This document shows, piece after piece, positions 1 to 64,000 of a stretch of DNA of 64,000 nt. Each line of letters starts with the position of its first letter. Position 1 is the first letter of the stretch. This DNA is from an uncultured SAR202 cluster bacterium. GTDB taxonomy: Bacteria; Chloroflexota; Dehalococcoidia; Lucifugimonadales; Lucifugimonadaceae. Under the pieces are notes generated by a model. It was not told where the DNA came from, ran no database searches, and saw only the letters and a program-made list of their open reading frames with translations. Location: assembly GCA_902620405.1 (NCBI GenBank), contig CACNIC010000003.1, positions 43,471 through 107,470 of the forward strand, read 5' to 3'. Both the position numbers and the translations under genes were made by a program.

Positions 1-135
1 GGACTAACATATAAAGAATTAGAAGAAGCGATGATAGATTCATCAAGCAAATTTTATAATCAATATAATAAGATTAGAACACCTAATTTACACAAAATGA
101 AACCAATACCAATATTTAAAAAAAATGAAAACTAA
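1..135 (+). CDS. C-terminal end of an unidentified protein, truncated by the window start
   Basis: Frame 1 is open to TAA at 133-135 (GLTYKELEEAMIDSSSKFYNQYNKIRTPNLHKMKPIPIFKKNEN*). It overlaps the next CDS by 11 bp. Confidence 0.55.
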   Translation, partial: GLTYKELEEAMIDSSSKFYNQYNKIRTPNLHKMKPIPIFKKNEN

Positions 136-1225
136 AAATTTATTCATAGCTTTAATACTTTCTGTATCTTTATTCTCGTGTACTGATAGTGAACCTGAGA
201 AAATAATTTCTAGCCCTGAAGTTAAAGAAAGCGATACCGTTAATTATCTTAATGACCTATCAGGAATTTATAAAGATGCCCTTCCTGCAATAGTTGCCAT
301 AAGAATTGATACTTTTATGGGCCCTTCAGGTTCTGGTTCTGGTTTTATATGGGATGATGAGGGTAGAATTGCAACTAACTCTCATGTTGTAAGAGAAGCT
401 GCTGCTTTTTTAGATAGTGACATAATAGTTGCTTTTCATGATGGTTATGAGTTCAAAGCAAATTTAATTGCACATGATATCTATTCAGATCTAGCCATAC
501 TAGATGTAGAATATCCTGATTTTTATGAATATAAGCCCTTATCTCTTGGTGACAGCTCAATTGTTAACGTTGGTAATCAAGCTATTGCAATTGGAAATCC
601 TTTTGGTGAAAACTTTACTTTAACATCTGGAATAATTAGTGCAATTGGAAGAGCAAGGTCTGATTTAGAAACAAATTTTTTAATTGGTTCAGTAATACAA
701 CATGATGCTTCAATTAATCCTGGAAACTCTGGAGGGCCATTATTTAACTCAAAGGGTGAGGTTATTGGAATAAATGCACAAATAGCAAGTAGATCTGGAT
801 CTAGCTCTGGTATAGGTTTCGCAATACCTATAAACACTGCAAAAAGGGTAATTCCATCGTTAATTTCAAAGAAATATTATGAGCATTCACTTCTTGGTAT
901 TGGTGCAACTGAAAAATTAACCTATGAAAGAAAAAAACAATTAGGTCTGAAAGATCAAATATTAGGTATTGAAGTTACGTATGTTGACCCAGATGGCCCT
1001 TCTGGTGATTCTGGGTTAATCGGAAGAAATGAAAATGATCCAGGAGATATTATAATCTCTATCAAAAAAGATAACACTGAATTTAAGGTAACTTCATTTA
1101 GTGGTCTTGTTAACTTATTAAACGAAAATACAGTTCCAGGTGACACTATTGAATTGACTGTAATTAGGGATAATGAAAACTTAAACTTAAATGTCAAATT
1201 AGGTTTCAGGCCTTTAATAAATTAG
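125..1225 (+). CDS. HtrA/DegP-like S1C trypsin-like serine protease with PDZ domain, lipoprotein
   Basis: Lipobox-like LFSC, TNSHVV (His), DIYSDLAIL (Asp), GNSGGPLFN (Ser), C-terminal PDZ-like region. Confidence 0.93.
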   Translation: MKTKNLFIALILSVSLFSCTDSEPEKIISSPEVKESDTVNYLNDLSGIYKDALPAIVAIRIDTFMGPSGSGSGFIWDDEGRIATNSHVVREAAAFLDSDIIVAFHDGYEFKANLIAHDIYSDLAILDVEYPDFYEYKPLSLGDSSIVNVGNQAIAIGNPFGENFTLTSGIISAIGRARSDLETNFLIGSVIQHDASINPGNSGGPLFNSKGEVIGINAQIASRSGSSSGIGFAIPINTAKRVIPSLISKKYYEHSLLGIGATEKLTYERKKQLGLKDQILGIEVTYVDPDGPSGDSGLIGRNENDPGDIIISIKKDNTEFKVTSFSGLVNLLNENTVPGDTIELTVIRDNENLNLNVKLGFRPLIN

Positions 1226-1273
1226 TGACATTAGGTTATAAAAAAAAATATTGATCTGTAGTAGGCTATAAAC

Positions 1274-2263
1274 ATGCCAAAAAAAGAAGTTAAAACAAAA
1301 GATATTGAAAATACCCTTGCTGGAATAGAGAAAACATTCGGTAAAGGATCAATAATGTTAATGAAAGATGATATCCAAGACTATGAAGAAGGTGTCATTC
1401 CAACTGGATCCATTATATTAGACATGGCTTTAGGAATTGGTGGCCTACCTAAAGGAAGAATCATTGAAATTTTTGGTGCAGAATCAGCAGGTAAAACTAC
1501 ATTAGCCTTATCAGCTGTTAACGAAGTTCAAAAACAAGGTGGAAATGCTGCTTATATTGATGTCGAGCATGCATTAGATCCATCATATTCTGGAAAAATT
1601 GGAATAGATCTTGATAAGCTTCTAGTTTCTCAGCCAGATTCAGCAGAACAAGCACTTGAAATAACAGAATATTTAGTTAAAAGCGGGAATATTGACCTTG
1701 TTGTTGTTGATAGTGTCGCTGCACTTGTGCCAACAGCTGAAATTGAAGGTCAAATGGGAGAACTTCAAATTGGATTACAGGCTAGATTAATGTCGCAAGC
1801 ATTGAGGAAGTTAACTGGAACTATTAGAAAAACTAATTGCACTGCAATATTTATAAACCAATTAAGAGAAAAAGTTGGTGTAGTTTTTGGAAACCCTGAA
1901 ACTACTCCCGGAGGGAGAGCATTAAAATTTTACAGTTCAGTTAGAATTGATCTAAGAAGAATAGAACCAATTAAAAATGGAACAGATATTGTTGGCAACA
2001 AGGTAAGAGCACGTATTGTAAAAAATAAAATGGCCCCTCCATTTAAAAAAGCAGAAATGGATATAATTTTTTCTGAAGGCATAAGTAAAGAAAGTTCACT
2101 CATTGATTTAGGTGTTGAAAAGGAAATAATTACCAAAAGCGGATCATTTTTTTCTTACGGCGACATTAGATTAGGTCAAGGAAGAGATAGTACAAGAAAA
2201 TTTCTTAAAGAAGATAAAGCAATTTTTAATGAAATTGAAAAAAAGATTAGAGAAGCTGAATAA
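1274..2263 (+). CDS. recA: Recombinase RecA
   Basis: [12 protein letters not shown] Walker [42 protein letters not shown]. Confidence 0.98.
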
Positions 2264-2322
2264 CAAGGATTTACAATATTCTCCCATCATCATAAAATCA
2301 CATTTCATAATTAAATTTTAAA

Positions 2323-3585
2323 TTGTATAACTCACTAATTATAATATTCATACTTCTTTTATTGAGTGCTCTAATAAGTGCATCTGAAGCAAGTATAATT
2401 GCAGTAAATAAGATAAGAATAAAACACCTTTCGCAAGAAGGTAATAGAAGAGCAAAACTAATTTCAAAAATTCAAGATAATTTTGAAGACTTTTTTGCTA
2501 CTATTTTGTTTATTGGTAACTTGCTAAACATTACAGTAGCAACTATAGGTACAAGCCTTGCAATAAGTATAATTGGCGAAAACTCTGCTACAGCAATACT
2601 AATTGCATCTCTAGTAACAACTGTTGTGATAGTAGTTATTGGAGAATTAACTCCCAAAGCAGTATCAACAATTAATCCAGAAAAATGGGCCTTAGCTACT
2701 TCGGATATTGTTAGCATATTAATCAAAACAACAAAACCTTTAGTTTTTATATTTGCATTAATACCTAAAACTTTAAATAGAATTTTCAAATCAAATGGTG
2801 ATAATTCTGCTCCATCTGTGACTAAAGGTGAACTAAGAATGCTAATTGATGTTGGTGAAGAAGAGGGAACTGTAAATATTGATCAAGGTGAAATGTTAGA
2901 AAATGTATTTAGATTTGCAGAAACTGAAGCAAAAGAAATTATGACCCCTAGAAATAATATTGAATGGGTACACTTTGAAACGTCATTTAGTGACTTTTTA
3001 AAAATTTATAAAAACCACCCTCACTCAAGATTTCCTGTTTTTGATGATAATTATGATGATGTAGTAGGGATATTATCAACTAAAGATGTTATGACATCTT
3101 TAGCAACAAATAAATTAAATGACAAATCAGTCGTAAGCTCAATTATGAGGACACCATTGTTTATACCTGAATCAAAAAGATTAGATGAACTTTTCACAGA
3201 AATGAGAAGAACTGGAAATAAGGTTTCTTTGATTGTTGATGAATTTGGTGGCGTTTCTGGTTTAATAACATTAACTTCTTTAATTGAGAAGATAGTAGGA
3301 TCGACTGGTGAAGAAGGAATAAGGCCTAAAGAGAAATACATTATATTGGAACCAAATACATATGAAATTGATGGAGCAATGAATATCGATGAAGCAAATG
3401 ATGAACTTGGACTTAATATCCCGGTAGGAGATTATGAAACTATTGCAGGGTTTATATTAGAAAATTTTCAAAAAATACCAGATATTGGTGAGAAAACAAG
3501 CTACGGAAATTTAAGAATTACTATTAATGAAGTTGATGGATCAAGAATATCAAAAGTTAGAATAAGAAAAAGACTTGAAGAATAA
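2323..3585 (+). CDS. CNNM/CorC-type hemolysin-family membrane protein with CBS domains and CorC_HlyC domain
   Basis: N-terminal DUF21-like TM region (SASEASIIAVNKIRIKHL), EIMTPRNNIEWV CBS start, C-terminal transporter-associated domain; TTG start. Confidence 0.9.
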   Translation: MYNSLIIIFILLLLSALISASEASIIAVNKIRIKHLSQEGNRRAKLISKIQDNFEDFFATILFIGNLLNITVATIGTSLAISIIGENSATAILIASLVTTVVIVVIGELTPKAVSTINPEKWALATSDIVSILIKTTKPLVFIFALIPKTLNRIFKSNGDNSAPSVTKGELRMLIDVGEEEGTVNIDQGEMLENVFRFAETEAKEIMTPRNNIEWVHFETSFSDFLKIYKNHPHSRFPVFDDNYDDVVGILSTKDVMTSLATNKLNDKSVVSSIMRTPLFIPESKRLDELFTEMRRTGNKVSLIVDEFGGVSGLITLTSLIEKIVGSTGEEGIRPKEKYIILEPNTYEIDGAMNIDEANDELGLNIPVGDYETIAGFILENFQKIPDIGEKTSYGNLRITINEVDGSRISKVRIRKRLEE

Positions 3586-3598
3586 TTAATAAAAAATT

Positions 3599-4594
3599 AT
3601 GAATATGATTGAAGAGACATTAATTAGTAATCTTGAAAGATTTAATCTATTAGGCAAGAAACTCGTAATTGGATTCTCAGGAGGTGGGGATTCAACATCT
3701 TTAATAATTGCTTTAAATGAATTAAGAAAAAAATATTCTCAATTAAATTTTGAAGCATTTCATGTAAATTATGGCCTCAGAAAAGAGTCAGATAAAGATC
3801 AAGAATTTGTAGAAAATATTTGCAATAAAATGAACATAAATTTAACTAATAAAAATTTAAAAGATCAAAAATTAATACCGGATTCTGATTCAGAAGAAAA
3901 TTTAAGAAATATTAGATACAACATAATTTCATCTCATATTATTGAAACTAAATCCTATTGCTTAATTACAGCACATAACTTAAATGATCACGTAGAAACT
4001 TTTTTAATGAAATTAACTAGAGGTGCAGGATTAAAAGGAATGGAAGGATTAAAATATTTTTCTATAATAAATAAATTTAAAGGTTTAAAAATTTTTAGGC
4101 CATTTATTGAAATCAAAAAAAAAGATCTTTTTGATTACTGTATTTCAAAAAATATAAATCCAATAAATGACAGTTCAAATTATGATAATAAATACTCGAG
4201 AAACAGAATAAGGAATAATGTGATACCAGAATTTGAAAAATTAAATCCAGATTTTTTAAATACAATAAATAGGGTGACATATGTAGCAAGCGAAGTAAAT
4301 TCTTATCAAAATAAATTAACTGAAGAAAAATATCAAAAAATAAAATTATTCGAAAATAAATATGAAATATCTTTTGATAGATCAAAATTTAATTTACTTG
4401 AGGATGTAGAAAAGAAATTGATCATTAAAACAAAATGTGAATCTTTTTCAAATTCAATATTTATTGAAAAAAAACATTTAGATATTGTCATAAATAAATG
4501 CTTATCTCAAAGTAAAGAATTTTCATTGGATATGCCGGGGCCAGTAATTATAAAAGCAAATAAAGATGAAGTAATAATAAGTTTTAGTTGCTGA
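3599..4594 (+). CDS. tilS: tRNA(Ile)-lysidine synthase
   Basis: PP-loop GFSGGGDSTSL, TAHNLNDHVETFLMKLTRGAGLKGM. Confidence 0.93.
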   Translation: MNMIEETLISNLERFNLLGKKLVIGFSGGGDSTSLIIALNELRKKYSQLNFEAFHVNYGLRKESDKDQEFVENICNKMNINLTNKNLKDQKLIPDSDSEENLRNIRYNIISSHIIETKSYCLITAHNLNDHVETFLMKLTRGAGLKGMEGLKYFSIINKFKGLKIFRPFIEIKKKDLFDYCISKNINPINDSSNYDNKYSRNRIRNNVIPEFEKLNPDFLNTINRVTYVASEVNSYQNKLTEEKYQKIKLFENKYEISFDRSKFNLLEDVEKKLIIKTKCESFSNSIFIEKKHLDIVINKCLSQSKEFSLDMPGPVIIKANKDEVIISFSC

Positions 4595-5666
4595 ATAACA
4601 TTTTATTTAATCTTGCACCAGGAAGAATTCCAGGAACTTGACCACGTTTTGACACTGGATTCCCATCTATTAGTTTCAAATAAGAACCTATTTTAATTGG
4701 TTTTCTGCAAGCTATATACCTATCAACACCAATTGCTTGAACAAGTCTTCTGTTTAGGTTGTTAGCAGGCATATCTTCAAGATTTTGATTTTCAAAATTA
4801 GGATTTGATTCACTTTGCCACTCTTTTTCAACTTCAATAATTTCTTTAATTAATGATGGATCAAGATCACCTGAAATTGACAATTGAGTATTTATGAATC
4901 CTAGTTGATCAAGTCTTTCTCTAACTTCCCTTAAAGTTTCGCCTTTTATCCCTCCTCTTTCTTCTGGCGTTTCTAATTTAAGTCCACGAATTGAAGGAAA
5001 ATTTTCTACTACTTTCTTTGCTTCTTCCCCCTCATCGCCAAGAATTCCTACACTTACAACTTTTGGAAGCTCAGAATCACCGCTATTCACTAATGCTTCT
5101 GCGGCCTCAACAACATCTCCCATTATTACAACTAAGGATTCATTCATGCTTCCTACTGGAGTTAAGTCTGCAAGGCTTGCTCCAAGAATTGAAGAACAAC
5201 CTTTAGCGCCCCCTTGTATTGAAGAATAATCCATTATCCCAACAACATTAGGGTGAACATGAGGTGCACCAAAGTTAACAATAGGTATACCTTCGGAAGA
5301 GTCGACACATTCTTTTGCAGCTGTTGCCCATCCTGACGAAGAAGATATTATTCCGTTTATAGCAGTTATGTAATTCGCAATTACTGCAAAAGTGCAACTT
5401 AAACGTAGAATAACTTCACCTTTTGTAAAAATATCACCATCATTTAAAGACAAAACTTCATCTCTAAATGCCTTCGGAAGGAACCTAGAAATAATTTGTG
5501 AAATTTCTCCATAGCCACTAAAAACACCTTGCTCTTTAGAAATGAACTCTATTGTTATATTTGGGTTTAATCCCTGGTCTCTTAATATCTCTGATGTTCT
5601 TCGTAAACTAGCTTCTGCAGTTTCACCAACAAGTACTAATTTATTTAAATCAAATTTATCACTCAT
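4584..5666 (-). CDS. Nicotinate phosphoribosyltransferase-like protein
   Basis: NAPRTase-family pattern: FSGYGE, long GDIFTKGEVILRL stretch, ATAAKE...FGAPHVHP, conserved TPEERGGIKGET region. Confidence 0.7.
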   Translation of the reverse strand: MSDKFDLNKLVLVGETAEASLRRTSEILRDQGLNPNITIEFISKEQGVFSGYGEISQIISRFLPKAFRDEVLSLNDGDIFTKGEVILRLSCTFAVIANYITAINGIISSSSGWATAAKECVDSSEGIPIVNFGAPHVHPNVVGIMDYSSIQGGAKGCSSILGASLADLTPVGSMNESLVVIMGDVVEAAEALVNSGDSELPKVVSVGILGDEGEEAKKVVENFPSIRGLKLETPEERGGIKGETLREVRERLDQLGFINTQLSISGDLDPSLIKEIIEVEKEWQSESNPNFENQNLEDMPANNLNRRLVQAIGVDRYIACRKPIKIGSYLKLIDGNPVSKRGQVPGILPGARLNKMLFSN

Positions 5667-6370
5667 TTTCCAAATCTCAATCTTACAAGACCAATCAGAT
5701 CATTAATTATTGTTGATATTAAATTCACACTAGAATCACTATCATCTATCCATGTTACAGGTACTTCACATATAGATAAATTATTTTTTTCAGCTTTATA
5801 TAATATTTCAGTATCAAAGAACCACTCTTTGTCTTTACAATCATCAATTACTTTTAATATGGCTTCTTTCTTAGCAAATTTAAATCCACATTGAGCATCA
5901 TAAAAATTTACAGATAATATTGTCCTAAATATTTTGCTATAAGTTCTTGAAATTATTTCCCTTTTTAAACTTCTACCAATGACTTTAGAGCCTTTTATCA
6001 ACCTAGAAGCTATTACAATATCATAATTTTCATTTACTATTTTATTTATAAATTTAGGCAAAATTTCAATATCTGTAGAAAGATCAGAATCCATATAGCC
6101 ATATATATCTGAACTACTTGATAACCATGCATTTTTTAATGCTTGACCCTTACCAGGTTCGTCAATTGAAATTACTCTGCACCTTTTATATTTTTCTTGC
6201 AGTGATTTTGATATTTGTAAAGTATTATCATTGGAACCATTTTCAGCTATTGTTATCACCCAATCTTGTTCAATGTTTTTAGAAAGAAAATCATACAGCC
6301 TCATAAATCTTTTTTCTAATTTTTTAGATTCATTGTATACAGGCAGTACTATATCTATTGAGTTTTTCAT
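5663..6370 (-). CDS. Family 2 glycosyltransferase (dolichyl-phosphate glucosyltransferase/DPM-like)
   Basis: DIVLPVYNES, AENGSNDNT, YMDSDLSTD, YDAQCGFKFAKKEA. Confidence 0.88.
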   Translation of the reverse strand: MKNSIDIVLPVYNESKKLEKRFMRLYDFLSKNIEQDWVITIAENGSNDNTLQISKSLQEKYKRCRVISIDEPGKGQALKNAWLSSSSDIYGYMDSDLSTDIEILPKFINKIVNENYDIVIASRLIKGSKVIGRSLKREIISRTYSKIFRTILSVNFYDAQCGFKFAKKEAILKVIDDCKDKEWFFDTEILYKAEKNNLSICEVPVTWIDDSDSSVNLISTIINDLIGLVRLRFGK

Positions 6371-7869
6371 TAATGAGTAAATCTCCTTTGGTTTGTAAAA
6401 ATCATAGATATGCCCTTATTATTGGCCTCTTCAATAACTTTGGTATCATTAATTGATCCTCCCGGCTGAATTATACATTTCACTCCAAGATCACTTGCTT
6501 TAGTTATTGAGTCTGGGAATGGGAAAAAAGCATCTGATGCCAATATGCAACCAATACTTTTTTTACCTGCCACTTCACCGGCAATTTTGACACTCATTAC
6601 TCTATTTGGTTGGCCAGCACCCATGCCTAATAATGTATTATTTTTGACTAAAATAATTGCGTTAGATTTAATAAATAAACATAATTTCCATGCAAATTTT
6701 AAATCTTCAAGTTCCTGATTAGAAGGCTTAATTTCTGTTACTACTTTTAATTCGTATTTTTCATCAAGATTTTGAGATTGAGCTAATAAACCACCTGATA
6801 TAGATCTATAATGAAGTTGATTATAAGAAGAATATGTTGCTTGTAGAATTCTAAGATTTTTTCTTTTTTGCAATACCTCTAATGCCTTTCTGCTAAATTT
6901 TGGAGCAACAACTATCTCAAAAAAACTTTTTACTATTTCATTTGCAACATTTTCTTGTAGCAATGAATTAAAACCTAAAATTCCTCCGTAGGCTGATACA
7001 GGGTCTCCATTAACTGCGTTATTAAAAGCATCTATTTGATTAGAATTTATTGATAACCCACAAACATTTGTATGCTTTACCACAGAAACACAATTTTTTT
7101 TAAAATTATTTACTGCATTAAATGCAACATCTGCATCAAGATAATTATTATAAGACATTTCCTTTCCAGAAATAAGAATTGAATTTGCTATTCCATTTTC
7201 TAATTTATTTCTTTGTATGTAACCAGACTGATGAGGGTTCTCGCCATATCTAAGTTTATTAAATTTATTATTATTTAAGCTAATAGCATTTTGATTATCT
7301 GATAAATAATTTGCAATTTTAATGTCATAATCTGAAAGCAAATTGAACACTTTAGCTGCTAACTTTTTCCTTGTATCATAATTTAAATTATTTTCTAAAA
7401 TGCAATTTAGAACAAATTCATAATCCGATGGATCTGAAATTACTACCACATCATTATAATTTTTTGCTGCAGCTCTTAGTATTGAAGCGCCTCCAATATC
7501 AATATTTTCAATTGCTTCTTCATTACTAAATTGATTTGAGTTAATCACCTTTTCAAATTTATACAGATTGCAAATAACCATATCAATTTTATTTATATTG
7601 AATTTTTTTAAATCGATATTATGATTTTTGGAATTTTTTTTTGAAAGGATTCCAGCAAAAATTTTTGGATGCAAAGATTTTACTCTTCCATCAAGAATTT
7701 CAGGAAAATCAATATAATCTGATATTTCTGTAGAATGAATATCATTATTTTTTAAATATTTATGTGTACCAGAAGTAGCTATTATTTCAATTTCAGTGTA
7801 AAAGCCTGTTAGATTTTTTAAAAATGAAACAATACCTTTAGTCTCAGAAATACTTATTAATACTCTCAT
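6370..7869 (-). CDS. purH: Bifunctional AICAR formyltransferase/IMP cyclohydrolase
   Basis: ISETKGIVSFLKNL, GRVKSLHPKIFAGIL, LRYGENPHQ, VKHTNVCG, IQPGGSINDTKVIEEAN. Confidence 0.97.
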   Translation of the reverse strand: MRVLISISETKGIVSFLKNLTGFYTEIEIIATSGTHKYLKNNDIHSTEISDYIDFPEILDGRVKSLHPKIFAGILSKKNSKNHNIDLKKFNINKIDMVICNLYKFEKVINSNQFSNEEAIENIDIGGASILRAAAKNYNDVVVISDPSDYEFVLNCILENNLNYDTRKKLAAKVFNLLSDYDIKIANYLSDNQNAISLNNNKFNKLRYGENPHQSGYIQRNKLENGIANSILISGKEMSYNNYLDADVAFNAVNNFKKNCVSVVKHTNVCGLSINSNQIDAFNNAVNGDPVSAYGGILGFNSLLQENVANEIVKSFFEIVVAPKFSRKALEVLQKRKNLRILQATYSSYNQLHYRSISGGLLAQSQNLDEKYELKVVTEIKPSNQELEDLKFAWKLCLFIKSNAIILVKNNTLLGMGAGQPNRVMSVKIAGEVAGKKSIGCILASDAFFPFPDSITKASDLGVKCIIQPGGSINDTKVIEEANNKGISMIFTNQRRFTH

Positions 7870-7959
7870 AATAGTTATAATTGTTTACATACTTATTAGA
7901 AATAAGTTTTATAAATGTTAATTATCTCATTTTAAATGTATGAATCAAAAATTATAAAA

Positions 7960-8694
7960 TTATGACAATTTAAAAATTCCAAAAAATTCTTGGTTACCTT
8001 TTTTTCCTTTAAGTTCAGATTTTTTTAAAACTAATAAATTTAATCCTATTCTTTGTAAATTCTTGATAACTTTATCAAGGATTTTTGGTATTAAAAAAAT
8101 ATTTTTGATTACTCCCCCATAATCCACTTGGTCTTTATTGGCTTCGAATTGGGGTTTAATTAATATAATTAAAATTGAATCTTTGTCTAAAAATTTCTTT
8201 AATTGACTTGCAATCATTGTCACAGAAATAAATGATACATCCACTACAATAATATCTAATTTTTTGACACCAATATCAAAGTCATATCTAGCATTAATAT
8301 TTTCAAAAAAATCAACTTTTGGATCATTTTTAACTAATGGATCTAACTGAGATCTGCCAACATCAATGCAGTATACTTTTTTTGCTCCATTTTTTATAAG
8401 TGCATGTGTAAAACCACCTGTTGAAGCACCAACATCAAGACATTCTTTTCCTTTAATAATAATTTTAGAGCCAGCTAACAAATTATTAAGTTTTTCGCCT
8501 CCTCGAGAAACAAATTTTTGATGGATAATTTTTACTTCAGTATTTTCATTTACCATTGTATGCCTAAATAAAAATTTTGAATTATAATTTTTTATTCTTA
8601 CTTTTCTCTTATTAATTAAATTTGTCGCTTCATTGATAGATTTTACTAATTTTTTATTTAGAAGAAATTGGTCAAGTCTTATCTTTTTAGTCAT
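7960..8694 (-). CDS. tlyA: TlyA-family rRNA methyltransferase (S4 + FtsJ-like domains)
   Basis: N-terminal S4 domain, FVSRGGEKL, CLDVGASTGGFTHALIKNGAKKVYCIDVG, VSFISVT. Confidence 0.93.
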   Translation of the reverse strand: MTKKIRLDQFLLNKKLVKSINEATNLINKRKVRIKNYNSKFLFRHTMVNENTEVKIIHQKFVSRGGEKLNNLLAGSKIIIKGKECLDVGASTGGFTHALIKNGAKKVYCIDVGRSQLDPLVKNDPKVDFFENINARYDFDIGVKKLDIIVVDVSFISVTMIASQLKKFLDKDSILIILIKPQFEANKDQVDYGGVIKNIFLIPKILDKVIKNLQRIGLNLLVLKKSELKGKKGNQEFFGIFKLS

Positions 8695-9523
8695 TATAGT
8701 ATTTTAAAATTTCGTTATATTTTGGAATTTTTTTATCAGAAATACCAGTTACAGATAATGAAGCAGAAATATTGGATAAAACAGCGCTTTCATTCAGATC
8801 TTTTTTCATAAGATAGTAAAATATTATAAATGATGCACTCCAGACATCTCCAGCACCAGTTTCATCAACATCAATTACATCAATAGTTTCAAAAAGTTTA
8901 ACCTCATTATTAGTAATTATTTTTACTCCTTTTTTACCCATTGTGTAACAAACTATCCTAGAATATTCTGATATTTTCATTGCATTTTCAAAATTTGTAT
9001 CAATTTCAGAAAGCATTACTGCATCAAAAATCTCAAATTTAATATTAGGTAATTTTTTCTTAGGAATTATACTTTGATCGCATTCTTTTCTCATAAATCC
9101 TTGAAGATTACATATTTTTATACTTTTATTAAAAAAATTAAAAAAATTTGGATCTAATTCATCAAAAATTGGACAATAAAAAACAATTTTGGGTTCAATT
9201 TTTTTTAATTTATGCAAAAGATTTTCTAGAATTATTTTTCCCGAAGGATTTAATATCTTTTGGTTTCTTTCACCATTTTTATATGAATTTTCAAAAATTG
9301 TATGTAGTTGAGTTTTTTGAGAAATTATTCTATTCAGATCAATTTTTTTACTAAGATCAAAGCTGTTTGAAACTTCAGTAATTATTCTCAAATCATATCC
9401 TAATTTTTCAGCTACCTTGTAGGCATAAAAAGAAGTTCCCCCAATTGACTTATAAACTTTATTATTTATTTTATTAATATCTTCTGTGACATTACCTATT
9501 GTTAGAATATCGATGGTTTTCAC
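8687..9523 (-). CDS. PfkB-family carbohydrate kinase
   Basis: GGTSFYAYKVAEKLGYD N-terminal motif, VDETGAGDVWSASFI PfkB signature 2. Confidence 0.88.
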   Translation of the reverse strand: MKTIDILTIGNVTEDINKINNKVYKSIGGTSFYAYKVAEKLGYDLRIITEVSNSFDLSKKIDLNRIISQKTQLHTIFENSYKNGERNQKILNPSGKIILENLLHKLKKIEPKIVFYCPIFDELDPNFFNFFNKSIKICNLQGFMRKECDQSIIPKKKLPNIKFEIFDAVMLSEIDTNFENAMKISEYSRIVCYTMGKKGVKIITNNEVKLFETIDVIDVDETGAGDVWSASFIIFYYLMKKDLNESAVLSNISASLSVTGISDKKIPKYNEILKYYND

Positions 9524-10249
9524 TTATTTTAATTTAATTACAACCTGCCTTCTCGGTCCGGTTCCTTGGCTTTCAGTAACAACTTTTTTATCTTTTTCTA
9601 AAGCTAAATGAATTATTCTCCTATCAAAAGGTGACATTGGGTCCATTTTAATTGGCTTACCATATTTAATTACTTTCTTTGCATTACTTTCAGCAATAGA
9701 AACTAAATTTGATCTTCTTCTTTCTTGGTAACCCTCTACATCTAAAATTACTCTTACTCTTTTATCGAGTTGTCTTTTTATGATAAATGAAATAAGAAAT
9801 TCAAATGATCTTAATGTTTCCCCTTTTCTGCCAATTATTAAGCCTGAATCATCTCCTTCAATTTCAAAATATAGAGACTTTGTATCAAAATCATCTTTAT
9901 CTCTAAAAAAAGTTTTTACATCAACTTTAAGACTTGATAGTAGATAATTTACTATATCAATTGCCAATTTCTCTGTTTCTTCATCAATGTCATCTAATTC
10001 TCTAGCCATATTTTTTTCAGACTTTTTTGAATCTTTGGCCTTTGGTTTACTTTTAGTAGCTTTTTTAGGTTTTGATTTGTCATCATAACTAACATTTATG
10101 ATAGCTGGCTCACCGCCTAAACCTAGAATACCTGACTTGCCAGGTGAAACAACTTCAATTTTAACCTCTTCTAGATTTACGTTTAGATCTTCTAGAGCGA
10201 TTTTTGTTGCTTCCTCCACTGTCTTGCCTTGGAATTGTTGTGATCCCAT
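9524..10249 (-). CDS. jag: Jag/KhpB RNA-binding protein (Jag_N + KH + R3H)
   Basis: FQGKTVEEAT..., LIIGRKGETLRSFEFLI, R3H-like MSPFDRRIIHLALEKDKKVVTESQGTGPRRQVVI; strong SD GGAGG upstream. Confidence 0.94.
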   Translation of the reverse strand: MGSQQFQGKTVEEATKIALEDLNVNLEEVKIEVVSPGKSGILGLGGEPAIINVSYDDKSKPKKATKSKPKAKDSKKSEKNMARELDDIDEETEKLAIDIVNYLLSSLKVDVKTFFRDKDDFDTKSLYFEIEGDDSGLIIGRKGETLRSFEFLISFIIKRQLDKRVRVILDVEGYQERRRSNLVSIAESNAKKVIKYGKPIKMDPMSPFDRRIIHLALEKDKKVVTESQGTGPRRQVVIKLK

Positions 10250-11090
10250 TTGTTACCTCCTCATTGTTAATTACATTATCTGAATCGTTATCACCCTTTT
10301 CAGGAGAAGAGAGTGTTAAAAATTCTTTGAGTGTATTTTTTACTTTTAATTTTTTTAAAACATAAATTTGGATAAAAAATCCGGCGATATTTGAAAATAT
10401 TATATAGGTAGCTAGTCCTGCAGGAAAAGATAAAGTAAAAAAACCAAACATTACTGGCATCATCCACAACATCATTCTATTTGTTTGTTCTTGACGAGGA
10501 TCAGAACTCTTAAACATTGATACTTTTTGCTGAGCAAATGTAGTGAAAGCAACTACTATTGGTAATAATATCGCAAAAACTGTTCCTGCTTGTTGAACAG
10601 GATTAACAAGGTCAATATTAAGAAACTTACTGTCTAATGGAACTTTATTTATTACCGGATTCCACGAATACAGATAAAAAGATAAATTTGCAAATCCTTC
10701 TGGAGTTGCTGGAACAACTTTGAATATTGCTCTATACAACCCAATCCATATTGGCAATTGTATGATCATTGGACCCAGACACCCTACAGGATTTACACCA
10801 GATTGCTTGTACAAAGCCATAGTTTCTTGGCTCATTTTTTGTCTACTATCTCTATCTTTTTTATCTTTATACTTTTCCTGAATTTTTTTTAGTTTTGGTT
10901 GGATAGATTGCATTCCGAGCATTTGTTTTACTTGTCTAAAAGAAATAGGGATCATAAGTATCCTAATTAATATAGTAAAAAATATGATGCTTAGTCCAAA
11001 ATTATCAGAGAATATCGAATAGAAAATGGTCAATATATTTACCATGGGTTTCATAATTATTTCATTCCATAAAAAGCCCATTAGTCGCAA
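10161..11090 (-). CDS. yidC: Membrane protein insertase YidC/Oxa1 family (short form) with basic C-terminal tail
   Basis: FFTILIRILMIPISFRQVKQM, YKQSGVNPVGCLGPMIIQLPIWIGLYRAI, QEQTNRMMLWMMPVMFGFFTLSFPAGLATY; tail RSRRSKRKSRRG. Confidence 0.95.
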   Translation of the reverse strand: MRLMGFLWNEIIMKPMVNILTIFYSIFSDNFGLSIIFFTILIRILMIPISFRQVKQMLGMQSIQPKLKKIQEKYKDKKDRDSRQKMSQETMALYKQSGVNPVGCLGPMIIQLPIWIGLYRAIFKVVPATPEGFANLSFYLYSWNPVINKVPLDSKFLNIDLVNPVQQAGTVFAILLPIVVAFTTFAQQKVSMFKSSDPRQEQTNRMMLWMMPVMFGFFTLSFPAGLATYIIFSNIAGFFIQIYVLKKLKVKNTLKEFLTLSSPEKGDNDSDNVINNEEVTNGITTIPRQDSGGSNKNRSRRSKRKSRRG

Positions 11091-12322
11091 CCTTTCATTT
11101 CGTTTAAATCAAAACAAAGTTTTTGAGATCTATCAATTAATGAGTAGCTTCTAAACTTGTTTTCCTTGTCTACAAAATAAATGAAATCATTTTTCATTAC
11201 AGGTAAAGATTGCACTCCATCTTTGAAAGGCAATTCATCCGTTATTGAACCATTGCTTAATTCAGCAATCACTAACTTATCTTTATCGAATGGAATTATA
11301 CTATTAGCTACATTCCCTCTTTCATATATCATTATTCCAGATACCGGCTTGCCATTTTTATCAATATTTTGTTCCCATGCAATATTCAGGTTTTTACCTT
11401 CTAAATCAACATCTACTTTATAGAGATTCCCTGAAAGCGTTACTAGAAATAATGAATCATCATAAAGCTCGATATTTGACCATATCCAGCCATCAAATTT
11501 TAAAGAGCCCCATTCAGTAAGGGTAAACTCGTTGCCTTTAATTAATTCATAGCATTTAATTTCACCATTAATATTTCCAACACAATAATTAGTTTCATTG
11601 TTAGGCCCATCAAGCTGGATTGCAGGAGAAATTATTGAATAGTCCATCTCAATAGTAAAAATTTTTCTTTCATTATTAGCAATACTTTCTTTTGAGATGT
11701 TGTAAAGTGAAATATTACCTTTTACATCTCCAACAATTGCAATATTTTCTTTAGAATTTATTTCTATGGAATCATATACTCTGTTAGCGATGGGAATCTT
11801 AAATATTATGTCTCCATTTGTAGAATTTACTGCATAGAAAAATCCACCTTTTTCATTAAAAGAATCATTCTCCGTAGTGGCAAAATATATAGTTTCATTG
11901 GAGTATTTAATTCCTCCAACAACAGCACCATCAATTTGTATATATTCAGTTGTCCAACTTGAGTTTAAAGTTTTAACATCTACTGCAAAAAGATATGAAA
12001 TACAACTTTTATTTTGACATTTATCGCCTTCATCACTTCCATAACTTATCCCATATGCAACGTTATCAATTATTTCAATATTCCCATAGAATGAACCTAT
12101 TTTGGAATCTGAAGCTGGAAATTTATTTATTAAATCAAATGAATTTTGAGATATAGAATATTTATGCAATACACCTTCGTTAGAAGGGACAATCATTACT
12201 TCATTAGATATTGATGGCGATGCCCAGTTTCCTTGATGCTGCATATCATTCATGCACCCAAACATAATTAGGGTTATTATCAAAAGGTTAAAATATATTA
12301 ATAATTTCTTAGTATTTTTCAT
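11081..12322 (-). CDS. Beta-propeller (PQQ-like repeat) lipoprotein in the yidC operon
   Basis: Lipobox LIMFGC; repeated beta-blade-like units (YFATTENDSFNEKGGFFYAVNSTNGDIIFKIPI, AIVGDVKGNISLYN). Confidence 0.7.
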   Translation of the reverse strand: MKNTKKLLIYFNLLIITLIMFGCMNDMQHQGNWASPSISNEVMIVPSNEGVLHKYSISQNSFDLINKFPASDSKIGSFYGNIEIIDNVAYGISYGSDEGDKCQNKSCISYLFAVDVKTLNSSWTTEYIQIDGAVVGGIKYSNETIYFATTENDSFNEKGGFFYAVNSTNGDIIFKIPIANRVYDSIEINSKENIAIVGDVKGNISLYNISKESIANNERKIFTIEMDYSIISPAIQLDGPNNETNYCVGNINGEIKCYELIKGNEFTLTEWGSLKFDGWIWSNIELYDDSLFLVTLSGNLYKVDVDLEGKNLNIAWEQNIDKNGKPVSGIMIYERGNVANSIIPFDKDKLVIAELSNGSITDELPFKDGVQSLPVMKNDFIYFVDKENKFRSYSLIDRSQKLCFDLNEMKGCD

Positions 12323-12534
12323 TTATTTACAGGGTCGTAACCGCCTCGTGATAATGGATTGCACTTTAATAATCTAAAAAAAATCATAAAAGAGCCTTTT
12401 AAAAAACCATGTTTATATATGGCTTCATATCCATAATTAGAACATGATGGCTCAAATTTACAGTTACCTCCGAAATATGGAGATAATGATGATTTATAAA
12501 ATAATATTAACTTTAATGATATATTTTTTAACAT
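12319..12534 (-). CDS. yidD: Membrane protein insertion efficiency factor YidD
   Basis: LILFYKSSLSPYFGGNCKFEPSCSNYGYEAI...RLLKCNPLSRGGYDPV. Confidence 0.96.
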   Translation of the reverse strand: MLKNISLKLILFYKSSLSPYFGGNCKFEPSCSNYGYEAIYKHGFLKGSFMIFFRLLKCNPLSRGGYDPVNK

Positions 12535-12864
12535 TTAAACAAGACTTAAATTCTTAAAAAACTTTTTAAAAATCAACTCTAATTCTGAATATTCTATTGG
12601 CTTTGATCTTTTTTGATAATTGATCACAACAATATCAAATTTTTTAATTTTTTCTTGATTGAGCCTTATTAGATTCTTAATTTGCCTTTTAAGTTTATTT
12701 CTATAAACTGCATTACCTGTTATTTTCTTTATTGAAACACCAAATTTTGATTCATTTAAATCATTTTTTTTTAAAACATAGAAAGTTAATCCAGATGCGG
12801 TAAATTTTTGACCTTTTGAAATTATTTCTAAAAAACTTTCAGAATTTTTTAATGAATCTATCAA
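12535..12864 (-). CDS. rnpA: Ribonuclease P protein component
   Basis: KFGVSIKKITGNAVYRNKLKRQIKNLIRLN; position between rpmH and yidD; TTG start. Confidence 0.93.
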   Translation of the reverse strand: MIDSLKNSESFLEIISKGQKFTASGLTFYVLKKNDLNESKFGVSIKKITGNAVYRNKLKRQIKNLIRLNQEKIKKFDIVVINYQKRSKPIEYSELELIFKKFFKNLSLV

Positions 12865-12873
12865 AACTAGTTA

Positions 12874-13029
12874 TTAAATCCATTTTTTGGATACTACAGT
12901 TAAAAGTTTCCTTCCTCGAACTCTCCTTCTCTTTAAGACACTTCTTCCACTCTTAGTTCTCATTCTAGTTCTAAACCCATGAGTTCTTGCTCTTTTTCTT
13001 TTTTTTGGTTGATATGTCCTTTTGGTCAT
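12874..13029 (-). CDS. rpmH: 50S ribosomal protein L34 (below the supplied ORF length cutoff)
   Basis: Manual translation: [51 protein letters not shown]. Confidence 0.97.
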
Positions 13030-13175
13030 TTTGAGTTACGTTGTAAAATTTATTCTTAAATTATTGTTTTAAATTCATTTCTGAATATAATATTCATTTG
13101 AAACTTGTTTATTGTAATCTAACTTTTATTAGTTGACTACTTTATTAAATATTTAATAAAAATTGAGGAAAAATT

Positions 13176-14042
13176 ATGTCAGAAGAAACTACTATAGCAA
13201 AGCTTATTTCAGATGAAAAGATATCAGCTGAGTCAACTACTCTTGATGCATTAAAGTGTTATGTGAGATTGTTGCCAGTTGATGAAAGGATGAAGGAAAG
13301 GGCAGTAATTAACGACTTTGTAGAAAATATTGGGGAGAACAAAATCCTTAATAATATAAGACCACCCGAAGTCGGAGACTACAGTCAGCAAATCACTTCA
13401 AGAATGGCAAATGCAGACACTCAATCTAGGCTTGCATCAGTTAAAAAATTTCTCCTGTTTTTACATGAAAATGATTTAATTTCTAAAGATTTAAATATAC
13501 CTTCTCACCTAAGATCAAAAAGAATAATTACAACAAGAAAAACTAAAAATAAATCTAAAATAATAGAAGATGGTCCAAAATTAACTAGAAGTAGGTTTAA
13601 ATCATTAATTTCTCAATTAGATAAACTTAATAAACAAAAAATGGATTTAGCAGGTGACATACAAAATGCCAGAGAAGACGGAGATGTTAGAGAAAATGCC
13701 CCTTTAGAAGCAGCCAGAGAAGCTCAGGCAATGGTTATGGCTAAAATTAATGATATAGAAAATCTTATGAGAGGCGCAATTATCATTGATGACTCTTCTC
13801 AATCAACTTTAAAAGGTAAAGTAAATATTGGAAGTAAAGTTAATTTGAAAAACTTAGAAAATAACGAAACTCATTCATTTCAGCTTGTTGATTACCATGA
13901 AGCTGATCCACTTAACGGGAAGATATCTGTCGATTCTCCTGTTGGAAAATTAATTTTAGGAAAATCAAAAAACGATAAGGTTTCTGTTAAGAGTCCATCG
14001 GGAACTATTGAATATAAAATAGTTTCAAATACAGATAGATAA
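13176..14042 (+). CDS. GreA/GreB-family transcription elongation factor with N-terminal integrase SAM-like extension
   Basis: C-terminal half: GreA coiled-coil (AREDGDVRENAPLEAAREAQ) and C-terminal domain (VNIGSKVNLKNLE...DPLNGKISVDSPVGKLILGKS). N-terminal about 120 aa resembles a core-binding domain. SD GAGGAA. Confidence 0.85.
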   Translation: MSEETTIAKLISDEKISAESTTLDALKCYVRLLPVDERMKERAVINDFVENIGENKILNNIRPPEVGDYSQQITSRMANADTQSRLASVKKFLLFLHENDLISKDLNIPSHLRSKRIITTRKTKNKSKIIEDGPKLTRSRFKSLISQLDKLNKQKMDLAGDIQNAREDGDVRENAPLEAAREAQAMVMAKINDIENLMRGAIIIDDSSQSTLKGKVNIGSKVNLKNLENNETHSFQLVDYHEADPLNGKISVDSPVGKLILGKSKNDKVSVKSPSGTIEYKIVSNTDR

Positions 14043-15022
14043 TGGGTGAATATACTCACTGGATAGTTTTTAATATATTTGTTTCATCACTCTTAATATT
14101 CGATTTATATATTTCTAAAGGCCGTATTTATAAGTTTAAATCTTCTTTGATTTGGAGTTTGGCATGGATATCAATATCCATGGTTGTAGCTTTTTGGTTT
14201 TTTATTGAAGATGGTTCATTAATGACAAATAATGAAAGGGGAGTCGCTTTCCTAGCAGGTTATATAGCTGAAAAGGCATTGTGCTTCGATAATCTCTTTG
14301 TTTTCCTAATTATCTTTCAATTTTTTCAAATCCCTGAAAAACTACAATCCCTTGCATTAACATATGGAATAATGGGAGCTCTTATAACAAGGGCAATATT
14401 TATTGCCCTTGGATCTATCATATTGGCTAACTTTAGCTGGGTAATGTTAATAATGGGATTATTCCTTTTATATACCGGAGTAAAAATTGCTTTTGTAAAT
14501 GAAGAAGATTCTAATCCAGAGAATAATTTCTTTTTCAAATTATCTAACAAATTTATGAATATAAGTAAGGATTTTGACGGATCTAAATTCAGGACTACTG
14601 TTGATGGAGTAAAAGTTTTTACTCCAATGTTTTTAGTTGTTGTTGTATTGGCAAGTACAGATATAGTATTTGCTGTTGACTCTATTCCAACTATCTTCGG
14701 TATAACACAGGATGTCTTCATTGTTTGGACTTCAAATATGATGGCTGTAATTGGTATGAGGCCACTCTATTTCTTATTACAAGAAATAAAAAATATGTTT
14801 AGGTTTTTAAAATATGGATTATCATTGATCCTTGTTTTTATTGGGTTCAAAATGTCAGCAACATATATTGCTCATTGGGTTGGAGAAAGAATTGGAAATG
14901 ACCAATTAGCTCATTTCCACTTAAATACCTTTGTTTCCTTATCTATTATTATTGGAGTAGTTTTTGGGAGCATAGTTTTATCTTCTATAATTCCAGAAAA
15001 AAAGCAATTAGGTAATAATTAA
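14042..15022 (+). CDS. TerC/Alx-family integral membrane protein
   Basis: CFDNLFVFLIIF, VVVLASTDIVFAVDSIPTIFGIT, MRPLYFLL. Confidence 0.95.
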   Translation: MGEYTHWIVFNIFVSSLLIFDLYISKGRIYKFKSSLIWSLAWISISMVVAFWFFIEDGSLMTNNERGVAFLAGYIAEKALCFDNLFVFLIIFQFFQIPEKLQSLALTYGIMGALITRAIFIALGSIILANFSWVMLIMGLFLLYTGVKIAFVNEEDSNPENNFFFKLSNKFMNISKDFDGSKFRTTVDGVKVFTPMFLVVVVLASTDIVFAVDSIPTIFGITQDVFIVWTSNMMAVIGMRPLYFLLQEIKNMFRFLKYGLSLILVFIGFKMSATYIAHWVGERIGNDQLAHFHLNTFVSLSIIIGVVFGSIVLSSIIPEKKQLGNN

Positions 15023-15348
15023 TCTCTTGATGTCCAGAATTTAATTAATCCCCCAATGGTTGAGCCAAACCAAATATATCCACTTAATAATAACGAAATT
15101 AATATTGAATAACCCCACCCTATTTCTCCAAATGTATTTGTGTACTTTAATATAATCAATAATGGAAAAAATAAACACAATGAACTTAAAATGCCAAAAT
15201 ACACAATCTTTTCATTATCGATATTTCCAAATGATGCACCGATAAATCCAGCTATAAATGGACTGATTGGAAAAGCAATAAAATGAACAATTGGTATTAC
15301 TGCCGATACCAAAATAATTATGAAAGAAATTGTAACTGATAATAACAT
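15019..15348 (-). CDS. Small integral membrane protein of unknown function
   Basis: Four hydrophobic segments; shares an overlapping stop with terC. Confidence 0.65.
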   Translation of the reverse strand: MLLSVTISFIIILVSAVIPIVHFIAFPISPFIAGFIGASFGNIDNEKIVYFGILSSLCLFFPLLIILKYTNTFGEIGWGYSILISLLLSGYIWFGSTIGGLIKFWTSRD

Positions 15349-15383
15349 TTTACTTTTAGAATATTAACATTTAAGTTAATTTT

Positions 15384-16946
15384 ATGAAAAAGATTGTAGA
15401 TTATATAGTTGTAGGCACTGGAGCATCCGGAGCTGCTTTCGCTTGGAAAATGTCAAAATCTGGTGCAAGAGTTGTATGTATTGAGCAAGGAGATTATGTC
15501 AAAAATAATCAGTACCCTAAAGATAAAAAAAATATTGAAATATCAGCTTTGAAAGAATGGAATTGGAATCCAAATGTAAGAAAAAATAAATTTGATTACC
15601 CAATTGACAACTCAAATTCTCCTATACACCCACTTATGTATAATTCTGTTGGAGGGAGTACTTTGCATTACACTGCTCATACACCTAGATTCCATCCTTC
15701 TGATTTTAAAGTTAAAACTTTAGATAATATTTCATCAGATTGGCCGATTTCATATTATGATCTAGAAAAATTTTATGATGAAAATGATGAAATTATGAAA
15801 TGTTCAGGCATTAATGGAGATCCAGCCAATCCACCAAGGCCAAGAAGGCCTTTAAAACCTGTTTCGTTAGGAAAAGATGGAGAAATAATTGCTTCTGCAT
15901 TTGATAAATTAAATTGGCATTGGTGGCCATCTGACAGTTTTGTGAACTCAGAAAACTTTAATAATAATTGGAAGTTTTATGGTTCCCATGCACTTATGGA
16001 TAGAAAATCTATTTCAAGTACAGATCAAAATTATTTAGAACAAGCCATAAAACTTGGAGCGAAAATTATTACAAATGCCAGGGCAAGCAAGATAATTCTT
16101 GAAAATAATTATAAGGCTAAAGGAATAAAATACATAAAAGACGGAAAAGAAACTCTAATTGAAGGAAAAAATGTTGTACTTGCATCTAATGCAATTGGAA
16201 CACCAAGAATATTACTAATGTCTGCAACTAAAAACCATGAAAAAGGTATTGGGAACAGTAGTGGGCTTTTAGGAAAAAATCTTATGTTTCACCCCTATTC
16301 ATTTATAAGAGGAATATTACCTGGCAATAATAAATTTTTTTATGGACCAAATGCTAATATTTTAATGTCTCAACAATTTTATGAAACTGATCAAAATAAA
16401 GATTTTTATAGAGGATTTACACTTCAAATGGTTAGGAATAATGGCCCAATTCATACAGCATTAGAATTAGATTGGGGAGATAATCATCATAAAGATTTTA
16501 AAAAAAGTTTTGGAAATACAGTTGGGTTCTCGATAATTGCTGAAGACTTACCTGAAGAAACGAATTTCGTTTCTCTTGATTATAAAAATTTAGATAGTGA
16601 TGGGCTACCTGGGATATCTGTTAATTATAATCTAAGTGCGAATTCAAGAAAAATATTAGATTTTGCAATGAGAAAAACTAAAGAATTATTAATGGAAGCT
16701 GGAGCAGAAATTTTATATGAAACACCTTTAATGAGATATGCAGGTTGGCATTTAATGGGTACTGCAAGAATGGGGGATGACCATAAAAATTCTGTTACAA
16801 ATAAATATGGCAAGCTACATGATTCTGAAAATATTTATATTGTTGATGGCAGTTTATTTGTTACTTCTGCATCCGTAAACCCTACACCTACAATACAAGC
16901 TTTAGCACTATATGTTGCAGAAAATTTAATCAGGAGGGAAAGTTGA
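15384..16946 (+). CDS. GMC-family oxidoreductase (gluconate dehydrogenase flavoprotein-like)
   Basis: VGTGASGAAFAWKMSKSGARVVCIEQG, NSVGGSTLHYTAHTPRFHPSDF, C-terminal GTARMG...VNPTPTIQALAL. Confidence 0.93.
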   Translation: MKKIVDYIVVGTGASGAAFAWKMSKSGARVVCIEQGDYVKNNQYPKDKKNIEISALKEWNWNPNVRKNKFDYPIDNSNSPIHPLMYNSVGGSTLHYTAHTPRFHPSDFKVKTLDNISSDWPISYYDLEKFYDENDEIMKCSGINGDPANPPRPRRPLKPVSLGKDGEIIASAFDKLNWHWWPSDSFVNSENFNNNWKFYGSHALMDRKSISSTDQNYLEQAIKLGAKIITNARASKIILENNYKAKGIKYIKDGKETLIEGKNVVLASNAIGTPRILLMSATKNHEKGIGNSSGLLGKNLMFHPYSFIRGILPGNNKFFYGPNANILMSQQFYETDQNKDFYRGFTLQMVRNNGPIHTALELDWGDNHHKDFKKSFGNTVGFSIIAEDLPEETNFVSLDYKNLDSDGLPGISVNYNLSANSRKILDFAMRKTKELLMEAGAEILYETPLMRYAGWHLMGTARMGDDHKNSVTNKYGKLHDSENIYIVDGSLFVTSASVNPTPTIQALALYVAENLIRRES

Positions 16947-17404
16947 GGTCAAAAGAATTTTTTAATAACTATGATAAAAGAATTATTAAAGAAATAATGA
17001 ATTTAATGATCCCGGAAAATGAAGAAATTGCAGCTGCTGGAGACAAAGGTCTTATTGGTAAGTTAGAAAAATTATTTTTTGATTCAGAATTGCATATAAA
17101 TTCTATTAAAAGAGTTTTAAATGCAATCAATTTAAATACTGACGCAAGGTTATCTGGGAGTTTTTTTTCTGTAAGTAAAGAGAAAAAAATTGAAATCCTA
17201 AAAACTCTTGAAAAAAATATGCTTGATGATTTTCATATTTTAAAAGAATGTATTTTTGGAACTTACTATAGCGATAATGAAGTTATAAAAAAGATTGGGT
17301 GGGATAATGATTTTATAAATAAAACCAAATTTGGGGAATTTACTTTAAAGCCAAATATATTAGATAAAGTAAAGAAAATTAGCCCTTTTTGGAGAAAAAT
17401 TTAG
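16943..17404 (+). CDS. Gluconate 2-dehydrogenase subunit 3-like protein
   Basis: Size and position immediately after the GMC flavoprotein (4-bp overlap); weak sequence similarity by eye; TTG start. Confidence 0.6.
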   Translation: MRSKEFFNNYDKRIIKEIMNLMIPENEEIAAAGDKGLIGKLEKLFFDSELHINSIKRVLNAINLNTDARLSGSFFSVSKEKKIEILKTLEKNMLDDFHILKECIFGTYYSDNEVIKKIGWDNDFINKTKFGEFTLKPNILDKVKKISPFWRKI

Positions 17405-18525
17405 GCCAAATTAAATTTTAATTTCATTTCTTCACATGCTCCTTTATACCATTCTACAACCTCACTATGTAATGGAATACCATTTTTTTTTCTTATCAAT
17501 TCTTCTTCATGCTCTTCAAGTCCAGCATACAGTACTCTTTCGTGGCCTGGGGCCGGCTTGGTTTTTTCAAGACCTTCAAGCATTTGATCCATAGATTCTT
17601 TAAATTCACTGACTTCAGCAAAACCGTCAACTCTAAATGCTGATACATAATGAGCTCTTCTTGAAGAATCAAGTGTTTTAAATCCAAATCCATTGCTTAA
17701 CATTCCGCACATAATATCAACTGAAACAGCAAGGCCGTAACCTTTATGAGAACCAAGTTCTCTAGTTGAACCTAATGGAAGCTGCATTCGCTGAGGACCT
17801 TTAGCATATTGAAATTCTCCACCACCATTCATGTCTGGAGTACCATCGTCATGCGCAACCCATCCAGGCTGCATTTCTGCACCTATTCTTTCTAATAAAC
17901 CCATTTTATTTCCTGCAATTGTGGTAGTGGCAGCATCAAAAACAAATGGAGGTTTATTGAGAGTGGGGACTGCGATGGCAATGGGATTTGTGCCTAACTT
18001 GGCTTCTGCACCAAAAGTAGGAACCATTGTATTGCCTCCAGCTGTCATGCATGTTCCAACCATGTCATATTCAAGTGCCATCATTGCAAAATAACCAACA
18101 GCACCACAATGCTCTGAATTCCTTATAGATACCGAACCAGTACCATATTTCTCAGCTTTTTCAATTGCCAAATTCATAGCATGAGCAGTAATCATTAGTC
18201 CTAAGCCAGCATCCCCATCAATAGTGGCAGTGGTTGGAGATTCTTTAATAATTTTCCATTTAGGTCTTGGATTTGTTTTTCCGGAGTTATACCAAGATAT
18301 ATAGTTTCTGAGTAAATTTGAAACTCCATGAGTTTCAATTCCTCTTAAATCTGCATGTAATAATACATCAGCCCCAAGCTCAGCTTCATCTTCAGAAACC
18401 CCACATTTCATAAACATTAGCTTAGTAGTTTCTTTAAGAATTTCTGGTTTTACAATAACAACGTCTTTTTCAGGAACCTTAAAATAATCTAACAATAATC
18501 CCTCCAATTTAGTAAATATAACCAT
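17401..18525 (-). CDS. Ldh-family (malate/L-lactate dehydrogenase-like) oxidoreductase
   Basis: DLRGIETHGVSNLLRNY, SEHCGAVGYFAMMAL, LGTNPIAIAVPT, GSHKGYGLAVSVDIMCGML. Confidence 0.93.
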   Translation of the reverse strand: MVIFTKLEGLLLDYFKVPEKDVVIVKPEILKETTKLMFMKCGVSEDEAELGADVLLHADLRGIETHGVSNLLRNYISWYNSGKTNPRPKWKIIKESPTTATIDGDAGLGLMITAHAMNLAIEKAEKYGTGSVSIRNSEHCGAVGYFAMMALEYDMVGTCMTAGGNTMVPTFGAEAKLGTNPIAIAVPTLNKPPFVFDAATTTIAGNKMGLLERIGAEMQPGWVAHDDGTPDMNGGGEFQYAKGPQRMQLPLGSTRELGSHKGYGLAVSVDIMCGMLSNGFGFKTLDSSRRAHYVSAFRVDGFAEVSEFKESMDQMLEGLEKTKPAPGHERVLYAGLEEHEEELIRKKNGIPLHSEVVEWYKGACEEMKLKFNLA

Positions 18526-18608
18526 GATAATACATTAGAAAATAATTTTTTTAAATCAAGACTTTTAAATTATTGTCTATAATAATATGCTTAATTTAAA
18601 GGAATAAA

Positions 18609-19850
18609 ATGAAAATTAAAAATATAATTTCTTATCCTGTTTGGATAGGAAGTAGAAATCAATTATTAGTTAAAATTGAAACAGATAATGGATTAGATGG
18701 TTGGGGTGAGTCAGGTTTATCTGCTAGAGAATTGGGTGTGAGTGGAATTGTTGAGCATTATAAAAATTTACTAGTGGGAATGAATCCTCTTGAGATAGGA
18801 AAAATTTGGCAAAGATTATACAGAAGTCAGTATTTTGAGGGCGGCAGAACAATAACTGCTGCTATTTCTGCGATCGATTTGGCTCTTCATGATATTAAAG
18901 GGAAAGCCTTAGATGTTCCTGTATACGAATTATTGGGTGGAAAGCAAAGAGAGTTGGTTCCGACATTTGCTACAACATCAGAAGCCCCAGGGCCAAAAAT
19001 GATTGATCAGGCAAAAAATTTAATTAAATCAGGATGGCAAGCTTTCAGATTATCTTTATCACAAGATGGTGGAGATGAAGAATTTGAATCAATATACTCC
19101 AAAAAATTTCTAACTTTTCCAACTTCAGAAGACAACTTTTCAAACTTCAGAAGACAAGAAGATAATAATATTTTTGAGCCAAGAGAATCATTAAATAAAA
19201 CTGCAAAGTGGCTAATTGAAGCTAGAAAAGAATTGGGGACTGAAGTAGTTTTAGGAGTTGATTTACATCACAGATTTTCAGTTGCAGAAGCTGCATCTTT
19301 TTGCAATAAATTACCTCAAGGCACACTGGATTTTTTAGAAGAGCCAATAAGAGATGAAACTCCAAGCTCATATGAAGCATTAAGAAAGATGACAAATATT
19401 CCTTTTGCGATTGGAGAGGAGTTTGCTTCAAAATGGCAGTTTATCCCATATATTGAAAATGATATTACCCAATTTGCAAGAGTAGATATTTGTAATGTTG
19501 GTGGAATCACTGAATCTATGAAAGTTGCTGGTTGGTGTGAAAGTCATTACATAGATATGATGCCACACAATCCCCTTGGGCCAATATGTACAGCAGCCTC
19601 AATCCATTTTGGTGCATCAGTCCCAAATTTTGCTTGGCTTGAAACAAGAGAATCTGCAGCTGAAAATGCTGGATTTACCAATGATGAAATTATTAAATCA
19701 AGTCACTACATGGAAAATGCAATGTATGTAATATCAAACGAACCTGGGCTTGGAATTTCAGTTAATGAAGATTATTTAAAAAATAGTAAATTTAAACAAT
19801 GGGACCCACCTCAATTAGAGAGAAATGACGGGTCTGTAACAAACTGGTAA
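18609..19850 (+). CDS. Mandelate racemase/muconate lactonizing enzyme family protein (galactonate/mannonate dehydratase-like)
   Basis: AAISAIDLALHDIKGKALDVPVYELLGGK, GVDLHHRFSVAEA, FLEEPI, IGEEFASKW, PHNPLGPI. Confidence 0.93.
   Translation: MKIKNIISYPVWIGSRNQLLVKIETDNGLDGWGESGLSARELGVSGIVEHYKNLLVGMNPLEIGKIWQRLYRSQYFEGGRTITAAISAIDLALHDIKGKALDVPVYELLGGKQRELVPTFATTSEAPGPKMIDQAKNLIKSGWQAFRLSLSQDGGDEEFESIYSKKFLTFPTSEDNFSNFRRQEDNNIFEPRESLNKTAKWLIEARKELGTEVVLGVDLHHRFSVAEAASFCNKLPQGTLDFLEEPIRDETPSSYEALRKMTNIPFAIGEEFASKWQFIPYIENDITQFARVDICNVGGITESMKVAGWCESHYIDMMPHNPLGPICTAASIHFGASVPNFAWLETRESAAENAGFTNDEIIKSSHYMENAMYVISNEPGLGISVNEDYLKNSKFKQWDPPQLERNDGSVTNW
19112..19155 (+). repeat. Two tandem 22-bp units inside the MR/MLE gene (21/22 identical)
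   Basis: AACTTTTCCAACTTCAGAAGAC followed directly by AACTTTTCAAACTTCAGAAGAC. Confidence 0.95.
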
Positions 19851-19860
19851 GGAAAATTAA

Positions 19861-20625
19861 ATGGATTTCAAAGGTAAAAAAGGTTTAGTTTTTGGGGTAG
19901 CAAACCACAGAAGCATTGCATATCACATTGCAAAAGTTTTAAGTGATAATGGCGCTGAAATTGGATATTCTTTTCAAAATGACAGGGTGAAAGATAGTGT
20001 ATCTAAATCATTAGAAGGAACTAATCCAAAATTTTTACTTGAATGCAATGTTTTAGATGAAGAAAGCATTAATGAATTTTTTCAAAAAGCATCTCAAGAA
20101 TTTAAGGAAATCGATTTTTTAGTTCATAGCGTTGCATATGCTGAAAGAGAGGACCTTGGTGGTGATTTTTCAAATGTAACTAAAAAAGGTTTTTCAACAG
20201 CACTCGAAACAAGTGCATATAGTTTGATTCCTTTAGTTAAACATGGAGCAAAATTGATGAAGAATGGAGGCTCTATAATTACACTTTCTTTTGAAGCTTC
20301 ACAAAAAGTCTACCCAGGATACAACATAATGGGAACCGCTAAAGCTGCATTAGAAAATTGTGTAAAGCAATTAGCAAATGAATATGGAAAAAATAACATA
20401 AGAGTTAATGCTATTTCCGCAGGCCCATTGCCAACACTTGCAGCGAGAAGTATTAATGGATTTAATGAAATGAGGAAGGCTCATTCAGAAAGATCCCCAT
20501 TAAAAAGGAATATTACTCACGAAGAGGTCGCAAATGCTTCAAGTTTTATGCTTAGTGATTTATCTTCAGGAATAACTGGTGCCATAATACCAGTTGATAG
20601 CGGGTATGGAATTATGGGGCTTTAA
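19861..20625 (+). CDS. fabI: Enoyl-ACP reductase FabI-like SDR
   Basis: GVANHRSIAYHIAKVLSDNGAEIGYSFQ, Y-x6-K (YNIMGTAK), LANEYGKNNIRVNAISAGPLPTLAARSI. Confidence 0.9.
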   Translation: MDFKGKKGLVFGVANHRSIAYHIAKVLSDNGAEIGYSFQNDRVKDSVSKSLEGTNPKFLLECNVLDEESINEFFQKASQEFKEIDFLVHSVAYAEREDLGGDFSNVTKKGFSTALETSAYSLIPLVKHGAKLMKNGGSIITLSFEASQKVYPGYNIMGTAKAALENCVKQLANEYGKNNIRVNAISAGPLPTLAARSINGFNEMRKAHSERSPLKRNITHEEVANASSFMLSDLSSGITGAIIPVDSGYGIMGL

Positions 20626-20640
20626 GGGAGGAAATACGTC

Positions 20641-21888
20641 TTTAAAAAAAAGAAAATATTTTATGGATGGAAAATTGTTGGGGCTGGGGCATTAGTTCAA
20701 GGATATGCTTCAACAGTTTTTTGGAGAGGGTTCACAGCATTTTTTGACCCAATTGCTGATTCTTTAGGAGGAAGTAGGGCTTTAGCTGCTGCAGGGATGT
20801 CCATTCAAAGATCAGAGGGAGGAATGATTTCTCCATTTGTTGGAATAGTTCTAAAAAAATTTGGAATTAAGAAAGTAATGACTTTTGGAATTTTCACCAC
20901 TGGACTGAGCTTTGTTTTAATGGGGTTTATTCAAGAAATTTGGCATTTTTATCTCTGCATATCATTGTTAACAATTGGGATGTCATTTGGAACATTTATT
21001 GTTTTAGTTGCAACTGTGGGCAATTGGTTTATTGAAAAAAGAAAACTAGCTCTTTCTCTAATGATGTCAGCTTCTGGAATTGGAGGATTACTCGTCCCAG
21101 TCTTGGTTGAATTAATTTCAAATTTTGGATGGCGACCGATAATTATTTTTGCAGGTGTAGGATTCTGGATTGTTGGTTTTCCAGCAACATTAGTTATGAG
21201 ATCAACCCCAGAAGATTATGGATTTAATCCTGATGGAAAAGATAATATTGATATAGAAAACAGTAATAATCAAAAAGTTAAATTAATAAAAGATAAATCA
21301 GTTAAAGAAATATTTAAATCTGCGACTTTTTGGAAGTTTGCTATAGCTACAAGTATGTGCCAAGGGCTTTTTGCATTAAATCTTCTTCATATTCCTGCAT
21401 TAACAAGTTTTGATGTGTCTCTTACCTTAGCTGGCTTCTCAATTGCAATTATCGCGTTTGCGGATGTTGGAAGTAGACTTCTAATAGGGTTTAGTAGCAA
21501 TAACCTTAATTCAAAGGTATTAATGAGCATTTGTTTTTTTATTCTTGGAATTGGTTCTCTTTGTTTAAGTTTAGTTGGGCAAGAAGTATTTGGATTTAAA
21601 ATAAATAATTATGTCCTAATTACAATTTTTGCGCTTTCTTGGGGTGGTGGATTTGGTGCATCAATACCTCTAAGATTGTCAATGGTTGCTGATTTTTTTG
21701 GCAGAAAAAATTATGGTACAGCAATTGGAATGATGAGTACGATTGGTGGGATTTTTTCCGCAATTGCTCCGATATTAGGAGGTCTTGTTTACGATTTATT
21801 TGAAACTTATAGAATATCTTTTGCGGTAGGATCTATTCTTGTTTTTCTTGCAATACCATTAATATTGAGCATTAAAACAGAAAACTAA
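20641..21888 (+). CDS. MFS transporter (monocarboxylate-type); true start uncertain
   Basis: The ORF track starts at ATG 20797, but the open frame continues upstream through a typical MFS N-terminus (FKKKKIFYGWKIVGAGALVQGYASTVFWRGFTAFF). No ATG/GTG/TTG is in frame there. The start given is approximate. Confidence 0.8.
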   Translation, partial: FKKKKIFYGWKIVGAGALVQGYASTVFWRGFTAFFDPIADSLGGSRALAAAGMSIQRSEGGMISPFVGIVLKKFGIKKVMTFGIFTTGLSFVLMGFIQEIWHFYLCISLLTIGMSFGTFIVLVATVGNWFIEKRKLALSLMMSASGIGGLLVPVLVELISNFGWRPIIIFAGVGFWIVGFPATLVMRSTPEDYGFNPDGKDNIDIENSNNQKVKLIKDKSVKEIFKSATFWKFAIATSMCQGLFALNLLHIPALTSFDVSLTLAGFSIAIIAFADVGSRLLIGFSSNNLNSKVLMSICFFILGIGSLCLSLVGQEVFGFKINNYVLITIFALSWGGGFGASIPLRLSMVADFFGRKNYGTAIGMMSTIGGIFSAIAPILGGLVYDLFETYRISFAVGSILVFLAIPLILSIKTEN

Positions 21889-22583
21889 ATTTTTCTGATT
21901 TTGCCATTTTCAAGCAAAAAGCATTCATCTGACAATCTTTCAGCCTCTATTTCATCATGAGTAACCATAATTGTTGTTGTTCCTGTATTCCTGATTATTT
22001 TTTTAACTTCATTAGACAATATTTTCTTTAAACTAAAATCTAAATTCGAAAAAGGTTCGTCCATTAATATTGCAGATGGACTTACAGCCAAAGCTCTTCC
22101 AATAGCAACTCTTTGCTGTTGACCTCCTGACAATTGATTTGGATATTTTTTTTCATGACCCTTTAAGTCAATCATATCTATAATGCTTTGTATTTTTATT
22201 CTTCTGTCATTAACTTTTCTCCCTAAACCAAAACCAACGTTTTCGAAAACATTTAAATGAGGAAATAATGCATAATCTTGAAAAACAAATCCTAAATTTC
22301 TATTTTCAGGAGGCATATGTGAAAAACCTGAAGAAGCTAATTGACCATTTATTCTTATATAACCTGATGAAATTCTTTTAAAACCTGATATTGCTCTTAA
22401 TAAAGTTGTTTTTCCAATTCCACTTGTCCCTAATATTGATACATATTTGCCTTTATCAATATTTAAAGCAAAGTCATTTAAAATAATATTTTTATCATCA
22501 AATGAAACAGTTACATCCTCTAGTTCAATTTTTCCATAACTAGCTGAATTCTTTTTAATTAATGGGTATCTTCTCCAGAACAT
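21885..22583 (-). CDS. ABC transporter ATP-binding protein (Fe3+/FbpC-like)
   Basis: LGTSGIGKTTLLRAISG Walker A, LSGGQQQRVAIGRALAVSPSAILMDEPFSNLD. Confidence 0.94.
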   Translation of the reverse strand: MFWRRYPLIKKNSASYGKIELEDVTVSFDDKNIILNDFALNIDKGKYVSILGTSGIGKTTLLRAISGFKRISSGYIRINGQLASSGFSHMPPENRNLGFVFQDYALFPHLNVFENVGFGLGRKVNDRRIKIQSIIDMIDLKGHEKKYPNQLSGGQQQRVAIGRALAVSPSAILMDEPFSNLDFSLKKILSNEVKKIIRNTGTTTIMVTHDEIEAERLSDECFLLENGKIRKI

Positions 22584-24173
22584 TTAACCTCTTACATCTA
22601 TATTATTTTTTTTGAGAACAAGGTATGCAGAAGCAGGCCCTGATAATAAAATTAAAATTAATGCCGGTAATGCTGCTGATGCAAAAAATGCTTCAGAAGC
22701 ATACGCCCATATACTTGTTGGAAGGCTTTTAAAATTTAACGGCGAAAGAACAAGTGTTAAAGGTAATTCTTTCATCGTAAGCAGAAAGATTAATAGAGAA
22801 CCAGCCAATATGCTAGGCATAAGCAATGGCACAGTTACTTTTATAAAAGTTTTTATGTAACCATATCCAAGGCCTCTTGATGCGTCCTCTAAGTTAGGGT
22901 TCAGCTGCACTAGGGTTGATTTAATTGCACTCACACCTACAGGTAAAAATAATACTGAATAACCGAATATTAATACTGCAGTAGTTTGGTATATTGGAAA
23001 TAAAAAGTTAATAGAAAAATATACTAAAGATAGCCCAACAACAATACTTGGTAGCCCAAATCCAATGTATGAAATTTTTTCAATTAACAATGAAAATTTA
23101 TTTTTATATTTAACAGCAAAAAAGGAGATGGGTAGAGAAATTATCATTGTTGATATTGCTGCAAGAAATGAAACTTTTAATGAAGTAAATATAGTTGAGA
23201 AATTAAAATCAATTACATCTCCATAAATTATACCTTTAATTAACCACGTTAGTAATCCGATTATTGGGATTAAAGCACCAATTATCGGGACCAATAAAAT
23301 CAATAAGAAAATAATCCATTTTTTATTATCTAACTGTATTAATGAACTTGAACTTGATGTCGAAGAAGAAGAAAAGAAGTTTCTTGCACCTTTTAAATAA
23401 CTTTCCATACTTAAAATAAGAATTGCAAAGAAAACGAGCACCAAAGATAGGGCTGCAGCTGAAATTCTATTATATGCTCCGTTATACATATTCATTATTG
23501 CCCAAGTAAATGTTTGATATCTGAGTAAGGCAACCGCACCAAAATCACTCAAAGTATAAAGTGCCACAAGTAAACCCCCAGATCTCATTGCTGGTAAAAG
23601 TAATGGCAATGTTACGTAATAAAATGTTTTAATCCTTCCCCTTCCTAAGCTTCTTGATGCATCTTCAAATGAATCATCAAGACTTATCATGGCAGCCCTT
23701 AAAGGTAAGAAAACATACGGATAAGAAAGGAATGTCAAAGTAATTGTGGCTCCCCAAAAACCGTATAAATCTGGAAAGGAATCAATTAAATTCCATGAAT
23801 TGAGAATCTGAAAAACTTTTCCTCTAGGTCCCAGTAAATGGACAAATACCATTCCATAAACATAACTCGGTATAACAATTGGCAGGCAACACAAAATTGT
23901 TAATAATTTTTTAAATGGAACATCACTTTTGGTTAAAAATTGAGCTAAAAAAAATGAAATTACAATTGAAAAAAATGTTACAGAAATTACCAAAGAAATA
24001 GATTTAAGTGTTATCCAAAAAATTCTTTCTCTAAAAATTAATTCTATAAACCCATCATGACTTACTGCTCTAAAAAGTAGGTATAATAATGGGATAGATA
24101 CCACCAATGCAATCAAAGTTGAAATACTTGAAAGCCATAGATAATTTTTATTTACAAATTTATTCTTTATCAT
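22584..24173 (-). CDS. Iron(III) ABC transporter permease (FbpB-like, two fused permease halves)
   Basis: Two EAA-like loops (DASRSLGRGRIKTFYYVTLPLL; DASRGLGYGYIKTFIKVTVPLL), about 12 TM segments. Confidence 0.93.
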   Translation of the reverse strand: MIKNKFVNKNYLWLSSISTLIALVVSIPLLYLLFRAVSHDGFIELIFRERIFWITLKSISLVISVTFFSIVISFFLAQFLTKSDVPFKKLLTILCCLPIVIPSYVYGMVFVHLLGPRGKVFQILNSWNLIDSFPDLYGFWGATITLTFLSYPYVFLPLRAAMISLDDSFEDASRSLGRGRIKTFYYVTLPLLLPAMRSGGLLVALYTLSDFGAVALLRYQTFTWAIMNMYNGAYNRISAAALSLVLVFFAILILSMESYLKGARNFFSSSSTSSSSSLIQLDNKKWIIFLLILLVPIIGALIPIIGLLTWLIKGIIYGDVIDFNFSTIFTSLKVSFLAAISTMIISLPISFFAVKYKNKFSLLIEKISYIGFGLPSIVVGLSLVYFSINFLFPIYQTTAVLIFGYSVLFLPVGVSAIKSTLVQLNPNLEDASRGLGYGYIKTFIKVTVPLLMPSILAGSLLIFLLTMKELPLTLVLSPLNFKSLPTSIWAYASEAFFASAALPALILILLSGPASAYLVLKKNNIDVRG

Positions 24174-24192
24174 CGCGGTAAAGTATACATAA

Positions 24193-24224
24193 AAAAGAGG
24201 GAGAAAGTTAATCCTCCCTCTTTT
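24193..24224 (-). terminator. Intrinsic terminator/attenuator between the iron-binding protein and permease genes
   Basis: Perfect 11-bp stem AAAAGAGGGAG / CTCCCTCTTTT with a 10-nt loop. Minus-strand reading gives a U-run after the stem. Confidence 0.85.
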
Positions 24225-24250
24225 GGAAATGTTAAAACCCTACTCAGAGC

Positions 24251-25390
24251 CTATGGCAGTGCGCCAACATCTTGTAGAAGTTTTTGAGTTGCTTCCACAT
24301 CACCTAAATCTGAGATGTCTATATCAGGTGTGTTTAATGTGGATAAATCAGGAAGCAAGTAACTCTTATTTACACCCTCAACTAGTGGGTATTCATATAT
24401 TTCGTTAGCGAAATATGCTTGAGCTGTAGTACTGAGCATGAATTCCATGAATCTCTCAGCAGCTTCTTTGTTGTCAGATGCTTCTAAAATACCAGCACCT
24501 GCAACTAATACAACTGAACCAGGTCCTCCACTTGGAAGGAAGTAGTTTCTAGCTGCAAAAGATTCAGTTTCTGCTTTTAAAAACCTGTGAAGATAATAGT
24601 GGTTAACAAAACCGACTTCAATTTCACCAGCTCCAGCTGCTTCAACTGTAGGTGTGTTTTTCGCATAAACTTTAACATCATTATCAATAATTCCCTCTAA
24701 CCAAGTTTTAGTCTTTTCTTCACCCCAAACTAATCTTAGCCCAGTAACCATTGCCTGAAATGAACTATTTGTTGGGGGCCAACCAATTTTCCCTTTCCAT
24801 TTAGGATCGATAAAATCATATAGGTTGTCAGGAAGCTGAGTGGCAGGGTCTGTTATTGCATCCGTGTTATACACCACCACTCGAGCTCTTCCTGTGATAC
24901 CTGTCCATTTCTGATTTGGAGAATCTGCCCAGTCAGGTACCTTACTAGTAATACTAGAAGGAAGTACCGCGAACATATCTTCAACTGACCCAAGACCACC
25001 AGGGTCCTGAGCATAGAAAATATCTGCAGGAGTTTTATCCCCTTCTTCCATTAATGTAGCAGCCATTTCACCAGTTTTACCGTATTTAACTTCAACTGGA
25101 ATTCTAGTGGCATCTGTAAAAGCTTGAATTATTGGGCCAACCAATGATTCTTTTCTACCAGAATATATCACTAAAGGTTTATACTTTTTCTCTACTTCAA
25201 CTTCTTTTACAACTTCTTTCTCTACTTCAACTACTTTTTCAGTCATAACTGGTACTTCTTTTACAACTTCAACTGTTGTAGGTTTTTCTACAACAACTTC
25301 CTTTGTAACTTCAACTACTTCAGTTTCACCCGCACAGGCGAACATCAAAATAGCAAAAACAGAAAGAGGAATTAGAAATAATTTTTTCAT
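24251..25390 (-). CDS. Extracellular solute-binding lipoprotein (Fe3+, FbpA-like)
   Basis: Lipobox LMFAC, LVIYSGRKESLVGPIIQAFTDATRIPVEVKYGKTGEMAATLMEEG, DIFYAQDPGGLG; adjacent FbpB/FbpC-like genes. Confidence 0.92.
   Translation of the reverse strand: MKKLFLIPLSVFAILMFACAGETEVVEVTKEVVVEKPTTVEVVKEVPVMTEKVVEVEKEVVKEVEVEKKYKPLVIYSGRKESLVGPIIQAFTDATRIPVEVKYGKTGEMAATLMEEGDKTPADIFYAQDPGGLGSVEDMFAVLPSSITSKVPDWADSPNQKWTGITGRARVVVYNTDAITDPATQLPDNLYDFIDPKWKGKIGWPPTNSSFQAMVTGLRLVWGEEKTKTWLEGIIDNDVKVYAKNTPTVEAAGAGEIEVGFVNHYYLHRFLKAETESFAARNYFLPSGGPGSVVLVAGAGILEASDNKEAAERFMEFMLSTTAQAYFANEIYEYPLVEGVNKSYLLPDLSTLNTPDIDISDLGDVEATQKLLQDVGALP
25190..25321 (-). repeat. Degenerate Val/Glu/Lys repeat linker at the mature N-terminus of the solute-binding protein
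   Basis: EVVEVTKEVVVEKPTTVEVVKEVPVMTEKVVEVEKEVVKEVEVEKK. Confidence 0.85.
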
Positions 25391-25442
25391 TTTAAGTCAT
25401 TCTCCTTATTCTTTACTAAATAACTAGAGAATAACGTACTAT

Positions 25443-25463
25443 TGTTGATCTAATAGATCAACA
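25443..25463. promoter_or_regulatory. Perfect 21-bp interrupted palindrome upstream of the iron ABC operon
   Basis: TGTTGATCT-AAT-AGATCAACA, 9-bp arms, about 53 bp upstream of the solute-binding protein start. Confidence 0.6.
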
Positions 25464-25579
25464 TCTTTTTCTAGTATTTTGGTCAAGAAATATTAAATAG
25501 TTGTTAAATTTTTAAACTTTTATCAATAATTTGTAGTAAAATTATAGAAAATAACAAATTGTGTTGTAGTATCATTGGG

Positions 25580-26680
25580 ATGTCTATTACTGAAGAAAAA
25601 ATCGGATATTTAGTTCTTAATACAGGTACGCCAGATGCACCTACTATTCCTGCTTTAAGAAGTTATTTAAAGGAATTCTTGTCTGACCCTGACATGCTTG
25701 ACTATCCTTCAACAAGGCCAGATCATTTGGCTAAAGGCTTTGATAAAATTAAAAATTATATTTCTGTTGTTTTGCGTTGGATAGTACTAAATCTTATAGT
25801 ATTACCTTTCAGGCCTTCAAAAATCAAAGATAAGTATGCCGGAATATGGACAAATGAAGGATCACCTCTTCTTGTAAACACAATTAAATTTGTTGATAAA
25901 TTAAAAAAATATACTAATGGTAATATTGAGATCGGCATGAGATATGGCAATCCATCCATAAAGAATGCGATAAAAAATCTTCAAGCTAACAGAACACAAA
26001 AACTTTTTCTTGTATCGATGTTTCCGCAATATGCTCAAGCAACATCTGGTTCGACATTTGATGAAGTGTATAGGGTATTATATGAATTAGATTATCACCC
26101 TGAAATAGTTAAAATAGAGCATTATTATAATGAAGATTTTTATTTAAAGTCTCTAGCTAAAAGTATTGTTGAATCTCAGGAATATAAAGAAAGTGAATAT
26201 CTTCTTTTCAGTTTTCATGGTCTCCCGGTAAGACATCTAAAGAAATCTGACATCTCTCAGTCGCATTGTCAAAAAATTGATAATTGTTGTGAAAAAACAT
26301 CCGAAAATAATGAGTTATGCTATAAATCTCACTGCGTAAAAACAATTATGAAAGTAGCTGAAATTATTGACCCTGATAAACCATTCAAAGTCTGTTATCA
26401 AAGCACATTTGGTCCAGAACAATGGATACAACCAAACATTGTTGATGTACTCGAAGATTTAGCTGAAAAAGGGGTTAAAAAGGTTTCTGTAGCATGCCCT
26501 TCTTTTACAGCAGATTGTTTAGAAACACTTGAAGAAATTGCAGTTGAAAATCATGAAGACTTTGAAAAAAATGGTGGTGAATATGTTAAGCTCATTCCAA
26601 GCCTTAATGATAATGATGATTGGGTACAAAATTTTGCAGAATATTTAACTGAAAAGGAAGATGAGTTCGTCAAAAAATAA
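25580..26680 (+). CDS. hemH: Ferrochelatase (coproporphyrin/protoporphyrin ferrochelatase)
   Basis: GYLVLNTGTPDAP, SMFPQYAQATSGSTFDEV, FSFHGLPVRHLKKSD, YQSTFGPEQWIQP, VACPSFTADCLETLEEI. ATG 25580 preferred over TTG 25559. Confidence 0.95.
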   Translation: MSITEEKIGYLVLNTGTPDAPTIPALRSYLKEFLSDPDMLDYPSTRPDHLAKGFDKIKNYISVVLRWIVLNLIVLPFRPSKIKDKYAGIWTNEGSPLLVNTIKFVDKLKKYTNGNIEIGMRYGNPSIKNAIKNLQANRTQKLFLVSMFPQYAQATSGSTFDEVYRVLYELDYHPEIVKIEHYYNEDFYLKSLAKSIVESQEYKESEYLLFSFHGLPVRHLKKSDISQSHCQKIDNCCEKTSENNELCYKSHCVKTIMKVAEIIDPDKPFKVCYQSTFGPEQWIQPNIVDVLEDLAEKGVKKVSVACPSFTADCLETLEEIAVENHEDFEKNGGEYVKLIPSLNDNDDWVQNFAEYLTEKEDEFVKK

Positions 26681-27098
26681 TTCACCCCACCAAATGAAGA
26701 AAAGTAAGTTTCTTCTTATTAGAATCTTGTGGATAACACTTGGAAGCAGCTTTGTTGCAATAGGCACCATTGGCATATTTGTTCCTGGGCTTCCAACAAC
26801 TGTATTCATGCTTTTGGCTGCAGCATGTTACGTTAGGTCTTCTGAGAGATTATATAATTGGTTAATAAGAAATAAGACTTTTGGAAAATACATTAAAGAT
26901 TACCGTGAAGGCAAGGGCATGCCAATAAAAGCAAAAATTTTTGCTCAATCTATGATGACAATATTTATTTTTTTAGCTGTGTTTCCTTTATCCCCAATAT
27001 CTGTGCCAGGTTTATGGCTTAAGATACTTATATTGTCATTAGGTATTATTGGTTTCTACTACGTTGGCTTTAAGGTTCCTACCAGAGTAACAAAATAA
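26661..27098 (+). CDS. YbaN/DUF454-family membrane protein
   Basis: LRILWITLG..FVAIGTIGIFVPGLPTTVFMLLAAACYVRSSERLYNWLIRNKTFGKYIKDYREGKGMP. Confidence 0.92.
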   Translation: MSSSKNNSPHQMKKSKFLLIRILWITLGSSFVAIGTIGIFVPGLPTTVFMLLAAACYVRSSERLYNWLIRNKTFGKYIKDYREGKGMPIKAKIFAQSMMTIFIFLAVFPLSPISVPGLWLKILILSLGIIGFYYVGFKVPTRVTK

Positions 27099-27208
27099 AC
27101 CAATAATATAAATTTATTGAAATAATCAAAAAATCTTGATTTTAAAAATTGTTCTAAACTTATTAATTCATTCATATACAATAATATTTATTAAATAAAA
27201 GATTTAAC

Positions 27209-28066
27209 ATGAGTAACTTAAACTTTAGTATAAATAAAAATAATTTTCTTTACATAATTGTTGGGATTTCAGTTGCGATTTTGATAATAATAATAATTAT
27301 AGCAAGCAATAACTTGAACTCTGACCCACCAGGCTATAATGCTGTAAACCCTCAATTTGCAACTCCAACACCAAAACCTCCTGAAAAAGATGATTATGTT
27401 CCTGCAGATACTCCGACCCCTCAGCCAACTCCAACTCCTGAGGTTCCAAGCTTTGGAGGTTTATTTATGGCAGAACTATCAAATAAACTAAATATAAAAT
27501 CCTCAAATATAAAGTTGATTTCATATGAAGATTTTATATTTAATGACTCATCTCTTGATTGCCCGGAGCCTGGAAAATTTTATACACAAGTGATTACCCC
27601 TGGGTGGAAAATGCAATTTGAAGCTGATGGAAATATTTATGAATATCATTCCAATTTAGATGGTTCATATTATATTGATTGCACCTCAACAAAGAATATT
27701 GAAACAACAAATGTTTTAAAAAAATTTAATTTATATAGTCCAGAAACCATAGATGTATACAGACGAAATAATGGTCAATTTTTACCATTAATTGAATTGA
27801 AGGGGGATGAAATAAAATCCTTTATTGAAAGTCTTGATGACCCCATAAAAATAATTGAAAAAGAAAATTGTAATTTTTTATATAAAATTTCATTTGTCTT
27901 TAAAGAAAAAACTCATAATTTATTTTCAATTTGCGAAGATGGAAAAAAGTATGGAGAATTTGAAATCTCTGAAGATAAAGCCTATGAAATGCCTGAAGGA
28001 TTTATGAATTTAATTGGAAAATATTCTTCATCGTTAAGTTTTCCAGGAAAACCTAGTTTAGACTAA
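27209..28066 (+). CDS. Membrane-anchored protein with Pro/Thr-rich linker and DSSxxCPxPG-type domain
   Basis: N-terminal TM, TPTPQPTPTPEVP linker, DSSLDCPEPGKFYTQVITPGWKMQFEADGNIYEYHSNLDG. Confidence 0.75.
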   Translation: MSNLNFSINKNNFLYIIVGISVAILIIIIIIASNNLNSDPPGYNAVNPQFATPTPKPPEKDDYVPADTPTPQPTPTPEVPSFGGLFMAELSNKLNIKSSNIKLISYEDFIFNDSSLDCPEPGKFYTQVITPGWKMQFEADGNIYEYHSNLDGSYYIDCTSTKNIETTNVLKKFNLYSPETIDVYRRNNGQFLPLIELKGDEIKSFIESLDDPIKIIEKENCNFLYKISFVFKEKTHNLFSICEDGKKYGEFEISEDKAYEMPEGFMNLIGKYSSSLSFPGKPSLD

Positions 28067-28102
28067 CTTGTTAATTTTTTTCAAAAATCAGAAAATCTAA
28101 CT

Positions 28103-30022
28103 ATGACAACATTAAATGAATCAAATACAAAACTTATAACTAAAGTTAAAGAATATTTATCCGATGAAGATGTAAAGAAAATAAATGAGGCTTACAAATT
28201 TGCTGAAAAATGTCATAGTGGCCAACTGAGAAAAACTGGTGATCCTTATATAATTCATCCAGTTTTTACAGCAATTTATTTATCAAATATGAAAATGGAT
28301 TGGGAGACGATATCTGCAGCATTATTGCATGATGTAATTGAAGACTGCGGGGTAACTTTTAAAGAAATTGAGAAACTTTTTGGCAGGGATGTTGCTGGAT
28401 TAGTTGATGGAGTAACAAAATTACCTACATTAAAAATTAGCTCAAAAAAAACAAATTTATCTATAAATAATGAAATATCTAGGGCAGCCACTATTCGAAA
28501 GTTATTGATATCAACCTCTGAAGATGCAAGAGTAATTTTAATTAAATTAGCAGATAGATTGCATAATATGGAAACTTTACATGCCCTTGACGAAAATTCT
28601 ATATTAAGAATTTCTCAAGAAACTATGGAAATTTTTGCACCTCTCGCCCACCGTCTAGGAATATGGGACTTTAAATGGAAACTTGAAGATGAATCTTTTA
28701 AATATCTTTTTCCTAAATCATACAAGGAAATTGCAAATTTAATTTCAAGCAAAAGAAAAGAGAGAGAGAAATACGCAACAAGGGCAACAAGGATGCTTGA
28801 GGAGGCTTTAGCAAAATCATCCATTCAGTGTCTTGTTGAAGGGAGAGTCAAACATCTTTATAGTATTTTTAAAAAAATTGAAAAATACTCTAATTTAGGA
28901 AAAAGGTTTGATGAAATTCACGATCTTATAGCTTTGAGAATAGTTGTTAATACTAAGCAAGACTGTTACTTAGCTCTTGGTGTGCTTCATGAGCTTTGGA
29001 AGCCAATTCCTGGAGAATTTGATGATTATATTGCCAACCCTAAAGAGAGTATGTATCAATCAATACATTCAACAGTAATGTGTCTTGACAGTTATCCAGT
29101 TGAAATTCAAATACGAACTAAGGAGATGCATAATACTGCAGAGATGGGCATTGCTGCGCATTGGCAATATAAAGATGGAGTTGATGAAGATGGTGGGTAT
29201 TTGAATAAACTTAATTGGTTTAGGAATTTGATAGATTGGCAAATTGAGCTCCCAGAAGATGAGAACTATATAGATTCAGTTAAAACTGATTTATCAAAAG
29301 AAAGGATCTACTGCTACACTCCTGCAGGAGATATAAAATCAATACCTGAAGGTTCAACTCCTATTGATTTTGCATATGAAGTTCACACAGAATTAGGAAA
29401 TGAAGTAAATTCAGCATTAATTAATGGCCAAACTGTTCCATTAAATGCAACAATTTCTAATGGTGATTTAGTTGAGATAATTAAATCTAATTCATCACAA
29501 GGCCCTAAATTAGAATGGCTTAATACAGACTTAGGATTCGTAACAACTAGTAAGTCAAGATTTAAGATTAGGCAATGGTTTAGGAAAGAAGAGAAAAATT
29601 TGAGCATAGAGAGAGGAAAAGGTGTTGTTTTGAGCTTAGTAGATAAACTTAAAATTGATTTGCCACTAGAAGAAATTGCATCCAAACTTAAATATCAAAA
29701 CTTAGATGAATTGTTATTGCTTATTGGCTCTGGTTCATTAAATTCGCCGAAACTTGTTAAAAAGTTAACGACATTAATTAATTATGGTGGAAGAAAAAAT
29801 ATATCTTTAAAAATAAACTCAGATGACAGAGTGGGGCTAATTAGAGATGTTACTGAAATTATCTCTAAGGAAGGCTTAAATATTATTTCTATATCAACCA
29901 ATGATATTAATACTGGAAAAAGTATACTAATTGAAGTAGACTCTAACGGTTTAGAACAACAAAATAAAATTTACTCTATAATTGAAACTATAGACGGAGT
30001 AAACAGTATAGATACAATATAA
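28103..30022 (+). CDS. RelA/SpoT-family (p)ppGpp synthetase/hydrolase
   Basis: HD motif AALLHDVIEDCGV, synthetase DYIANPKESMYQSIHSTV, TGS domain CYTPAGDIKSIPEGSTPIDFAYEVH, C-terminal ACT. Confidence 0.96.
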   Translation: MTTLNESNTKLITKVKEYLSDEDVKKINEAYKFAEKCHSGQLRKTGDPYIIHPVFTAIYLSNMKMDWETISAALLHDVIEDCGVTFKEIEKLFGRDVAGLVDGVTKLPTLKISSKKTNLSINNEISRAATIRKLLISTSEDARVILIKLADRLHNMETLHALDENSILRISQETMEIFAPLAHRLGIWDFKWKLEDESFKYLFPKSYKEIANLISSKRKEREKYATRATRMLEEALAKSSIQCLVEGRVKHLYSIFKKIEKYSNLGKRFDEIHDLIALRIVVNTKQDCYLALGVLHELWKPIPGEFDDYIANPKESMYQSIHSTVMCLDSYPVEIQIRTKEMHNTAEMGIAAHWQYKDGVDEDGGYLNKLNWFRNLIDWQIELPEDENYIDSVKTDLSKERIYCYTPAGDIKSIPEGSTPIDFAYEVHTELGNEVNSALINGQTVPLNATISNGDLVEIIKSNSSQGPKLEWLNTDLGFVTTSKSRFKIRQWFRKEEKNLSIERGKGVVLSLVDKLKIDLPLEEIASKLKYQNLDELLLLIGSGSLNSPKLVKKLTTLINYGGRKNISLKINSDDRVGLIRDVTEIISKEGLNIISISTNDINTGKSILIEVDSNGLEQQNKIYSIIETIDGVNSIDTI

Positions 30023-30030
30023 AGGTAAAA

Positions 30031-30282
30031 ATGCCAAGCAAAAAAAGTCATAGGACATCTGTTAAAAATGCTGAATACAATAGGCCAATTGCATCAAGAG
30101 CGAAAACCCTATTAAAAAACTCAATGGAATTAATTGAAGAAAATAAAGATCAAGACAAAATTCAGAAGAGTTTTAAGGAAGCTATTTCAGCACTTGATAA
30201 GGCATCACAAAAAGGTGTCATGCACAAAAATAATGTTGCAAGAAAAAAGTCAAAACTATCGAAAAAATTAAATTCAAAATAG
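30031..30282 (+). CDS. rpsT: 30S ribosomal protein S20
   Basis: MPSKKSHRTSVKNAEYNRPIASRAKTLLKN...AISALDKASQKGVMHKNNVARKKSKLSKKL. Confidence 0.93.
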   Translation: MPSKKSHRTSVKNAEYNRPIASRAKTLLKNSMELIEENKDQDKIQKSFKEAISALDKASQKGVMHKNNVARKKSKLSKKLNSK

Positions 30283-30288
30283 GTGACA

Positions 30289-30307
30289 TTTAGTAATTGA
30301 CACTAAA
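30289..30307. promoter_or_regulatory. Candidate LexA autoregulatory operator (palindrome overlapping the -35)
   Basis: TTTAGT-AATTGAC-ACTAAA, inverted 6-bp arms. Confidence 0.4.
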
Positions 30308-30325
30308 ATTCATGTCTTTTAATCT
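30297..30325 (+). promoter_or_regulatory. sigma70-type promoter of lexA, predicted leaderless transcript
   Basis: TTGACA (30297-30302), 17-nt spacer, TAATCT (30320-30325), then 6 nt to ATG at 30332; no SD. Confidence 0.65.
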
Positions 30326-30331
30326 TCAATA

Positions 30332-30994
30332 ATGAGATTGAATCAAAAACTATCTGAAAAACAAGTTTTAATCATTGATTACATTGAAAATTATGTTTAT
30401 GAAAATGGCATATCTCCAACTATAGAAGATGTAAGAATTGGTTGTAAATTAAGTTCAAAATCTGTCGTATCATACAATTTAAATATACTTGAAGAAAATG
30501 GTTATTTAGACAGAAAAAGGGGGATGGCTAGAAGTATAACTAGCACCAAGGAGGTTGAAAAAAACAGTGATATTGTTAATGTTCCAATTGTAAGCAATAT
30601 TTCTGCGGGATCACCACTTGATTTATTTTCATCAGATGAAATATTTTTTAAACAAAGAAGTAATTTCGAATCAATAAGTTTATCTAAAAGTATGTTGAAA
30701 AATAACACCAATATAGTTGCATTAAAAATTTCTGGTGATTCAATGAAGGGTGATTTAATAATGGATGGAGATATAATAATTTTAGATTGCAATAATATTT
30801 CAACAAATGATATAAAAAGTGGTGATATTGTTGCTGCAAGAGTTAATGATGATTATGCAACATTAAAAAGAATGTTTATAAATAATAATAAAATTGAACT
30901 CAGGCCTTCAAATAAGCTATATTCTTCAATTTTTACTGATAAAAATAATGTAAAGATTGATGGAAAAGTTGTAGGATTAATTAGAAATTATTAA
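30332..30994 (+). CDS. lexA: LexA repressor
   Basis: N-terminal wHTH (GISPTIEDVRIGCKLSSKSVVSYNLNILEENGYL), Ala-Gly cleavage site ISAG, Ser SGDSMKGDLIMDGDIII, Lys TLKR. Confidence 0.95.
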   Translation: MRLNQKLSEKQVLIIDYIENYVYENGISPTIEDVRIGCKLSSKSVVSYNLNILEENGYLDRKRGMARSITSTKEVEKNSDIVNVPIVSNISAGSPLDLFSSDEIFFKQRSNFESISLSKSMLKNNTNIVALKISGDSMKGDLIMDGDIIILDCNNISTNDIKSGDIVAARVNDDYATLKRMFINNNKIELRPSNKLYSSIFTDKNNVKIDGKVVGLIRNY

Positions 30995-31008
30995 TTAGGA
31001 AAAATAAT

Positions 31009-31194
31009 ATGAATTTTTTAAGAGGTATAGGACCATTAGAGATTTTTTTAATATTTGTAATCATCATGGTTGTATTTGGTGTTGGCAAACTTCCTGAAGT
31101 AGGTGAAGGGTTAGGTAGAGGAATAAGGTTATTTAAAAACTCTTTAGCTGGAAAAGATGAAAAAGTAGAAAAAACTACAAAGAAGAAGAAATAA
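31009..31194 (+). CDS. tatA: Sec-independent translocase TatA-like
   Basis: GIGPLEIFLIFVIIMVVFGVGKLPEVGEGLGRGIRLFKNSLAG. Confidence 0.92.
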   Translation: MNFLRGIGPLEIFLIFVIIMVVFGVGKLPEVGEGLGRGIRLFKNSLAGKDEKVEKTTKKKK

Positions 31195-31195
31195 A

Positions 31196-31921
31196 CTATT
31201 TTCTTGTCCTTGATAACAATATACCTACTTCATACAATAGCATTATTGGCAAAGCCACTATAATTTGATTAATTGGGTCGAAGGTTGGAGTAATTATAGC
31301 ACCCAATATAAATGAAAAAATAATAAAGTATTTTCTAAATTTTGATAATTTTTTCGAATCAACAATTTTTATGAGTGCCAAAATATACATAATTATTGGC
31401 AATTGAAAACATACACCCATCCACATCATCAAATTTATTGTCAATTGAACTAATGAGCCAATTCTTATTAACGGCTCTGAAATGTCTCCACCAAAATAAA
31501 CAAGAAATTTTATAGCAGGTGGTAATAAAACAAAGAAACCAAATGCAGCACCAGCATAAAAAGAGATAATAGATCCAGGTAAAAGAATAATGATAAATTT
31601 TTTTTCGTTCCTTTTTAATCCTGGCAAAATAAATGCTAAAACCTGGTAACTAATTAAAGGGAAAGATATTAATAATCCAGAAAGCAATGAAACCTTCATA
31701 ACAACGCTCCAAAATTCAGTGATATTCGTAAAAACTGGAAGCCCCTGTGAAAGTTGATTAATTTCTGTCACAGGCTGAACCATTAAGCTTAAAATATTTC
31801 TATGAAAAATAAATCCAAATATAGTCGCAATTAGATAGAAAATTAAAGAAAAGATAATACGTTTTCTTAGTTCGCTAAAATGACTATTAATATTTTTTAC
31901 TTGAATTTTAGAACCTGTCAT
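31196..31921 (-). CDS. tatC: Sec-independent translocase TatC (start set at MTGSKIQ)
   Basis: HFSELRKRIIFSLIFYL, FWSVVMKVSLLSGLLISFPLISYQVLAFILPGLKRNEKK. Confidence 0.95.
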   Translation of the reverse strand: MTGSKIQVKNINSHFSELRKRIIFSLIFYLIATIFGFIFHRNILSLMVQPVTEINQLSQGLPVFTNITEFWSVVMKVSLLSGLLISFPLISYQVLAFILPGLKRNEKKFIIILLPGSIISFYAGAAFGFFVLLPPAIKFLVYFGGDISEPLIRIGSLVQLTINLMMWMGVCFQLPIIMYILALIKIVDSKKLSKFRKYFIIFSFILGAIITPTFDPINQIIVALPIMLLYEVGILLSRTRK

Positions 31922-31925
31922 TAAC

Positions 31926-32108
31926 TTATTTCTTATCTTCATCATTGTCATCAATAAGTTCTTTAAGCTCATCTTTCTGAGAGTTAAATTGCTTAATTAA
32001 TTTTGCAAAATCCTTTGAAAACTTATTAATTTTTTTTGGACCTAAAATTATAAATGCAACTAAAAAAATTACTAATAATTCAAATGTTCCTATTCCTAAA
32101 ATATTCAA
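31926..32108 (-). CDS. TatA/TatB-like protein
   Basis: MNILGIGTFELLVIFLVAFIILGPKKINKFSKDFAKLIKQFN; directly upstream of tatC. Confidence 0.88.
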   Translation of the reverse strand: MNILGIGTFELLVIFLVAFIILGPKKINKFSKDFAKLIKQFNSQKDELKELIDDNDEDKK

Positions 32109-33304
32109 TTTTTTACCCTTTTTAAATTAACAATACATTCTACATGCTTTGTTTGCGGAAACATATCTAATGGTATTATTTTATCTATTTCATAACTTGT
32201 TCCCAAAATTCTAATATCTTTTTTTAAGCTACTTACATTACAAGAAACGTAAATAATTTGGCTTGGAGATAAATTTAAAACCCAATTTAAAGCATTAAAA
32301 TGAACACCTTTTCTAGAAGGATCAAGTATAACTATGTCAATATTTTCTTTAAATTTATATTCTTTAAGGTTTTCAACTTCATTTTGAATCAATTCTACAT
32401 TTTTTGAATTATCTAAATTAATTTTTGCATCTTCCACAGATGAATAAGAGGATTCTATTGCATATATTTTTTTTACTTTCTCAGAAAGAAGTAATGAAAA
32501 TGTACCTACTCCTGAAAATGCATCAAGAATAATTTCATTTCCATGTAAAGAACAAATTTCAGCTATAATTTCACCCATCTTTTCGGCCTGTTCAACATTA
32601 ACTTGAAAAAAAGATGGTGAAGAAATTTGTATTTTTTTATTCTTAAATTTTTCATAATAATTTTTTTGTCCAGTAATTATATTTAAATCATTAAATTTTG
32701 GTTGAATTAAAAATGAATCACCTTTTACAGATACTCTAACAGAGTATTGAGACATTCCTTCTAAATGACCTTTCAATTGCCTTTTCTTGTCATTTATTTT
32801 TTGGTTCATAATTTCACATTTTTCTATATTTACAAGTTTTTTAGTCCATCGATTTATAAATCCTGAGTTACCAAGATACTTTTTACTTTTAGATACTGAA
32901 AATCTAGCGTGATTTCTATAATTAAATTGCTTATCACTAGGAAGAACATTATGAATTTTTTTTAATATATTTTCTTCTATTTCTTCAAGCTCTTTTACAA
33001 CAAACTGTTTTTTTATTTCTAATTGTTTTTCATAACTAATATGTTGCAATTGGCAGCCAGAACATTCTAAAAAATATATACACTTATTTTTAATTCTATA
33101 ACTTGAATGTTTAACTATATTTACAACATTACAAATTAAGTCAATATCTTTGCCAATAACTTCAACATCAACAATCTCTTCTTCAATTCCACCAAAAACT
33201 CGTAATTTATTACCAAGATATTCTGCTTCACAAGAACCATCTTGCAAGAAATGCTTTAAATATAAATTTTTAATAATTAAATTATTTTTAAAGTTAGTCA
33301 TCAT
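32105..33304 (-). CDS. TrmA/RlmD-family RNA (uracil-5-)-methyltransferase
   Basis: N-terminal TRAM-like, CSGCQLQHISYEKQLEIK, QVNVEQAEKM, LDAFSGVGTFSLLLSEKVKKIYAIE, VILDPSRKG, IIYVSCNVSSLKKDI. Confidence 0.92.
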   Translation of the reverse strand: MMTNFKNNLIIKNLYLKHFLQDGSCEAEYLGNKLRVFGGIEEEIVDVEVIGKDIDLICNVVNIVKHSSYRIKNKCIYFLECSGCQLQHISYEKQLEIKKQFVVKELEEIEENILKKIHNVLPSDKQFNYRNHARFSVSKSKKYLGNSGFINRWTKKLVNIEKCEIMNQKINDKKRQLKGHLEGMSQYSVRVSVKGDSFLIQPKFNDLNIITGQKNYYEKFKNKKIQISSPSFFQVNVEQAEKMGEIIAEICSLHGNEIILDAFSGVGTFSLLLSEKVKKIYAIESSYSSVEDAKINLDNSKNVELIQNEVENLKEYKFKENIDIVILDPSRKGVHFNALNWVLNLSPSQIIYVSCNVSSLKKDIRILGTSYEIDKIIPLDMFPQTKHVECIVNLKRVKN

Positions 33305-33374
33305 AATTTTGTATAAATATCTTTATAAATATTAATGTATTAATGTTAGAATATTAATAAATTAGTTATTTATT

Positions 33375-34244
33375 ATGGTTCAATCAAAGAGAAGACTCCC
33401 TGAATGGTTTAAAGTTCAGGCACCAACATCAAACAATTTTAATTCATTAAAGGGAAAATTATCTTCAGCCAAACTTAATACGGTCTGTGAGGAAGCTGCG
33501 TGCCCTAATATTGGAGAATGCTGGGATAGAGGCACAGCTACATTCATGATTCTTGGTGATATTTGTACTCGAGCTTGTAGATATTGCAATGTTAAAACAG
33601 GTAGGCCATCTCAAATAGATATTTTTGAACCATCCAGAGTAGCCAATACTGTTAAACAAATGGGGCTGTCATATTCCGTTGTAACTTCTGTTGATAGAGA
33701 TGATTTAGTAGATGGAGGTGCAGGTGCATTTGCAATGACAATAAAACAAATCAAAAAATTTAATCCAGACTGTAAAGTTGAAGTGTTGATACCTGACTTT
33801 AATGGAAATAGAAGTTCTCTTGAAACAGTAATTAAAGCTTTGCCAGATGTACTAAATCATAATATTGAAACTTGCAGAAGAGTTTTTAGGGTTGTAAGGC
33901 CTAAGGGTGATTACGATCAATCATTAGAACTTCTAAGAAGAGTTAAAGAACTTAACCCAAATATACCAACAAAATCTGGAATGATGGTTGGGTTGGGAGA
34001 GACAGAAGATGAAATAATTGAAACTATGAATGACTTAAGGAAAGTTAATTGCGACCTACTTACCATAGGTCAGTACCTTAGACCTTCAAAAAAACATCAT
34101 GAAATTGACAAGTTTTATCACCCAAAGGAATTTACAAAATTTGAACATATAGGTATGGAGTTAGGGTTTAAGCATGTTGCAGCCGGCCCACTAGTTAGAA
34201 GTTCTTATCATGCAGATGAACAGCATAAAGCTTCAAAAAAATAA
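33375..34244 (+). CDS. lipA: Lipoyl synthase
   Basis: CEEAACPNIGECWDRGTATFMILGDICTRACRYCNVKTGRP, GLGETEDEI, GQYLRPSKKHHEIDKFYHP. Confidence 0.98.
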   Translation: MVQSKRRLPEWFKVQAPTSNNFNSLKGKLSSAKLNTVCEEAACPNIGECWDRGTATFMILGDICTRACRYCNVKTGRPSQIDIFEPSRVANTVKQMGLSYSVVTSVDRDDLVDGGAGAFAMTIKQIKKFNPDCKVEVLIPDFNGNRSSLETVIKALPDVLNHNIETCRRVFRVVRPKGDYDQSLELLRRVKELNPNIPTKSGMMVGLGETEDEIIETMNDLRKVNCDLLTIGQYLRPSKKHHEIDKFYHPKEFTKFEHIGMELGFKHVAAGPLVRSSYHADEQHKASKK

Positions 34245-35068
34245 TGAATCCTCTTTATATAGTCCCTACTCCTATAGGTAATTTGGATGATATAACAATT
34301 AGAGCATTAAACATTTTAAAAAATAGTGATTTAATTTTGTGCGAAGATACTCGAAGAACTGCAAAGCTTCTCAACCATTTTTCGATTAAAAAAAAATTAA
34401 TAAGTTTTTATAAAGATAATGAATTATCAATGATTGATAAAATTTTAGATCTATTAAAATCAAACGTTATTTCATTGGTTTCTGACGCAGGTACTCCTGC
34501 AATCTCTGATCCAGGCTCAAAATTAATTAAAAAATTAAATTCAAAAGGAATTCAAGTTATTCCTTTGCCTGGGCCATCATCAATAACCACAGCATTTTCT
34601 GCATCTGGGCTTGATGGCGAATTTATATTTGTTGGATTTTTACCAAAAAATATTAAAAGTTTAATTAAGAATTTAACAAATCTTTCTCAAATAAATAAAA
34701 ATATTATTCTTTTTGAATCACCAAAAAGAATTATTCGCTTAATAGATGAGTCCAGGAAAATTTTTCAAAATTCAAATCTAATTATTTTTAAAGAATTAAC
34801 CAAATTAAATGAGAAAATTATATATCTAAAACCTGAAGATTCTTTGCCTGAAATAGACTTAGCAAGGGGTGAGTACATACTAATAATTGAAAATAATAAA
34901 CTGAATAAAAATGCCGAAGACTATACTGAAAAAGATATTGCATCAAAATTGAATGAGTTATTAAATTTAAATTTTTCAGGAAAAGATGCTATTAAAATTG
35001 CATCAAATTATTTAGGTATTAACCAAAAAAAAATATACAATATATATTTAAAAAATTTTAATAAATAA
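34244..35068 (+). CDS. rsmI: 16S rRNA (cytidine1402-2'-O)-methyltransferase
   Basis: LYIVPTPIGNLDDITIRAL, LCEDTRRTAKLLNHF, LVSDAGTPAISDPG, FESPKRI. Confidence 0.97.
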   Translation: MNPLYIVPTPIGNLDDITIRALNILKNSDLILCEDTRRTAKLLNHFSIKKKLISFYKDNELSMIDKILDLLKSNVISLVSDAGTPAISDPGSKLIKKLNSKGIQVIPLPGPSSITTAFSASGLDGEFIFVGFLPKNIKSLIKNLTNLSQINKNIILFESPKRIIRLIDESRKIFQNSNLIIFKELTKLNEKIIYLKPEDSLPEIDLARGEYILIIENNKLNKNAEDYTEKDIASKLNELLNLNFSGKDAIKIASNYLGINQKKIYNIYLKNFNK

Positions 35069-35073
35069 AGAGC

Positions 35074-36720
35074 TTGAAAAATAAACCTGAAAATATATTA
35101 GTATGCGTTGCTTGGCCTTATGTTAATGGAGAACCTCATTTAGGACATATTGCTGGGAATAATTTGCCAGCTGACATATTTGCCAGATACCACCGAATGG
35201 TAGGGAATAATGTATTAATGGTTTCTGGTAGCGATCAACATGGAACACCAGTAACAATTAGGGCTAAGGAAGAAAATACAACACCTAAAGAAATTTCTGA
35301 GAAATATCATAATATTTGGAGTGAAACATTTAAAGATTTAGATTTCTCTTTTGATCTTTACACAAAAACTGGAACAGAAAATCACAAGGAAGTTGTTCAA
35401 AAATTATTTAATTTATTAAACGAAAAAGGATACTTGCAAGAAAAAGTTTCAAAGCAACCATATTCAGAAGAATCTGAAATGTTTTTGTCAGATAGATATA
35501 TTGAAGGAGACTGTCCACATTGTCCATCACGGACTAAGGGTGATCAGTGTGACAATTGTGGTAAAGATTTTGAGCCTATTGATTTAAAAAATTTAATTTC
35601 AACTATCGATAATAGCAAAGTTACTTTCAAAGAAACTAATCATATATATCTAAAACTGCCTGAATTTCAAGAAGGCCTAAATAAATGGATAAAATCTAAA
35701 TCATATTGGAAGCCTGGGGTGAAAAATCAAAGTTTAGGATTTTTATCCAAAGGTTTAATAGATAGGGCTATTACAAGAGATATCGATTGGGGAGTTGAAG
35801 TCCCAATTAAAAATTATGAAAAAAAGAGAATCTATGTTTGGTTTGAAGCTGTAATTGGTTATTTATCAGCATCTATTGAATGGGCTGAAAGTGATAAAAA
35901 TATCTCAAATAATAAAGATATCTGGAAAGAATGGTGGCAAAATCCTGAGTCAAAACATTTTTACTTTCAAGGCAAGGACAATATTCCATTCCATACAATA
36001 ATTCTTCCTGCTATTTTAATGGGTTCTGGTGATTACAACCTGCCTTATGATGTAGTGGCAAATGAATATTTAAATTTTTCAGGAAAACAGTTTTCAAAAT
36101 CTAAGAATTGGGCTGTTTGGGTATCTGATTTTTTAAAAGAATACGACTCAGAAGCATTAAGGTATTACTTAACATCTATTATGCCTGAAAGTTCAGATTC
36201 GGATTTTACATGGGATTCATTTTTTGAATCAAATAACAATGAGTTAGTTGCCACATTTGGTAATCTGGTAAATAGAATACAATCTCTTATAAAAAATAAT
36301 TTTGATAATGTGGTTCCCAATTTTAAAAAAATTGATGATAAAGACAATGAGATGATTTCTGAAATTAAACGTTCTTACGAATCCACTGGTAAATTCTTAG
36401 AAAAAAGGCAATTCAGAAATAGTTTGAAAGAGATAATGAATTTGGCCAAGCTTGGAAATAGATATATTGACCAGAAAGAACCTTGGGCAACAATTAAATC
36501 AGATAAACAAATTGCAGCAAATACTTTATGGGTCGGGGCAAATTTAATTTCAAACTTAGGCGTACTAATTTCACCTTTTCTGCCAAAAACTTCATTAAAA
36601 ATATCCTCTATGTTTAATTTTGGAAATGTTATTCCTGAATGGAAATATAGAGAAGCTAAATCTGGAATTAAAATAGACAACATAAGTCCATTATTTAAAA
36701 AAATTGAAATAGAAAAATAG
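35074..36720 (+). CDS. metG: Methionyl-tRNA synthetase
   Basis: VCVAWPYVNGEPHLGHIAGNNLPADIFARY, zinc motif CPHCPSRTKGDQCDNCGK, FSKSKNWAVW. Confidence 0.98.
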   Translation: MKNKPENILVCVAWPYVNGEPHLGHIAGNNLPADIFARYHRMVGNNVLMVSGSDQHGTPVTIRAKEENTTPKEISEKYHNIWSETFKDLDFSFDLYTKTGTENHKEVVQKLFNLLNEKGYLQEKVSKQPYSEESEMFLSDRYIEGDCPHCPSRTKGDQCDNCGKDFEPIDLKNLISTIDNSKVTFKETNHIYLKLPEFQEGLNKWIKSKSYWKPGVKNQSLGFLSKGLIDRAITRDIDWGVEVPIKNYEKKRIYVWFEAVIGYLSASIEWAESDKNISNNKDIWKEWWQNPESKHFYFQGKDNIPFHTIILPAILMGSGDYNLPYDVVANEYLNFSGKQFSKSKNWAVWVSDFLKEYDSEALRYYLTSIMPESSDSDFTWDSFFESNNNELVATFGNLVNRIQSLIKNNFDNVVPNFKKIDDKDNEMISEIKRSYESTGKFLEKRQFRNSLKEIMNLAKLGNRYIDQKEPWATIKSDKQIAANTLWVGANLISNLGVLISPFLPKTSLKISSMFNFGNVIPEWKYREAKSGIKIDNISPLFKKIEIEK

Positions 36721-36722
36721 TA

Positions 36723-37688
36723 ATGTCTTCATTTAACGAAATAATCGAATACGTAAAAGACGACTTAATTATTGTAAAAAAGAATATCGAAGAGTTGTCA
36801 GGAAAAGAGTCAGGATATTCTGAAGAAATATCGAAGAGATTATCTTACGTTCTTTCTTCTCCAGGAAAACAGCTAAGGCCAGTAATAACTTTACTTTGCT
36901 CAAATTTATTAAATAATTATGACAGAAATAATTCATTAAGAATGGCTACAGCAGTTGAACTTCTTCACATAGCTACCTTAATTCATGATGATACTGTTGA
37001 TAAAGCAGATGTTAGAAGAGGGAAAGCTACAGCAAGCAATCTATGGGGAGGTAACATTGCCGTTTTACTTGGTGATTATGTTTTTGCTACTTCTGCAATA
37101 TTTGTTTGTGATACTGGAAATATTTTATTAGTAAAAAGGTTTGCAGAAACAATAGTTGAACTTTCCAAAGGAGAATTATTTGAAAATATTGAGTCTAATA
37201 ATTTTAGCTTAACTAAAGAAAAGTATTTTGAAAAAACTTATCTAAAAACTGCTTCGCTATTCAAAACTGCTTCATTTAGTGGATGCGTAATAGGTGGTGG
37301 AGATGAAAACAATATTAAAGATATTTCTGAATTTGGTTATCATTTCGGAATGGCATACCAAATACAAGATGATATCCTTGATATAACTTCTTCAAAGAAT
37401 AAAGAGGGTAAACCAGTACTGAACGACTTATCAGAAGGAGTTATAACTTTACCCTTAATATTGTACTTAGAATCTCAAAAATACAATAAGGATATTATTA
37501 AAAATTTATCAAACAAAGAGAAAGATAATTTATTAAATGAAATAATAAAATCAAACTCAATTAAACAATCTAAAGACATAGTTAATGATCATTATGAAAA
37601 AGCACTTAATTCATTGTTAAACATTCCTAAATCAAATTACAGAAAAGCTTTAGAAACAATAATTGCAATTTCAAGAAATAGAATCTAA
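36723..37688 (+). CDS. Polyprenyl synthetase family protein
   Basis: GKQLRPVITLL, LIHDDTVDKADVRRGKATASNLWG, YQIQDDILDIT. Confidence 0.95.
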   Translation: MSSFNEIIEYVKDDLIIVKKNIEELSGKESGYSEEISKRLSYVLSSPGKQLRPVITLLCSNLLNNYDRNNSLRMATAVELLHIATLIHDDTVDKADVRRGKATASNLWGGNIAVLLGDYVFATSAIFVCDTGNILLVKRFAETIVELSKGELFENIESNNFSLTKEKYFEKTYLKTASLFKTASFSGCVIGGGDENNIKDISEFGYHFGMAYQIQDDILDITSSKNKEGKPVLNDLSEGVITLPLILYLESQKYNKDIIKNLSNKEKDNLLNEIIKSNSIKQSKDIVNDHYEKALNSLLNIPKSNYRKALETIIAISRNRI

Positions 37689-37692
37689 TAAA

Positions 37693-38346
37693 TTGTTAAA
37701 GAAAGAAAGAGCAGATTATATATTAAACAAACTTAATGAATTATACCCAGAGGCACCTATACCGCTTAAACATAATAGCCAATTTGAGTTATTAATAGCA
37801 GTTTTAATGAGTGCTCAATGCACTGATGAGAGAGTAAATCAAATTACTCCAAAATTGTTTAAGATTGGCAATACTCCTGAAAAGATTATGAAAATGTCTA
37901 TTTCAAAAATTGAGAATATTATTAGGTCCTGTGGATTAGCTCCTCAAAAGTCGTCAAATATATTTCATCTATCAAAAATCATTATAGAAAAATATAATTC
38001 AAGAGTTCCTGAAAGCTTCAAAGATCTTGAAAGCTTGCCAGGAGTTGGTCATAAAACAGCAAGCGTAGTAATGTCGCAAGGATTCGGACACCCTGCATTC
38101 CCTGTTGATACCCACATACATCGTCTTGCACAAAGGTGGGGATTAACGAGAGGAAAAAATGTAAAACAAACTGAAAATGATTTAAAAAAACTTTTTCCAA
38201 TTGAAAGCTGGAATAAATTGCACCTGCAATTTATTTTTTACGGAAGATCAAATTGTACTGCAAGAGGCTGCGATGGAACTATATGTGAAATATGTAAATT
38301 TTGTTTTCCTGAAAGAAAGAAACCAATTATTACTAATAAAGCTTAA
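37693..38346 (+). CDS. nth: Endonuclease III (TTG start preferred)
   Basis: LLIAVLMSAQCTDERVNQITPKLF, LPGVGHKTASVVMSQGFGHPAFPVDTHIHRLAQRWGL, Cys-rich C-terminus. Confidence 0.94.
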   Translation: MLKKERADYILNKLNELYPEAPIPLKHNSQFELLIAVLMSAQCTDERVNQITPKLFKIGNTPEKIMKMSISKIENIIRSCGLAPQKSSNIFHLSKIIIEKYNSRVPESFKDLESLPGVGHKTASVVMSQGFGHPAFPVDTHIHRLAQRWGLTRGKNVKQTENDLKKLFPIESWNKLHLQFIFYGRSNCTARGCDGTICEICKFCFPERKKPIITNKA

Positions 38347-38428
38347 ATATAAAAAAATATTTAAATTAAACTCAAAGACAAAGAAATAAAAAAATGTTAG
38401 GATTTCAATTTAAATAAGTATCAACATT

Positions 38429-39412
38429 ATGAAAAAAATAGGTATTATAAACATTACTAGTTATTCTGGTTTAGAGCTTTTAAGGATACTTAAAATGCAC
38501 CCAGAAGTTGAAATTACTCAGGTCACTGGAAGAAGTATGGCAGGTGAAAAATTGAGTAACGTTTTCAATTTTTACAATGGAGACCTAGTTATACAAGATG
38601 AACTAAAAGATAACGTAGATTTAATATTTTCATGTTTACCCCATAAGGCAAGTGCTGAAGTAATCGGGAAATTTGTTAACAACGAAGTTAATACTGTTGA
38701 TCTAAGTGCAGATTTTAGGCTTCCAGTTGAAATTTACGAATCTACATATGAATCAAAGCACCCTTACCCATCTTTAATAAACAAATTTGTTTACGGTTTG
38801 CCAGAATTAAATAAAAAAAAGATTTCTTCTAGTAAATTTATTTCTAATCCTGGATGCTTTCCAACATGTGGGACTATTCCTTTAATTCCACTTATTGGCA
38901 AAAATATTGTAAATATAATAATAGATGCAAAAACTGGGATTTCAGGAGCAGGAAGAAGTAAAAAAATTGAACATAATTTTTCTGAAATATCTGATAATTT
39001 TTCTGCATATTCACTAAATGGTCATAGACATGAACCTGAAATTGAAAATAATTTGAATTTTAAACTACATCTAACAACCCATCTTGCTCCTATGGTAAGG
39101 GGAATATTTTCAACAATTTATTTTCAATCAAATGAAAAAATAGATATTGAAGAATATATTAATTATTTTTCTGAACACCCCTTTGTAAATGTACTTAGTG
39201 AATCCCCTAAAGTTAAAGATGTAAGGGGTACAAATAATTGTAATTTATACTTTCAAGAATTAAAGAAGAATAATGATTTGAATTCATATAGAATAATATC
39301 TGTTATAGATAACTTAACTAAGGGTGCGTCTGGACAAGCAGTACAGAATATGAATTTATTGTTTGATTTTGAAGAAACGCTTGGATTAAATAATATGCCA
39401 TTGTATCCTTAA
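38429..39412 (+). CDS. argC: N-acetyl-gamma-glutamyl-phosphate reductase
   Basis: SGLELLRILKMHPEVEI, LPHKASAEV, VYGLPELNKKKI, SNPGCFPTCGTIPLIPLI, THLAPMVRGI, GASGQAVQNMNLLF. Confidence 0.96.
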   Translation: MKKIGIINITSYSGLELLRILKMHPEVEITQVTGRSMAGEKLSNVFNFYNGDLVIQDELKDNVDLIFSCLPHKASAEVIGKFVNNEVNTVDLSADFRLPVEIYESTYESKHPYPSLINKFVYGLPELNKKKISSSKFISNPGCFPTCGTIPLIPLIGKNIVNIIIDAKTGISGAGRSKKIEHNFSEISDNFSAYSLNGHRHEPEIENNLNFKLHLTTHLAPMVRGIFSTIYFQSNEKIDIEEYINYFSEHPFVNVLSESPKVKDVRGTNNCNLYFQELKKNNDLNSYRIISVIDNLTKGASGQAVQNMNLLFDFEETLGLNNMPLYP

Positions 39413-39427
39413 TAACCTATTAGTAAG

Positions 39428-39504
39428 GCCCCGTTAGTGTAGCGGCCTAACACGCCACCCTTTCAAGGTGGAGATCACGAGTTCGAATCTCGTACGGGGT
39501 ACCA
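39428..39504 (+). tRNA. tRNA-Glu (anticodon TTC), CCA encoded
   Basis: Cloverleaf by eye: GCCCCGT/ACGGGGT acceptor (G1.U72), D stem GTGT/ACAC, anticodon stem CCACC/GGTGG with loop CTTTCAA, T stem ACGAG/CTCGT with TTCGAAT, A73 + CCA. Confidence 0.95.
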
Positions 39505-39510
39505 AAAAAA

Positions 39511-40404
39511 ATGATTACAGACGTTCATACACATATTCCTTCACATCAAAAAAAAGTTCCTGATTCAGAAATAAGATTTGATGAATCTATGCAGTCTGGA
39601 TCTCAATTCAAAACTAAATTAACTAATTCTGTTGATGATTATTTAAGCTCTATGGAAAATGTAGAGTTTAGTTTTATATTTGGTATAGCTAGAAAACCTT
39701 GGGATGCTAAATCAGAAATATTATCAGCACCTGGGTGGGATAAAAAATTTAATCATAATGATATCGCATCTATAGTTTCTAAATTATCTCCAAAAAAAAT
39801 TGTCCCCTTTATGTCTCTTCATCCAATGGATCAAAATTTAGATTACGAGTATAAAAGGTGCCTTAATGAATTAGATATTAAGGGTATTAAATTAGGTCCT
39901 AATTATCAAGATTTTCATCCTCATTCAGTTGAAGCCATGAACCTCTATTCTAGGCTTGAAAATGACAATGTACCTATCATTTTTCATCAAGGGACTTCCC
40001 CTGTAACTAATGCTCCTTTAGAATACTCTCACCCTAGATTCATAGACAAGATAGCTACAGTATTCCCAAATCTTAAAATGATCCTTGCTCATCTTGGTCA
40101 TCCTTGGCAAGAATATTGCATGTCTGTTGTAAGAAAACATAAGAATGTATACGCAGATCTGTCAGCTCAATTTTATAGACCATGGTCTTTTTGGCAAGGA
40201 ATGAATTTATTTAGTGAATGGGGGGTTTTAGATAAAGTTTTTTTTGGGTCCGATTGGCCAGTTACAACGCCTCAACAAACCGAAGAAGGAATAAATAATT
40301 TAAACCTTTATGCTAAACAATTTAATTTGCCAAAAATTCCAGATGAAGATCTTAAAAATATTTTAAACAGAAATGCAGTTAAGATATTAGATATTAAAAT
40401 TTAA
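39511..40404 (+). CDS. Amidohydrolase family (amidohydrolase_2) protein
   Basis: MITDVHTHIP, IKGIKLGPNYQDFHP, PIIFHQGTSP, MILAHLGHPW, FFGSDWPVTTP. Confidence 0.92.
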   Translation: MITDVHTHIPSHQKKVPDSEIRFDESMQSGSQFKTKLTNSVDDYLSSMENVEFSFIFGIARKPWDAKSEILSAPGWDKKFNHNDIASIVSKLSPKKIVPFMSLHPMDQNLDYEYKRCLNELDIKGIKLGPNYQDFHPHSVEAMNLYSRLENDNVPIIFHQGTSPVTNAPLEYSHPRFIDKIATVFPNLKMILAHLGHPWQEYCMSVVRKHKNVYADLSAQFYRPWSFWQGMNLFSEWGVLDKVFFGSDWPVTTPQQTEEGINNLNLYAKQFNLPKIPDEDLKNILNRNAVKILDIKI

Positions 40405-42515
40405 GATATTCCAGATGAGGTGTCCTTAAATCTTTTTTTATATTCTTCTCTTAAACCATTATATTTACTGCCTAATTTAATTTTGCTAAACACAATATTT
40501 TTTGCCCATTTTCTGGAGATTTTTAAAGTCATCTCATCGCTGATCATTTTATATGAAATATCGCTTATACCACTTTGCCTGCTTCCAATATAATCACCTG
40601 GACCTCTAAGTTTTAAATCAGCTTCGGCTAAATCAAATCCATCCTTTGTTTTTTTAAATAAATCTAATCTCTCAAAAGACTCTTCTGATAAATTTCTTGT
40701 AAATAAATAACAGAAGCTCTTTTTATTACTTCTTCCAACTCTACCTCTTATTTGGTGCAATTGAGCCATTCCAAATCTGTCAGATGATTCAATAATAATA
40801 CATGTAGCATTTGGTATATCTACACCAACTTCAATGACTGGTGTAGCAATTAATAGATCAAAATTTTTATTTTTGAAATTTTCCATAACCTGACTTTTTT
40901 CATTAATATCCATTTCTCCATGCAAAAAGTCATATTTGATTTTTGAAAGTTCCGAATTTTCAATTTCATCTTTTATTTCTTCAATTGAAACTGCATTAAT
41001 TTTTTCAGACTTATGTATTAATGGACATACTATAAAAACTTGATTACCCTTACTTATTTCACTTAATACCTTTTTATATGCATCTGACTTCTCGTCTTCG
41101 TTCCTGCACCACCTTGTATCAATAGGCTTCCTTACTGAAGGGACTTGTTTTATTGAACTAATATCAAGATCTCCATAAATTGTTAAAGCTAAACTTCTTG
41201 GAATAGGGGTAGCTGACATAGATAAAATATGAGGAATCTTTGTTTTTTTTAATAACTCATCACGTTGATTTACACCGAATCTATGCTGTTCATCTATTAC
41301 AACATAACTCAAATTATATGGTTTAAAATTTTCTTGAAATAATGTATGTGTGCCAATAATTAAATCAATCTCTCTATTTTCAATTAATTTATACACTAAT
41401 TTTTTATAATTTGCAGTTTGGCTACCTGTTAATAGAGCCACAACAATTTGCTTATTTAACAATCCAGGAAGGACTATCTTGCTTATAGATTTATCGTAAT
41501 CCAAAAAAGGTTCACCAATAAAATTTTTTATAATGTTTAAATAATGTTGCTCTGCTAATATTTCCGTTGGAGCCATCATAGCACCCTGTAGTCCTGAATT
41601 AATTACTGCAAAAAGGCTAATTAAAGCTACAAGAGTTTTCCCGCTACCAACTTCACCTTGCAACATCCTTCGCATTGGAACATTTTTTGATAAATCATTT
41701 AGAACTTCATCTAAGCAAGTTAACTGATCTTTTGTTAAATCAAATTCAAAATAATTTTTAAAATCATTAATTATATCTTTTCGAATATCAACTCTTATTC
41801 CAGATAGTTTTTTTTCTCTTTCACGCCTTCTAGTTAGCATGTATATCTGATTAAAAAGCATTTTTTCAAAAGTAAATCTTTTAATAGATTTATCTAGCAT
41901 TTCAATAGTTTTCGGAAAATGAATATTCCTATATGAATCATTGATATTTATTAAATTAGTATCTTCTAAAATTTCAAAAGGGATATAGTCATTAAACTTA
42001 TCTTTATATTTATCTAAACATTTTTTTACAATATTTCTAAATGTAGCTTGAGGGATAACTTCTTTGAGAGAATAAAAAGGTAATATCTTTTCATCAAGTA
42101 AGTTTTCTAGATTTTGATTCTCTATTAATTCAGTTTCTGGATTAGTAAGTTGAATTTTATTTTTGAATTTAGTAATTTTTCCACTTACTAAAATTGTTTT
42201 CCCTTTTTTATATTTTGAAGCAAGGTAAGGTTGTCCATACCAAATAATATCAAGAAAGCCAGTGTCATCAGTTATTGTAGCCGAGCAAGAACTCATCTTT
42301 TTGGAAAAATTTACTTTTTTTATATTGATGACTTTGCCTAGAATTGTTACATTGTCATCTTTTTTACATTGATATATTTTTTTTAAGTCAGAGTAGTCAG
42401 TATATTTATAAGGATGATAATTAACTAATTGGATTGGGCTATTTATTCCAAGTTCGTTTAATTTTGACTCTGTTGTTTTTCTTATATTTAAATCTTTGGC
42501 TAGGCTTCTATTCAA
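40401..42515 (-). CDS. recG: ATP-dependent DNA helicase RecG
   Basis: LQGEVGSGKTLVALI, VIDEQHRFGVNQR, LSMSATPIPRSLALTIYGDLD, ATPVIEVGVDIPNATCIIIESSDRFGMAQLHQIRGRVGR. Confidence 0.98.
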   Translation of the reverse strand: MNRSLAKDLNIRKTTESKLNELGINSPIQLVNYHPYKYTDYSDLKKIYQCKKDDNVTILGKVINIKKVNFSKKMSSCSATITDDTGFLDIIWYGQPYLASKYKKGKTILVSGKITKFKNKIQLTNPETELIENQNLENLLDEKILPFYSLKEVIPQATFRNIVKKCLDKYKDKFNDYIPFEILEDTNLININDSYRNIHFPKTIEMLDKSIKRFTFEKMLFNQIYMLTRRREREKKLSGIRVDIRKDIINDFKNYFEFDLTKDQLTCLDEVLNDLSKNVPMRRMLQGEVGSGKTLVALISLFAVINSGLQGAMMAPTEILAEQHYLNIIKNFIGEPFLDYDKSISKIVLPGLLNKQIVVALLTGSQTANYKKLVYKLIENREIDLIIGTHTLFQENFKPYNLSYVVIDEQHRFGVNQRDELLKKTKIPHILSMSATPIPRSLALTIYGDLDISSIKQVPSVRKPIDTRWCRNEDEKSDAYKKVLSEISKGNQVFIVCPLIHKSEKINAVSIEEIKDEIENSELSKIKYDFLHGEMDINEKSQVMENFKNKNFDLLIATPVIEVGVDIPNATCIIIESSDRFGMAQLHQIRGRVGRSNKKSFCYLFTRNLSEESFERLDLFKKTKDGFDLAEADLKLRGPGDYIGSRQSGISDISYKMISDEMTLKISRKWAKNIVFSKIKLGSKYNGLREEYKKRFKDTSSGIS

Positions 42516-42524
42516 AGTTTAAAT

Positions 42525-43421
42525 CTACTCAGGAGCATCACCAATGAATGCTACCCCCACAGCTCCTGGGCCAGCATGAGCACCAATTGCAGGACCAAAT
42601 TGTGCTTTTACAACATCACCAATATACATGTTTTTTGTAGATGCATTGCTATCCTTATTTCCTTTTTTTGATTCCTGATTTCCAGACAATGAATTGTACA
42701 ATGCCCTAGAATCAAATGATTCCGTAGTTTGCATTACAGCCATTCCTTGGTGATTCTTGTAGCTTTCTGCTTCTCTTCTAAGAAATGAAAGAGCTTTTAC
42801 CATTGATCTCGGTCTTGAAATTGCAATAACTTCACCATCCCTATTTCCAATTACAGGCTTAACATTTAGAAGTGCTCCAAAAAATGCTGCAGCTGAACTT
42901 ACTCTGCCACCTCTTTTTAGATATTCTACTGTTTCACAAGCTACAATAATTCTTGATTTTCTAACAAGATCCTTTGCATATTTTTCAAGATCTTTTATTT
43001 TCGAAGATTTTTTCTCTTTAAGCATTTCAGCAACTTTAATTATTACTAATCCTGTCCCCATGGAAACACTTAAACTATCTACAACAGTAATTTTTCCTTT
43101 TCCGACTTTATCTGCCGCTTGAACCGCTGAATTATAAGTACCACTTACTTTTGAGGATATGTGAATAGATAAAATTTCATCATACTTTTTTAGTAAATTA
43201 TTATAGATTTTTTCAAAGTCACCTGGTGATGGTTGTGAAGTGGTAGGAAAATCATTACTAGAAGTAAGTTTTTTATAAAATTCATCTCCAGTAATGTCAA
43301 CATTTTCTTTGTATACTTTATCTCCGAAAGTTACATTAACAGGAACTTCGGTTATGTTAAATTTTTTTAAAATATCTTTTGGTAGATCGCATGCACTATC
43401 TGAAACTATGGCTATCGACAT
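42525..43421 (-). CDS. DegV-family fatty-acid-binding protein (FakB-like)
   Basis: IAIVSDSACDLPKDILKKFNITEVPVNVTF, TSQPSPGDFEKIY, FGPAIGAHAGPGAVGVAF. Confidence 0.94.
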   Translation of the reverse strand: MSIAIVSDSACDLPKDILKKFNITEVPVNVTFGDKVYKENVDITGDEFYKKLTSSNDFPTTSQPSPGDFEKIYNNLLKKYDEILSIHISSKVSGTYNSAVQAADKVGKGKITVVDSLSVSMGTGLVIIKVAEMLKEKKSSKIKDLEKYAKDLVRKSRIIVACETVEYLKRGGRVSSAAAFFGALLNVKPVIGNRDGEVIAISRPRSMVKALSFLRREAESYKNHQGMAVMQTTESFDSRALYNSLSGNQESKKGNKDSNASTKNMYIGDVVKAQFGPAIGAHAGPGAVGVAFIGDAPE

Positions 43422-43488
43422 CTTTCCCCCTACGGAATTATTTATTTATTATAATTTACAAGATTGAAACTACCCTGTAAATAGACCA

Positions 43489-45057
43489 TTACTCAACAGA
43501 AACAATAAAATCATATTCAGAAGAAGAATGAGTTATCCTCTCCACGCCGTCTAATTCAAAGTTTTCTTCTAAATATTTTTGAATTTTAGAGGACTCTTCA
43601 TGCTTATTTTCATGAGATAAAATAGTTACAAATCTATGATCTAAATCTTTCAAGTTGTTATTTAAATCTAAATTTTCTACATCTGAATCAGATAGATGTA
43701 TAGAAATGTTTTCATCCAAAGCAGATGAGATGTTAATCATATTTTCATTTAAATCAGTCTCAGGGCTAAATGCAAAAATAGATGAAATAAGTTCTGAATC
43801 ATTGCTTGATTGAATAATTTTAAAATTACTACTTATAGAATCTGCAAATTTACTTAATTTTTCATTTACTTTAATCGAATTTCCAATAATAAGGACATTT
43901 TCTGATTCAATTCTTTTTATCAAATTATAAAATTTTGACTTATCAATTTCTTCAAAATCTTTATTTGAAAGGAAGCTTATTGACCCAAAAGTATTTTTTT
44001 TCAAGAAATTTGTTATCCCTTCTCCCGAAGTTATTGCAAGAATTGAAACGTTATTTTTGAATTTTTGAGAAACATTACTTTTCATTTCATCAAACTGTTC
44101 ATCCATGTTTGAAATATTTTCATTTGATATTTCACCAAACTTTTTTGAAAATTCTAAAATTTCACCAGGGCTTTCAGAATGAATATGAACTTTGCACACC
44201 GAATCAGAACCAGAAACGACTAGAGATCTTCCTTTATCAGATAGCTGATCTTTAATTTTTTCTATATCAATACCTTTGCCAGAAATAGCAAAAACAACGC
44301 AGTATCCCCAATCATCATGAGAGGAGTCTTGGAAAAACTCCTTATTGAAGCTTCTTTCTTGAGGTATATTCGGAATAAAAGAGTAGGAGCCATCTAATTT
44401 TAAATTCACATTTCCTTTATTATCTATTCCTAAACAATTAAAAGCTGCTTCTAGCATCACAGAAAATCCATAAGCACCAGAATCAATTACATTTGCCTTC
44501 TTTAATAATTCCATTTGATTAATTGTTTCATCAGCTGCATTTTTCGCACTTTTAGAAATTTCTTCAAAAACTTCAACGAAACTCATGTTTTTATTTTTTA
44601 GTGACTTAGCTTTTGAAGCGCATTCTCTCATTATGGTAATCATGGTACCTTCTTGAGGTTCATGTACAGATGTATAAGCATATTCATATGTTTTATCAAA
44701 AGATTCACTTAACTCTTTTAGCCCTAATTCATTTGAACCTTTCATTGCGCTATTAATACCTCTAAAAAGTTGTGCTACTAAAAGACCGCTATTTCCTTGA
44801 GCAGAAAGTAAAGCAAAATCTGCAACACTTTTTGACAACTCGTCAAAATTATTTAAATTAGACTTATCTTTAAGACTATCTTGAATGCCTTTTATAGATA
44901 CATACATGTTTGTGCCAGTATCTGCATCAGGGACAGGGAATACATTTAGTGAATTCATATAATCTTTGTGCTTTTCGAGAGCCAAAGTAAAAATTTTTAT
45001 TAGCTCAACATATTCAAAAGAGTTTAGGCCACTTTTTGCCAAAGATGTACTACTCAT
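43489..45057 (-). CDS. DAK2-domain protein, fatty acid kinase FakA/YloV-like
   Basis: LNVFPVPDADTGTNMYVSI, SAQGNSGLLVAQLFRGI, EPQEGTMITIMRECA, DSGAYGFSVMLE, KVHIHSESPGEIL. Confidence 0.94.
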   Translation of the reverse strand: MSSTSLAKSGLNSFEYVELIKIFTLALEKHKDYMNSLNVFPVPDADTGTNMYVSIKGIQDSLKDKSNLNNFDELSKSVADFALLSAQGNSGLLVAQLFRGINSAMKGSNELGLKELSESFDKTYEYAYTSVHEPQEGTMITIMRECASKAKSLKNKNMSFVEVFEEISKSAKNAADETINQMELLKKANVIDSGAYGFSVMLEAAFNCLGIDNKGNVNLKLDGSYSFIPNIPQERSFNKEFFQDSSHDDWGYCVVFAISGKGIDIEKIKDQLSDKGRSLVVSGSDSVCKVHIHSESPGEILEFSKKFGEISNENISNMDEQFDEMKSNVSQKFKNNVSILAITSGEGITNFLKKNTFGSISFLSNKDFEEIDKSKFYNLIKRIESENVLIIGNSIKVNEKLSKFADSISSNFKIIQSSNDSELISSIFAFSPETDLNENMINISSALDENISIHLSDSDVENLDLNNNLKDLDHRFVTILSHENKHEESSKIQKYLEENFELDGVERITHSSSEYDFIVSVE

Positions 45058-45736
45058 TATCGCTTTCCATACTACTATACAGAGACATTATATTAGATTT
45101 AACATCACCATTCCAAAAAATTGATGAGCCAGATATAAATACATTTGCACCTGCTTCAAGGCAATCCTTAATATTTGAATTATTAATGCCACCATCAACA
45201 CCAATTTCAAAGGTATTATTTAAATTTTTTTGATTACAATATTTTTTAATTTTTTTTATTTTATCTAAAACTTTTTTATTAAATTTCTGTCCTGAATAGC
45301 CTGGGTTAACGCACATTATTAATACTCGATCAATTTGATCAATATATTTAAAAATATTTTCTACATCTGTTAATGGATTTATCGCAATTCCAACTTTTAT
45401 ATCTTTAGATTTAATTAATTCAATTATTGATTTATGATCAGAAGTAGCTTCATAATGGAAAGTGATTGTTTGAACATTTAATTTAGAAAATTGTTCAATG
45501 TTTTTTTCTGGATTATCTACCATAAGATGTACATCTACAGGCAAATTAATATCTTTTTTTATTGATTTTAAAATAATTGGACCCATTGAAATTTCTTCAA
45601 CAAATCTACCATCCATAACGTCAAAATGAATTTCGTTGCAACCAAATTCTTTCAAGTTCTTAACATTTTTTGAAATATTCAAAAAGTCTGCAGCTAATAT
45701 CGATGCTGATAGAGTATATTTATTTGACTTAACCAT
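45050..45736 (-). CDS. rpe: Ribulose-phosphate 3-epimerase
   Basis: SASILAADFLNI, IHFDVMDGRFV, VDVHLMVDNPE, MCVNPGYSGQKF, GVDGGINNSNI. Confidence 0.97.
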   Translation of the reverse strand: MVKSNKYTLSASILAADFLNISKNVKNLKEFGCNEIHFDVMDGRFVEEISMGPIILKSIKKDINLPVDVHLMVDNPEKNIEQFSKLNVQTITFHYEATSDHKSIIELIKSKDIKVGIAINPLTDVENIFKYIDQIDRVLIMCVNPGYSGQKFNKKVLDKIKKIKKYCNQKNLNNTFEIGVDGGINNSNIKDCLEAGANVFISGSSIFWNGDVKSNIMSLYSSMESDNE

Positions 45737-45738
45737 AC

Positions 45739-47097
45739 TTAAAGCTTAAGGGTCTTCTTGGCAGTTATGATTTCTTTTTTAACTTGAACTTTTGAAGTCC
45801 CACCTTTAAGTTTTCTGGAATTAATACTTTTAAATAAATCAATTTTTAAATTGAAATCTACATCAAGTTTTTCGTTAAGTTCCTTGGAGTTAAGGTCAGA
45901 TATGACTTTACCTTGTTTTTTTAATTTCTTAGTTAAATTTGAAACCTTTATATGAGCTTCTCTAAACGGCATGCCTTTTAATGATAATAAATCAGCTATA
46001 TCAGTGGCTAAAATATTTCCATCAGTAGCATTTTTAAGTTTATCTTTGTTAAACTTAGACTTTTTAATTATCTGTGTCATATTTACTAATGAATTAGAAA
46101 ATTCATCAACAGAGTCTAAAAGTGGTTTTTTATCTTCTTGCATATCCCTATTATAAGAAAAAGGTAGGGACTTCATGGTAACGAGTAAAGAAATAAAATT
46201 ACCTAAAATTCCTCCGAACTTCCCTCTAATCAATTCTAAGAAGTCAGGATTTCTTTTTTGAGGCATCATACTAGAAGTTGTAACTACATCATCTGAAAGT
46301 TCTATAAATTCAAATTCTTCTGAAGACCAAATGATGAATTCCTCAGATATTCTCGATAAATGCATCATTGAAATTGCAATTGAAGACAAAAATTCAATAA
46401 TGAAATCTCTATCACTTACTCCATCTATACTATTAGAATTAATCTTCTTGAAATTTAATTCTTTTGCAATAAAGTTTCTATCAAGTTTATAAAATGAACC
46501 AGCTACTGCGCCAGAGCCCAAAATTAATTCATCTGAAATTTCATAACAATTTAATAATCTTGCTTTGTCTCTTTGCAACATTTCATAATATGCCATTAGT
46601 TGGTGTGAAAGTAGTATTGGTTGAGCTCTTTGAAGGTGAGTGTATGATGGCATTACAAAGTCTAAATGGCTTTCTGCTTTTAATACAATCTCTTTTTGCA
46701 GTGTTTCAATTTTGCTAAATAAATCAAGTATTGAATTTTTCACATACATTCTTTCTATTGTTGCAATTTGATCATTCCTAGATTTACCTGTATGTATTTT
46801 CCCAGCATATGGACCTACTAAGTCATGCAATCTACTTTCAATATTCATATGAATATCTTCGAGTTCTGGTCTCCATTCAAACTTTTTATTTTTAATTTCC
46901 TTAAAAATATTTTTTAGAGCCTTCTCTATGCTTCTCTGTTCTTTGGGATTAAGAATATTTATTTTTGCTAAAGCTTTGCTGTATGCGATAGATAACTCAA
47001 TATCTTCTTTGTATAGCCTTTTATCTTGACTCAAGGAAGAACTAAAATTGCTTATTAATTTTTTTGAAAAAACTTTATCTGTATTATTTTTTTTCAT
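45739..47097 (-). CDS. argH: Argininosuccinate lyase
   Basis: KIHTGKSRNDQIAT, YTHLQRAQPILLSHQLMAY, LGSGAVAG, SSMMPQKRNPDFLELIRGK. Confidence 0.97.
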   Translation of the reverse strand: MKKNNTDKVFSKKLISNFSSSLSQDKRLYKEDIELSIAYSKALAKINILNPKEQRSIEKALKNIFKEIKNKKFEWRPELEDIHMNIESRLHDLVGPYAGKIHTGKSRNDQIATIERMYVKNSILDLFSKIETLQKEIVLKAESHLDFVMPSYTHLQRAQPILLSHQLMAYYEMLQRDKARLLNCYEISDELILGSGAVAGSFYKLDRNFIAKELNFKKINSNSIDGVSDRDFIIEFLSSIAISMMHLSRISEEFIIWSSEEFEFIELSDDVVTTSSMMPQKRNPDFLELIRGKFGGILGNFISLLVTMKSLPFSYNRDMQEDKKPLLDSVDEFSNSLVNMTQIIKKSKFNKDKLKNATDGNILATDIADLLSLKGMPFREAHIKVSNLTKKLKKQGKVISDLNSKELNEKLDVDFNLKIDLFKSINSRKLKGGTSKVQVKKEIITAKKTLKL

Positions 47098-47098
47098 A

Positions 47099-48316
47099 TT
47101 AATCTGTTAGCTCATCATGAATTTGCTGTTTTCTTTGAATTCTAGATGGAAGGCTGTATATGTCAATAAACCCTTCGGCTGAATCATGCTTAAACTTATC
47201 GTCATTAGAGTAAGTAGCTAAATCATACGAGTAAAGTGAATAAGGGGACTTAGCTCCAACAACATCACATTTCGATTTATATAATTTTATTCTTACCTCG
47301 CCTGTCATATATCTACACGAACTTTTACAATATGCATCTAAATTTTCCCTTAAACCAGAAAACCACCTACCGTCATATACGAGATCTGAATAATTGCTTG
47401 AAATCATATTTTTCATCCTTGACTGATCTCTATTTAAAACCAATTTCTCAAGTGATTGGAAAGCATTATGGATAACAGTAGCTCCGGGAGCTTCGTAAAC
47501 TTCTCTAGATTTAATACCAACCAATCTATTTTCAACATGAACTACCCTTCCTACTCCATGATCTCCAGCAATTAGATTTAATTTTTCAATTATTTCCAAA
47601 AAATCCATTGTCTCTCCATTTAATTTATTAGGCATACCTTCTTTAAACCCAATTTCTATGTATGCAGGATCATTTGGAGTATCCTCTAAATTCTTTGTTA
47701 TTAAATATGCATCTTCTGGTGGCTCTACCCATGGATCTTCTAAATCTTCGCCTTCTATAGCTAGTCCCCATAAGTTCCTGTCAATTGAGTAAACTCTTTC
47801 TTCAACACCTGGCAATTTTATTCCAAGTTTTTCAGCATATTCTTTTTCTTGATCTCTAGTTAAAGAAGCTTCTCTTGCTGGAGCTATAATTTCTAAAGGT
47901 TCATTAGCTGAAAGTGTTTTAATAGCTGTATCAAACCTAACCTGATCATTTCCTTTTCCTGTACAGCCATGAGCTACTGCTCTCGCGTTGTATTTGTAAG
48001 CAACTTCAACTAACTTTTTTGCCATTAATGGCCTGCCAATAGATGTTGCTAATAAATAATTATTTTCATAAATCACTCCAGCTTTTAGACTAGGTAAAAT
48101 AAAATCTTTAACAAATTCATTTTTAACATCTAAAATAACGCAATCTAAAGCACCTGCTTTTTTAGCTCTTGATTCTAGGTCATCTGAAAATTGACCACCA
48201 CCTAAATCCACTGTCAGGGTAATTACTTCATAACCATAATTTTCTTTGATCCAATCAATTGAAATAGTTGAATCTAAACCTCCGCTGTAAGCTAATACAG
48301 CAATATCTTTTGCCAT
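47099..48316 (-). CDS. argG: Argininosuccinate synthase
   Basis: VLAYSGGLDSTISIDWI, ATSIGRPLMAKKLVEVA, VAHGCTGKGNDQVRFD, AIEGEDLEDPW. Confidence 0.98.
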   Translation of the reverse strand: MAKDIAVLAYSGGLDSTISIDWIKENYGYEVITLTVDLGGGQFSDDLESRAKKAGALDCVILDVKNEFVKDFILPSLKAGVIYENNYLLATSIGRPLMAKKLVEVAYKYNARAVAHGCTGKGNDQVRFDTAIKTLSANEPLEIIAPAREASLTRDQEKEYAEKLGIKLPGVEERVYSIDRNLWGLAIEGEDLEDPWVEPPEDAYLITKNLEDTPNDPAYIEIGFKEGMPNKLNGETMDFLEIIEKLNLIAGDHGVGRVVHVENRLVGIKSREVYEAPGATVIHNAFQSLEKLVLNRDQSRMKNMISSNYSDLVYDGRWFSGLRENLDAYCKSSCRYMTGEVRIKLYKSKCDVVGAKSPYSLYSYDLATYSNDDKFKHDSAEGFIDIYSLPSRIQRKQQIHDELTD

Positions 48317-48326
48317 AAAGACTCCC

Positions 48327-49520
48327 TTATATTTTTAGTTCGTCAAAAGCCTCTTCAAGGATTTCAATAGCTTTATTTATATCTCCTTCAGTTACATTCA
48401 AAGGAGGGAACAACCTTAAAGTATTTGGCCTTACTGCATTTACTAGTAAACCTTTTTCTAGACATAATTTCATTACATCTGGCGCCTTATTTTTTGAAAT
48501 TTCAACACCTATTAGTAAACCATATCCTCTAATTTCAACAATATTTGAGTGTCTTGATGCAAGGCCATCAAGCATTGATTTCAAATATTTACCGGCATCT
48601 GCACAATCAGATGCAATATCATTATCAATGATGTATTTTAGTGCTGACCAGCCAGCCGCAGTTGTTAAGGCATTTCCACCAAATGTACTACCATGATCGC
48701 CAGGCTCTAAAACTGAAAATCTTTCTTTGCATAAAAATGCACCTAATGGTGTCCCAGCTCCTAAAGCTTTGCCTAAAACCATTACATCAGGATCAAGACC
48801 AAATTTTTGATAACCAAACAATGTGCCTAACCTGCCCATTCCAGTTTGAACCTCGTCTACCATAAAAAGAATATTATTTTGATGGCACCATTCTTGGACT
48901 TCAAGTAAATAACTATGATCAGGAATATTTACTCCTCCCTCACCTTGGACAACTTCTAGCAATACAGCGCAAGTATTTTTCTTTGTTGCTTTTTTTATTG
49001 CTTCAATATTGTTATATTCAACGTTCACAAATCCTTCTGGCAGTGGTTGCCATTTTTCTTGATACTCTTTTTGCCCTGTCGCCGCCATCATTGCCAAAGT
49101 TCTTCCATGAAATGAGTTTTCCATAGTAATAATCTCATATGCTCCATCTAATTTATGCTTGCCCCACTTTCTTGCTAATTTACAAGCCCCTTCATTAGCT
49201 TCCGCTCCACTATTTGAAAAAAACACTCTGTCAAAACAAGAATTATCAATTAATAACTTTGCCAATTTTAGCTGTGGAATTGTATAAAAAAGATTTGTCA
49301 TCTGCATTATATTGTCCACTTGATATTTAATCGCATTTGAAACTGCAGGATGAGTGTGGCCTAAATTCATTACAGCCCACCCAGATGTAAAATCTAAATA
49401 TTTTTTTCCAGACTCATCCCATACTATTGTTCCTTGACCTTTCACCAAAACTAAAGGCAGCCTGTTTACAACCTGCATATAGTATGTAGATTCTAGTTTT
49501 TTCCAATCTGATGTTGTCAT
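48327..49520 (-). CDS. argD: Acetylornithine aminotransferase family protein
   Basis: FTSGWAVMNLGHTHPAV, FFSNSGAEANEGACKLARKWG, FMVDEVQTGMGRLGTLFGYQKFGLDPDVMVLGKALGAG, STFGGNAL. Confidence 0.95.
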   Translation of the reverse strand: MTTSDWKKLESTYYMQVVNRLPLVLVKGQGTIVWDESGKKYLDFTSGWAVMNLGHTHPAVSNAIKYQVDNIMQMTNLFYTIPQLKLAKLLIDNSCFDRVFFSNSGAEANEGACKLARKWGKHKLDGAYEIITMENSFHGRTLAMMAATGQKEYQEKWQPLPEGFVNVEYNNIEAIKKATKKNTCAVLLEVVQGEGGVNIPDHSYLLEVQEWCHQNNILFMVDEVQTGMGRLGTLFGYQKFGLDPDVMVLGKALGAGTPLGAFLCKERFSVLEPGDHGSTFGGNALTTAAGWSALKYIIDNDIASDCADAGKYLKSMLDGLASRHSNIVEIRGYGLLIGVEISKNKAPDVMKLCLEKGLLVNAVRPNTLRLFPPLNVTEGDINKAIEILEEAFDELKI

Positions 49521-49529
49521 TTTTTTTCC

Positions 49530-50312
49530 TTAATTTATAATTTCTGTTCCTACACGCTTTCCCTTGAATATATCTACCAAGGTGTTCCCGCTACCGTTTA
49601 TTATATGACTATGGTCAACCCCCTGCATTGAATCAATGCAAGATTGGAGTTTTGGGACCATGCCCCCAACAACAATTCCTGAATAAATAAGATTTTTTGC
49701 TTGATCAAGAGTCATTTTTGGTATTACTCTTCCTTTTTCGTCTTTGATTCCATCAACATCGGTTTGATAAATTAACTTATTTGCTCTCAAAGTTTTTGCA
49801 ATTTCTGATGCAACAAAGTCTGCATTTATGTTTAGTATGGACTCATCGATATTTTTTGGATTATGGTTAATTCCCAACGGTGAAATAACTGGAACAAAGT
49901 TATTATTTATCAAATTTTCAATTAAATCTGTATTTATACTTCTTATTTCGCCTACAAGACCTAGTTCTTTATTTGCTACATTGGCCATAATCATATTGCC
50001 TGATAGGCCAGAAATGCCAACTGCATTTATTTTTCTGTTATTTAAATAAGAAACTAATTTACTATTTACCAAACCTGATAATATTGAAATTGCAACTTCT
50101 AAAGTATTGCTATCTGTTTTCCTTAATCCCTTAACAAATTCTGGCCTAATACCTAATTTTGAACCCCATTCACTAACTGTTTTACCTCCACCATGAACAA
50201 TAATTATTGATTGCCCCATATCTAAAATATGGTTCAATTGAGATAAGTTTTTACCCCAATCATTAATTGTACTTCCACCAATTTTTATTACACTTAATCT
50301 TTCTGAATTCAT
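49530..50312 (-). CDS. argB: Acetylglutamate kinase
   Basis: VIKIGGSTI, IIVHGGGKTVSEWGSKLGI, INADFVASEIAKTLRANKLIYQTDVDGI, GGMVPKLQSCIDSM. Confidence 0.96.
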   Translation of the reverse strand: MNSERLSVIKIGGSTINDWGKNLSQLNHILDMGQSIIIVHGGGKTVSEWGSKLGIRPEFVKGLRKTDSNTLEVAISILSGLVNSKLVSYLNNRKINAVGISGLSGNMIMANVANKELGLVGEIRSINTDLIENLINNNFVPVISPLGINHNPKNIDESILNINADFVASEIAKTLRANKLIYQTDVDGIKDEKGRVIPKMTLDQAKNLIYSGIVVGGMVPKLQSCIDSMQGVDHSHIINGSGNTLVDIFKGKRVGTEIIN

Positions 50313-50314
50313 AT

Positions 50315-51514
50315 TTAAGTGGTATAAGCTGAGTTAAAGATTACGTATTCTTCTGTAAGGTCAGACCCCCATGCCATGCCCCTACCATTACCAATTCCCA
50401 AATCAATTACGATATCAATTTGGAATTTATTTAAAGCTGACAAAACAGATTGATAATGGAATGAAATTGATTTTCCTTCTTCTGCAATTTGTATTCCGTT
50501 AACATAAATTTTTATTTTATCCCTTAATATTTCAGCATTAGCATTTCCAATTGCCATCATTATTCTGCCCCAATTAGGATCTTTACCAAAAATTGCTGTT
50601 TTGACCAAAGAAGATGATACTACAACATTTGATACTTCAAGAGCATCATTTTCATTTTTTGCCCCTTTAACTTCAACAGTAATTAAATGACTTATGCCTT
50701 CACCATCTTCTGCTATTAATCGCGCTAAATGCTTCGTTACATAATCCATAGCTTCTTGGAATTCATCAATATCTTCTTTAGTATGGATTTTATTACCGGA
50801 TGCTCCATTCGACATTACAACAACAGTATCATTTGTACTAGTGTCTCCGTCTATATCAATTTGGTTGAAAGAATTTTTAACGGATTTTCTTAAAATTTTT
50901 GTTAAATTAGTTGATGATATGTCAGCATCAGTAGTTATGTAACTCAACATAGTGCCCATTTTTGGATGAATCATCCCGCTCCCTTTTGCTACTCCGCCAA
51001 TTTTATAAGATCCATTTTTAGAATTTACTTCTACTGAAATATTCTTTGTTTTTGAGTCAGTTGTAATTATAGCTCTCGAGAATTTTTCACCACCTTTTAC
51101 ATCAAGATTAAACTTTTCAATAGAACCTATAATTAAACCAACTGGTATTTCAACCCCTATGACCCCGGTACTACTCATTAAAAAAGGAAATTTAGACTGA
51201 AAAATCTCTTCACATTTATTTGTTATATTTTTTGCATCAATCAATCCTTGTTCACCAACACAACAATTTGCAGATCCGCTATTTACTATTATTCCTTTAA
51301 TTTTGCCTTTTACTTCTTTGCAGTAATCTATGGAAGAGCTTTTAATTTTATTATCGGTATATGTTGCTGCCCATTCGCAAGGGTATTCTGAAATTAGTAT
51401 TCCTAAATCTAATTTATCTTCACCTGCAGATTTTAATCCTGCGAAAATTCCATCAGCCATAAAGCCATCTGGTGATGTCACATTTCCGTTTTTTATCTTT
51501 TTAAATTTTTTCAT
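50315..51514 (-). CDS. argJ: Bifunctional glutamate N-acetyltransferase/ornithine acetyltransferase
   Basis: GIIVNSGSANCCVGEQG, MSSTGVIGVEIP, GGVAKGSGMIHPKMGTMLSYITTDA, DIDGDTSTNDTV. Confidence 0.97.
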   Translation of the reverse strand: MKKFKKIKNGNVTSPDGFMADGIFAGLKSAGEDKLDLGILISEYPCEWAATYTDNKIKSSSIDYCKEVKGKIKGIIVNSGSANCCVGEQGLIDAKNITNKCEEIFQSKFPFLMSSTGVIGVEIPVGLIIGSIEKFNLDVKGGEKFSRAIITTDSKTKNISVEVNSKNGSYKIGGVAKGSGMIHPKMGTMLSYITTDADISSTNLTKILRKSVKNSFNQIDIDGDTSTNDTVVVMSNGASGNKIHTKEDIDEFQEAMDYVTKHLARLIAEDGEGISHLITVEVKGAKNENDALEVSNVVVSSSLVKTAIFGKDPNWGRIMMAIGNANAEILRDKIKIYVNGIQIAEEGKSISFHYQSVLSALNKFQIDIVIDLGIGNGRGMAWGSDLTEEYVIFNSAYTT

Positions 51515-51599
51515 ATAATATAAGTAAGTAATATTTGATAGTTGATACTTTAAATCATTTTCATATCAATCTCCATTACAAGCCACAATTTATAACATA

Positions 51600-52520
51600 A
51601 TGAAAAAAGAAAAAATACTTATTACAGGTGGATCCGGTTTTGTTGGTACTAATTTAATTGACAAATTGCCAAAGGATATTTATGAAATTTTTTCCATTGA
51701 TATTGAAAAGCCAAAAATTAATTTTGATGTTGTTAAATATGAAAAAATTGATATTAGGTCTAAGCATATTGGAAGTCTAATTAAAGATATTGACCCAAAG
51801 ATAATTTTGCATTTAGCAGCACAATCGAGTGTATCTGTGTCTTCAAAAAATCCTGTTTTGGATAACGATGTAAATCTTAGTGGCTCACTAAATCTTTTTT
51901 TAAGTTCAACTAAATCTAATGTTGAACAATTTATATCATTCTCAACTGGTGGTGCTATTTACGGGGAAGAATTAGGAAAAAATTTTAAGGAAAGTGATGA
52001 TACAAAGCCTTTAAGTCCTTATGGAATTTCAAAATTAAACTTTGAAAATTATTTAAACTATTTCTCTGCAATTAAAAAATTTAAATGTAAAACAATAATA
52101 ATAAGGCCAAGCAATATATATGGACCTTGGCAAAACCCTCATGGCGAAGCCGGAGTGGTTTCAATTTTTGCAGAGAAAATGCTTAAAAATGAAAATGTTT
52201 CCATTTTTGGAAATGGTGATGAATATAGAGACTATATTTATGTAGACGACGTTATAGATTTTGTACTTAAAATTATAAATTCTAAAGAAATTGGAACATT
52301 TAATATTTCAAGTGGAGAAATTACTAAAACAATTGAAATATTTGATTATATTTCTAATATCATTGGGTATAAAAAGCCACCAATCTTTCTTGAGAAAAGG
52401 GAAGGGGATATATTTGGCATTGAAATAGATAATTCAAAATCTAGAAGTATTGGCTGGTCACCAAATTATAATTTGAAGGCTGGACTAGAAAGCACAGTAA
52501 GTTTTTTAAAGGATTCATGA
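51600..52520 (+). CDS. NAD-dependent epimerase/dehydratase (UDP-sugar epimerase-like)
   Basis: ILITGGSGFVGTNLID, HLAAQSSVSVSSKNP, YGISKLNFENYL, IIIRPSNIYGPWQNP. Confidence 0.94.
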   Translation: MKKEKILITGGSGFVGTNLIDKLPKDIYEIFSIDIEKPKINFDVVKYEKIDIRSKHIGSLIKDIDPKIILHLAAQSSVSVSSKNPVLDNDVNLSGSLNLFLSSTKSNVEQFISFSTGGAIYGEELGKNFKESDDTKPLSPYGISKLNFENYLNYFSAIKKFKCKTIIIRPSNIYGPWQNPHGEAGVVSIFAEKMLKNENVSIFGNGDEYRDYIYVDDVIDFVLKIINSKEIGTFNISSGEITKTIEIFDYISNIIGYKKPPIFLEKREGDIFGIEIDNSKSRSIGWSPNYNLKAGLESTVSFLKDS

Positions 52521-55321
52521 GTCAATTAAGAATAAATATAGATAAATATTTTCCAAGTATTATATTTTTTGGATTAAGCCTTATATTGTTTATGCCTTTA
52601 GTTGTTTCGCCTGAAACTGTTTTCCCTTATGTTGTTGGAAAGTCTATGTGGCTAAAAGGGATTATATATTTCCTAAGCGGCATCTATTTAATTTTGTTAA
52701 CTTCTAATAAATCTTATTTGCCAGATAAGAATTCATTAATTCTAATTTTTTCAATATTTGTCCTTATTCAATCTCTAGCAGCATTAGCAGGATCTAGCCC
52801 AGTTAATAGTTTTTGGAGTAATTGGGAAAGAATGGAAGGGGTTACAGATTATTTTCATTGGTTATTATTGATTATTGTTTCAAGTTCAGTTCTAAGAAAA
52901 GAAAAATCATGGATTAAATTATTAAAAATAAATGTTTTTGCTGGGTTTGTAGTTTCTTTATTGGGTTTATTAGAATTTTTTGATTTAGTTATTCCAATAT
53001 TATTTGGTTTAGATATATTCCCAAGTGTTGTTAATCCAGAACGATCTTACACATTGGGAGAGAGAGTTGAATCTACCATTGGAAACCCAGCATACCTAGC
53101 TTCATATCTTTCTATTATTTCTTTTATGTCAATTGGATTAATTATTAGAGAATTTCAAATAAGCTATATTGATTCAATAAAAAAGACATATTTGAATTTT
53201 GGCACAACTTCAAAGTTATTTGTATGGATATCAACATCAGGTTTAGTAGTTTCTATATGGACTATTTTTAATTCAGGTTCAAGAGGCTCACTAATAGGTA
53301 TATTTACAGGACTAATATTTGCAATTTCAATACTAGTTTATAGAAGGGAGGATTTAAGAAAATATTTATATGGCCTTTTGACTGTATTAGGGTCCCTTAT
53401 AGTAGTTTTTATTTTATTAACAAATTTTATTGAATCACAGAGGTACGAGATTAAAAACACTGTTTTAAAAAGTTATATTCCTGAAGAAGTTATTGCAAGT
53501 GAAGAGTTGCCATTTTCTTTTGAAGGAATCTTAGATGTTGGAACCAATGCCTCCAAAGAAATAAATAATATTTTGAGTCAGTTAAATTTTTTGAGAGTAT
53601 TTCAAGATGCTGAAAGAAGCTCAGGTTCTAGTTTGGACATGAAGAGTTTAAGTAAATTAATTGAAGAAAATAACTATTACCCTGATGAAAAAGAGATTTA
53701 CTGTTCAAATGAGATGATGTTATATTTTTGGGCTACTAATAGGTATTCATTTAGAGAATGTACCTCAGGAATGAAAGTCATTTCAATTTTTGGGCCAGGA
53801 ATTTCATATCCTTTTAAATCAGGTTTTAACATAAATGATCGAGAATATGCATGGGATATAGCTATAAAAGGTTTCTTATCTAAACCATTATTTGGTGTTG
53901 GCCCTGAAAATTTTCCTATTCTTCACTATAAATATCTTGACCTTAGTATGAATGACAATAAGCCACATTTAGATAGGGCACATAACCAAATTTTGCACGT
54001 TTTATCAACTTCAGGAATTTTTGGTGGTATTTCTCTAATTGCATTATGGATAACTATATTATTTTTATTGATTAAAAAAATCCATTCAAGCAAATTTTAT
54101 ATTTTCTGGATTATGTTAGCGTCTGCATTTTTATCATATGCAATTTCCGTTATGTTTATTTTTCCTGTTTCTTCAACTTATTTACAATTTATATTAATAA
54201 TATCTCTGCTATCTAAATCTTCTGAAGTTAAAGATGTTTCAAATATAGTAGAAAATAACGAAGAGCGTTTCACAAAAGATTCAATATCAGTTGTAACTTC
54301 AATTATTACTTTAGCAGTTGTCTTTATAATGGTTAGAAGCTTTATATATATTCCTTTCGAATCAGCAAAAGTTACACCTCCTCTTGGAAATCCAACCTCA
54401 GTTATAGAAATTCAAGAAAACATAAATAAATTTCCAAAATTAGCAAATTACGGAAGACAAGAATTATTTTATATTTTAATTAGAGATTATGACCAAATGC
54501 TTTCTGATGCTAATAGTCAAGGGAAATTTGCTGAGAGTTATAATTCCTTAAAAATAATTATTGATCAAGAATATAATGCGGCAGTAAATATTGAGCCAGA
54601 TAACTTTAATATTCACTTTGCTGTAGCAAGTCTTTATTTAAACTTATCAAAATATGAAGCATCAAATATTGATAAAGTTTCTTCGATTGTAAATGAACTG
54701 GAGAGACTGTCTCCAAATTCTGTTCAAACACTTGAAATAAAAATTAGGTTGTCGTTATTAAAAAATGATGATATTGAGGCTGAAAAATTAATAATTAAAT
54801 GGCGCGAATTCATGCCATACCAAGTTAAAGGTTTTTGGGATGAAAATTTGGCAATCACTAAAGGTGAATTAATACCTGATGTTGAATTGAATTGTAAAAA
54901 TGACCAATACCCTACAGATAAACCCCAGTTTGATGATTCCAATTTACTATATACAAATGAACTTGAAGGTGGTGTAGTTGTTGGTATTAAAAAAGAAGCT
55001 GATGAAGATGCAAAGTCAGTTGTTCCTGGCACAATTGTTAAAATGGATTATGTTGGTTGGTTACCTACAGGATGCTTATTTGACAGCTCTTTCTTGCCTG
55101 GAATGAATCCTTTAAGTTTTTTGGTAGGAAATAACCAAGCGATACCTGGAATTGAAGAGTCAATAATAACTCTTAAGGTAGGCAATATTGCAAGAATAGT
55201 TATACCACCTGAAAAAGCTTATGGAACAATTGGAATAAGTGGATTGATACCTCCAAATTCACCACTATATTTTGAAGTTGAGATTCTGGATGTAGAGACA
55301 ACTGGAGAAAAAATTGATTAA
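52517..55321 (+). CDS. O-antigen ligase/polymerase (Wzy_C-like) membrane protein fused to TPR-like region and C-terminal FKBP-type PPIase
   Basis: Multi-TM N-terminus with ERVESTIGNPAYLASYL, FNSGSRGSLIGIFTG, FGVGPENFPILHYKYL...LDRAHNQILHVLSTSGIFG. C-terminal FKBP (VVPGTIVKMDYVGWLPTGCLFDSSF...IPPEKAYGTIGISGLIPPNSPLYFEVEILDV). Confidence 0.9.
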   Translation: MSQLRINIDKYFPSIIFFGLSLILFMPLVVSPETVFPYVVGKSMWLKGIIYFLSGIYLILLTSNKSYLPDKNSLILIFSIFVLIQSLAALAGSSPVNSFWSNWERMEGVTDYFHWLLLIIVSSSVLRKEKSWIKLLKINVFAGFVVSLLGLLEFFDLVIPILFGLDIFPSVVNPERSYTLGERVESTIGNPAYLASYLSIISFMSIGLIIREFQISYIDSIKKTYLNFGTTSKLFVWISTSGLVVSIWTIFNSGSRGSLIGIFTGLIFAISILVYRREDLRKYLYGLLTVLGSLIVVFILLTNFIESQRYEIKNTVLKSYIPEEVIASEELPFSFEGILDVGTNASKEINNILSQLNFLRVFQDAERSSGSSLDMKSLSKLIEENNYYPDEKEIYCSNEMMLYFWATNRYSFRECTSGMKVISIFGPGISYPFKSGFNINDREYAWDIAIKGFLSKPLFGVGPENFPILHYKYLDLSMNDNKPHLDRAHNQILHVLSTSGIFGGISLIALWITILFLLIKKIHSSKFYIFWIMLASAFLSYAISVMFIFPVSSTYLQFILIISLLSKSSEVKDVSNIVENNEERFTKDSISVVTSIITLAVVFIMVRSFIYIPFESAKVTPPLGNPTSVIEIQENINKFPKLANYGRQELFYILIRDYDQMLSDANSQGKFAESYNSLKIIIDQEYNAAVNIEPDNFNIHFAVASLYLNLSKYEASNIDKVSSIVNELERLSPNSVQTLEIKIRLSLLKNDDIEAEKLIIKWREFMPYQVKGFWDENLAITKGELIPDVELNCKNDQYPTDKPQFDDSNLLYTNELEGGVVVGIKKEADEDAKSVVPGTIVKMDYVGWLPTGCLFDSSFLPGMNPLSFLVGNNQAIPGIEESIITLKVGNIARIVIPPEKAYGTIGISGLIPPNSPLYFEVEILDVETTGEKID

Positions 55322-55932
55322 TTTTCAGGTGAATCCCATCTTGCAAAAATACTATTAAAAACCGAAAGTATAATAATTTTTAAATCAAAAAATAAACTCA
55401 TTTTTTCTATATATTCTATATCGAATTTAATTTTTTCACCTGGCTCCAAGTCGTATGAGCCACTTATTTGAGCTAATCCTGATAAACCTGGTGTCACTTT
55501 AAGCCTTTCATCAAATTCAGGAATTCTTTTAATAAATTCATTATGTAGTTCAGGTCTTTCCGCTCTGGGTCCAACGAAACTCATTTCTCCTCTAATAATA
55601 TTTAATAACTGAGGTATTTCATCTAATGCGGTTTTTCTTAAAATATGACCAATCTTTGTAATTCTAGGATCATTTTTTGTTGACCATACGGCTCCAGAAA
55701 CTTTTTCAGCATCTGGTATCATTGTCCTAAATTTATATACTTTAAATATATTTTTATTTTTACCTATCCTATTTTGAGAATAAAAAATTGGTCCCCTATC
55801 TTCAAGCCAAATTAGTAAAGGTATAATAAATATAACTACAATCCAAAGTGGCCATAATAATGGAAATAATAAGCCTCCAAAAACTAAAGATAAATCAAGT
55901 AATCTTTTAAGCTTATAAGTCTTAATATTCAT
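55318..55932 (-). CDS. Bacterial sugar transferase (polyprenyl-phosphate glycosyl-1-phosphate transferase)
   Basis: KRLLDLSLVFGGLL, GPIFYSQNRIGKNKNIFKVYKFRTM, LRKTALDEIPQLLNIIRGEMSFVGPRAERPEL, TPGLSGLAQISGSYDL. Confidence 0.96.
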   Translation of the reverse strand: MNIKTYKLKRLLDLSLVFGGLLFPLLWPLWIVVIFIIPLLIWLEDRGPIFYSQNRIGKNKNIFKVYKFRTMIPDAEKVSGAVWSTKNDPRITKIGHILRKTALDEIPQLLNIIRGEMSFVGPRAERPELHNEFIKRIPEFDERLKVTPGLSGLAQISGSYDLEPGEKIKFDIEYIEKMSLFFDLKIIILSVFNSIFARWDSPEN

Positions 55933-56996
55933 TGTTTATTCCATCCTCCTGATAACCATCTGAACAAACCATATAAAAACCCCATGCCCCAAGATATATG
56001 CATTGATAAAACTATGAATGGTATTAAAAAGATAGAGGTTATCGAAGAAGATTTTGAACAAATTAATACTATTAGTAGCAGCCATAAGATTGATATGAAC
56101 CCAAAGAAAGAATTTAAAAAAATTAAAAAATTACCTTGAATCATAATATTGGAAATTACAATACTTAAAATAAATAAAACAAATAAAACTGGAGCTAATT
56201 GTCTTAATTTTAAGGATTCGGGGTGAACAGAAAGAGTCTTTGTTTTCCATAAACCATACCTGAAAAATTGCTTTATTAGCCCAAATAAAGAACTTCTTAC
56301 AAAGTAATCTACGATCAAATCAGTGATTAATATTACTTTTTTGCCACTTTTTCTCAACCTTATATTCAGTTCATAATCTTCGTTAATTTGAAACTCCTCA
56401 TTGAACCCACTATGTTCTAATAGATCCAAAGTTCTCCAACAACCAAGATAGACTGTGTCTGTTTCAAGGTATTTATCTGAATCTAATGGGTCAGATTTTA
56501 TTTTTCTATAATTCACACCACCCATTGCATACCCTGAATTCATCACATCAGCAATAACCTTTGTAAAATAACTGGTACCAACAGCTCTTTGAATAGATCC
56601 TGCATTTCCACCACTACTATCAATTATGGCTTGCCAACATTCAAAGATGTAATCTTTTGGATATATTGAATGGGCATCGGCTCGAATAATTATTGAGTTA
56701 TCTTTTTTATATTTACTATTCTCAATTCCAATGTTCATCGCATATGATTGATATAAATTAGGATTTTTAAATATTTTTAAATTTAAATCTTCAAATTTTT
56801 CATTTATTATCTCAATTGTTTTATCTGTGCTCATTCCATCAACAATGATGAATTGAACATTAAATTTATCTGAATCAATACTTCTGCAATTCAAAAGGGA
56901 TTTTATACAATTTTCAATAAATTTTTCTTCATTTCTTGTTGGAATAATTACTGAAATATCAACTATAGAATTCTCCTTAATCATTTCTAATACCAA
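55929..56996 (-). CDS. Family 2 glycosyltransferase with C-terminal TM region (ExoA-like)
   Basis: ISVIIPTRNEEKFIENCIKSLL, VDGMSTDKTIEI, IIRADAHSIYPKDY, INEDYELNIRLRKSGKKV. Confidence 0.92.
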   Translation of the reverse strand: MVLEMIKENSIVDISVIIPTRNEEKFIENCIKSLLNCRSIDSDKFNVQFIIVDGMSTDKTIEIINEKFEDLNLKIFKNPNLYQSYAMNIGIENSKYKKDNSIIIRADAHSIYPKDYIFECWQAIIDSSGGNAGSIQRAVGTSYFTKVIADVMNSGYAMGGVNYRKIKSDPLDSDKYLETDTVYLGCWRTLDLLEHSGFNEEFQINEDYELNIRLRKSGKKVILITDLIVDYFVRSSLFGLIKQFFRYGLWKTKTLSVHPESLKLRQLAPVLFVLFILSIVISNIMIQGNFLIFLNSFFGFISILWLLLIVLICSKSSSITSIFLIPFIVLSMHISWGMGFLYGLFRWLSGGWNKQ

Positions 56997-57904
56997 AGCC
57001 TTCCATTATTTTTTTTCAAATACTTTAAAGCTTTTAATTTAAATGGATTCCTGTTTTTGGTGTTCAATTTACTAAAGCCTTCTGATAAAGCTAAAAAGAA
57101 TTTTAGCAATTTAAAATTTATTACTGACTTAATAAAATAAAATGAACACCATATTGATAAATGAACAATTAAATATATTAATGGTAAGTGTTTATAAGAA
57201 ACCCATATTCTATTTCTGATACTGTAATATGCTTCATCTTTTAATTTACTTCTTTTATCAACTACTGATTTTTTGGGCTCGTGAATAATTTCAATTTCAG
57301 GATAATAAATGATTTTTTTATTTTCCTTAATTATTTCTGAACTTATATCAAGTTCTTCAAGGCCATAAAAAAGATCATTGTCATATCCACCGACTTTAAC
57401 AAATGTTTCTCTAAGCAACACATGGCCAGCTCCAATATAGTAAGAAACGCCTGATTCAATATCCTGAATATTTTTAGTTAAAAATCTTTTTAATTTACTA
57501 AATGGGATCTGCAGGCCATCTGAATCCTCTCTTAAAATAATTTTAAAGGCCATTCCAGCTATTTCTTCACTAGAAGAGAATTTAATTAAAATCTTCTCTA
57601 AAGAATCTTTATTTACAAAGTATGCATCATCATCGAGAAATACCATGACCGACCCTTCAGAAGCCTCAACTAATTTATTTCTTGCACCTGCAACCCCAGA
57701 AGGTTTATCAGACCTTATCCACTTTATTGACTGACCCTTGAACTTATCTTCAATCTGTTCTCTAATATTAATTTCGGAGGCATCATCCAAGACAACTATG
57801 TTAGCTTTAATAGTTTGATCTAAAGAACTTTGAATTGCTCTTTGGATTTCTTCGACCCTATCTTTTGTTGCAATCAATACAGTTATGTCTTTTTCAGTAA
57901 ACAT
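56987..57904 (-). CDS. Family 2 glycosyltransferase
   Basis: ITVLIATKDRVEEIQRAIQSSLDQ, VLDDASE, GVAGARNKLVEASEGSVMVFLDDDAYF. Confidence 0.92.
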   Translation of the reverse strand: MFTEKDITVLIATKDRVEEIQRAIQSSLDQTIKANIVVLDDASEINIREQIEDKFKGQSIKWIRSDKPSGVAGARNKLVEASEGSVMVFLDDDAYFVNKDSLEKILIKFSSSEEIAGMAFKIILREDSDGLQIPFSKLKRFLTKNIQDIESGVSYYIGAGHVLLRETFVKVGGYDNDLFYGLEELDISSEIIKENKKIIYYPEIEIIHEPKKSVVDKRSKLKDEAYYSIRNRIWVSYKHLPLIYLIVHLSIWCSFYFIKSVINFKLLKFFLALSEGFSKLNTKNRNPFKLKALKYLKKNNGRLWY

Positions 57905-57905
57905 T

Positions 57906-59018
57906 TTATATTTCAGATAGTAATTTTAAATATTTTTTTGATGAAGAATCTAAAGAAAATCTATCAATATTTTTAAATCCTTTATCAACGTGCCTTTTCT
58001 TTAATTCATCATTATTTAAATAATTTTTTATTGCTTTTACCAAATCATCTATATTGTCTTTTTTGGCAATTTGACCCGCCTCTCCATTGAGCAATATTTC
58101 TCCCAGTCCTCCATCCTTGCAAGACGATATTATTGGTGTTCTTAATGCTTGAGCCTCAACTGCAACTCTTGGCAAACCTTCCCACAATGATGGAATTACA
58201 ATCATCTTTGCCTTTTTTATATAATTTAATGGATTGTTTATTTCACCTTTAAAAATTACTTTAGAAGATAAATTCAAATCTTTAACAACTCTTCTTAACA
58301 TATTTTTTTCTTCTCCGTCTCCAACTATTATCAAATTTAATTTATCGTTTTTTAACTTTGAAAAAGCATTTATGAGCAATTTAAAATTTTTTTGTTTAGT
58401 TAATCTTCCTAACCCTAAAATATAATTATTTGACTCCAAATCAATATCATCAGATGCATTGAAATCGTTTTGATTTTCAAAATGTGGATTGTAAATATGA
58501 GTTATATTGCTTTCTAATCCAGTCATTTTTTTTAGCATTCCCATTAAACCCAAAGATTCGGCAACAACCCTATTTGCGCTACTAAAAACTTTTCTCCAAA
58601 TGAATCTTCTAAAATAATTATTTCTAGGATAGCCCTGTATGCTAACAATAAATTTTGTATTATTATTTCTGGATAACTTTAGTGATATCCATGCTATAAA
58701 AGGCATCATTGATACAAACAAAATTTCAGGTTTAGTTTTTTTTAAGTACTTAGACAATGTAATAATTGTTCTTAAAGAAATAATTAAAGAGGTAAACCTA
58801 AATTTCAGATAGCCCCTTGTAGGAAATTTTTTGAATGCCGTTGAAAGATATACTAAGTTCATATTTTGAGCAAACTCCATATCTTCCCACTCTTTATGGA
58901 CACTTAATAGGTCAACACTAAAATTATTTTCGGAAAATTTTTTTGATAGTCCAAAAGTTGCTTCTTTAACTCCTACAGGGTTAAGAAAAGGTGAAAAAAT
59001 AGCTATTTTTTTACTCAA
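57906..59018 (-). CDS. Family 4 glycosyltransferase
   Basis: LGLGRLTKQKNFKLLINAFSKL, LIIVGDGEEKNMLRRVVKDL, VIPSLWEGLPRVAVEAQALRTPII. Confidence 0.93.
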   Translation of the reverse strand: MSKKIAIFSPFLNPVGVKEATFGLSKKFSENNFSVDLLSVHKEWEDMEFAQNMNLVYLSTAFKKFPTRGYLKFRFTSLIISLRTIITLSKYLKKTKPEILFVSMMPFIAWISLKLSRNNNTKFIVSIQGYPRNNYFRRFIWRKVFSSANRVVAESLGLMGMLKKMTGLESNITHIYNPHFENQNDFNASDDIDLESNNYILGLGRLTKQKNFKLLINAFSKLKNDKLNLIIVGDGEEKNMLRRVVKDLNLSSKVIFKGEINNPLNYIKKAKMIVIPSLWEGLPRVAVEAQALRTPIISSCKDGGLGEILLNGEAGQIAKKDNIDDLVKAIKNYLNNDELKKRHVDKGFKNIDRFSLDSSSKKYLKLLSEI

Positions 59019-60168
59019 TGTAAATCCTTTTGACCATTTTTTTTGACCTTTCTATCCAAGAATATTTAATAGCTAGCTTAGCTGAATTTTTAGAAATTCT
59101 CTTATTCAGTTCTTTATCATTAATCAAGGTATTAATTTTTTCAACCATACTTTCAGGGTTATCAGGCTCAAAAAGAAGGCAATTTATATTATTTTCTAAA
59201 ACTTCCGTATTTGATGGTATGTTTGATGCAATTATTGGCCTACCTATAGACATATACTCAAAAAGCTTCATTGCAGAAGTATAATTTTTAGATTTATTAT
59301 TTTTTGCTGAAGAAGGCAAGAGAAGTATATCTGATTTATTCAATAAATCTGGAACATTAGAATAATTTACTTGACCAATAAAATTAATATTTTTGATTTC
59401 TTTTTTATTTACAATTTTCTCGTAGTAGTCAACATCTTCTTTTAAACCGCCAATTATTTGAAAATCAACATAATTAATGTATTTTGCTGAATTTATAATT
59501 AAATCAATTCCTTTTGATTTTGATAAAGATCCACAATAAGTTAATAATGGAGTGCTATTTTTACTAGTTTTATTATTTTTAAACTTTTTTAGGTCAACAC
59601 CATCATGCAATGTCTCAATTCCTTTTAAATTTTTTATTTTTCCTAATTTATTAAATAGATCTTCAGATAGTTTATTGGTAACTGCAAAACAAACAGTTTT
59701 TCCTGAAATCATTAACCCTATTTTAAATATTAATCTTGATAAAAAAGGTGGAATATCATGAAATTCCACAACACATCTTTTTGAAAAGATTGCACAAAAT
59801 AGATAACTAAATGGAGTATTGTCTCTAAATATATAAAAATCTCCATTTAATTTTGAACCTAACCTTGCAGATTTTATACCCCATAATAAATTAACAATGA
59901 AAGAAAAAATTCTATAAAAAAACTTCGGCATTAAAGATCTATATTTATAAGGATCTAAAAAGTCGACCAGATTGTGATCAAAAACTTTTTTAACATTATA
60001 AAAATTAAAAACACTAGTTTTATGGGAAATTTCATTTTGGATTCTTTTTGGACTTATTAAAACAACCTCATTATTTAAACCTGAAAGGGCTTCAATCATT
60101 TTAATTATTTGAACTCCATGAGCCTTTTCAGTCGGTAATCTTGCGTTTGTGATGTAAACTATCTTCAA
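59011..60168 (-). CDS. Family 4 glycosyltransferase (start trimmed to TTG at 60168, MKIVYITNARLPTEKAHG)
   Basis: TNARLPTEKAHGVQIIKMIEAL, YCGSLSKSKGIDLIINSAKYI, LPSSAKNNKSKNYTSAMKLFEYMSIGRPIIASNIPS. Confidence 0.92.
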   Translation of the reverse strand: MKIVYITNARLPTEKAHGVQIIKMIEALSGLNNEVVLISPKRIQNEISHKTSVFNFYNVKKVFDHNLVDFLDPYKYRSLMPKFFYRIFSFIVNLLWGIKSARLGSKLNGDFYIFRDNTPFSYLFCAIFSKRCVVEFHDIPPFLSRLIFKIGLMISGKTVCFAVTNKLSEDLFNKLGKIKNLKGIETLHDGVDLKKFKNNKTSKNSTPLLTYCGSLSKSKGIDLIINSAKYINYVDFQIIGGLKEDVDYYEKIVNKKEIKNINFIGQVNYSNVPDLLNKSDILLLPSSAKNNKSKNYTSAMKLFEYMSIGRPIIASNIPSNTEVLENNINCLLFEPDNPESMVEKINTLINDKELNKRISKNSAKLAIKYSWIERSKKMVKRIYIE

Positions 60169-60217
60169 AATATTGTTATAAGTATATAAAATTGTATTCT
60201 TATTAATTGTAAATAAT

Positions 60218-61267
60218 ATGGTCAGAGAAATCACTTTCAACAATTCAATAATAAATGATGCTTCAAGTTGTTATGTAATTGCCGAGATTGGAAATAACCA
60301 TCAAGGTGATGTAAATAATGCAAAAAAATTAATTCAGGCAGCTAAATCTAGTGGTGCATCTGCTGTCAAATTCCAGAGGAGAGATAATAAAGAGCTATTT
60401 ACGAGCGAGATGTTCGATTCTCCTTATGCGGGGCCACAAAGTTTTGCCCCAACTTATGGTGAGCATAGGGATAAACTAGAATTATCAGATAATGATTTTG
60501 AAGAAATTTATAAATATTCAAAAAAAATTGATATAGATTTTTTTGTTACCCCTTTTGACTTAAAGAGTGCTGACTTTTTAAATGAACTTGGATTAGAAAG
60601 TTATAAAATTGCATCTGGAGACCTAACAAATTTTCCTCTAATAGAGAAAGTAGCAAATTTTCAAAAACCAATGATAATTAGCACTGGGGCTAGTGATTTC
60701 TCAGAAGTTGAAAAAACATTTAACTTTGCAAAAAATATTAACAATAGAATTATACTTCTTCAATGTACATCAATTTATCCTGCAAAACCTGTAACAATTA
60801 ATTTAAACGTTATTAAAACATTTAGAGATAAGTTTGCTGATACTGTAATAGGGTATTCTGGCCACGATTCAGGCATATCAATTCCAATTGCAGCATATTC
60901 ACTTGGCGCAAGAGTGATTGAAAAACACTTCACTTTAGATAGGACTCAAAAAGGCACAGACCATCAATTTTCATTGACACCTGAATTGTTAGAAGAACTT
61001 GTTACAGAACTTGAAAATGTTAAATTGTCTTTGGGTGATGGTAATAAAAAATTACTTTCTGAAGAAAAGTTGGCAAGATTTAAGATGGGTAAAAAAATTA
61101 TATCTTCCAAGGATCTTAGTAAAGGCACTATATTAACAATTGAAGATTTGTTATTTAAATCCCCTGGTGACGGAATACCTCCAAGTGAAATAGATAAAGT
61201 TTTAGGAAAGAAAATAACAAAGGACTATCTATACGAAGAAAATATTAAATTTGAAGATTTAGAATAA
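60218..61267 (+). CDS. N-acetylneuraminate/nonulosonate synthase (NeuB/SpsE-like) with SAF domain
   Basis: IAEIGNNHQGDVNNAKKLIQAAKSSGASAVKFQ, YKIASGDLTNFPLIEKVA, GYSGHDSGISIPIAAYSLGARVIEKHFTLDR. Confidence 0.95.
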   Translation: MVREITFNNSIINDASSCYVIAEIGNNHQGDVNNAKKLIQAAKSSGASAVKFQRRDNKELFTSEMFDSPYAGPQSFAPTYGEHRDKLELSDNDFEEIYKYSKKIDIDFFVTPFDLKSADFLNELGLESYKIASGDLTNFPLIEKVANFQKPMIISTGASDFSEVEKTFNFAKNINNRIILLQCTSIYPAKPVTINLNVIKTFRDKFADTVIGYSGHDSGISIPIAAYSLGARVIEKHFTLDRTQKGTDHQFSLTPELLEELVTELENVKLSLGDGNKKLLSEEKLARFKMGKKIISSKDLSKGTILTIEDLLFKSPGDGIPPSEIDKVLGKKITKDYLYEENIKFEDLE

Positions 61268-61269
61268 GC

Positions 61270-61797
61270 ATGAAATCAGTAAATGAATATTTATCAAATA
61301 TTTCTCCTTCAATTAAAGAAAAATTTAAAAAAATAAAATTTATTGTTTTTGATTTTGATGGAGTGTTTACAGATAATCAAGTTTACACAGATCAAAATGG
61401 TATAGAATCTGTTGTTTCATCAAAATTTGATGGTTTTGGGCTACAAAAATTAAGAGATTTGGGAATAGATTTGCATATTTTATCAACTGAAAAAAATAGT
61501 GTAGTAAAAAAAAGAGCTCAAAAACTTGAAATTAATTACATTCAAGGTTTATCAAGCAAAGAAAAGTTAATTGAATTTATAAAATTAGCTAATGAAAAAA
61601 AATTTAATTTTAGTGATATAGCATATATGGGTAATGACATAAATGATATTGATTGCTTAAAAAAATCTGGCTTAGCAATTGTTGTAAATGACTCTCATCC
61701 TGAAATTATAAAATATGGTGATTATAAAACTGACACAAATGGTGGGCATGGTGCTGTTAGAGAGGTATGCGATATAATCGAAGCATTAAATAATTAA
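61270..61797 (+). CDS. KdsC-like HAD phosphatase
   Basis: FIVFDFDGVFTDNQVYTDQNG, LSTEKNSVVKKRAQKL, YMGNDINDIDCLKKSGLAIVVNDSHPEI. Confidence 0.93.
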   Translation: MKSVNEYLSNISPSIKEKFKKIKFIVFDFDGVFTDNQVYTDQNGIESVVSSKFDGFGLQKLRDLGIDLHILSTEKNSVVKKRAQKLEINYIQGLSSKEKLIEFIKLANEKKFNFSDIAYMGNDINDIDCLKKSGLAIVVNDSHPEIIKYGDYKTDTNGGHGAVREVCDIIEALNN

Positions 61798-61805
61798 ATA
61801 GTGCC

Positions 61806-62591
61806 TTGAAAAATAACTTTAATATAGAAAACAATGTAATAATTCTAACCGGAGGAAGTGGAAACCTTGGTAGCATATATGCTGAATATCTAATTTCAAA
61901 TGGTGCTAAAGTTTGTAACTTTGATTTAACTTCACCAAAGGATATAAATAAATTTGATGAAAAGCATTACTTATTTTTAAAAACTGATGTAACTGATAAA
62001 GAAAATATTTCAGATTCTCTAAAATTAGTTTTAGAAAAATTTGGATGCCCACAAGGACTGATTAATAATGCTGCCCTTGATTCGCCTCCAGGTGATAGTG
62101 ATGTAATAAATGGTCCGTTTGAAGATTACCCAGAAGAAGCTTGGGATAAAGTAATTGATGTAAATTTAAAAAGCATTTTTCTCACCTGCCAAATAATTGG
62201 TAAAGAAATGGCTGATAATTCAGGCGGTTCAATTATAAATATATCTTCGCACTATGGACTTATTTCTCCAGATCAAAGAATCTACAATTATAGAAAAAAT
62301 TTTTATAAGCCAATTTCTTATTCAGCATCAAAATCAGGAATATTTAATATTACTAGGTATCTAAGCACTTATTGGGGGCAACAAAATGTAAGAGTTAACT
62401 CCTTAACATTAGGTGGTGTTTTTGATAATCAAGACGAAGAATTTGTAAACAATTATTCTGAAAAAGTTCCTCTTGGCAGAATGGCAGAAAAACATGAATA
62501 TAATGGTGTAATTCATTTTTTATTAAGTGATGCTTCTTCATATATTACTGGAAGTAATATAGTTTCAGATGGAGGATGGACTGCATGGTAA
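61806..62591 (+). CDS. SDR-family oxidoreductase
   Basis: ILTGGSGNLGSIYAEYLISNGAKVC, LINNAAL, YSASKSGIFNITRYL, SDGGWTAW; TTG start. Confidence 0.92.
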   Translation: MKNNFNIENNVIILTGGSGNLGSIYAEYLISNGAKVCNFDLTSPKDINKFDEKHYLFLKTDVTDKENISDSLKLVLEKFGCPQGLINNAALDSPPGDSDVINGPFEDYPEEAWDKVIDVNLKSIFLTCQIIGKEMADNSGGSIINISSHYGLISPDQRIYNYRKNFYKPISYSASKSGIFNITRYLSTYWGQQNVRVNSLTLGGVFDNQDEEFVNNYSEKVPLGRMAEKHEYNGVIHFLLSDASSYITGSNIVSDGGWTAW

Positions 62592-62597
62592 TTACAC

Positions 62598-63347
62598 ATG
62601 AAAAATAATGTTGCTCTTATTCCAGCAAGATCTGGCTCAAAAAGAGTAGTTAATAAAAATATTACCCCTTTGAATGGTCACCCACTCATAGCTTATTCTA
62701 TCGTTTCAGCAATTGAATCAAATATATTTGATCAAGTTGTAGTTTCAACTGATTCTGAAGAAATTAAAGATATTTCAGAATACTATGGCGCCAATGTCCC
62801 ATTTATACGGCCTTCTGAGTATTCTCAGGATAAATCTCCTGACATACTTTGGGTTAAGCATGCTTTAGATTTCTTTAAAGAAATAAAGAATTATGAATTT
62901 TTTAGCATTATTCGCCCTACTAGCCCTTTTAGAAAACCAGAAACAATTAAAAGGGCTTTTGAATTATTTTTAAATAAAAAATGTGATTCTTTAAGGGCTA
63001 TTGAAAAATGTTTGCAACATCCATATAAAATGTGGGTTTTGAAAAATGATTTTATGGTCCCATTTGTCAATTCAAGTGAAAAAGGCCCTGTTGATCAACC
63101 TCTTCATAGTTCGCAATACCCTTCTCTCCCTGAAGTTTATGTGCAAAATGCAAGTCTAGAAATAGCTCACGTAAAGACTGTGTATAACTTTAAAAATATA
63201 TCCGGTGAAAAAATCATGCCTTTTTTTACTGAAAATGACGAAGGTTTTGATGTGAATGTGAAAGAAGATTGGGAACTTGCAAAAATATTAATTAATAACG
63301 GAGAAGCATCTTTACCAAAGATAAATAAAAAATCTTATTTAGAATGA
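62598..63347 (+). CDS. Acylneuraminate cytidylyltransferase (CMP-nonulosonate synthetase)
   Basis: ALIPARSGSKRVVNKNITPLNGHPLIAYSI, VVSTDSEEI, IIRPTSPFRKPETIKRAFELF. Confidence 0.94.
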   Translation: MKNNVALIPARSGSKRVVNKNITPLNGHPLIAYSIVSAIESNIFDQVVVSTDSEEIKDISEYYGANVPFIRPSEYSQDKSPDILWVKHALDFFKEIKNYEFFSIIRPTSPFRKPETIKRAFELFLNKKCDSLRAIEKCLQHPYKMWVLKNDFMVPFVNSSEKGPVDQPLHSSQYPSLPEVYVQNASLEIAHVKTVYNFKNISGEKIMPFFTENDEGFDVNVKEDWELAKILINNGEASLPKINKKSYLE

Positions 63348-64000
63348 AATTATCATATATTAAAAATGAATATTTTGAAGATCTATTGTCACTTGAAACT
63401 GATCCTTTAATTAAAAATAAATTAATTTCAGACATGTGTAGAATCAATATACTGTACATGATATGTTGTGCTGGATCGGGGCATATAGGGTCTTCATTTA
63501 GTTCAATTGATTTAATGAATTGGATTATTGGAGAATTAGATAAAAAATATGAAAATCTATATTTCTTTTCTTCAAAAGGGCATGATGCTCCGGCTCTTTA
63601 TAATTCATTGATTGCTCACGGCAAATTAGATTTTTCTTATTTGAAAAGATTAAGAAAAATAGATGGGCTACCTGGTCACCCAGACATTAATACTCCAAAT
63701 ATATTTGCAAATACTGGTTCATTAGGAATGGGTATTTCTAAATCAAAAGGAATCATAAAAGCTAACAAATTAAAAGGAATTGATTCAAAGGTAATTGTTC
63801 TTACTGGTGATGGCGAATTACAGGAAGGTCAAATTTGGGAATCACTTAATAGAGTTCCTCAAGAGAACCTAAAAGAGTTAATGATTATTGTTGATAATAA
63901 TAAATTTCAGTCTGATCGTTCTGTTAAGTTCACAAGTAATTTAGGAAATATTGAAAAGAAATTTAAATCTTTCGGAATAGAAACAATATCTTGTGATGGT
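63344..64000 (+). CDS. Transketolase N-terminal-subunit-like protein, truncated by the window end
   Basis: Manual translation from ATG 63344: AGSGHIGSSFSSIDLMNWI, FSSKGHDAPALYNSLIAHG, GLPGHPD, TGSLGMGISKSKG, VLTGDGELQEGQIWESL; open to the window end. Confidence 0.92.
   Translation, partial: MKLSYIKNEYFEDLLSLETDPLIKNKLISDMCRINILYMICCAGSGHIGSSFSSIDLMNWIIGELDKKYENLYFFSSKGHDAPALYNSLIAHGKLDFSYLKRLRKIDGLPGHPDINTPNIFANTGSLGMGISKSKGIIKANKLKGIDSKVIVLTGDGELQEGQIWESLNRVPQENLKELMIIVDNNKFQSDRSVKFTSNLGNIEKKFKSFGIETISCDG

Follow-up and report, generated by a model that had tools for sequence, protein, structure and literature searches.

A Wzy_C glycan transferase fused to a TPR tail and an FKBP domain in one genus of marine Chloroflexota

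The 64,000-nucleotide stretch of DNA analysed here (the window) closes contig C3 of a MAG of 967 kb (70% complete, GC about 29%). Genome size, GC, and marine relatives suggest that the window's organism is a streamlined relative of SAR202. One gene of the window encodes, in a single chain, a Wzy_C membrane enzyme followed by an additional transmembrane (TM) helix, a tail of degenerate TPRs, and an FKBP domain. The combination of domains is new and the enzyme family a known one; on present evidence this is not a new kind of system, so that the wholly undescribed system of the original prediction is replaced by a genus-restricted fusion. The gene itself has been found as predicted, at 52517-55321 (+), as one uninterrupted frame of 934 codons without stop or frameshift, and the predicted order of ligase, TPR, and FKBP has been recovered as well. 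Pfam places Wzy_C at residues 426-507 (E 3e-15, 56.6 bits versus a cut-off of 31.7) and FKBP_C at residues 834-924 (E 1e-20, 73.9 bits, profile positions 4-94 of 94), the latter domain also matching solved FKBP structures at E 1e-24 to 1e-12. In the window protein by itself the TPR signal stays below threshold (TPR_11, 17 bits versus a 27-bit cut-off); it has been recovered by comparing a profile of 31 homologues with designed TPR structures (E about 1e-17 to 1e-9); TPR_19 matches the same region, about residues 640-770 (54434-54826, +), in four relatives. The FKBP domain had been expected at about 55025-55318 and is near-complete as stated, while its position has been corrected: the core spans 55016-55291 (+) and, together with a Cys-containing N-terminal extension (C.N..YP, 54893-55015, +), makes a module starting near 54893. 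AlphaFold2 models of the full-length protein (pLDDT 41) and of the FKBP part alone (pLDDT 45, with FKBPs ranked first by Foldseek at an rmsd of about 9) were too weak for use, and a promoter scan gave signals no more frequent than chance. The architecture had been put forward as previously unknown, and our literature search has likewise found no description of it and no paper joining FKBP and O-antigen ligase as a fusion.

The transferase half belongs to the WaaL/PglL (Wzy_C) superfamily. Wzy_C exceeds the Pfam cut-off in 31/31 homologues, and their profile matches the WaaL structure 7TPG (E 4e-19) and the oligosaccharyltransferase structure 9RMK (E 2e-6). Three residues that matter for the function of E. 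coli WaaL, R215, R288, and H338, are conserved in PglL as well (PMC3643930); alignments, including that to 7TPG, identify their equivalents as R256 (codon 53282-53284), R442 (53840-53842), and H489 (53981-53983), with R256 and H489 invariant and R442 kept in at least 90% of the 31 homologues. R256 lies in a GSRG motif that aligns to the GTRG motif of 7TPG. The sole PglL-specific profile in Pfam, PglL_A (PF15864), matches none of the 31 homologues, and the PglL_B (Q..N) region, inspected by eye, reads STIGNPAYLA, without the QxN pair. Averaged hydropathy has indicated nine helices (52517-53422, +, the segment that includes R256), a long loop (53423-54013, +, residues 303-499) carrying R442, D486, H489, Cys396, and Cys415, three helices after it, and one further helix at residues 587-607 (54275-54337, +), which separates the ligase core from the TPR tail and would place that tail outside. 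According to this TM count, a hydropathy estimate, and with a cytoplasmic N-terminus, the GSRG motif, the catalytic loop, and the TPR-FKBP tail would all lie outside the cell. The protein has only four cysteines, forming two possible pairs (396/415 and 793/853), which are kept in the fused orthologues and are compatible with disulfides outside the cell. Together with the origin of the FKBP domain described below, the catalytic residues and topology suggest that active site and FKBP are both on the outer face, in agreement with the extracytoplasmic location originally proposed for the FKBP, which the conserved cysteine pairs also support. Measured over residues 321-425, the outer loop differs between species and is the fastest-evolving part (dN/dS about 0.22-0.41), which would fit contact with a glycan or acceptor that itself varies.

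The glycan-gene context that had been anticipated is evident on both sides of the gene. An NAD-dependent sugar epimerase/dehydratase gene (51600-52520, +) overlaps its start by 4 bp and adjoins it in every orthologue locus. The convergent neighbour encodes an initiating sugar-phosphate transferase (PF02397; 55318-55932, -) and is followed by four glycosyltransferase genes, two GT2-like and two GT4-like (55929-60243, -), and by genes for a NeuB-like synthase, a HAD phosphatase, an SDR, and a cytidylyltransferase of sialic-acid-type sugar synthesis (60218-63347, +). Wherever the contig reaches, the orthologue loci keep the order of arginine genes and epimerase, fusion gene, PF02397 transferase and glycosyltransferases. 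By their predicted functions the neighbouring genes fit the synthesis of a sialic-acid-type glycan begun by the PF02397 transferase; no acceptor gene adjoins the fusion gene. The window closes with a transketolase-like gene (63344-64000) truncated by the contig end, of which the genome G076 holds an intact copy of 632 aa, there also after the sialic-acid-type genes.

The gene content of the genus narrows the choice of acceptor. LpxC, MurJ, and the Wzx flippase (PF01943, PF13440) are each absent from all ten genomes of the genus, while control genomes match, and a penicillin-binding transpeptidase has been found on one contig of one of the ten only. The chance that ten incomplete genomes would all have missed a gene common to all is about 1e-6 if the gaps are independent. 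By this evidence the genus appears to lack both peptidoglycan and lipopolysaccharide, in line with SAR202 Chloroflexota, which have been described as having no LPS or peptidoglycan but an S-layer, surface glycoproteins, and sialic-acid genes (PMC11994032; PMC5395668); probable O-glycosylation has also been reported for the archaellum of another member of the phylum (PMC12488501). Because LpxC, MurJ, Wzx, and a credible penicillin-binding protein are missing, lipid A or peptidoglycan is unlikely as acceptor, a protein acceptor becomes likelier than for an ordinary O-antigen ligase, and, with no Wzx-type flippase in the ten genomes, no classical Wzx/Wzy pathway can be assigned. A surface protein would thus be the best remaining acceptor candidate. 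The ten genomes hold lipid-linked glycan genes, yet no Wzx, PF13440, or MurJ flippase.

The fused FKBP domain has kept most of its catalytic pocket. FKBP12 Tyr26, Phe36, Asp37, Ile56, Tyr82, and Phe99 correspond to Y845, F855, D856, I876, Y902, and F919, I911 being kept as well, and these pocket residues are retained in the orthologues except for a change of I876 to Val in G082 and G079. The Val55 position has become Ala in 7/7 fused sequences, and the Trp59 position, the pocket floor of FK506 binders, is Ile or Phe in 7/7 (I879 in the window protein) whereas it is Trp in the FKBP lipoproteins of the genus, which makes normal FK506 binding doubtful. The replacement of Trp59 is no argument against activity, since the pocket of trigger factor, an efficient folding catalyst, is lined by Phe198, adjacent to Ile195 (PMC6166725), and one may postulate from the retained residues that the fused domain is an active prolyl isomerase. 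In diverged pairs, where synonymous sites are near saturation and the ratios accordingly rough, dN/dS of the FKBP part is 0.08-0.16, similar to or below that of the TM core and below that of the outer loop (0.22-0.32); the closest pair, G082/G079, gives 0.39 for the FKBP part, from few changes. Judged by these ratios, the FKBP part is under purifying selection.

We tentatively favour a WaaL/PglL-like transferase that glycosylates S-layer or other surface proteins and holds its FKBP domain beside the acceptor site. The adjacent cluster would make a lipid-linked glycan of sialic-acid type, which the Wzy_C transferase would pass, on the outer side of the membrane, to a surface protein, for instance an S-layer or envelope protein; the TPR tail would bind this protein acceptor or a partner; and the FKBP domain at the end of the tail would sit beside the active site, where it may isomerise, or simply hold, proline-containing acceptor segments, which would thus be glycosylated and folded together. 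A concrete reason for a prolyl isomerase at such a site is provided by PglL, whose acceptor sites need local turns for which prolines have been suggested as the source (PMC3643930). Counting against this reading are the missing PglL_A match, the lack of an adjoining acceptor gene and of a flippase in the searches made, the two sister species that have the gene without FKBP, the replaced pocket Trp, and the FKBP dN/dS of 0.39 in G082/G079. Coupling of glycan transfer to the folding of surface or S-layer proteins, as originally proposed, is consistent with the data. The more specific idea of a foldase-coupled oligosaccharyltransferase, in which one chain controls acceptor proline geometry while it transfers the glycan, in bacteria whose envelope seems to depend on surface glycoproteins in place of peptidoglycan or LPS, we regard as possible and hold with less assurance.

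The same evidence can be read for an enzyme that polymerises glycans, or that ligates them to something other than protein, such as a membrane lipid; the FKBP domain would then be a structural or docking element that serves dimerisation or binds a proline loop of a partner, and not a folding catalyst. Wzy_C covers both polymerases and ligases, the PglL_A motif is missing, the one or two further Wzy_C proteins in the more complete genomes of the genus could share out roles, and the pocket is altered at the Val55 and Trp59 positions. Against this stand the lack of a Wzx-type flippase in ten genomes, the lack of a lipid A or peptidoglycan acceptor route, and the conserved equivalents of the catalytic residues Y26, F36, D37, Y82, and F99, and we consider this explanation rather unlikely.

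The history of the FKBP domain bears on both its location and its role. The FKBP lipoproteins of the genus carry a lipobox, the C.N..YP extension, and a GC.FDSS motif, the last two of which are common to the fused domain, and in the FKBP tree all fused domains group together (100/100) within the FKBPs of the genus (97/96). The tree and motifs thus indicate a single origin of the fused FKBP from secreted FKBP lipoproteins of the genus itself, and by this descent the fusion would have taken up a module that was already extracytoplasmic. Such an origin also agrees with a general envelope foldase that is now anchored in the membrane through the transferase instead of through a lipid; the two activities would then share a chain and serve separate substrates. 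The lipoprotein counts favour this, as the unfused genome G078 has two FKBP lipoproteins, whereas no fused genome has more than one in addition to the fused domain, as if a second copy had been relocated. The fused domain does not branch directly beside either G078 lipoprotein, however, and its strong divergence on one long stem (1.12 changes per column), with specific pocket changes, suggests a new role, which leaves a simple change of anchor as the less probable of these two alternatives.

Searches of the order (250 genomes), a sample of the class (393), and a sample of the phylum (400), about 940 Chloroflexota genomes after overlap, have returned matches spanning both domains only in this genus and on one misbinned contig. 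The search of other genomes for the architecture that the original prediction had proposed therefore leaves the fusion, among these Chloroflexota genomes, confined to a single clade within one genus. In G559, G524, G393, G307, and G374, FKBP matches fall in long open frames that were rejected as fusions, no Wzy-like partner being visible by eye, and several such frames outside the genus read by eye as GC-rich spurious frames. The genomes G068, G073, and G074 of the genus g2 were rejected on the same ground; in their frames of about 650-750 aa (L046:2907-5156, L047:2553-4622, L048:3069-5012) a lipoprotein-type FKBP precedes a long region that contains Cys, and no Wzy-like part is present. No relatives of the fusion protein have been found on viral contigs, and among the plasmid matches listed only ordinary FKBPs occur, none covering the fusion protein. 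G077 and G078, of the same genus, have an orthologue at the same place that is 27-28% identical and stops before the FKBP domain, and a tree of ArgJ, ArgD, and ArgG makes them the sister group of the fused clade (support 100), so that a single gain of FKBP within the genus is the simplest history. As these two species do without the FKBP domain, the core reaction does not require it. In G075, from another genus of the same family, argJ adjoins the gene for a Wzy_C protein of 1851 aa (L050:3930-9485) with a very long C-terminal extension that lacks a confident Pfam domain, another large tail on such an enzyme.

Full-length fused orthologues have been found at 70% identity (MCMED-G30) and at about 51-52% (G079, G082, G084), and six genomes of the genus show the same gene order around the fusion. 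In one of these six, G076, the fused gene is divided between the ends of two contigs (L038:17460-19784 and L039:1-1134); the overlap of the two parts, at about residues 177-330, is similar and non-identical, which may reflect mixed strains or two copies. A further full-length copy of 74% identity lies on contig CAJWSY010000040.1 (G029:C40; L045:1-6551) in a bin of another family. As this bin also holds a second, native and distant argJ (49% versus 86%), the contig is most likely misbinned, and horizontal spread of the fusion to that family has been rejected. Misassembly, which the original prediction had asked to be checked, is excluded by full-length orthologues with the same junction and gene order in independent assemblies and by the purifying selection. 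That the fusion is a product of assembly or binning, or arose by chance and is now decaying, might be suspected from the MAG data and the misbinned G029 copy, and is exceedingly improbable given the agreement of independent assemblies on junction and gene order and the purifying selection, which, as estimated from dN/dS, excludes a chance origin.

Glycosylation and folding of secreted proteins influence each other, and we know of no glycan transferase with a built-in prolyl isomerase. If the coupling is real, the fusion would make it possible to ask by genetic means whether O-glycosylation is limited by the geometry of prolines at the acceptor site, and would open a way to understanding how a glycoprotein envelope is built in bacteria that lack peptidoglycan and LPS; the sister species with and without the FKBP domain provide a natural comparison.

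Among known systems, the WaaL O-antigen ligase of Cupriavidus (PDB 7TPG) is alike in the Wzy_C fold region, in the R/R/H catalytic residues, and in the long outer loop before the last TM helices. Unlike WaaL, the fusion has an extra TM helix, a TPR tail, and FKBP, and its genus has no LpxC and hence no lipid A-core acceptor. The protein O-oligosaccharyltransferases PglL and PglS (e.g., PDB 9RMK) belong to the same superfamily and have equivalent catalytic residues, whereas the fusion carries an FKBP tail and has no PglL_A (PF15864) match. Wzy_C-TPR proteins of Chloroflexota share the architecture up to about residue 785 and are without FKBP. Trigger factor and SlyD also contain FKBP-type PPIase domains, but are cytoplasmic chaperones with unrelated partner domains. 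The envelope FKBP lipoproteins of the genus, and FkpA/Mip-type FKBPs, share the C.N..YP extension, the GC.FDSS motif, and the FKBP core, from which the fused domain differs in the Ile or Phe at the Trp59 position and in its attachment to a glycan transferase in place of a lipid anchor.
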